Assembly (NCBI GenBank): GCA_025363655.1 | Contig: JANYDK010000110.1 | Span: 1-33,788, forward strand | DNA length: 33,788 nucleotides | Source of the DNA: Deltaproteobacteria bacterium | GTDB lineage: Bacteria > Myxococcota_A > Polyangia > Polyangiales > JADJMO01 | Direction of reading: 5' to 3' | In this document: positions 1-33,788 of the stretch, piece after piece | Layout: each line of letters begins with the position of its first letter | How positions within the stretch are numbered: the first letter of the stretch is position 1 | Notes under the pieces: model-generated | Seen by the model: the letters and a program-made list of their open reading frames with translations, nothing else | Database searches by the model: none | What the model was told of the DNA's origin: nothing | Made by a program: the position numbers and the translations under genes

Positions 1-357
1 GAGGGCGTCTGCGAGCTCCCCCTTCGGGTCACTGACGAACGTCACCGGATAGCCGCGCGCGCTGGCCTCGGCGGCGTCTTTCTCGGCGTTCGCGCCGGCC
101 TCGGCGTCGACGACGACGAAGCGCACGCCACGAGGACGGAGCTCGCGCATGAGCGAAATCAGGCGCTGATCGTGCGCGCGTTGGCAGGGACAGTGCGCCG
201 AGAAGAACTCGACGACGGTGAGCGGCGCACCTTCGGCGAGGTGGGCCAACACCGGAGGAGCGAGGGTGCGCGAGCTCGTCGCGCAAGCGGTGGCAGTCGT
301 GACGACCATGGCGGTCATGCCGCTCATGGCGAGTGCGACGAGTCGTCGTGCGCTCAC
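1..357 (-). CDS. Redoxin / thioredoxin-fold protein, 3' end cut by window edge
   Basis: The frame stays open to the window edge, giving the first 119 residues. An N-terminal hydrophobic, Ala/Thr-rich stretch (about residues 7-25) looks like an export signal. It is followed by a thioredoxin-like core: a beta strand ending in VVEFFSAHCPCQRAH, then a helix, the strand VRFVVVDAEAG and the piece YPVTFVSDPKGELA, which matches the strand before the cis-Pro in AhpC/TSA-TlpA folds. The cysteines form C-P-C rather than the usual CxxC, so the redox chemistry may differ. The start is GTG at 357, overlapping the TGA stop (354-356) of the upstream gene, which implies translational coupling. As the last visible gene of a run with a redox two-component system and YtkA-like lipoproteins, it probably works on thiols or metal redox state in the envelope (inference). 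Fold is fairly sure, substrate unknown. Confidence 0.75.
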   Translation of the reverse strand, partial: MSARRLVALAMSGMTAMVVTTATACATSSRTLAPPVLAHLAEGAPLTVVEFFSAHCPCQRAHDQRLISLMRELRPRGVRFVVVDAEAGANAEKDAAEASARGYPVTFVSDPKGELADAL

Positions 358-1322
358 GAAAAGCTCCGGAGCAGCGCGAGCGTGAGGCCGATCGGCGTCG
401 GTTGGTTGCGTGCGAAGTGATCGAGCGGCGGCGTCACGTAGAGGCCCCCTTGGAGACGGAGCGTGTCGTTGAAGGGAACGAGCCCGGCGAGGGTGACGGT
501 GGTGACCGCGCGCCCGCTGTCGGAGACGATCTCGCCGTTGACCCGCGCATTGGCTTCGAGCGCATACGTGAGCACCAGCGCGATCGCGACGTCGTCGTCG
601 AAGGTGTATCCGCCGGCCGCGAGGAACGTCGCCTGCGTCCCGAGGCGCGTGTGAATTCCCTGCGTTTCTCGGGCTGCGCGCTGACTGACGAAGCCACCGA
701 CGTTGACCAACCAGGGGCCGAAGGTCTGCTCGACGGCGAGGCCGAGGCTGCCTTGGAGCGCGCCGATGCCCGTCGCGTCGGCGGCGTTGAGGTGCGTCGC
801 CGATTCGGGAGGCCGCCCCGTCGGGAGCGTGACGCCGAGGAGGAGCGCGACGCCGGGGACGACCTTCGAGGCGCCGGCGAGCGTGAGATCCCATCGACCG
901 GAGACGTTGACGTCACCGAGGCCGCCCCCGGTGCCGAGCTTGCTCGCGACGCGTCGCCTCGTCTCGACGAAGGGCACGACCATGCTCACCTGCGCGCGGC
1001 GGAGGACGCGGAGCGTGCCGATCAGATCCTCTTCGAAATCGACCTCGGAGTTGCCGCTTCCCGAGGATGCATAGTGCCTGGATGCATCGTGCGCACCGAG
1101 CACGTTTTGCGCCTTGAAGAGCACGCCGACGAGCGCGTCCTCGGGCCCCGCGAGGCGGCCGGGGGTGATCGCGCTCGAGCCGGCGCAGCACGCTTGTGCG
1201 CGCGCGTTCGACGTCGCGCTCAGCATCACGACGAACGCAGCGAGACCCGCGAGACTCGCCAGACTCTTTGCCAGACGAGCGCGCGCGCGGGGCTCAGGGG
1301 ACGTCGAAGGTGAAGACGACAT
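354..1322 (-). CDS. Putative outer-membrane beta-barrel protein
   Basis: About 322 residues. A basic N-terminus (RARARLAK), hydrophobic core and ARA-Q cleavage site near residue 43 form a Sec signal peptide. The mature part alternates short amphipathic strands and turns (GVALLLGVTLPTGRP, LGLAVEQTFGPWLVNVGG, VAIALVLTYALEANARVNGE), the pattern of an outer-membrane barrel of the 'transporter / MetA-pathway' kind. It ends in a hydrophobic residue before Ser rather than the ideal terminal Phe. The chosen ATG at 1322 overlaps the 3' end of the upstream YtkA-like gene by 29 bases; no ATG or GTG lies between it and the middle of the signal core, so this start is the best available but not certain. 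An early CC pair (QACCAG) follows the signal peptide. Position between a YtkA-like lipoprotein and a redoxin suggests a role in the same envelope process. Confidence 0.65.
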   Translation of the reverse strand: MSSSPSTSPEPRARARLAKSLASLAGLAAFVVMLSATSNARAQACCAGSSAITPGRLAGPEDALVGVLFKAQNVLGAHDASRHYASSGSGNSEVDFEEDLIGTLRVLRRAQVSMVVPFVETRRRVASKLGTGGGLGDVNVSGRWDLTLAGASKVVPGVALLLGVTLPTGRPPESATHLNAADATGIGALQGSLGLAVEQTFGPWLVNVGGFVSQRAARETQGIHTRLGTQATFLAAGGYTFDDDVAIALVLTYALEANARVNGEIVSDSGRAVTTVTLAGLVPFNDTLRLQGGLYVTPPLDHFARNQPTPIGLTLALLRSFS

Positions 1323-1731
1323 CGCTCGCTGGCTCGCCGATGGCGACGCGGAGCTCCCAGCGCCCCGGCATGAAGAATTGAAGGCCATCGACGACGTATT
1401 TGCCGGTGCCCTTGGCGGTGACGGTGGTGACGACGGACGAGCCGTGACCGTGCGATGGCATCCATGGGACGACGGTGAGCACGAGCCCATCGCGCGGCGC
1501 GCCCGCGGGGGTGGTGATCGTCAGCTCGGCGGCGTTGGCACCTCGAGCGGGAGACGTGCCGGGTGCGAACCGAAGCTCGAGGTGCGAGCCATCGCCGGCG
1601 TTGGTGGTGCCGTAGGCGGCGGGCGCGAAGTTGCTGGGCACTTGGTCGGCCACGTCACTGCTGCACGCGCCGAGCGGGAGGCACGCGAGACAGGCGAAGA
1701 GCACGAGGGAGCCGAGCAGAGACTTCTTCAT
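1294..1731 (-). CDS. YtkA/FixH-like domain lipoprotein (first copy)
   Basis: 145 residues. MKKSLLGS plus a hydrophobic core and lipobox PLGAC (Cys23) mark a lipoprotein. The rest is one Ig-like beta domain of the YtkA/FixH type: a strand with LELRF, ANAAELTITTP, then the motif WMPSHGHGSS, then GKYVVDGLQFFMPGRWELRVAI. The MPxHxHG and FMPGRW motifs are hallmarks of the family; the Met/His cluster is often read as a copper-binding site, which is family knowledge and not proven here. ATG at 1731 is chosen because it gives a clean signal peptide. It lies 81 bases after the RegA-like gene and overlaps the next gene downstream. A second, paralogous copy lies at 3700-4239 on the other side of the two-component pair, so the kinase and regulator are bracketed by two versions of the same domain. 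Confidence 0.8.
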   Translation of the reverse strand: MKKSLLGSLVLFACLACLPLGACSSDVADQVPSNFAPAAYGTTNAGDGSHLELRFAPGTSPARGANAAELTITTPAGAPRDGLVLTVVPWMPSHGHGSSVVTTVTAKGTGKYVVDGLQFFMPGRWELRVAIGEPASDVVFTFDVP

Positions 1732-1812
1732 GGGCGAGAAACCAGTGCTCGGTTCGTACCGCGCGCGAGGGGGGCGCACCATGCGACACGTCGTCGCAGG
1801 GCTCGCGTGAGC

Positions 1813-2367
1813 TCAGTCGCGGGGCGGTATTTTTTGCAGCTTTCGCTGGAGCGAACGGCGGTGCATGGAGATTCGGCGCGCGGCTTCGGAGATGTTCTGG
1901 CCACAGTCGACGAGCACGCGCTGGATGTGCTCCCACTCTGCGCGGGCGAGCGACGGGGCAGCGAACTCGACTGCCGTGGCTTCGAGTGGCGCCGTCTCGG
2001 TGCGTTGGAAGGCGGCGAGGATGTCGTCGACGTCGGCCGGCTTGGGGAGGTAGTGGACGGCGCCGAGTCGCATCGCCTCGACCGCAGTCGCGATGCTGCC
2101 GTAGCCGGTGAGGACCACGATCTTGGTGCCGGCGTCGAGCGCGTGGAGCGCGCGCACCAATTCGAGGCCGTTTTTCCCGGGCATCCGCAGATCGACGAGG
2201 GCCATCTCGGGGGAGTCTTGCTCGGCGCTGGCGACGGCCTCGTCGTAGTCGCGCGCCATCCGCACGTCGTAGCCACGCTCTCGAAGGGCGCGCGCGAGTC
2301 GGCTGCGGAGGACGTCGTCGTCGTCGACCACGAGGATCGACGGACCTTCACCCAAGGCGCCAGGCAT
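1813..2367 (-). CDS. regA: RegA/ActR/PrrA-type redox response regulator
   Basis: 184 residues. The receiver domain (about 10-125) has the acidic pocket VVDDDD, the phospho-acceptor Asp59 in VDLRMPG, Thr87 in VLTGYGS and Lys109 in LPKPAD. After a short linker, WEHIQRVLVDCGQNISEAARR is followed by MHRRSLQRKLQK, a Fis-type helix-turn-helix. The WEHIQR lead-in and the MHRRxLQR recognition helix are the signature of the RegA/ActR/PrrA family, which responds to redox state through RegB and controls respiration and energy genes in proteobacteria. ATG at 2367 sits one base after the kinase stop; a GTG at 2385 would overlap the kinase gene. The partner kinase lies directly upstream, so the pair is a complete cognate system. 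Family assignment is firm; target genes are unknown but may include its neighbours. Confidence 0.9.
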   Translation of the reverse strand: MPGALGEGPSILVVDDDDVLRSRLARALRERGYDVRMARDYDEAVASAEQDSPEMALVDLRMPGKNGLELVRALHALDAGTKIVVLTGYGSIATAVEAMRLGAVHYLPKPADVDDILAAFQRTETAPLEATAVEFAAPSLARAEWEHIQRVLVDCGQNISEAARRISMHRRSLQRKLQKIPPRD

Positions 2368-2368
2368 T

Positions 2369-3703
2369 TCACCGTTCGGCGACACAGTCGGGGACCCGTA
2401 CGTGAATGGTGGTGCCGACGCTAGGCGTCGACGAGATGTCGAGCGAGCCCCCGAGGTGCTCGGCCACTGCGCCCGCGAGGAAGAGGCCGAGGCCCATCCC
2501 GGCGCCGGCGGCCTTGGTGGTGAAGAACGGCTCGCCCGCGCGCGCGAGGACGTCGCTGGCCATTCCCGCGCCGCGATCGGCGATCACGATGTCGAGCGAT
2601 CGGCCTTCGCGCACGGCACGGAGGGTCACCGCGTCGGCCCCGGTGGACGCCTCCTGCGCGTTCTTCACCAGCCCGCGCACGGCGGTGGCGAGCGATCGCA
2701 GAGGTAGACGAAGCGCCATGTTTTTCAGCGTGGGATCGATCTCGACGGTGACGCTCGGCGCCTCCGCCAAGCCGTCGCGACAGGTGGCGAGGAGCGCTTC
2801 GGCGGTGGTCGTCGTGAGCGCGTCGGCGAGGCTCGTGCCGGCATCGGCCGACATTTGTTCGAGGACGTTGCGACAGCGCTCGACCTGTTGCCGAATGAGC
2901 CGCGCGTCCTCGAGGAGCGGCGGCCCGTCGGCGTGCTCCATCGTCGAGAGGCGCCTTTCCATCTCCTTGACGGCGACGGCGATGGTCGAGAGCGGAGTCG
3001 AGAGCTCGTGCGCCGCGCCAGCCGCCAACGTCGCGAGCGCGCCGAGCTTCTCGCTGCGCGCTTCACGGGCCCGCGAACGCGCCAGCTCGTCCTCCAGCTG
3101 CTCGCGTGCGCGCTGCACTTTGTGCACGAAATAGCCGATGAACGCGGCGGCGATGGTGAACGCGAGCCACATCCCGCGGAGGTGGATGCGCATCACCGTC
3201 GCGTGATCGAGCGAGTCGTCCTTCATCGAGAGGTACGACTGGTCGACGAAGAGGAGCGCGTAGCAAGCGATCGCGAGCGCGACGAGCGACCAGGTGTAGC
3301 GCACGCCGAGGACCACCGGCGCGAGCGCGATGTGCACGAGGTAGAGCGCGGAGAACGGATTGTGCGGCCCGCCGGTGATCGAGAGCATCGCCGTGAGGAT
3401 GAGCAGGTCGAGCGCGAGGGTCGCCGCGAGCATCCACTCGCGGACGAATCGCCTGGAAAACAAGCCGATCGCAGCGTTGGTGGCGGCGCCGAAGGCGAGG
3501 AGCCCGAGCAGCTTCGGCACCGGCAGATGAATGGCCGAGAAGCGATCGACGAGGAGCACGAGCACCGCTTGGCTGGCGAAGGCACCCCAGCGCAGGCGAA
3601 TGAGCCAACGCCAGCTCGTCTCGCGCCGTTGCGCTTCGGGCCCGTGCCTCCCGTGCGTCCCGTCCATCACGTCCATCGGTCCATCACGGTCGTCGCGCCT
3701 CAC
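2369..3703 (-). CDS. regB: RegB/PrrB-type membrane redox sensor histidine kinase
   Basis: About 444 residues from GTG 3703. The N-terminal half (about 33-195) holds around six membrane segments, with GGPHNPFSALYLVHI (111-125) matching the RegB quinone-binding signature GGxxNPF. Then come a linker coiled coil, the H-box with His232 (AAHELSTPLSTI), the N-box LVKNAQEAS, G1 box DRGAGM and G2 box GMGLGLFLAG. Cys277 in QQVERCRNVL lies where RegB has its redox-active cysteine. This implies sensing of quinone pool and thiol state, with phosphotransfer to the adjacent RegA-like regulator (family knowledge). GTG 3703 overlaps the TGA of the upstream YtkA-like gene (3700-3702); an ATG at 3676 is an alternative start. 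The gene lies between the YtkA-like lipoprotein and its regulator in one transcription unit. Confidence 0.9.
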   Translation of the reverse strand: MRRDDRDGPMDVMDGTHGRHGPEAQRRETSWRWLIRLRWGAFASQAVLVLLVDRFSAIHLPVPKLLGLLAFGAATNAAIGLFSRRFVREWMLAATLALDLLILTAMLSITGGPHNPFSALYLVHIALAPVVLGVRYTWSLVALAIACYALLFVDQSYLSMKDDSLDHATVMRIHLRGMWLAFTIAAAFIGYFVHKVQRAREQLEDELARSRAREARSEKLGALATLAAGAAHELSTPLSTIAVAVKEMERRLSTMEHADGPPLLEDARLIRQQVERCRNVLEQMSADAGTSLADALTTTTAEALLATCRDGLAEAPSVTVEIDPTLKNMALRLPLRSLATAVRGLVKNAQEASTGADAVTLRAVREGRSLDIVIADRGAGMASDVLARAGEPFFTTKAAGAGMGLGLFLAGAVAEHLGGSLDISSTPSVGTTIHVRVPDCVAER

Positions 3704-4239
3704 TCGGCGACGCAAAAACCGTAGACCACCGAGTCCGTCGTCGTCCCCGCGGTGATGGTCAGCGTCGTCTGCCAGAGCCCCGGCATGAAGAGATTGAGGC
3801 TTGAAATCGAGTACTTTCCGCCGCTTGCCGGATCGGGCGTGACGTGCGGGACGATGCTGCTCCCGTGCCCGTGATCGGGCATGAACGGCTTGACCGAGAC
3901 CGTCGCTCCCTCGAGCGGCTTCCCCTCGGCGTCTTGCACTACCAGCGTCCAGACATTGTCACCCTTCGCGGGCGGCGTCGGAAAAATGTTCAGCAGCTGG
4001 GTACGAATCAGCCCATTTTTCCCGGTCTGCGCGAGGCCCGGCGTCCACTTCAGCCCTCGCGTGTCGGTCGCGCAAAAGCTCGACGTGTCGGTCCCCGCGT
4101 CGCTCGGCGTCGTTCCTTCGCTCGGAGAGCTGCACCCGAGAGGACCGCCCATCGAGCCGAACGCGACGAGGCTGGCGAGGCAGGCGAGGTCGAGGAGCGA
4201 GTGGGAGAGGGCGAAGCGAACCATGTGACGAGTACGCAT
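3700..4239 (-). CDS. YtkA/FixH-like domain lipoprotein (second copy)
   Basis: About 179 residues. A basic N-terminus, a hydrophobic core and a GGPLGC lipobox are followed by a low-complexity linker and a YtkA/FixH-like Ig domain. The core motifs match the copy at 1294-1731: PFMPDHGHGSS here and WMPSHGHGSS there, and LFMPGLW here and FFMPGRW there. Two extra cysteines (FCATDT and the GFCVAE tail) could form a disulfide. The start is ATG 4239 or ATG 4224; both give a signal peptide, and neither has a clear Shine-Dalgarno. This is the first gene of the minus-strand run, so its promoter should lie in the 142-base gap shared with the divergent TauE/SafE gene. Its stop overlaps the RegB-type kinase start (GTGA). 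A role in presenting a metal or sensing redox in the periplasm is inference. Confidence 0.78.
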   Translation of the reverse strand: MRTRHMVRFALSHSLLDLACLASLVAFGSMGGPLGCSSPSEGTTPSDAGTDTSSFCATDTRGLKWTPGLAQTGKNGLIRTQLLNIFPTPPAKGDNVWTLVVQDAEGKPLEGATVSVKPFMPDHGHGSSIVPHVTPDPASGGKYSISSLNLFMPGLWQTTLTITAGTTTDSVVYGFCVAE

Positions 4240-4381
4240 ACTGACAGCCAGTGGTTTCGGGAGCAACGAGCCCTGGGTGCACATGGGCGCGAGCGTTGCG
4301 CGAAGACGCAGCCGTTGCGCTCGTGCGCTCGCCGATGCGCGTGCGGCTAGGCATGGTCCTCCCGTTGCAAACGTCATCGCC
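4240..4381. promoter_or_regulatory. Divergent intergenic region, likely promoters of both units
   Basis: This 142-base gap separates the start of the YtkA-like/RegBA unit (minus) from the TauE/SafE gene (plus). Both units must be driven from here unless read-through occurs. I see no convincing -35/-10 pair or strong palindrome, so only the position supports the call. If the RegA-like protein autoregulates its own locus, this is the expected binding region (inference). Confidence 0.4.
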
Positions 4382-5116
4382 GTGCCCTTCGCCACTCTCG
4401 TCCTCGGCCTCGCGCTCGGCGGCGCCTCGAGCCTCCACTGCATCGCCATGTGCGGCCCTCTCGTCGGCGGAAGTTGCCGCAATCGCACCGACGGACTCGC
4501 CTATGGCCTCGGCCGTCTGGCTGGCTACGCGTGCGTCGGCGCGCTCGCGGGAGTCGTTGGTGGCCCGCTCCTCACTCCCGATCGCGCACGAATCGTCCAA
4601 CTGGCGGCGGCGACGCTGATCGCGGCGATGCTGCTGCTCCGCGCGGCGCGCTTCCTCGGAGTCGGTGGGCGTGGGCTGACGCAAGTGCGGAGGAAGCCGA
4701 AGACGACGTCGATCTTCCTGCGACTCGCGCCGCATCTGCCGCGCCGTGGAGCACTGCTGGGAGTGGTCACCGCGCTCTTCCCCTGCGGCGCTTTGCTCAC
4801 GGGGCTGATCGCGGCAGCTGCCGCCGGAGGCGCGTGGCAAGGCGGTCTCTTGATGATCGGCTTCGCGATCGCGAGCTCTCCGGCGCTGCTCCTCTCCGGG
4901 ATCTTCGGCGCGCGCGTGCTCGCGTGGGTGGAGGCGCGGAGATCGAGGTGGGTGCGGCTCGCCTTCGCGGGCGTCCTCGTCATCGTCGCTGCGTGGATCG
5001 TCGCGACGCCGATCGGCATCGCCGTCGAGAGCGCGCACGCACCGATGGGGGCGGACGACTGTTGTCCAGATTCGCCGACTCGGCCTCGCCTCCGCGGCGC
5101 GCCGTCGCACACGTGA
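4382..5116 (+). CDS. TauE/SafE (DsbD_2-like) family integral membrane protein
   Basis: About 244 residues with roughly six membrane segments. Two half-repeats show the family motifs: GGASSLHCIAMCGPLVGG at the first helix and ALFPCGALLTGL in the middle. The Cys pair in HCxxxCGP and the Cys in FPCG are conserved in the DsbD_2/TauE-SafE group found near cytochrome oxidase assembly and copper export genes, where they are thought to handle electrons or copper (family knowledge). GTG 4382 starts just before the first helix; an ATG at 4277 would add 35 basic residues and reach close to the divergent gene, so it is less likely. The C-terminal tail has a CC pair (DDCCPD). Divergence from the YtkA-RegBA unit suggests a common purpose. 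Confidence 0.8.
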   Translation: MPFATLVLGLALGGASSLHCIAMCGPLVGGSCRNRTDGLAYGLGRLAGYACVGALAGVVGGPLLTPDRARIVQLAAATLIAAMLLLRAARFLGVGGRGLTQVRRKPKTTSIFLRLAPHLPRRGALLGVVTALFPCGALLTGLIAAAAAGGAWQGGLLMIGFAIASSPALLLSGIFGARVLAWVEARRSRWVRLAFAGVLVIVAAWIVATPIGIAVESAHAPMGADDCCPDSPTRPRLRGAPSHT

Positions 5117-5209
5117 AGAAACCGTGAAAAACGGCCGCCTCGTCCGGTCTGCTCTTTACGCCTAGCGCCCGCTACGCGACGTTGCTCGTGCCCGGATCGG
5201 GTGCCTCGC

Positions 5210-7144
5210 ATGTCCACGCTCCGTGTGCCTCACCGCTTGCTCTCCATCGCCGTCGTCGCGGCGCTCGTCGCTTCGCAGCGCGACGCGGCGGCCGATTGCG
5301 ACGACAAGGTCTCGACCTGCATCGACTCCGACGTGCTCTGGCCATCGGCCGGTCCGTCGACCTTCTTCTCGATCGGCAGCGGGCTCACCACCGGCAAAGG
5401 TCGCTTCGGGTTCGGCCTCGCGACCTCGGCGCAACGTCGGCCGATCGTGCTGCGAACCAACGGTGAAGCGCCGAGCGGCTCGGTCGACGTCGCCGCGATC
5501 GGCACGCAAATCAACAGCTCGTTCCTCTTCTCGTACGGCATCACCGACCGCTTCGAAGCGTCGATGGTGGCGCCGGTCACGTTCTACCAAAATGGCACCG
5601 GCGTCTCGCGCGTGTCGAACGGCGCGACCAACGACGTGCCGAACACGGCCGTACGCGACGTGCGGCTCGGGCTCGCCTACGCGCTCGTGTCGTTGCCGCG
5701 CATCGACAAGCCGGCGGGCGTCGCGGTCGTCGGTCGCTTCGACGCCAGCATTCCCAGCGGAGACGCCGGTACGTTCGCGGGTGACCGGGGTCTCGTGGCG
5801 GTGCCGACCGTCTCTCTCGAAGAGCACCTCGGCCGGCTCGTCTTCGGATTCACCTTCGGCGCGCGTCTGCGCAAGGCCTCGACGCTGCTCGGTGCCACGG
5901 TCGCGTCGCAGGGCTACGCGGCGGCCGGCCTCGGGGCGACCTTCGATGCAGAAGGTCGTTATGGATTCACCGCCGAGGCCTTCACGCTGCCTTCGCTCGT
6001 CGCCGGGGGCGCATCGCCTTTCCAATGGCTCGTCGGTTTCAATTGGGCTCCCATCTGGGCCGGCGATTTCACGATGCACCTCGGCGGCGGCGGCACGATG
6101 CGCTTCGCCGGACACGCCCCGGTGGGCGAATCGATTTGGCGCGGTGTCCTCGACTTGCGCTACGCGCCGCGCTCGCTCGACACCGACGGTGATGGCGTCC
6201 TCGATCGCGACGACACTTGCAAATACGAGTCGGAAGATCGCGACGGCTTCCAAGATCTCGACGGCTGTCCCGATCCGGACAACGACGGCGATGGCATCGT
6301 CGACGCCAAGGACAAGTGTCCGAACGACGCCGAGACGAAGAACGGTTTCCAAGACGACGACGGCTGTCCCGAGAGCGACGGTGACGAAGACGGCATCGTC
6401 GACGAAGCCGACAAGTGCCCCACCAAGCCCGAGGACAAAGAGGGCTACGAAGACGGCGACGGTTGCCCCGAAGGTGGTCCGCCGAAGCAGCCGGTCGTGC
6501 TCTGCGCCGATGGCACCTCGTCGAAGCCGGGCGAGCCGTGCGACGTCGATCGCGACTCGGTCCCCGACGCCTCCGACGTCTGCCCGCAGCAGCCCGAGGA
6601 CAAGGACGGCATCGTCGACGACGATGGTTGTCCCGAGAAGGACGCCGACGAAGACGGCGTTGGCGACGAGCTCGACAAGTGCCCTCTCGAGGCGGAGACG
6701 ATCGACGGCAAGGACGACGCCGATGGTTGTCCCGAGCCCGGCGCGCACTCGCTCGTGAGTTTTGCCGCTGGCGCGATCGAAGCGGAAAAACCCGTACGTT
6801 TCGCCGCCGGCGGGTCGCTCGTCACCAAGCCGATGGCGGCGCAGTTGATGCTCGTCGCGCAGCGCCTGCAGGGCCTCGTCGATCGTGGCGTCGAGAAAAT
6901 CGTCATCGAGGCGTGGGCCGACGTCGCCGGTGAGAACGAGAAGAACCAGAAGCTCGCGCTCGCCCGTGCCGAAGCGTTGAAGAAGGCGCTCGCCAGCACC
7001 GGCATCCCCGAGACGCTGATCAAAGCGCAGGTCGGCGACCTCGGCGATCCGCCGGACAAGACGAAGGCCAACTGGCTCGTCACCGTTCGCAACAAGCGCA
7101 AAGAGCCGCTCGGCAAGAAGAAGCCGGTCGGGGCGACGCCGTGA
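5210..7144 (+). CDS. OmpA-family outer-membrane protein with TSP3-type repeats
   Basis: About 644 residues. A signal peptide (about 1-28, ending DAAA) leads into a roughly 290-residue barrel-like region of alternating strands. Residues about 323-510 hold tandem thrombospondin-type-3, calcium-binding repeats such as DTDGDGVLDRDD, DNDGDGIVDAKDKCPND and DADEDGVGDELDKCP, each closed by a DGCP turn. The end (about 530-640) is an OmpA-like peptidoglycan-binding domain with VRFAAGGSLVTKPMAAQLMLVAQ and a variant of the NxxLSxxRA motif, NQKLALARAEALKKAL. It should tie the outer membrane to the cell wall through a calcium-stiffened stalk. ATG 5210 is chosen over GTG 5201 because it gives a tighter signal peptide. 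The stop overlaps the next gene's ATG (TGATG), so the two are probably co-translated. Confidence 0.85.
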   Translation: MSTLRVPHRLLSIAVVAALVASQRDAAADCDDKVSTCIDSDVLWPSAGPSTFFSIGSGLTTGKGRFGFGLATSAQRRPIVLRTNGEAPSGSVDVAAIGTQINSSFLFSYGITDRFEASMVAPVTFYQNGTGVSRVSNGATNDVPNTAVRDVRLGLAYALVSLPRIDKPAGVAVVGRFDASIPSGDAGTFAGDRGLVAVPTVSLEEHLGRLVFGFTFGARLRKASTLLGATVASQGYAAAGLGATFDAEGRYGFTAEAFTLPSLVAGGASPFQWLVGFNWAPIWAGDFTMHLGGGGTMRFAGHAPVGESIWRGVLDLRYAPRSLDTDGDGVLDRDDTCKYESEDRDGFQDLDGCPDPDNDGDGIVDAKDKCPNDAETKNGFQDDDGCPESDGDEDGIVDEADKCPTKPEDKEGYEDGDGCPEGGPPKQPVVLCADGTSSKPGEPCDVDRDSVPDASDVCPQQPEDKDGIVDDDGCPEKDADEDGVGDELDKCPLEAETIDGKDDADGCPEPGAHSLVSFAAGAIEAEKPVRFAAGGSLVTKPMAAQLMLVAQRLQGLVDRGVEKIVIEAWADVAGENEKNQKLALARAEALKKALASTGIPETLIKAQVGDLGDPPDKTKANWLVTVRNKRKEPLGKKKPVGATP

Positions 7145-8628
7145 TGCGAGGCCAGCGCGTCGGCTTCCTCGCGGTCCTGATCGGGCTCGGTTGCTCTTCG
7201 AAATCGAACGAAGTGACGCCGCCGACGGCGAAGGAGCCGCCGTGCAAAGTCGCCGCGGGTGCCTTCGCGCCGCTCTCGACGCGTTGCGGTCAATTCGTCG
7301 ACCTCGAGGGGCGGGTGGTCGTCCTTCGCGGAATCAACGCCCGCATCGCCGAGGTCTTCGACGAAGATCTCGGTCCCGGCAAGGTGCCGCTCGAGACGCT
7401 CCCGAAGCTCGATGCGGCTGATTTTCCCCGCATGCGACGCATCGGCTTCGACGTGCTGCGCCTGCCGGTGCACTGGAGCGCGCTGGAGCCGAACGATGCC
7501 TCGCCGCCGGTCTACGACGCTGCCTATCTCGAGCGCATCGCCGCCCTCGTCGCCGCCGCCAAGGCCGCGGACGTTCGGGTGCTCCTCGATCTTCACCAAG
7601 ATGCATACAGTAAATATATTGGTCAGGACGGGGCGCCCTTGTGGGCGATCGTCCCGGCGCCAACAAAGCTCCTCGAAGGACCGCTGACCGATCTCGGCAC
7701 GCGCACGTTGAGCAAGCAGGTGCTGGCGGCGTTCGACACCTTCTTCTCCGCGACGGCGCCCGATGGGCCCCGGCTACGCAAGCGCTTTGGCGCGGCGGCG
7801 GCAACACTGGCGAAGCGGTTCGTGGGTGAGTCGGCGATCATCGGTATCGATCTCTTCAACGAGCCGAATGCCACCGACGAGCGCGCGCGCGCCTTCGACG
7901 AAGAGGTAGGCGCCGCCATCCGCGCGGTCGATCCGGCGCGGCTCCTCTTCCTCGAACCGCCGGCGACGCGCAACCTCCTCGACCATGCATCGCTGGCGAC
8001 GAGCGCCTTTCCGCTCGGCGGCATCGTCTACGCGCCGCACGTCTACACGCACGTCTTCACGCCCGACGATGGTTGGAAGGCGACGTTCACGCTCGAAGAT
8101 TTACGCCCTTCCAACGCCAGCGCGCGCGACGAGGCCGACTCCTGGGGCGCGCCGCTCTTCATCGGCGAGTTCGGGTTCGGGCCCAGCGAGCCGCGCTTCG
8201 GCGACTACGTCGGCGGTCAACTGCAGCTGCAAGACGAGTACATGGCGAGCTCGACCTTCTGGCTCTGGAAGGAAGCGAGCGAAGGTGCCTGGGGCTTCTA
8301 CGACTTCGATCCGGCGACGTCGTCGTTCGGCAAGGAGCGGGCGACGCCGCGGAAGGTCTTCGCGCGCGTGCAGCCGCGGGCGATCGCCGGTTGGCCGGTG
8401 CGCTGGTCGTTCGATCCGAAGAGCGTTCACTTCGAGCTCGCGACGATCGGCGATCCGAACGTGAAAGCTCCGACCGTTCTCCACACGCCGACGCCCGAGG
8501 ACGCTCCGGCCGGCTATCGCGTCACCTGCGACGGCAAAGAGATCGACGCCGCACCCGATGCGAAAGGCGACATGACCATCCAATGCAACGGCGCGGGCGA
8601 GCACCTCCTCGTGGTGGTCGCGAAATGA
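7144..8628 (+). CDS. GH5 endoglycoceramidase-like glycoside hydrolase, lipoprotein
   Basis: 494 residues from ATG 7144 (a GTG at 7141 is also possible). The signal ends at IGLGC (Cys17), so the protein is probably lipid-anchored. The TIM barrel shows GH5 landmarks: LRGINAR (62-67), VLRLPVHWSALEP, LLDLHQDAYSKYI (147-159), the acid/base Glu240 in LFNEPN, APHVYTH (297-303) and the nucleophile Glu342 in IGEFGFG. LDLHQDAYS with a long insertion after it recalls endoglycoceramidases and related GH5 enzymes that cleave glycolipids, so a glycosphingolipid or sterol-glucoside substrate is a reasonable guess. The last 100 residues form a beta domain as in those enzymes. It overlaps both the OmpA gene upstream (TGATG) and the gene downstream (ATGA). 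Fold firm, substrate uncertain. Confidence 0.85.
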   Translation: MRGQRVGFLAVLIGLGCSSKSNEVTPPTAKEPPCKVAAGAFAPLSTRCGQFVDLEGRVVVLRGINARIAEVFDEDLGPGKVPLETLPKLDAADFPRMRRIGFDVLRLPVHWSALEPNDASPPVYDAAYLERIAALVAAAKAADVRVLLDLHQDAYSKYIGQDGAPLWAIVPAPTKLLEGPLTDLGTRTLSKQVLAAFDTFFSATAPDGPRLRKRFGAAAATLAKRFVGESAIIGIDLFNEPNATDERARAFDEEVGAAIRAVDPARLLFLEPPATRNLLDHASLATSAFPLGGIVYAPHVYTHVFTPDDGWKATFTLEDLRPSNASARDEADSWGAPLFIGEFGFGPSEPRFGDYVGGQLQLQDEYMASSTFWLWKEASEGAWGFYDFDPATSSFGKERATPRKVFARVQPRAIAGWPVRWSFDPKSVHFELATIGDPNVKAPTVLHTPTPEDAPAGYRVTCDGKEIDAAPDAKGDMTIQCNGAGEHLLVVVAK

Positions 8629-9440
8629 GCTCCATCGAACGCTTCGTCACCTTGGTGCGGCGTGAGCTCGGCACCGACGACGTCACCATCGTCTCCGATC
8701 CGGCCGACGCGCCGCCCGCGAGCGATTCGCTGATGCGCATCGAGCTTCCGGGCGGTGGCGTCCTCGTCGTCGTCTTCGCCGCGCCGCGCGAGGGGCTCGA
8801 CGCTGCACAAAGACGGCTCGAAATGCTCGTCGACTCCTTCCGCACCGTCCTCGAAGGCGAGCCGATCGCGCGCATCGAGCCGGCCAACTCGGGTGGACGA
8901 ACGACCAATCGGCCGCCGGCTGCGCACTCGCTCCACGAAGAGCTGCGCGCCCTCGCCGAGCGAGCGAGCGCGGTCGATGCGATGGTCATCGACGCGCGAT
9001 CTCCGGTCGTGTGGGGCGCTGCCGACGCCGATCGCGCGTCGATGGAGACGCCGTCGGCCGAGGTGGTCCGTCTCGACGAGCATCGTCCCGCCGGTGATCC
9101 ACGCGCGACGCCTCCTCCGCCCGACGTCGCACCGAGCGCTCCGTCGCCGAGCGATCACGCGATCGCCGCGGTACGTGCGCTCTCCGTGCTCCCGTCGCTC
9201 CATCGCGGGGGCCACCTCCATCACTCGGTACGCGCCGAAGAGTTCGGGTACATCGCCCGTTCGTTCGCCGGCATCTACGTGCTCATCGTCGTCTTCGACG
9301 CGCCGTGGGACGAGCTCTCCGCCGAGCGAGCCATCGTCCACTCGCTTCCGATCATCGAGCGGCTCGTGCTCGCGTTGCCGCCGCTCGATCCTTCGCCGAT
9401 GGCCGGTGCCGCGGCGATTCGACGCGGACGTCGACGATAG
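8625..9440 (+). CDS. Uncharacterised cytosolic protein
   Basis: 271 residues, no signal peptide. ATG 8625 overlaps the stop of the GH5 gene (ATGA). Two alpha/beta pieces can be seen: residues 1-85, with a strand pair around GGGVLVVVFAAPREGLD, and residues 100-271, with SLHEELRALAERASAVDAMV, VIDARSPVVWGA, a Pro-rich hinge, then SFAGIYVLIVVFDAPWDEL and a closing helix HSLPIIERLVLALPP. The VVWGAADADRAS-type segment and the repeated 'strand, VVF(D/A)AP, helix' layout suggest two copies of a Roadblock/GAF-like fold; that is only an impression. I do not recognise a family. It probably has a regulatory rather than catalytic role. Confidence 0.7.
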   Translation: MSSIERFVTLVRRELGTDDVTIVSDPADAPPASDSLMRIELPGGGVLVVVFAAPREGLDAAQRRLEMLVDSFRTVLEGEPIARIEPANSGGRTTNRPPAAHSLHEELRALAERASAVDAMVIDARSPVVWGAADADRASMETPSAEVVRLDEHRPAGDPRATPPPPDVAPSAPSPSDHAIAAVRALSVLPSLHRGGHLHHSVRAEEFGYIARSFAGIYVLIVVFDAPWDELSAERAIVHSLPIIERLVLALPPLDPSPMAGAAAIRRGRRR

Positions 9441-9502
9441 CCGACGCATCGCTCGCGGGAACCAACGCGACGCCTTCGTGTCGGCGTTATGCTGAGGCAC
9501 CC

Positions 9503-10363
9503 ATGAAACGTCGCGACTTCTTCGCCATCTTCGCTCTCGTCGGCTCTGCGGCGTTCGGCTCCGGCTGCAAATCGAAGGCGACCACGCAGTCCGAGATCGC
9601 GGCGCAGAACGTCGATCGACTGCTCAAGCTCGTCGCCGAGCGTCACGTCGATTCGATGCCGCGCGCGCTCCCCGCCGCTGCGAAGAAGCTCGGGCCGCCG
9701 CTCGAGAAGGTGCCGGCGAAGTTCGTCGAGATGCGTGACAAGACCGACGATCTGCGCGCCTCCAAGCGCTCGTTCTTCGCGGTCGTCGATCCTACGGGCA
9801 CGGTCACTTGGGTCGACGAGTCGAATTGGAAGGTCGAAGGACGGGTCCTCAGCGTCGGCTTTCCCAGCGTCCAAGAGGTCCTCGACGGCAAGCTCCCCTG
9901 GAGCCGCGGCACCGGTCGCTTCGGCGGCGATCCCGAGGATGCGCTCATCTTCATGGACGCCGCGCCGATCAAGGACGATGGCGGCAAGATCGCAGGCGCG
10001 CTCGTCTGTGCGTGGGAAGCGATCGACGTGGCGACCGATCTGCAATCGCAGATTCTCACCGAGATGGGCATGGAGAGCGCCGATCCGAACGTCCACAACA
10101 AGGTGAAAGAGCAGCGGAAGAAGCAGATGGAGCAGCCCGACGTCTGGGTCGCGATCTTTCGCGGCAAGGTGCTCTACATGCCGGAAGACGCGTACCAACC
10201 GCTCCTCGACTCGGCGAAGCAGCTCGACCTCTTGGGCAAGACGCAGAACGGAAAGTTCGTCGGCACGTTCGACGTCGTCAACAGCGGTTGGGGCGTCGCC
10301 GCGGCGCGCATCCCGTCGATGGGCGATGGCGTCGGCGTCGCGGTTTTTCGCCACAAATCGTAG
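9503..10363 (+). CDS. Tat-type lipoprotein with possible Cache-like sensory domain
   Basis: 286 residues. The N-terminus MKRRDFFAI carries a twin-arginine motif (RRDFF), a hydrophobic core and the lipobox FGSGC (Cys22), so it is likely exported folded by Tat and lipid-anchored. An amphipathic helical stretch (about 30-90, SEIAAQNVDRLLKLVAERH) is followed by SFFAVVDPTGTVTWVDES, a strand-turn-strand typical of Cache/PAS-like sensors, a middle alpha/beta part with LVCAWEAIDV, and a C-terminal sheet ending in GVGVAVFRHK. The Cache reading is an impression. It stands 62 bases after the unknown gene and converges with the tetraheme cytochrome gene, with 12 bases between stops. Confidence 0.75.
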   Translation: MKRRDFFAIFALVGSAAFGSGCKSKATTQSEIAAQNVDRLLKLVAERHVDSMPRALPAAAKKLGPPLEKVPAKFVEMRDKTDDLRASKRSFFAVVDPTGTVTWVDESNWKVEGRVLSVGFPSVQEVLDGKLPWSRGTGRFGGDPEDALIFMDAAPIKDDGGKIAGALVCAWEAIDVATDLQSQILTEMGMESADPNVHNKVKEQRKKQMEQPDVWVAIFRGKVLYMPEDAYQPLLDSAKQLDLLGKTQNGKFVGTFDVVNSGWGVAAARIPSMGDGVGVAVFRHKS

Positions 10364-10374
10364 CGAATCGACAT

Positions 10375-10391
10375 GCTACGGAAAACGTAGC
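10375..10391. terminator. Small hairpin between convergent genes
   Basis: GCTACG, a GAAAA loop and CGTAGC form a 6-bp stem overlapping the stop of the tetraheme cytochrome gene and lying 12 bases past the lipoprotein stop. There is no T-run, so it may be only a weak bidirectional terminator. Confidence 0.3.
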
Positions 10392-12094
10392 GCAGGCGGC
10401 TTCCAGCCCTTGGGCGGATCGACGTCGACGGGTGCGCCGGGCTTGCCGTGGCCCGGGCCGGTGATTTTCTCGATGCGCTCTTCGAAGACGAACGTGTCGG
10501 TGTGCGGCGCGTGATGGCAGCCGGTGCAGACGCTCTCTTCCGGCTTCTTCACCGGGATGGCCGACGAATACGGGTCGGCCACGTGCGCCGAGCCGGGGCC
10601 ATGGCACTGCTCGCACTGCACCGATTTCAGCACGTCGACGTCGGTCACCGACGAGCCACCCGGCTTGTCGTAGCCGGTGACGTGGCAGCTGACGCAGTCG
10701 AGGTTGAACTCTTTCGAATCTTTGGAGAGGGTTTCGTAGGCGTGCCCGTGCTTGGTCTTCGACCAGACGTCGAAAGCCGAGGCGTGACACGTCTTGCAGA
10801 CGTCGACGCCGACGTATTGCGCCTCGCCCTTGGCCGGCACCGGAGCCTTTTTCCCCGCGAATTTCGCCTTGTTGGTGGCGTTGACCCGCTGGTAGTAGCT
10901 GCCCATGGCCTTCTTCGCGGCCTCGTCGCTGCCGAACGCTTGGCGCACCTCGACGAGGTCGTAGCGGAGGAAGCTGCCGGCGGGCGTCGGCGGAGGCGCC
11001 TTCGCTTTTTCCAGCTTCGCCTTCATGTCGGCGAGGCGCTTCTTCTGGGTGTCGACGTCGCTCTTCGGCTGCGCCGGGTCTTTCTCCCAGATCGCGATGC
11101 TCTTCTCGAGGCCGGTGATTTGCAGCGTGAGGTCGGCGATTTCGGCGGCGCGCTCGAGGCCGCTGCCGTCGGCGAAGCGACCGTCGCCGCGGACGAAGAA
11201 GTCGACGACGGCGACGCGCGTGAGGTGATTGCTCGGCTCGACGACGAGCACGTTGCCGACGAAGCGCGGCGGCTTCGCGTCGGTGTTGGCGTCGCCTTGC
11301 GAAGACGGCGAACCGATGGCGAGCATGTCGAGATCAGGAGTTTGCTCGGCGGCGCGGACGGCGTCGCCGCGATCGATCGCCGCGAGCCCGACGACGATGC
11401 GCGCGCCGTCGGATCGGGCCTTTTTTGCCGCAGCGGAGAGGGCCTTGGCGGCCTCGTCGACGTTGACGCCGGTCGGGGCTCCCTTGGAGTTCTTCGGGGT
11501 GGCGACGCCGACGAACGCGACCTTCACGCCTTCGACCTCACGCATCGTGGTGGAGACCGCGCCGGCCGCCCCTTCGCCGCTGAGGTTGGCAGCGACGAGC
11601 GCGCCCGAAGACGTATCGCGAAGCTTGCCGAGCGACGGGCCGCCCTGTGACCAGTCGTTCTTGCCGGGAGTGAAGGCGGCGAGGCCGAGGTTCTTCAGGC
11701 CAGAGGCGAGGGCTTCGGCCTTCCATGCGTCTTGATCGGTGTGATCGGGCCGCGCCTCGTCGTCTTCGTAGAAGACCGGGCCGACCGCTGCGAGCATCGA
11801 ACGAGGCGCCTTTTGCTGCTCTTTCGAGACGTAGGCGGCGAAGTGGTCGAGGCCGCCGAGCATGTCTTTCTGGCAACCGCAGGGCTCGAGGGCGCCGGCG
11901 AGATCGGTCAGCACGTAGATGCGCACCGTCGGCGACGTCGGCTCGGGCTGGACGGTGACGCCCTTGCCTTTGCCGTCGTTGCGGCAGCCGTTGCAGGCCG
12001 CCAGGAGCGCGCCAAGGCACACGCTGAAGCCGAGGAAAGAGACCGACAAGGCGGTGCGGACGCGCCGCGGCAGGAGGAAGGTAATCGAAGGCAT
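10376..12094 (-). CDS. UshA-like domain fused to tetraheme cytochrome c, lipoprotein
   Basis: 572 residues. Signal peptide with lipobox LLAAC (Cys34). Residues about 55-320 form a metallophosphatase/5'-nucleotidase-like domain: RIYVLTDLAGALEPCGC (58-74), GGLDHFAAYV, TPGKNDWSQGG, VEGVKVAFVGVATP and DGARIVVGLAAIDRGD. The EPCGCxxxxLGGL motif recalls the UshA-like (seleno)protein group. A charged helical linker (about 335-380) leads to a C-terminal domain with four CxxCH haem sites: CKTCH at 433, CVSCH at 467, CEQCH at 494 and CTGCH at 523, resembling cytochrome c554-type tetraheme modules. The haems should be attached in the periplasm by the Ccm or Ccs system, and the protein could carry electrons to or from a substrate bound by the N-terminal domain (inference). 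ATG 12094 gives a clean signal; it is divergent from the gene at 12167. Confidence 0.87.
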   Translation of the reverse strand: MPSITFLLPRRVRTALSVSFLGFSVCLGALLAACNGCRNDGKGKGVTVQPEPTSPTVRIYVLTDLAGALEPCGCQKDMLGGLDHFAAYVSKEQQKAPRSMLAAVGPVFYEDDEARPDHTDQDAWKAEALASGLKNLGLAAFTPGKNDWSQGGPSLGKLRDTSSGALVAANLSGEGAAGAVSTTMREVEGVKVAFVGVATPKNSKGAPTGVNVDEAAKALSAAAKKARSDGARIVVGLAAIDRGDAVRAAEQTPDLDMLAIGSPSSQGDANTDAKPPRFVGNVLVVEPSNHLTRVAVVDFFVRGDGRFADGSGLERAAEIADLTLQITGLEKSIAIWEKDPAQPKSDVDTQKKRLADMKAKLEKAKAPPPTPAGSFLRYDLVEVRQAFGSDEAAKKAMGSYYQRVNATNKAKFAGKKAPVPAKGEAQYVGVDVCKTCHASAFDVWSKTKHGHAYETLSKDSKEFNLDCVSCHVTGYDKPGGSSVTDVDVLKSVQCEQCHGPGSAHVADPYSSAIPVKKPEESVCTGCHHAPHTDTFVFEERIEKITGPGHGKPGAPVDVDPPKGWKPPALRFP

Positions 12095-12166
12095 CTCGAC
12101 GCTCGAACGGAAATGACAGCAGTCTCGTCGTCCGGTTTCCTCATACCACCGTCCGAACGCCCCGCA

Positions 12167-13345
12167 ATGTTCCTGCCTTGCCTCGTCGTCGCCGAAGAGA
12201 CCACCCTCGACGTCGGTCGCGGCGTCGCGGTCGTCGACGTGCACGCGCGGTTGCGGTCGAAGGACGGCGGCGGCTGCTCGATCGATCTCGGCGCCTCGCT
12301 CCTCGCGCGAGAAGAAGGCCGTGGTCCGCCCGAGCTCATCGTCTGGCGTGCCGATCTCGACGGCACTCCGTTTCACGTCGGTGGCTCGATGGGAAAGGTC
12401 GCGCTCGAGCTTCCGCACGGCGGCAAGTTGCGCGTGCGTGCGCTGCTTCGGGGCGAACGCTTCATTGCCGCGCCGATGGCCACCGATCCCGAGCGTCGTA
12501 TCGTCAGCTCGAAGTCCTCGACCTCCGCGGCTTCTTCGACATTTCGTGTGCGGGCGAGCAGCGTCTGGCGGAGTCACGCGGTCTTCGGAGTCGCCCGCTG
12601 GATCGACGTCGGAACGCCGATCGTCGCGCTCGTCGATCCGACGCGCGATCGCGAGCCGATGACGCTCTTCGAGACGATCACCGCCGCCGAGCCCTCGGTC
12701 ATCGTCGTCGACGCCGGTCCGCTCCTCGGTGGCGCGCCCGAGGCGAAGACGCCCGAGACACGCGCGGGCGATCTCGCGCTCGGAGGTGCACGTGCGCTCT
12801 CGGTCTTGCTGACCGATCTGCCGCTCTCGGTCGCGACCGCGCCCGACACCGCCGCCGTCATCGCGCGGCTGCGGGAGACCGCGCTCGCGTCTCTCGCCGC
12901 CGCGTCGTCCGACGATCCGCTCCTCGCCGCCGTCGGGCAACGTCTCGCGACTGCGCTGGTGACCGGCTTCGCTCGTTGCGCGCGCGGCCCCGAGATCGTC
13001 ATTTCACCTCGTTTTCCGGCCCTTCCGCGCGCTCTCGAGGGCAGCGGCGTGCTCGAGGACGACGAGGCGGGATGTCCGCGCGTCCACGAGCTCTTCGTCG
13101 CCAACCATCCGACGCTGGCCATCGATCGCGAAGCGACGGCTGCGCTCGCCGAAGCCGCCGTCGCCAGCGTCGCCGAACGTCCGGTCATCGGTCGTCTCTC
13201 TCGCGTGAAGGCCACCGGCGAGAAGGCACCGGGGTCGCGTCAGTCGCTGCGCAGATCGACGCGTCGCGGCCTGCTCGTGATCCTTCTCTTCGCCCTCGCG
13301 GGGGCCGTCGTCGCCTACGCCACTCGCGAGCGCGCACGCGGCTGA
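12167..13345 (+). CDS. Uncharacterised protein with C-terminal membrane anchor
   Basis: About 392 residues with no N-terminal signal. Ala/Asp/Arg-rich soluble regions contain strands such as LDVGRGVAVVDVHARLRSKDG, LRVRALLRGERFIAAPM and PSVIVVDAGPLLGG and helices such as TAAVIARLRETALASLAAAS. The last 35 residues are a basic stretch (RQSLRRSTRRG) and one hydrophobic helix (LLVILLFALAGAVVAYAT), so it looks tail-anchored with the bulk facing the cytoplasm. ATG 12167 is chosen; ATG 12113 in the same frame is possible and would leave only 18 bases to the divergent cytochrome gene. It ends 12 bases before the convergent arfB gene. No family recognised. Confidence 0.65.
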   Translation: MFLPCLVVAEETTLDVGRGVAVVDVHARLRSKDGGGCSIDLGASLLAREEGRGPPELIVWRADLDGTPFHVGGSMGKVALELPHGGKLRVRALLRGERFIAAPMATDPERRIVSSKSSTSAASSTFRVRASSVWRSHAVFGVARWIDVGTPIVALVDPTRDREPMTLFETITAAEPSVIVVDAGPLLGGAPEAKTPETRAGDLALGGARALSVLLTDLPLSVATAPDTAAVIARLRETALASLAAASSDDPLLAAVGQRLATALVTGFARCARGPEIVISPRFPALPRALEGSGVLEDDEAGCPRVHELFVANHPTLAIDREATAALAEAAVASVAERPVIGRLSRVKATGEKAPGSRQSLRRSTRRGLLVILLFALAGAVVAYATRERARG

Positions 13346-13357
13346 GCGCGTCTCGTC

Positions 13358-13780
13358 TCAGTCGTCGGGCCGCCGGGCCTGCTTGTTCTGGGCGTTGTGT
13401 TTCTTCTCTGCGAGACGGCGCTCGATGGCTCCGCGTGACGGCTTGGTCGGCCTTCGACGAATCGGACGGATCAGCGCCTGCTCGACGAGAGCGCGCACCT
13501 TCTGTCGCGCATCGGCCAGATTTTTTGGTTGATCGCGCGTCTTCTGGCTCGTCAGGAGCAGCTTGCCGTCGGCGTCGAGGCGGCCACGACAGAGCACGAG
13601 CAGCCGCTCGTAGGCATCGCTCGGGAGCCCGACGATGCGCCCGAGATCGACGCGGAGCTCGATTTTCGAAGAGACCTTGTTGACGTTCTGCCCGCCAGGC
13701 CCCGACGAACGCACGGCGCGCACCTCGACCGCGTCGGCCGGGATGCTCACGAGTGACGAGATGAGGATCGGGTCGGCCAT
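13358..13780 (-). CDS. arfB: Alternative ribosome-rescue factor ArfB (peptidyl-tRNA hydrolase)
   Basis: 140 residues, the usual length. The catalytic GGQ motif lies in [19 protein letters not shown] near residues 26-42, followed by the release-factor-like domain and a Lys/Arg-rich tail ([20 protein letters not shown]) that in ArfB enters the empty mRNA channel of a stalled ribosome. The first beta strands ([23 protein letters not shown]) match the family. It frees ribosomes stuck on non-stop mRNA by hydrolysing peptidyl-tRNA, in the cytosol. ATG 13780 starts the family N-terminus directly. It is a single gene between an unknown convergent gene and the divergent FKBP gene 68 bases away. Confidence 0.93.
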
Positions 13781-13848
13781 GGGGAGTCGCGGAGCCGCCG
13801 GACCATGCCACTTTTCAGCGCGCGCCGCGCGGGGTAGAGGCCTTGTCC

Positions 13849-14166
13849 ATGGAGCAAATCGATCTCGTCGTGGGGCAGGGCGCGGAAGCGACCGCAGGGA
13901 AGACCGTCTCGGTGCACTACACGGGCACCCTCACCGACGGGAAGAAGTTCGACAGCAGCCTCGATCGTGGCCGCCCCTTCGAGTTCACGCTCGGCGCCGG
14001 CATGGTCATCAAGGGTTGGGACCAGGGCGTCGCCGGCATGAAGGTCGGCGGCAAGCGCAAGCTCACCATCCCGCCGGCGCTCGCGTACGGCGAGAAGGGC
14101 TTCCCCGGCGCCATCCCGCCGAACTCGACGCTGGTGTTCGAAGTCGAGTTGCTCGGCGTGCGTTGA
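13849..14166 (+). CDS. FKBP-type peptidyl-prolyl cis-trans isomerase, cytosolic
   Basis: 105 residues, a minimal FKBP domain without signal peptide. All landmarks are present: [76 protein letters not shown]. The active-site Tyr, Phe, Asp, Val-Ile, Trp, Tyr and Phe set is intact, so it should be an active isomerase that assists protein folding. ATG 13849 follows a purine-rich GGGGTAGAGG stretch. The stop lies inside a 12-bp perfect hairpin. A lipoprotein paralogue follows at 14299. Confidence 0.93.
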
Positions 14167-14188
14167 AGATTGCTACGCAATCTTCAAC
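14162..14188. terminator. 12-bp perfect hairpin over the FKBP stop codon
   Basis: GTTGAAGATTGC, a three-base loop TAC, and GCAATCTTCAAC form a perfect 12-bp stem that includes the TGA stop (14164-14166) of the cytosolic FKBP gene. No T-tract follows, so it could be an mRNA 3'-end stabiliser or a repeat end rather than a classical terminator. Confidence 0.5.
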
Positions 14189-14191
14189 TGA

Positions 14192-14267
14192 GACTGTCAA
14201 ACCTGAAATCGGAGCGGGTTTTCAATTCGTGCCTCTCAGCGCGAATTGAAAAGCCAGTGCGACAGTC
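14192..14267. repeat. Nested inverted repeats between the FKBP genes
   Basis: An inner 11-bp perfect stem (TTTTCAATTCG at 14219-14229 with CGAATTGAAAA at 14242-14252, 12-base loop) sits within an outer 7-bp pair (GACTGTC at 14192-14198 with GACAGTC at 14261-14267). The stretch is clearly richer in A/T than the genes around it. It follows directly on the 14162-14188 hairpin. It could be a structured 5' leader of the downstream FKBP lipoprotein, a small RNA or the footprint of a palindromic repeat element; the sequence alone does not decide. Confidence 0.55.
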
Positions 14268-14298
14268 CGTCTCCTTTCCTCGAGAATTCCATAACATT

Positions 14299-14790
14299 AT
14301 GATGTATCGCGCGATCGCCCCTATTTTCCTGGTCTCCTTGCTCGCTTGCAGCCGAAAGGTCGACGAGCCCGACCCGGTGAAGAAGGACCCGACCCCGTCG
14401 GTGACGGCGACGGCGGCGCCTTCGGCCGCACCGGGTGGTTCGGCGAACGCCGTCGGCGCCAACGATCTCGTCAAGCTCGACCTCTTGGTCGGCACCGGCG
14501 ACGAGGCGAAGATCGGCGATCAGGTGAAGGTGCACTACACGGGCACCCTCACCGACGGCACCAAGTTCGACAGCAGCCACGATCGCAACGAGCCGTTCGG
14601 TTTCCGCATCGGCGGCGGCGAGGTGATCAAGGGCTGGGACCAGGGCGTCCCCGGCATGAAGGTCGGAGGCAAGCGCAAGCTGACCATCGGCTACGCCCTC
14701 GCCTACGGAGAATCCGGACATCCCCCGACGATCCCGGGGAAGGCGACCCTCATTTTCGAGGTCGAGCTCGTCGAGATCGTGAAGAAGTAG
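14299..14790 (+). CDS. FKBP-type peptidyl-prolyl isomerase, lipoprotein
   Basis: 163 residues from ATG 14299 (a second ATG follows at once). Signal peptide with lipobox SLLAC near residue 16, then a Pro/Ala/Thr-rich linker of about 40 residues and one FKBP domain: [73 protein letters not shown]. The active-site aromatic residues are kept. It is a paralogue of the cytosolic FKBP just upstream, with stretches such as HYTGTLTDG and VGGKRKLTI identical, so the pair arose by tandem duplication followed by addition of an export signal. It should act on periplasmic clients, anchored in the membrane. Confidence 0.92.
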
Positions 14791-14844
14791 CCGCTTCGGC
14801 GCGGGCGTGGGCGAGGGGGCGGGTTCTTGATACCGTCGTCCTCC

Positions 14845-15321
14845 ATGGCGACGAACCCCATCCTCGGTCGTGACGTCTATCTCGCCCTCGCTGCGGTCGG
14901 CTGGTCCGACGGCGCGCTCGATCACGAAGAAGCCGACGCCATCGTGCGCACCGCGCTCGAGGAAGGTCTCGAGCTCGACGCCATCCACGAGATCGAGGAG
15001 GCGACGAAGAAGCACGTGCCGATGGGGATGATCGATCGGCTGACGATGTCGAAGTCCGATCGGCTCTACGTCTACGCGGTCGCTTGTTGGATCACGCGGC
15101 TCGACGGCGTCGTCACCGAAGAAGAAGAGAAAGCCCTCGAGACCATCGCACAGGCGCTGGGGGTGCCGGACGTGCCGCGCAAGCACGCGGACGCAGTGCT
15201 CGCCGAGATCGCCGAGCGTGGCGATCGCCCGGCGCGCTTCGATCTGATGGCCTTGCGACGGACGCTCGACGAGCGGCTCGCGCTCGCCCAAGCAGCGCGC
15301 GCGGCGACACGAAGCACCTGA
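14845..15321 (+). CDS. TerB-like helical protein, short tandem copy
   Basis: 158 residues, all-helical, cytosolic. LYLALAAVGWSDG-like and CWITRLDGVVTEEEEKALETIAQALGV segments match the 'acidic helix-turn, DG, EEE' pattern of TerB-like (tellurite-resistance-associated) domains. The full layout is YLALAAVGWSDGALDHEEADAIVRTALEEGLE, a middle helix pair, then DRLYVYAVACWITRLDGVVTEEEE, and a last helix ARFDLMALRRTLDERLAL. ATG 14845. The downstream gene repeats the same layout with a C-terminal extension. Role unknown; TerB folds are linked to envelope stress and metal-binding scaffolds. Family reading is moderate. Confidence 0.78.
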   Translation: MATNPILGRDVYLALAAVGWSDGALDHEEADAIVRTALEEGLELDAIHEIEEATKKHVPMGMIDRLTMSKSDRLYVYAVACWITRLDGVVTEEEEKALETIAQALGVPDVPRKHADAVLAEIAERGDRPARFDLMALRRTLDERLALAQAARAATRST

Positions 15322-15329
15322 GAGGCGTC

Positions 15330-16202
15330 GTGGCGACGCATCCCATCCTCGGCCTCGACATCTACCTCGCGCTCGCGGCGGTCGGCTGGGCCGATGGCAA
15401 GCTGACGCCCGAGGCCGCCGACGCGATCGTGCGTACCGCGCTCGAAGAAGGGCTCGATCTCGCGGAGGTCGGTGAGATCGAGAAGGCGACGAAGACGCCG
15501 ACCGACATCGGCGTCGTCGATCGCATGGGCATGTCGAAGGCCGATCGGCTCTATGTTTATGCGGTCGCCTCTTGGATCGCCTGCCTCGACGGTGAGCCGG
15601 GCGAGGGCGCGCAAGGAGCGCTCGCGCACCTCGGTCACGAGCTCGGCGTGCCCGAAGGACCACGCCTCCACGCCGACGCGATCATGCGGCAAATCGCGCT
15701 TCAGGACGATCGCCCGGCGCGCTTCGATCTGCGTACGTTGCGAAGCACGCTCGACGAGTGTCTCGAAGAAGCGTCGAAGGCGCGAAGGCGCCGGCGCGCC
15801 GAAAAAGACGGCACCGCCGAGGCCTCGGGTGAGTTCGCCCCCATCCTCGACTTGCAAGCCGCCACGCAGGCCGACGAATCACCGACCGTTCTCGCGAGGC
15901 CAGCCCTCGATCTCCGCCACGTCGTCTTCCTCGAGCCCGGCCCCTCGTGGACGGTCGGCCTCGAGCTGCGCGAGCAAGAGCTCTACCTCGAGCACCAAGC
16001 GCATTGGCGCAAGGCAATCGACCTCGGGCGCGTCGAGCTCGGTGGACCCTTCGTCGACGAGACGGGCGCGATGATCGTCCCCAGCCGCGATTGCACCGAG
16101 AGCGAGCTCGCGGCCTACGCCGTCGAAGATCCTGCCGTGCGCGCCGGGATCCTCGTCTTCAGCTTGCGACGTTGGCTGGTGCTGTTGAAGCCGGTTTTTT
16201 GA
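15330..16202 (+). CDS. TerB-like helical protein with extra C-terminal domain
   Basis: 290 residues from GTG 15330, with GAGAGG four bases upstream and only 8 bases after the previous stop. Residues 1-150 repeat the preceding protein: ATHPILGLDIYLALAAVGWADG against ATNPILGRDVYLALAAVGWSDG, IVRTALEEGLDL, DRLYVYAVASWIACLDG and DDRPARFDLRTLRSTLDE. After a basic spacer (KARRRRRAEK) the extra domain (about 185-290) has strands around HVVFLEPGPSWTVGLELREQELYLEHQAHWR and a helix IDLGRVELGG and ends in FSLRRWLVLLKPVF. I do not recognise that domain. Clear tandem duplication with later gain or loss of the C-terminal half; the two are probably co-transcribed. Confidence 0.8.
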   Translation: MATHPILGLDIYLALAAVGWADGKLTPEAADAIVRTALEEGLDLAEVGEIEKATKTPTDIGVVDRMGMSKADRLYVYAVASWIACLDGEPGEGAQGALAHLGHELGVPEGPRLHADAIMRQIALQDDRPARFDLRTLRSTLDECLEEASKARRRRRAEKDGTAEASGEFAPILDLQAATQADESPTVLARPALDLRHVVFLEPGPSWTVGLELREQELYLEHQAHWRKAIDLGRVELGGPFVDETGAMIVPSRDCTESELAAYAVEDPAVRAGILVFSLRRWLVLLKPVF

Positions 16203-16267
16203 CGCATTCGGCGCGGCGTGCGTCGCCCTTTTGCCCCTCGGCATCCCGGCTGGTACATCTCGTGCCC

Positions 16268-17086
16268 ATGTCGAAGGCCCTGCGCCCTGCCTTTGCCACC
16301 GCGATCGGGCTCTCCCTGGTCATGGGTGCGCTCGCGATCGACGCGGCGCCGAACAAGACGGCCTCGCTCAATCCGGCGCCGAACAAGACCAACTCGACGC
16401 TCGTCGCGCCGACGAAAAAAGTGTGGGCGCCCAAGGGCTGCCCCGCCGGAATGACCGCCATCTCCAGCGACACCGGCGGCTTCTGCATCGACCGCTACGA
16501 AGCCGGCGTCGTCGAGATGCTCGCCAAGGGGAAGGTGAAGAACCACTCGCCCTTCCTCCCGGTCACCGGCCTCAAGGTCCGCGCGATCAGCAAGAAGGGC
16601 ATCGTCCCTCAGGGCTACATCTCGCAAATCGAGGCGAAGGATGCCTGCGAAAACGCCGGCAAGCGCCTCTGCGGCAACGACGAGTGGATGCGCGCGTGTC
16701 AGGGCAAAGCCCCCACCAAGTATCCCTACGGCGACGACGAGATTCTCGGCCGCTGCAACGGCGACGGCACGCGCGCGCATCCAGTGGTCGAGCTCTTCGG
16801 CACCGGCACCGATCCTTTCGCCGACGCCTCGAAGATGAACGACCCGCGCATCAACGCCCTCCCCGGCACCTTGAGCAAGACCGGCGCGAAGGCCAAGTGC
16901 ACCAACAGCTTCGGCGTCCACGACATGGTGGGCAACCTCCACGAGTGGACGGGCGATCCGAGCGGCACCTTCAAGGGCGGCTACTACATGGACACCCACC
17001 AAAATGGCGACGGGTGCTTCTACCAAACGACGGCGCACGGCACGAGCTACCACGACTACAGCACCGGTTTTCGCTGCTGCAAATGA
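16268..17086 (+). CDS. SUMF1/FGE-fold protein, probably not a true formylglycine enzyme
   Basis: 272 residues. A signal peptide (about 1-26, GALAIDAA) is followed by a short N-rich linker (NPAPNKTNST) and an FGE-sulfatase-type domain: GFCIDRYEAG (71-80), ACENAGKRLCGNDEWMRACQG (127-147), YPYGDDE, SFGVHDMVGNLHEWTGD (214-230), GTFKGGYYMDTHQNGDGC (233-250) and TGFRCCK at the end. In real formylglycine-generating enzymes the segment after GG(S/Y)Y holds one of the two catalytic cysteines; here that place has Met-Asp, so the catalytic pair seems incomplete. A non-catalytic or different role, such as a secreted recognition domain, is likelier. Many cysteines suggest disulfides. ATG 16268; converges with the lipoprotein at 17101. 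Confidence 0.83.
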   Translation: MSKALRPAFATAIGLSLVMGALAIDAAPNKTASLNPAPNKTNSTLVAPTKKVWAPKGCPAGMTAISSDTGGFCIDRYEAGVVEMLAKGKVKNHSPFLPVTGLKVRAISKKGIVPQGYISQIEAKDACENAGKRLCGNDEWMRACQGKAPTKYPYGDDEILGRCNGDGTRAHPVVELFGTGTDPFADASKMNDPRINALPGTLSKTGAKAKCTNSFGVHDMVGNLHEWTGDPSGTFKGGYYMDTHQNGDGCFYQTTAHGTSYHDYSTGFRCCK

Positions 17087-17100
17087 GGTAGATAGCTCGT

Positions 17101-17634
17101 TTATGGACCGCAGCCGCCGCAGGTCTGTTTGACGCGTTCCTTGGCGCTCGTGACTCGGCCTTGCGCGTCGGTGCAGCGCTTCTTCTCGCCACCGCCGCCG
17201 CTCTTCGTCAAATCGCAGAGGTGATCGGCGGCGTTCTGCATCGAGGCGAGCGCCTTGCAGAGCTGCTGACAATCGTTGCCCGCGACGGAGAACGACTGCG
17301 CGCTCTTGTCGAACGAGGCTTGCGCGGCGCCGAGATCGGTCGGTAGCGGATCGCTCGGCATCGTGCTCGGATTCACCGGCGGCTTCGGCTGCGGCGTTCC
17401 CGGCGGATTGGTCGGCGTTGCCGTGCTGGTGCCGGAGCCGGTGCCCGCCTTGTCATTCTCCGGCACCGCGCCGGCGGTGGGCGTGATTCCAGGTGCTGGA
17501 GGAGGTGGCGGAGCGGGCGACATGCTCTCGCCCGCGGAGGGCGGCGCGCTGGTCTTGGCCGGTGGTGAGGACGCACAGCCCGCTGCCACTGCGGTCATGG
17601 CGAAGTATGCGAGCGTTCGCGAATGTCGAGTCAT
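17101..17634 (-). CDS. Lipoprotein with Cys-rich CGGCG tail (paralogue 1)
   Basis: 177 residues. Signal peptide with lipobox AVAAGC, then about 80 residues of Pro/Thr/Ser/Ala-rich linker and a helical C-terminal domain: QASFDKSAQSFSVAGNDCQQLCKALASMQNAADHLCDLTK, a Gly spacer, KKRCTDAQGRVTSAKERVKQTCGGCG. About six cysteines in the last 70 residues should form disulfides around a helical hairpin. ATG 17634 overlaps the stop of the upstream paralogue (ATGA). It is the last gene of the sigma factor operon. I know no family with a proven role; it may be an envelope sensor or structural lipoprotein controlled by the sigma factor. Confidence 0.78.
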   Translation of the reverse strand: MTRHSRTLAYFAMTAVAAGCASSPPAKTSAPPSAGESMSPAPPPPPAPGITPTAGAVPENDKAGTGSGTSTATPTNPPGTPQPKPPVNPSTMPSDPLPTDLGAAQASFDKSAQSFSVAGNDCQQLCKALASMQNAADHLCDLTKSGGGGEKKRCTDAQGRVTSAKERVKQTCGGCGP

Positions 17635-18071
17635 GAGCCACATCCCCCGCACGAAGACTTCACGCGCCCGCGCGCTTCGGTGACGCGACCCTGGGCGTCG
17701 TCGCAGCGCTTCTTGCCGTCGTCGCCGGCGTCTTTGCTCAGCTCGCAGAGGTGATCGGCGGCGCGCTGCATCGAGGCGAGCGCCTTGCAAAGCGAGAGGC
17801 AGTCGCTGCCTGCTGCCGCGAATTCGCTGGCACTGTCGTCGAAATACTTCTGGGCGTGGCCGAAGTCGTTGTCGAGCATCGGCTCGGCGACGGCGTCCTT
17901 CTTCTTGCCGTTGCCATCGTCGCCGGTGCCTTCCGTGCTCTTGGGAGGCGGGCCTTTCGGATCGTGCGGGCCCATCGTCGGGGCGCCGCCGCACGCGAGG
18001 AAGATCCCCGAGGCGATCGCGAGTGCGCTGACGAGGTGCGTCGCGCGGGTGGAGGAAGACCGCGCGCGCAT
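17631..18071 (-). CDS. Lipoprotein with Cys-rich CGGCG tail (paralogue 2)
   Basis: 146 residues. Signal peptide with lipobox GIFLAC, a short charged linker (GDDGNGKKKDAVAE), then the same C-terminal domain as the next gene: YFDDSASEFAAAGSDCLSLCKALASMQRAADHLCELSK and KKRCDDAQGRVTEARGRVKSSCGGCG. The cysteine spacing is the same in the two copies, so the fold is shared, while the linkers differ in length and composition. ATG 18071 overlaps the upstream stop (TGATG); a GTG at 18074 is alternative. Tandem duplication within the sigma factor operon. Confidence 0.78.
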   Translation of the reverse strand: MRARSSSTRATHLVSALAIASGIFLACGGAPTMGPHDPKGPPPKSTEGTGDDGNGKKKDAVAEPMLDNDFGHAQKYFDDSASEFAAAGSDCLSLCKALASMQRAADHLCELSKDAGDDGKKRCDDAQGRVTEARGRVKSSCGGCGS

Positions 18072-18667
18072 CACGGCGGGCCTCCGGTGGGCGCCGAACC
18101 CTTCTTGATGACCTCACCTTGCACGGCCACTGCTTCTTCGAACGCCGTCATCGCTTCGTCCTTGGCTTTTTTCGCACCCTCGGCGTCGCCTTTGTCGGCG
18201 AGCGCCTGGGCGCGCTTCTGGAGCACGAGGCCCTTCACTTCGAGGAGGTGTCCACGGAAATACGAGACCGCCGGGGCGGCCTTGAGCCCGAGCGTGATGT
18301 CTTGCAGCGCCGCGTCGAAGTCACCGAGCTCGGAGCGCAGCTCGGCGAGGCGCGCGCGCGTGTCGGCCACGACCTCGTCGACCTCCGGGCTCGGCTTGGT
18401 CGGTGCGATCGCGAGGAGTCGTTCGAGCGCGCCGATGGCGCCGCGCGGATCGTTCTTGTCCTCGTAGAGATCGGCTTCGTGGTGGAGCGAACGGGCGCTC
18501 GACAAGTAGGCGAGGAGCGATTCGTCGACGACCGCCGAGGGCGCGCTCGTCGCCGGACGGTTGGAGTTGCCGTCGGGACCGACCTTGCCGCGCTTGGCGC
18601 AGGCCCACGGCATCACGCAGAGGAGTCCGAGCGCGAGGCCGAAGAGGAGCGAGCGGAGAGGATTCAA
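18071..18667 (-). CDS. Helical-repeat (TPR-like) lipoprotein
   Basis: About 198 residues if translation begins at TTG 18667, which has GGGAGG six bases upstream and overlaps the anti-sigma stop (TTGA); GTG 18691 would add eight residues. NPLRSLLFGLALGLLCVMPWAC reads as a lipoprotein signal. The rest is helical: ARSLHHEADLYEDKNDPRGAIGALERLLAIAP, VDEVVADTRARLAELRSELGDFDAALQDITLGLKAAP and HLLEVKGLVLQKRAQALADKGDAEGAKKAKDEAMTAFEEAV, each a helix pair like a TPR unit. It likely serves as a protein-binding scaffold in the periplasm. Third gene of the operon sigma - anti-sigma - this - two CGGCG lipoproteins. Confidence 0.78.
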   Translation of the reverse strand: MNPLRSLLFGLALGLLCVMPWACAKRGKVGPDGNSNRPATSAPSAVVDESLLAYLSSARSLHHEADLYEDKNDPRGAIGALERLLAIAPTKPSPEVDEVVADTRARLAELRSELGDFDAALQDITLGLKAAPAVSYFRGHLLEVKGLVLQKRAQALADKGDAEGAKKAKDEAMTAFEEAVAVQGEVIKKGSAPTGGPP

Positions 18668-19215
18668 AGGCCGCCTCCCTTCACGCCCCACAGCGAGTAG
18701 CGGTTCTTGCGGAGGTCACGCATGCGCGCCTCGGCGATGATGTCGATGCGCTCGGAGGTGTGCTGCTCCTTGGGGAAGGGCGCGATGAATAGATCTTCCG
18801 CCGAGTGCGTCGGAACGAGGTTGGGAGCGGCGACCGAGGCGTTCGTCGGGCTCGGTCCGAGGTCTTGCTGCGGGAGCGCGGTCACCGCCAACACCACCGC
18901 CGCGGCCGCTGCGATCGCGCCGCCGAAGACCCACAGCGTGGTCCGTTTCTGCGCCGCGACGGGATCATGCACTATGCGTGCAAGAATCTTCCGGTGGGCG
19001 ACGACGTCGATGGGCTTGGGCGCGATCGCGAGGTGGAGCGCGCGCGCGAGCTCGGCGTCGCGATGTTCGATCGTCGGGTTGTCGAGCGCCTCGCGCAGGC
19101 GTTCGGACTCGGCCAGCTCCTCGGCGCTGGGCGGCGCGTCGGGGTCGACGTCGAGGTCGACGTCGGGGCCGAACGGATTCGTCACGCGGGTCTCGGGCTT
19201 GCGCTCTTCAGCCAT
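18664..19215 (-). CDS. Putative anti-sigma factor, single membrane segment
   Basis: 183 residues. An acidic N-terminal half (about 1-80: DVDLDVDPDAPPSAEELAESERLREALDNP, then HRDAELARALHLAI) and a basic juxtamembrane part (AHRKILARIVHDPVAAQKRT) precede one hydrophobic helix (TLWVFGGAIAAAAAVVLAVTAL), with about 60 residues outside. This is the layout of a membrane-bound anti-sigma factor. No zinc-binding HxxxCxxC motif is present, so it is not a ZAS-type anti-sigma domain. ATG 19215 overlaps the sigma gene by 8 bases, and partner genes are usually coupled this way. It should hold the ECF factor at the membrane until a periplasmic signal arrives; assignment rests on position and topology. Confidence 0.7.
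   Translation of the reverse strand: MAEERKPETRVTNPFGPDVDLDVDPDAPPSAEELAESERLREALDNPTIEHRDAELARALHLAIAPKPIDVVAHRKILARIVHDPVAAQKRTTLWVFGGAIAAAAAVVLAVTALPQQDLGPSPTNASVAAPNLVPTHSAEDLFIAPFPKEQHTSERIDIIAEARMRDLRKNRYSLWGVKGGGL
18674..18679 (-). promoter_or_regulatory. Ribosome binding site supporting a TTG start
   Basis: GGGAGG on the minus strand lies six bases before TTG 18667. It is inside the end of the anti-sigma gene and decides the start of the TPR-like lipoprotein in favour of TTG. Confidence 0.55.
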
Positions 19216-19978
19216 CGTCTTCGCTCGTCTCTTGCTTACCGGCGGATTGGGTGTCGGAAGAATCGGCGAGGGCTTTGCGCAGCGCACCCATCGCTCGATG
19301 AAGTATCACGTCGAAGGTCGCGGGGGTCGCGCCGAGGGCCTTCGCCACCTCGTCGCGCGGCAGCTCTTGGAGCACGCGTAGACGAATGGCCTGCGCATAA
19401 CGGGGATTGATCTTGGCGAGCGCACCCTCGACCTTGGCGCGCGCGCGGGCGGCCTCTTCTTTTTCGACGTAGGCGACGTCGGTGCCGACGATGTCGGCGC
19501 GGCTATCGGCCTCGCGCGTCAAATCGTCGACGTCGAAAGGGGTCTCGCGTTTGCGGGCGCGGAGCTGATCGATGGCGACGTGGAGCGCGATGGTGCGGAG
19601 CCACGGATAGATGCCGGCCGGGTGCCACTGATAGCGCGCGATGGCGGTGACGACGCGGGCGTAGGTGTCGGCGAGAGCGTCCTTCGCACGCGCGTCGTCG
19701 CCGAGTCGGGGCAAGAGCACGGCGCGAAAGAGCGTGGGACCATAGCGCTCGAGGATGTGACGCAGGGCGACGCGATCGCCGTCCCGCGCCTGCTCGACCC
19801 AGGTGCGCTCGACGTCGAGGTCGTACTCGGCCCGCGGCACGCGGCGGAGGATAGCGGTGGACGCCTGCGCCGGCCTCGCAAAGAGCGAGCGCACCTCTCG
19901 GCACGCCTTGCCGGCGTCGAACCCGGGGAGTTCGGGGAGTTCGGGGAGTTCGAGGGTGGTGTCGAGCGCGAAGTCCAC
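19208..19978 (-). CDS. ECF-type RNA polymerase sigma factor
   Basis: 256 residues from GTG 19978. After an unusual 55-residue N-terminal extension with a LPELPELPGF repeat, region 2 runs from RDGDRVALRHILERYGPTLFRAVLLPRLGDDARAKDALADTYARVVTAI to PWLRTIALHVAIDQLRARKRET, which matches sigma-2 (core binding and -10 recognition). Region 4 is VEGALAKINPRYAQAIRLRVLQELPRDEVAKALGATPATFDVILHRAMGALRKAL, a helix-turn-helix for the -35 element. It lies head-to-tail with a membrane anti-sigma factor and divergent from a VWA lipoprotein, so it probably drives both. There are extra residues between the two regions compared with the shortest ECF proteins. Confidence 0.88.
   Translation of the reverse strand: MDFALDTTLELPELPELPGFDAGKACREVRSLFARPAQASTAILRRVPRAEYDLDVERTWVEQARDGDRVALRHILERYGPTLFRAVLLPRLGDDARAKDALADTYARVVTAIARYQWHPAGIYPWLRTIALHVAIDQLRARKRETPFDVDDLTREADSRADIVGTDVAYVEKEEAARARAKVEGALAKINPRYAQAIRLRVLQELPRDEVAKALGATPATFDVILHRAMGALRKALADSSDTQSAGKQETSEDDG
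19925..19951. repeat. Three 9-bp tandem copies in sigma factor gene
   Basis: GGGGAGTTC occurs three times in a row near the 5' end of the sigma gene and encodes the ELPELPELP stretch of its extension. As whole-codon units, copy number could change without a frameshift. Confidence 0.85.
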
Positions 19979-20037
19979 GGATGGAGAACGCGAGTCGCCG
20001 GTCGGACCTTACGGTCGCTGTCCACGCTTCCCCTGGG

Positions 20038-20051
20038 TTTTCCCGGGAAAA
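20038..20051. promoter_or_regulatory. 14-bp perfect palindrome in the divergent promoter region
   Basis: TTTTCCCGGGAAAA is a perfect palindrome, the most A/T-rich piece of the 160 bases between the sigma factor gene (minus) and VWA lipoprotein gene (plus). Its site fits an operator for a dimeric regulator of both units. A weak ECF-like -35 GGAAC is at 20058-20062 on the plus strand, followed after 15 bases by CGCC; the -10 match is poor. No proof of function. Confidence 0.4.
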
Positions 20052-20126
20052 GAAAAAGGAACGGCCCCCTGTAAGACCGCCTCGGGAGCTCGCGTTGTCC
20101 CGGCGTACCCCACGAGTTCCCTTTTC

Positions 20127-20131
20127 GGAGG
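20127..20131 (+). promoter_or_regulatory. Strong ribosome binding site of VWA lipoprotein
   Basis: GGAGG lies seven bases before ATG 20139, one of the few near-consensus Shine-Dalgarno sites in the window. It fixes the start of the VWA gene and suggests high expression. Confidence 0.7.
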
Positions 20132-20138
20132 CTGCCAC

Positions 20139-21746
20139 ATGACTCACTTCTCCCACGCGCGCTCGCCGGTCGCTCGCTTCGTCCTCGTCGCCACCCTCGT
20201 TGCAACCGGCGCGTCGCAGATGGGCTGTGGCGCTTCCCGCCCAGCGGGCGGCTCGCCGACGAGCGGCGGGTATGGCGGTGGGTATGCCACGGGCCCGAAG
20301 CCGCCGTCCCCCGCCTATGCGGGGGGTGGCGAGAGCGGCAGCGGCAGCGGTGGTGGAGGGTACGCGGCCGAGTCGACCGGTGCGCCGTCTGCCGATGATG
20401 GATCCGCCAGTGGCACCGTCGTCAGTGGCGCCGCGTCGCCCGGTGGCGTCTATGCACCGTCGCCCGCGCCGATGCCGATGCCGATGCCGATGCCGGCGCC
20501 GAAGACCGCGACCGCGCCGCCGCCTCCTCCCCCCGCGACGGCGATGCCGAAGAGCGCCGACAAGAAGGGCAAGGATGCTCCGCCTGCTGCGGGTACGACC
20601 GCGACCGGCACCGTGACGGTGACGACGACCGTGACGGTCAATCCGCCAGTGATTCCGCCGCCCGCGTATCCCGACGATCAAGGCTCGCCGACGGGTGGCC
20701 TGCTCACCGCGGCGATTTGGGACGACGTCATCATGCGTCCGCAGTTCCAGACCTTCATCGCGCGCTACCCGGCGTTCTCCGAGATGTGGGGCCTCGACCT
20801 CTCGAAGAAGATCACCATCGTCGTCAACGACTCGAACGGCATCCCGGTGGGCGACGCGCCGATCGCGCTGCGCGCTCCCGACGGTCAGACCATTCAACTG
20901 CGCACCCACGGCGACGGCACCGCGCTCTTCTTCCCGACGATGAAGATGCAGGTCCCGCAAACCAACGCCAACGGTCAGGGCACCACGCTCTACTCGGTCG
21001 CCGCGCAGGTCGGCACGCTCCGCACCGAGACCGCGTTCGGCATTCCGCAGGGCGATCTCACCTGGTCGCTCAAGCTCCCGGGCGTCCCGGTGCGCGCCCA
21101 AGCGCCGGCGCTCGACGTCGCCATCGTCCTCGACACGACCGGCAGCATGGGCGACGAAATCACCTACCTGCAGAACGAGCTCACCGGTGTGATGAAGCGC
21201 GTGCAGAAAGAGCAAGCGACGCGACGTGTGCGCCTCGGCCTCGTGCTCTACAAAGATCGCGGCGACGACTACGTCACCAAGTCGTTCCCCTTCACCGAGG
21301 ACTTCGCGGTCTTCAACGCGCAAATCAAGCAGGCCTCGGCGATGGGCGGCGGTGACATGCCGGAGAGCGTCAACGCTGCGCTCACCGACACCATCAACAA
21401 CCTCGCCTGGGCCGGCGACGAGACCGGTCGCCTCGCCATCTTGGTCGCCGACGCGCCGCCGCACTACTACGCTGACGAGCAATACACTTATAAAAATGCC
21501 GTTTGGGACTTCTCCGCGCGCGGCATCAAGCTCGTCACCTTGGGCGCCAGCGGCATCGACAAGAGCACCGAGTACGTCTTCCGCGAGATGTCGGCCTTCA
21601 CCGGCGGTCGCTACATCTTCCTCACCGACGACAGCGGCATCGGCGAGAGCCACTTGGTGCCGGACATCACCGGGTATCAGGTCGAGCACCTCGACAAGAT
21701 CTTGGTGCGCGTGATTCGCGACGAGGCGAAGTCGTTCGTGCGGTGA
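20139..21746 (+). CDS. VWA-domain lipoprotein
   Basis: 535 residues. Signal peptide with lipobox SQMGC (Cys30), then a low-complexity Gly/Ser/Pro/Met region (about 31-180: GGGYGGGY, PMPMPMPMPAP, TVTVTTTVTVN) likely to reach across the wall. A beta-sandwich (about 195-315; TIVVNDSNGIPVGDAPIALRAPDG) is followed by a von Willebrand A domain with MIDAS DTTGSMG (Asp332), GLVLYKDRGDD, the second MIDAS loop GGGDMPESVNAAL and LAILVADAPPHYY. The MIDAS Asp/Ser/Ser/Thr/Asp set appears intact, so metal-dependent ligand binding is expected. Divergent from the ECF sigma operon with a shared control region, it could be a surface adhesin or envelope stress effector (inference). A small ORF starts in its stop codon (GTGA). 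Confidence 0.87.
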   Translation: MTHFSHARSPVARFVLVATLVATGASQMGCGASRPAGGSPTSGGYGGGYATGPKPPSPAYAGGGESGSGSGGGGYAAESTGAPSADDGSASGTVVSGAASPGGVYAPSPAPMPMPMPMPAPKTATAPPPPPPATAMPKSADKKGKDAPPAAGTTATGTVTVTTTVTVNPPVIPPPAYPDDQGSPTGGLLTAAIWDDVIMRPQFQTFIARYPAFSEMWGLDLSKKITIVVNDSNGIPVGDAPIALRAPDGQTIQLRTHGDGTALFFPTMKMQVPQTNANGQGTTLYSVAAQVGTLRTETAFGIPQGDLTWSLKLPGVPVRAQAPALDVAIVLDTTGSMGDEITYLQNELTGVMKRVQKEQATRRVRLGLVLYKDRGDDYVTKSFPFTEDFAVFNAQIKQASAMGGGDMPESVNAALTDTINNLAWAGDETGRLAILVADAPPHYYADEQYTYKNAVWDFSARGIKLVTLGASGIDKSTEYVFREMSAFTGGRYIFLTDDSGIGESHLVPDITGYQVEHLDKILVRVIRDEAKSFVR

Positions 21747-22078
21747 GCGTGCTGATCGTGAAGCCCGCCGCTGACATGGCAATCGCGACCTCGCCGTCCT
21801 CGCACCCTCCACGAGTCAGCTCGAGACCGAGTCCGCTCTCTTCTCGAGGTCCGCGAGTCGCCGTCCGACCGACATCTGTCACCGCGAAGGCTCGACGAGT
21901 CGGCGCCCAACCGACGCCAGTGACCGGCAAGTCTCGACGAGTCGCCGTTCGGCCGACACCGCTCAGGCAAAAGGATCGACGACTCGCCGTCCGGGCGACT
22001 CAGCTCGCCCAAAGGAGTCTACGGGTGAGCTTCGAGCTCACTCGAATAAGTCCCAAGGACATAGCGTCCTTCTTTTGA
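21743..22078 (+). CDS. Possible small repeat protein, 14-residue units
   Basis: 111 residues if translated from GTG 21743, which overlaps the VWA stop (GTGA), or 100 from ATG 21776. From residue about 24 it consists of six 14-residue units, such as RVAVRPTSVTAKAR, RVGAQPTPVTGKSR, RVAVRPTPLRQKDR and RLAVRATQLAQRSL, ending in ASFF. It is very basic. Two differences between units two and four in the RVAVRPT part are third-codon changes (GTC/GTT, CGA/CGG), which mildly favours coding. The opposite strand also stays open with its own repeat, so coding is not certain; the block may be only a DNA repeat. No family recognised. Confidence 0.3.
   Translation: MSVLIVKPAADMAIATSPSSHPPRVSSRPSPLSSRGPRVAVRPTSVTAKARRVGAQPTPVTGKSRRVAVRPTPLRQKDRRLAVRATQLAQRSLRVSFELTRISPKDIASFF
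21812..22063. repeat. Six tandem 42-bp degenerate repeats
   Basis: Units start at 21812, 21854, 21896, 21938, 21980 and 22022, exactly 42 bases apart, mostly beginning CGAGTC or a close variant (CGACTC, CGGGTG). By my count units two and four share about 31 of 42 bases; the outer units are more worn. No spacers, so it is not a CRISPR. The block lies straight after the VWA gene. It may be an expanded coding repeat (42 = 3 x 14) or a DNA-level array. Confidence 0.85.
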
Positions 22079-22307
22079 AGCGCTCATCGGCGGTTTTTTC
22101 CGACTCGATCCAAGCTCGGCGGTCAGTCGGCTCGGGATCTGGCGTCGACCCGGACCCGCCGCGGTGAGTCGTCGACCGTACTCAGTGCGGCGGCGAAGGG
22201 CGAGGGGGCGCTGGGGTGATTCGCGAGGCGCAGTTGCTCGGGCGCATGGTGGCGGTGGTTTGGGAGTCGTGCGCTGAATCGGCCGCCGCAGAGGCCGTCC
22301 GAGGACG
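22079..22307. other. Gene-free stretch before delta-60 lipoprotein
   Basis: After the 42-bp repeats, 229 bases hold no convincing gene. The promoter of the lipoprotein at 22308 should lie here, but I see no clear -35/-10 elements. A GAGGA just before ATG 22308 is close to the start for a Shine-Dalgarno. Confidence 0.5.
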
Positions 22308-23696
22308 ATGACCTCTCGCACGCGGCTCGGCGCTCTCTGCGGCTCCGCTCTCTTCCTCCTCCACTGTGGTTCGAGCGGCGATGGCGGTGCGCCTCCGTCC
22401 GACGGCGGCGACGCTGGCTCCAGCTCGGACGCGGACGGCGCGTCGTCTTCCGAGACCGGCGGCGGCGTCGACGCAGCGACCGAGGGTGGGGCGGACGCCG
22501 TCGGTACGGACGCAGGCAAGGATGCGTCGACGCCTCCTCCGCCGTGTGCGCTGCCCGCCGCGGCGAAGGTGCCGGGCCTCGATCCGAAGTTCGCCGTCGG
22601 CGCGCGTCCGCTGGTGACCGACGAGATGTCCGTGAGCGCAGCCCACGCCATCCTCGACGCCAAGGGCCGCTACGTCGTCTTCGGCTACGGCGCCTACTAC
22701 GACAGCTCCGGCTGGGAGTACGCGCCGATGGTGCATCGCTTCAGCGCGACCGGCGACCCCGACGACACGTTCTCCACCGCCGGACACGATCTCTTCAACA
22801 ACACCAACTACGAGGCCCGCTTCACCGCTGCCGCCTGGGACTCCAAGGGGCGGCTCGTCATCGCCGGGCAAGCGCGGATCGGGCCGGCGCCCTACCACGA
22901 GCACCTGGTGGTGCTGCGTCTGCTCGAGGACGGCTCGGTCGACGCGTCGTTCGGAGATCGGACCACGCTCGACTCGCACAAGCCGGGCGCGCTCATCGAC
23001 TTGCCGAGCGGGTGCACGGACGCGATGACGTTCGGCTTGGCGACGCTCGGCGAGGAGATCTACGTCGTCTCCAGCTGCGGCGGCGGCAGCGGTCGGCTCG
23101 TCCACTACACGAAGGACGGCAAGCCCGATCCCTCCTTCACCACGCCGATCAAGGGCGTGGGCGGCATCACCGTCGCCGGCGGCGCGCTCTATCCGAGCTC
23201 CTACGATCACCTCTACAAGATCGCCGCCGACGGCTCGCTCGACGCCTCGTTCGGCACCGCCGGCGCGTTCGCTCCGAGCGGCTCGAGCTCCATCCTCTGG
23301 GTCGCGCCGGCGGCGGACGGCACTCTCGTGGTGGCCGGCGACGACGGGAGCAGCGAGGCCACCTTGGTGCGCATCGACGCCAAGGGCGCGCCCGTCCCCG
23401 GCTTCGCCTACTCGTACGCTTCGTACCCCGACAAGGTCGACGTGCACGGCGAGCGCTGCGACGGAGCGTGGGTGCTCGGTACGAGCATCAGCCTCGGCAC
23501 GCAGCGCAGCTCGACGCACCTCCTCGCCTCGGGAGCGCTCGACCCGTCGTGGGGAACGGGCGGCACCAGCGACAAGGTGGCGCTCTTTTCCTCGAGCGCC
23601 TCGGTCTCGCTCCCCACCGCCTACCTCGAGGCGAACGGCGGCATCCTGGTGTCCGGCGTCCTCTCGGGCCACATCTGGCTGGCGCACCTCTACTAG
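22308..23696 (+). CDS. Delta-60 repeat lipoprotein (beta-propeller-like)
   Basis: 462 residues. Signal with lipobox FLLHC near residue 20, then about 60 residues of Gly/Ser/Asp/Thr-rich linker (SDGGDAGSSSDADGASSSE). The rest holds delta-60 repeats (the DUF5122 type), visible as LDPKFAVGA, GDPDDTFSTAGHD, VDASFGDRTT, PDPSFTTPIKG, LDASFGTAGAFAPSG and LDPSWGTGGTSDK, each followed by strands like LVIAGQARIG or LVVAGDDGSSEATLVRIDAKG. These repeats build a propeller-like, surface-exposed fold. No enzyme motif. ATG 22308. Its role is unknown; similar secreted proteins are common in myxobacteria. Confidence 0.85.
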   Translation: MTSRTRLGALCGSALFLLHCGSSGDGGAPPSDGGDAGSSSDADGASSSETGGGVDAATEGGADAVGTDAGKDASTPPPPCALPAAAKVPGLDPKFAVGARPLVTDEMSVSAAHAILDAKGRYVVFGYGAYYDSSGWEYAPMVHRFSATGDPDDTFSTAGHDLFNNTNYEARFTAAAWDSKGRLVIAGQARIGPAPYHEHLVVLRLLEDGSVDASFGDRTTLDSHKPGALIDLPSGCTDAMTFGLATLGEEIYVVSSCGGGSGRLVHYTKDGKPDPSFTTPIKGVGGITVAGGALYPSSYDHLYKIAADGSLDASFGTAGAFAPSGSSSILWVAPAADGTLVVAGDDGSSEATLVRIDAKGAPVPGFAYSYASYPDKVDVHGERCDGAWVLGTSISLGTQRSSTHLLASGALDPSWGTGGTSDKVALFSSSASVSLPTAYLEANGGILVSGVLSGHIWLAHLY

Positions 23697-24011
23697 CTCG
23701 TCCTTGCGGAAGGTCGCGTGCGCTGCGACTGCTGCCGACAAGATCGCCTCGTCGCCTGATCGCGTGCGCGCGACCGCGGCCCGTGGGAAGTCGTTCGTGC
23801 GCTTCTGCGTTCAAGACCGCGAGTGGAGTGCGTGGTTCGACTCGTGACTACGGAGCCGGCTTCGCGCTGGTGAATCGGGCGCTACACCACGCGAACGCCC
23901 AGCCGTCCGGCTCGTCTGTCGCGGCGGTAGCGAGCTCGCCCTCTTCGACGCCGGGCGGCATCGCCGAATGCGCACTCGGCGCCGCAGCGATGATCGGAGG
24001 CGTCCACGTGC
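23697..24011. other. Intergenic stretch between convergent genes, possible remnant ORF
   Basis: These 315 bases lie between the stops of the delta-60 lipoprotein and the beta-helix lipoprotein. On the minus strand 23848-23961 can be read as a 37-residue peptide starting MPPGVEEGELATAATDEPDG and ending ARFTSAKPAP; it has no ribosome site and no family, so it may be chance or the tail of a lost gene. No hairpin terminator is apparent. Confidence 0.4.
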
Positions 24012-25409
24012 TCACTTGCTCGCGACGATCGCGGCGGCGACCGGGTACTTCTGGCCGAGCTCTACGTGGACCGCGAGCCCGGCGCCGGTGGTCAGCCCCG
24101 CGGGCGGCGTCGCCACGGTCCCGCCCTGGATGATGATGCCCGTGATCTCGTCGCCACCGCCGAGCTTCGCATCGAACACGCCGGTCGCGCTGGCGTCGAT
24201 GATGGCGCCGAAGCGCGCGTTCGCCTGAAAGGTCACCGTCTTGTCGATGGTCGCGCTCGAGCCGCCCATCCATTGCAGTCCATCGCCCATGATCTCCGAC
24301 GCGCCGAAGCCGGTGACGAGCGACGTCTTCCCGGTCGACGCGACGAGACCGCCTTGGATGATGATTCCTTGCGCGGCGTTGTGCAGCCCGAGGGAGGCGC
24401 CGGCGCACTTGCTGATTTCGAAGTTGCTCAGCTTGGTGGCGGGAGTGAGCGGGGTCGCTTGGAGCTGCACACCGCGGAGGTTGCGGGTGACGATGAAGTC
24501 GGAGAGGTCTGCCGATGCGCCGTCCACGAGCACGGCGACCTCTTGCGTGTCGGTGACGGCGAGCGCCGAGCCCGTGACCTGCGCGCTCGAGTCGACCTCG
24601 AGCCCTCGGCTGTAGTGTCCGACGACGCGGACGCTCTCGATGGTGACGCCTTCGAGCGTCGCCGAGACGCCGCGTAGCCACACGCCAATCTCGGGCACGT
24701 CGTGCACTCGGACGCGACGGAGGACGACGCTCGGCTGCGGAGCGACGCAGGGCTTGCCGTCGACGCACTGGCCGAGGATGCCGTAGACCGCGGTCGCGGC
24801 GCCGCCCTCGATCGTGCTCGCGGTGACCGTGAGGCTGACGTCGATCGCGCGGATGCCGCCTTCGTTCGCGTCCTTGACGATGATCTGGTCCACGACGAGC
24901 GCGCCGGCGGCCGTCCCGGCGGCCCGCCCCGGCTGTTGCGCGTAGAGCCCGCCCGCCTGCACGGTGAGTCCCCGGACGAGGGCCGTCGATGTCGACTCGA
25001 CGGCGCAGTCGACGCCCTCGACGCTGGTCGTCGACGCGTTCGAGCCGAGGAGGCTGACCCCCGCGGCGAGATGGACGACGCCGTCGTAGGAGCCTGGCGC
25101 GACGGCGATGCACGTACCCGACGTCGCGCTGGACGCCGCGGCCTTCAGCGCCGCGCTGTCGCCGACGTCAATCGTGCGGGTGCAAGCGGCGCCTTGCGTG
25201 CACTTCGAGTCAGCGCAGACGGGCGACGCGGGCACGCCCGGGCAGACGCCGCTCACCTTCACCCGTTCGTCGCAGCTCGGCGCCGCCGGGCTGGTCGCGT
25301 CCTTCTTGCTGCTGCACGAGAGGAGCGCCGCGGCGAGCAGCGCCGCGGCCGTCGCCCCTCCGAATCGCGAGAGGCGTTCCTCGGGCGCGGACGCACGCGA
25401 TCGAAGCAT
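24012..25409 (-). CDS. Right-handed beta-helix lipoprotein
   Basis: 465 residues from ATG 25409. Signal with lipobox ALLSC after a charged N-terminal extension (MLRSRASAPEERLSRFGG). A small Cys-rich piece (VCPGVPASPVCADSKCTQGAACTRTIDVGD) is followed by SGTCIAVAPGSYDGVVHLAAGVSLLGS, the typical entry of pectate-lyase-like beta helices, and then about ten rungs such as ALVRGLTVQAGGLYA, ALVVDQIIVKDANEGGIRAIDVSLTVTASTIEGG and LSDFIVTRNLRGVQLQ. No catalytic motif of a polysaccharide lyase is obvious. It is divergent from the large kinase 44 bases away. A second beta-helix lipoprotein sits on the other side of that kinase. Surface protein with unknown ligand. Confidence 0.82.
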   Translation of the reverse strand: MLRSRASAPEERLSRFGGATAAALLAAALLSCSSKKDATSPAAPSCDERVKVSGVCPGVPASPVCADSKCTQGAACTRTIDVGDSAALKAAASSATSGTCIAVAPGSYDGVVHLAAGVSLLGSNASTTSVEGVDCAVESTSTALVRGLTVQAGGLYAQQPGRAAGTAAGALVVDQIIVKDANEGGIRAIDVSLTVTASTIEGGAATAVYGILGQCVDGKPCVAPQPSVVLRRVRVHDVPEIGVWLRGVSATLEGVTIESVRVVGHYSRGLEVDSSAQVTGSALAVTDTQEVAVLVDGASADLSDFIVTRNLRGVQLQATPLTPATKLSNFEISKCAGASLGLHNAAQGIIIQGGLVASTGKTSLVTGFGASEIMGDGLQWMGGSSATIDKTVTFQANARFGAIIDASATGVFDAKLGGGDEITGIIIQGGTVATPPAGLTTGAGLAVHVELGQKYPVAAAIVASK

Positions 25410-25453
25410 GGTCTCGAGTATCGAGCGTCGGGTTTCGATGCGCAATCGCCAAC

Positions 25454-29632
<4,179 letters not shown>

Positions 29633-29692
29633 GCGGAGCTGCGACAACGCCGTAGTGCATCAGGCCCATCCTCCCGGGATAGGCTCCGCGGA

Positions 29693-31876
29693 ATGCTCCT
29701 TCCGCGCCTCGCGCTCTTCGTCGCGCTCGGACTTCTCGTGCCCGGCATCAGCGGATGCGGCAGCTCGTCGGGAGACTCGGGACCCAAGCCGTGCGACCTC
29801 GGCTTCGAGTCGAAGGACGGCGCGTGCACGCCGTGTCCGGCCGGTACGGTCGGCAAGGAAGGCGGCCTCTGCGTCGCCCCGAGAATGCCGAGCGACGCGT
29901 GCGGCGTCGGCTTCACGTACGACGCGGACTCGGGCACGTGTAAGCCGATTCTCCCCGCAGCCGAGTGCCCGGCCGGGACGATGCCGATGATCGGCCAAAC
30001 CGAGTGCCAACCCGTCGGCGTGCAGGCGTGCGGTGCAGGCTTCGTCAAAGACGGGACTGGGGGCTGCAAGGCCATCCTCCCCGCCGCGCCGTGCCCAGCG
30101 GGACAGATCGCCGTGCCGGGCGACTCCGCCTGTACCGAGGTGGCAGCTTGCGGCGCCGCGCCTTGGGGCGACATTCCGGTCGACGCCGCGACGCTCTACG
30201 TCGATGCGAGCTACGCCGGCGCCGGCGCCGACGGCTCGATGGCCAAGCCCTTTCCGACCATCCAGGCGGCGATCGACCTCACCGCTGGGCCGACCAACCC
30301 GCTCATTGCCATCGCCGCCGGCACATACGTCGAACCGGTCTCGATTCACAAAGCCGTCCGCCTTCGCGGTCGGTGCCCGAGCTTGGTCGAAATTCGCAGC
30401 CCATCGGCGGCGCAGGACACGATCACGGTGGACAGCCCCACAGCCGTATCGGTGCAAGGTGTCGCCGTCACCGGACCCGCGTTCGGCTTCGCGCTCGGCG
30501 CCGGGGCAACGACGCTCGAGCGGGTCTGGGTGCACTCTGCCGCGAACATTGGGATCGTCGTCCGCGGCAAGGCGACCAGCGTGACTCTGCGAAGGAGCCT
30601 GGTCGAGGGCAACGCCATCGCGGGCATCGCCCTTTCCAGCGGCAAGGCGACCATCGACGCCTCGGTGATTCGCGACTCGCAGCCGCTGGCCGGGCTCTAC
30701 GGTCGAGGGATCCAAGCTCAGGACGACGCCGCCAAGCACCCCGCCGAGATCGTCGTCACTGGGTCGCTCCTCGAGCGCAACTCCGACGCCGCGATCTACG
30801 TCTTCGGCTCGAAGGCGACGATCGACGCCACCGTCGTGCGCGACACCAAGCCGACGCCAAAGACGAAGGAGAACGGCCGCGCCATCGACGCAGAGATCGA
30901 CCCCGACACCAAGGTGCGCGCGGAGCTGTCGGTCTCGAGCTCGATCTTCGAGCGCAACGTCGACGACGGGATCTACGTCAACGGCGCGACGGCGCTCGTG
31001 AAGAACTCGGTCGTTCGAGACACGCAGCCGCAGGTTTCCAACGGCAAAGGCGGTGGCGGGCTGACCGTGGAGGGCGGGCCGGATCCCGACCTGATGAGCG
31101 AGCTGACGGTGGAAGACTGTCTTCTCACCGGCAACTTCGACGTGTCGATTTTCTCGTCGGGCTCCAACCTGACGGTGACGGGCACGATCGTTCGAGACAC
31201 CAAGGCGGGCTCGCTCGCCCACGCGAGCGGACGAGGCATCTCGGTGCAGATCGACTCGACGCTCTTGCGGCCGTCGACGTTGATCGTGCGGCGCAGCCTC
31301 GTCGAGCGCTCGATCGAGAGCGGGATCGCCGTCTTCGGGAGTGCGGCCACCGTCGAGTCGACCACCGTACGAGAGCTCCTGGCGTCTGCCGACGGTCTCG
31401 GCCGAGGCTTGGATGCGTCTGTGGATGTCGCATCCGGCTTGCCGGCCAGCCTGGTGGTCCGCGGAGTCCTCGTCGATGGCGCCGTGGAGACCGGCGTCTC
31501 GGTCATTGCCTCGAGCGCGACGATCGAGGGCTCGGTCATTCGGGACACCAAGGCGATGCCGACGGTGGCGCTGTTTGGTGACGGCGTGGTCGCGATGACG
31601 CTCGTCGCCCTGCCCACGCTGCGCGCGTCGGTGACGGTCTCCACCTCCCTCATCGCCCACAACGCGCGCGCCGGGGTGGCCGCCTTCGGCGCCGATCTCA
31701 CCCTCCGCGACACGCTCCTCGACTGCAACCTCACTGCCGTCGACACCGAGTCTGCCGGAGAGCTCGCGCCGGCGGCGTCCTTCGCGGGCGGCCTTTGTGG
31801 GTGTGGAAGCGCGCTCGGCACGTGCATCGCCCAATCGTCGAAGCTGGAGGCGCCGAGCCTTCCGCCCGCGCACTGA
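29693..31876 (+). CDS. Large beta-helix lipoprotein with Cys-rich N-terminal repeats
   Basis: 727 residues. Signal with lipobox GISGC. Residues about 30-155 hold Cys-rich modules, PCDLGFESKDGACTPCPAGTVG, ACGVGFTYDADSGTCKPI and ACGAGFVKDGTGGCKAILPAAPCPAGQI, which resemble short EGF/TNFR-like 'C-x-GF-x-C-x-PCPAG' repeats. From about 165, ATLYVDASYAGAGADGSMAKPFPTIQAAIDL opens a DUF1565/pectate-lyase-like beta helix with many rungs, repeating 'SLVE(R/G)N...IAGIALSSGKATIDASVIRDS' and 'VVRDTKP'. No catalytic site seen. It may bind a polysaccharide or another cell surface. It follows the kinase by 60 bases on the same strand and could be co-transcribed; compare the other beta-helix lipoprotein at 24012-25409. 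Confidence 0.85.
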   Translation: MLLPRLALFVALGLLVPGISGCGSSSGDSGPKPCDLGFESKDGACTPCPAGTVGKEGGLCVAPRMPSDACGVGFTYDADSGTCKPILPAAECPAGTMPMIGQTECQPVGVQACGAGFVKDGTGGCKAILPAAPCPAGQIAVPGDSACTEVAACGAAPWGDIPVDAATLYVDASYAGAGADGSMAKPFPTIQAAIDLTAGPTNPLIAIAAGTYVEPVSIHKAVRLRGRCPSLVEIRSPSAAQDTITVDSPTAVSVQGVAVTGPAFGFALGAGATTLERVWVHSAANIGIVVRGKATSVTLRRSLVEGNAIAGIALSSGKATIDASVIRDSQPLAGLYGRGIQAQDDAAKHPAEIVVTGSLLERNSDAAIYVFGSKATIDATVVRDTKPTPKTKENGRAIDAEIDPDTKVRAELSVSSSIFERNVDDGIYVNGATALVKNSVVRDTQPQVSNGKGGGGLTVEGGPDPDLMSELTVEDCLLTGNFDVSIFSSGSNLTVTGTIVRDTKAGSLAHASGRGISVQIDSTLLRPSTLIVRRSLVERSIESGIAVFGSAATVESTTVRELLASADGLGRGLDASVDVASGLPASLVVRGVLVDGAVETGVSVIASSATIEGSVIRDTKAMPTVALFGDGVVAMTLVALPTLRASVTVSTSLIAHNARAGVAAFGADLTLRDTLLDCNLTAVDTESAGELAPAASFAGGLCGCGSALGTCIAQSSKLEAPSLPPAH

Positions 31877-31901
31877 GGAGACGTGGTCGTCACGTCGACC
31901 A

Positions 31902-32053
31902 ACGGCAGATCGAAGGAGCTTGGCCAGCCCGGCGGGGCTGAGGCCCGGGACGCGGACGTCTTTCGTGTTCTTCCACGCGGCGATCAGTTCGCCGATCGTT
32001 TTCGCGTAGTCGGCGTGAGGCTTGAGCAGGCGATAAAACGAGCGCGGAATCGA
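31902..32053 (-). pseudogene. Coding-like fragment, probable gene remnant
   Basis: One minus-strand frame reads SIPRSFYRLLKPHADYAK, then TIGELIAAWKNTKDVRVPG, then LSPAGLAKLLRSA, which looks like real protein (helices, a conserved-looking RVPGLSPAGLAKLL motif) and unlike chance reading of GC-rich DNA. It has no start codon or ribosome site and runs out of sense at both ends. I take it as a fragment of a lost gene. The nearby 31877-32136 region holds nothing else I can support. Confidence 0.35.
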
Positions 32054-32136
32054 TGGACTGAGAGACCAGCCAGGAAGGCTGGGCCGTCGAGCCCAAGACG
32101 CTGGCGGCGACGGCGTCGGAGGCCGAACGGTGGAGC

Positions 32137-32600
32137 TCAGCCGGCACCAGCTTCGAGCCGCATCTCCAGCTCCTCCACCCCGTCCTCGCCCGTCACTGGC
32201 TCCCCTGCCGCGCGAAACCCACACTTCTCCAGCACCCTCCGCGAGCCGACGTTGCTCGTGGCGACGAACGCATGCATCGGCCGCATCGCTTCGTGATGGT
32301 CGAGAAACTCGGCGACCGCCAGGCTCGCCACGCCTCGACCCCAGAACGCCTGGCCCAGCCAATAGGTGAGCATCCGTCGATCTTCCTGCGTCCAGCTCGC
32401 GACGAATCCCGCGACCGCGCCGTCGACGATGATCGCCTGCTTCGACACGCCGGCGCTGCCGAGCCCCTTCGTTCGCCAGTGGAGCTCGTAGGCATCCCGA
32501 TCGCGCGCCGGCCAAGCCGCGACCCGGTTCGCTTCGGGCTCGCGCTGATGCTCGAAGAAGATGGGGAGATCTTCGTCGGTCACTTCACGCAAGAGCACGT

Positions 32601-32604
<4 letters not shown>
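32137..32604 (-). CDS. GNAT-family N-acetyltransferase (RimJ/RimL-like)
   Basis: 155 residues. MNVLLREVTDEDLPIFFEHQREPEA is a typical RimJ/RimL-like N-terminus. Central strands IIVDGAVAGFVASW and MLTYWLGQAFWGRGVASLAVAEFL hold the acetyl-CoA pyrophosphate loop (GQxFWGRGVAS, the Q/RxxGxG/A motif), and VATSNVGSRRVLEKCGFRAAGE is the motif B helix. ATG 32604 overlaps the stop of the DUF1152 fragment (ATGA). It probably acetylates an amine, perhaps a protein N-terminus or small molecule. The hexamer repeat just upstream lies in the preceding reading frame and may disturb its normal promoter. Confidence 0.87.
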
Positions 32605-32852
<248 letters not shown>

Positions 32853-32863
32853 CCGACCGAAGC

Positions 32864-33788
32864 TTAGAACAGACGCGCGATGTAGATTCCGGGGATCGTG
32901 GAGACGTCGTTCGTGGCGTAGACGAAGCTCGTACCGTCTGGCGTGATCCAGAAGTTGTTCTCGGCATGGGCAGCAACGAGCCGGGGGCCGGTCGATGTGC
33001 GCAAGTCGAGGATGCGGATGTCGGCGGTGCCCTCGCTGCTGGTGCCGCCGCCCACCCAGTTGTCGTTGTAGATCACGAGCTCGTCACGCGGGGAGAAGGC
33101 CCACCACACCGCAGTGGCGAGCGCCTTTCGCGCCGAGCCCGCGGAGGTGAGGTCGAGCGTCCACAAGTCGCCGTCGCCGCTGCCGAGGTTGGTGAAAAAC
33201 ATCGCCACCTTCTCGTCGGCCGTCACAGCGTCGCCGTAGAGCGCGCTCGCCGGGTCGGTGGAGACGACGCGACCGGGCGTCGAGCGATCGAACGTCACGG
33301 CTCCGAGATCGGACGCGAAACGGGTCGTGTCGTAGTTCGTCGCGTAAAATAGGTGGTTCGAGTGCGCCTTGGGCGTGAAAAGGTGGACGGCCTTCGCGTC
33401 GGTGCTGAGCCGTGTCGAGGCGGGAGCTCCGCTGAGCCGATCCATGAAGACGTCCCCGCTGGGGGCACCGGTAGTCGATGCCTTGATCCACGCGACATAT
33501 GTGCCGTCGGGGGTGATGAGGCCGGCGATCGCGTCGGTGTCCACCGCCCAGGGGGGATCGCCGCTCATCCGATGAACCACCGCGTGCGACGTCGCATCGA
33601 TGGCGAAGACGAACTTCCCCGCATCGTCTGCCGAGATCTGCGGCTTGACGCTCGCCGAGAGAGTCGTGACCGCGAAGGTCGAGTCGACGCGGACCAACGT
33701 GGCGAGGGTGGCGCCCGCTGCGCAGTAGGCGACGGCGAGGCCGTTCGTCGTGCCGACGATGCTCGGCGAACACGTGGGGTCGTTGCGC
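32864..33788 (-). CDS. Beta-propeller-like (TolB/WD40-type) protein, 5' end outside window
   Basis: The frame is open to the window edge; 307 C-terminal codons are visible, ending at TAA 32864. Repeated blade-like pieces are seen: KPQISADDAGKFVFAIDATSHAVVHRMSGDPPW, GLITPDGTYVAWIKASTTG, VTADEKVAMFFTNLGSGDGDLWTLDLTS, FSPRDELVIYNDNW, DIRILDLRTSTGPRLVAAHAENNFWITPDGTSFVYATND. Each has the 'S/TPDG-x-hVhah' and 'D(L/I)W-x-hDL' motifs of TolB/WD40-like propellers. The visible start is absent, so signal peptide and full length are unknown. A TTG at 33697 is only an internal in-frame codon. Only 11 bases separate it from the DUF1152 remnant, which may once have been co-transcribed. Confidence 0.75.
   Translation of the reverse strand, partial: RNDPTCSPSIVGTTNGLAVAYCAAGATLATLVRVDSTFAVTTLSASVKPQISADDAGKFVFAIDATSHAVVHRMSGDPPWAVDTDAIAGLITPDGTYVAWIKASTTGAPSGDVFMDRLSGAPASTRLSTDAKAVHLFTPKAHSNHLFYATNYDTTRFASDLGAVTFDRSTPGRVVSTDPASALYGDAVTADEKVAMFFTNLGSGDGDLWTLDLTSAGSARKALATAVWWAFSPRDELVIYNDNWVGGGTSSEGTADIRILDLRTSTGPRLVAAHAENNFWITPDGTSFVYATNDVSTIPGIYIARLF

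Follow-up and report, generated by a model that had tools for sequence, protein, structure and literature searches.

The UshA-like protein is given by name, together with a CxU motif, in the available portions of selenoprotein surveys. The accessible section of a 2008 ocean survey separated it from those families whose redox motifs are Cys-based (PMC2398784), and a review, in the excerpt available, takes Sec in proteins supposed to be non-redox as a sign of unknown roles (PMC9312934). Two NCBIfam models carry the name: NF041198, 'UshA-like (seleno)protein' (UshA_like_PCGU), and NF049981, 'UshA-like (seleno)protein family 2', which the available extract of PMC13188914 lists as CxxU. The family is thereby catalogued by name, its function being undescribed in the extracts of the literature found, and the accessible parts of the literature on UshA-like selenoproteins, multihaem cytochromes and related fusions hold no description of haems in it.

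The window (the whole stretch of 33 788 nt that was analysed) carries on its minus strand a gene whose ATG start codon lies at 12094–12092 and whose stop codon lies at 10378–10376, encoding a product of 572 aa. A sequence-only reading had described a lipoprotein joining an UshA-like domain to four CxxCH sites, and this was confirmed, with exact coordinates and with the motifs and lipobox present; the further suggestion of that reading, an electron-transfer enzyme whose substrate is undescribed, is still an inference. The features were as follows.

10376..12094, minus strand: whole gene for the 572-aa UshA-like/tetrahaem lipoprotein (sequence; NF041198 match)
11993..12094, minus strand: lipoprotein signal peptide, residues 1–34, with LLAAC and a predicted lipidated Cys34 (sequence; pLDDT <50 at residues 1–41)
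10862..11932, minus strand: predicted 5'-nucleotidase/SoxB-fold domain and helical linker, residues ~55–411 (VIA-align to 2z1a; profile matches to 2z1a, UshA and SoxB)
11873..11887, minus strand: EPCGC putative redox motif, residues 70–74; relatives have Sec (TGA) where residue 74 stands (Cys72, Gly73 and Cys/Sec74 invariant)
10784..10798, minus strand: haem motif 1, CKTCH, residues 433–437 (sequence; Cys/Cys/His invariant)
10682..10696, minus strand: haem motif 2, CVSCH, residues 467–471 (sequence; Cys/Cys/His invariant)
10601..10615, minus strand: haem motif 3, CEQCH, residues 494–498 (sequence; Cys/Cys/His invariant)
10514..10528, minus strand: haem motif 4, CTGCH, residues 523–527 (sequence; Cys/Cys/His invariant)
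10748..10750, minus strand: His449, likely distal haem ligand (invariant in 65/65; aligns with residue 27 of cytochrome c554)
10583..10585, minus strand: His504, likely distal haem ligand (invariant in 65/65)
10448..10450, minus strand: His549, likely distal haem ligand (invariant in 41/41; 30/65 in the wider set)

The window protein is real and well conserved. Its residues 63–538 aligned with positions 30–519 of the 519 in NF041198 (E 1.1e-68), but the score of 232.2 bits was under the curated cut-off of 275, so that the protein is a divergent homologue of NF041198 and not a formal member. The PCGU/PCGC motif of the model was present as PCGC, whilst the Sec that is optional at its fourth position was absent; the codon at the second Cys of CGC is TGC, which makes the window gene a Cys form and rules it out as a Sec gene, although its own genome has SelB. 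The model was matched at E ≤ 0.001 in 371 of 377 genomes drawn from the phylum, a count that takes in ordinary nucleotidases because nine of 14 control genomes matched too. The cut-off was exceeded in 22 of the 377; 19 of these 22 best matches contained one TGA, and three of the 22 matches above the cut-off were Cys forms.

Relatives were compared in two alignments, A1 (41 aligned sequences) and A2 (the window protein with 64 relatives). All 65 members of A2 matched NF041198, and across the 41 sequences neither PCG[C/U] nor any of the four haem motifs varied; with the window protein's matches to NF041198 and Cytochrome_C554, this shows that the observed architecture is not due to chance. The related-locus search yielded at least 399 relatives, with 80 named loci among the matches listed, and CG[C/U] was accompanied by the haem region in 78 of these 80, which rules out a fusion unique to the source genome. 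The two exceptions were L105, which is cut by a contig end, and L145, which has redoxin domains instead of the UshA-like domain. Myxococcota, Desulfobulbaceae, Nitrospinota, anammox Planctomycetota, Acidobacteria, Poribacteria and Gemmatimonadota were represented among the matches listed, and homologues in Sorangium and Myxococcus are given by L073 and L090. The UshA-like/tetrahaem fusion is the normal architecture of an already catalogued family and is not special to the window lipoprotein.

In the window protein, the Pfam scan was confident only on the cytochrome part and gave no convincing match for the N-terminal domain. The structure predicted by AlphaFold2 from A2 (pLDDT 88.9, pTM 0.86) gave E. 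coli 5'-nucleotidase (E 1.2e-14) and SoxB (E 1.8e-14) as top Foldseek matches, and VIA-align superposed it on the Thermus 5'-nucleotidase 2z1a with Z 28.7 and rmsd 2.5 over 277 aligned residues and on SoxB 2wdc with Z 27.1 and rmsd 2.9 over 289. Searched against solved structures, the A2 profile matched YfkN (7.3e-30), 2z1a (1.3e-26), cytochrome c554 (5.5e-23), SoxB (4.7e-20) and UshA (~6e-20). On the predicted model, the N-terminal domain has the 5'-nucleotidase/SoxB fold. The UshA-like assignment of the sequence-only reading was thus upheld by profile search and by comparison of the predicted structure, and the refuting alternative that it had named, a purely structural or unrelated N-terminal fold, is ruled out by Foldseek and VIA-align as far as prediction can do so.

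With SoxB among the nearest folds, and the SoxB model matched by 39 of the 65 members at E ≤ 0.001, the protein could be a SoxB derivative acting as a sulfur- or selenium-compound oxidoreductase, in which the CxC/CxU pair binds small sulfur species (sulfide, persulfide or thiosulfate) directly and the haems carry electrons. We consider this rather unlikely: ordinary nucleotidases match equally well or better in the structure comparison, the matches to the SoxB model may reflect the shared fold only, and no sulfur-oxidation family was found among the most frequent neighbours.

Profile alignment to 2z1a placed CGC in the loop just past the first metal motif, which reads NDTHAHLEP in the nucleotidase and gdlrGelepC in the family, and the family consensus was without the D-x-H, G-D, GNHE, H and HxH ligands. 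When ligand positions were taken from this alignment and from known nucleotidase motifs, zero, one, two, three and four of the eight ligands were kept in 20, 25, eight, 10 and two of the 65 sequences, respectively; the window protein keeps one. Cys72, Gly73 and Cys74 were kept in all 65 sequences (Sec counted as Cys) and likewise in 41/41 of A1, where the only other invariant columns outside the haem domain were Gly and Pro. Taken together, the ligand erosion and the invariance of these three positions argue that phosphoesterase activity of the window family is unlikely and that a redox role of the CxC/CxU pair is likely. A protein that was still a phosphohydrolase, its haems serving for anchoring or signalling, would account for the retained fold, but with at most four of the eight ligands in any member, a single one in the window protein and Pfam Metallophos matched by only one of the 65, this is scarcely credible.

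The sequence-only reading had also proposed a search for homologues with Sec in the CGC position, and these were found: TGA stood at the second Cys in 36 of 113 collected genes, and GGTCT (a GGUCU SECIS-like loop) occurred in the stem-loop region after the site in 33 of the 36 TGA genes vs two of the 77 Cys genes. GGUCU is known as a bacterial SECIS loop. Minimum-energy folding of the 45 nt after TGA separated Sec from Cys loci poorly (mean z −0.56 vs 0.04, mononucleotide shuffles), unlike the conserved loop, which did separate them. SelB exceeded the cut-off in 18 of the 20 genomes with Sec forms and in 13 of the 21 with Cys forms, the source genome being among these 13; the Sec-form genomes without such a match were G265, with partial pieces, and G213, with none recognisable. 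At least three changes between Sec and Cys are needed on the tree, two of them forced by starred branches, and the window protein falls, together with the same-family L033, inside a 30-row all-Cys clade.

In other proteins a CxC can also supply two metal ligands, and on that precedent the pair might bind a metal ion (Cu, Zn or Hg) with no disulfide being formed. We regard this as very improbable, since Sec at the second position in about a third of the collected genes favours redox use and the other invariant A1 columns outside the haem domain, being Gly and Pro, also speak against it.

The C-terminal part was confirmed as a tetrahaem cytochrome, having four CxxCH motifs and matching Cytochrome_C554 (PF13435) at E 2.2e-15 with 57.8 bits against a gathering cut-off of 20.8. 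The Cys and His residues of all four motifs, as well as His449 and His504, were invariant in 65/65, the fourth motif being CX3CH in some relatives. Three His beyond the haem motifs were invariant in the 41 sequences, one of them, His549, being present in only 30/65 of the wider set. Pairwise alignment placed His449 on c554 residue 27 and His504 four residues before c554 His102; we take these two c554 residues to be distal ligands, and c554 haem 2 to be left open. Four haem motifs set against three extra invariant His, and the c554 homology (E 5.5e-23), would be consistent with chemistry at an open haem 2, which would be without a distal His, as in c554, and would bind NO or some other small ligand, with an auxiliary part for the CxC. 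This seems quite improbable, because it leaves both the exchange of Sec for Cys and the invariant CxC/CxU unexplained. No hydroxylamine oxidoreductase context was seen among the conserved neighbours of the family gene.

Of the 12 rows in the Sec clade of Desulfobulbaceae-type bacteria, 11 (L107, L108, L112, L115, L117, L123, L124, L135, L141, L148 and L149) carry a Cys where the C-terminal distal His would stand, or beside that position. His/Cys haems occur in sulfur enzymes and sulfur-cycle cytochromes, and by analogy this Cys might make a His/Cys haem; it is a point in favour of the direct binding of small sulfur species considered above.

The main support for a thioredoxin-fold partner of the dithiol or selenothiol pair comes from fusions and from neighbouring DsbA genes, which are few and clustered on the tree and give a hint of such a partner. 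Among the matches listed, seven of the 72 relatives read had tails of >70 residues past the fourth haem motif; six of the seven gave DsbA, GILT or thioredoxin matches, ranging from E 7.5e-11 (DsbA, L128) to 2.2e-4 for the weakest best match (L142), and the seventh was of low complexity. The L128 tail is assigned a thioredoxin fold from Pfam only, the VIA-align rows for the L128 model spanning residues 1–310. All six tail fusions fell in one eight-row clade, and the fused domains of Poribacteria have CPFG, not CxxC. In L145, AhpC-TSA/Redoxin domains (AhpC-TSA E 2.6e-22) are joined to the same type of cytochrome. DSBA was matched by three of the 106 adjacent genes scanned, each directly downstream of the family gene (L125, L137 and L134), and these loci all lie within one 12-row clade. 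DUF1573 was matched by four of the 106; in anammox and other Planctomycetota, DUF1573 proteins stood directly upstream in L106, L127 and L138 and further upstream in L131.

The window gene itself seems to stand alone, between a convergent lipoprotein gene (9305–10363) and a divergent gene extending to 13345, both of which have similar neighbours at the same-family locus L033 and fall outside the conserved neighbour clusters. A partner oxidoreductase, which the sequence-only reading had suggested looking for, was not recognised next to the window gene by domain search and neighbour comparison, and neither was a gene for DsbA or thioredoxin. Elsewhere in the window, on the plus strand, are a GH5-type glycosidase with a GH5 C-terminal domain (7141–8628; endoglycoceramidase-like, far below the cut-off of that model), two adjoining FKBP-type isomerase genes (13843–14166 and 14170–14790) and a serine/threonine kinase of 1392 aa that also has AAA and TPR regions (25454–29632).

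Across the family, no conserved redox partner was found among the neighbours, and housekeeping genes adjoin the family gene in most lineages. A set comprising an ABC ATPase, an ABC-2 permease, a GldG-like protein and DUF4340 lay upstream in 13 of 20 Sec-form loci (L053–L072; families assigned from one representative each), a TsaD-like gene (named by eye from the sequence start) lay downstream in 15 of the 20, and a TrmD/RimM-like block (named by eye) was near the family gene in nine of 21 Cys-form loci. Neither gene set names a partner, and the neighbourhood was rejected as a guide to function.

The gene is present once in the source genome, where a further multihaem protein matched weakly in the haem region (E 7.8e-5). 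A check for Ccm genes gave three matches above the cut-off to the cytochrome c assembly family PF01578. There were 22 DSBA matches at E ≤ 0.001 and one to VKOR, and because VKOR is present the idea that the protein replaces a missing DsbA oxidase is unsupported. On contigs C81 and C84, long frames carry groups of DsbA-like domain repeats, and on C81 the VKOR gene lies beside them.

The loss of the metal site and the joining of four haems suggest that the UshA-like (seleno)protein family is probably a redox protein after all. We propose, at about even confidence, a dithiol/selenothiol oxidoreductase that is wired to haems and has a partner of the thioredoxin fold. In this cell-envelope lipoprotein, a former metallophosphoesterase of the 5'-nucleotidase/SoxB fold would have lost its dimetal site and carry the CxC/CxU pair in the loop beyond metal motif I, whilst a c554-type four-haem chain would stand where nucleotidases usually have their C-terminal domain. 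The pair would form a reversible disulfide or selenosulfide and would give electrons to the chain or take them from it, exchanging with a periplasmic protein of the thioredoxin fold (DsbA-, GILT- or redoxin-like). Such a protein being the likely partner, the family would connect thiol chemistry in the periplasm with electron flow through c-type cytochromes; if the thioredoxin link holds, this would be a direct bridge from the one to the other in many phyla.

Set beside the described systems, the window protein resembles NF041198 in its near full-length alignment, PCG[U/C] motif and tetrahaem C-terminus, and differs as a Cys form scoring 232 bits against 275. NF049981 matched the UshA-like domain weakly in 49 of the 65 members, but has 262 positions and matched the window protein only at E 0.00012. 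The predicted N-terminal fold is common to the 5'-nucleotidases (UshA, CD73, Thermus 2z1a) and SoxB, whereas the family is without their metal ligands and has CxC in the former active-site loop and haems at the C-terminus. The haem domain is like cytochrome c554 (1bvb; PF13435), but stands at the C-terminus of an enzyme-like domain. The redoxin–c554 fusion of L145 likewise joins thiol-redox domains to this cytochrome type, with a thioredoxin fold in place of the UshA fold, and occurred once among the 80 listed loci. What is added here to the catalogued family is the erosion of the dimetal ligands alongside invariant putative redox positions, the TGA and GGUCU counts, the c554-like cytochrome part and the links to DsbA, GILT and redoxin. 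As a tentative wider proposal, which we hold with less than even confidence, the family may represent a class of thiol/selenol–disulfide oxidoreductase on a metallophosphoesterase scaffold, the dimetal centre of a nucleotidase- or SoxB-like ancestor having been exchanged for a CxC/CxU pair wired to c554-type haems, that would couple periplasmic thioredoxin-fold proteins directly to cytochromes without the quinone-linked DsbB/VKOR.
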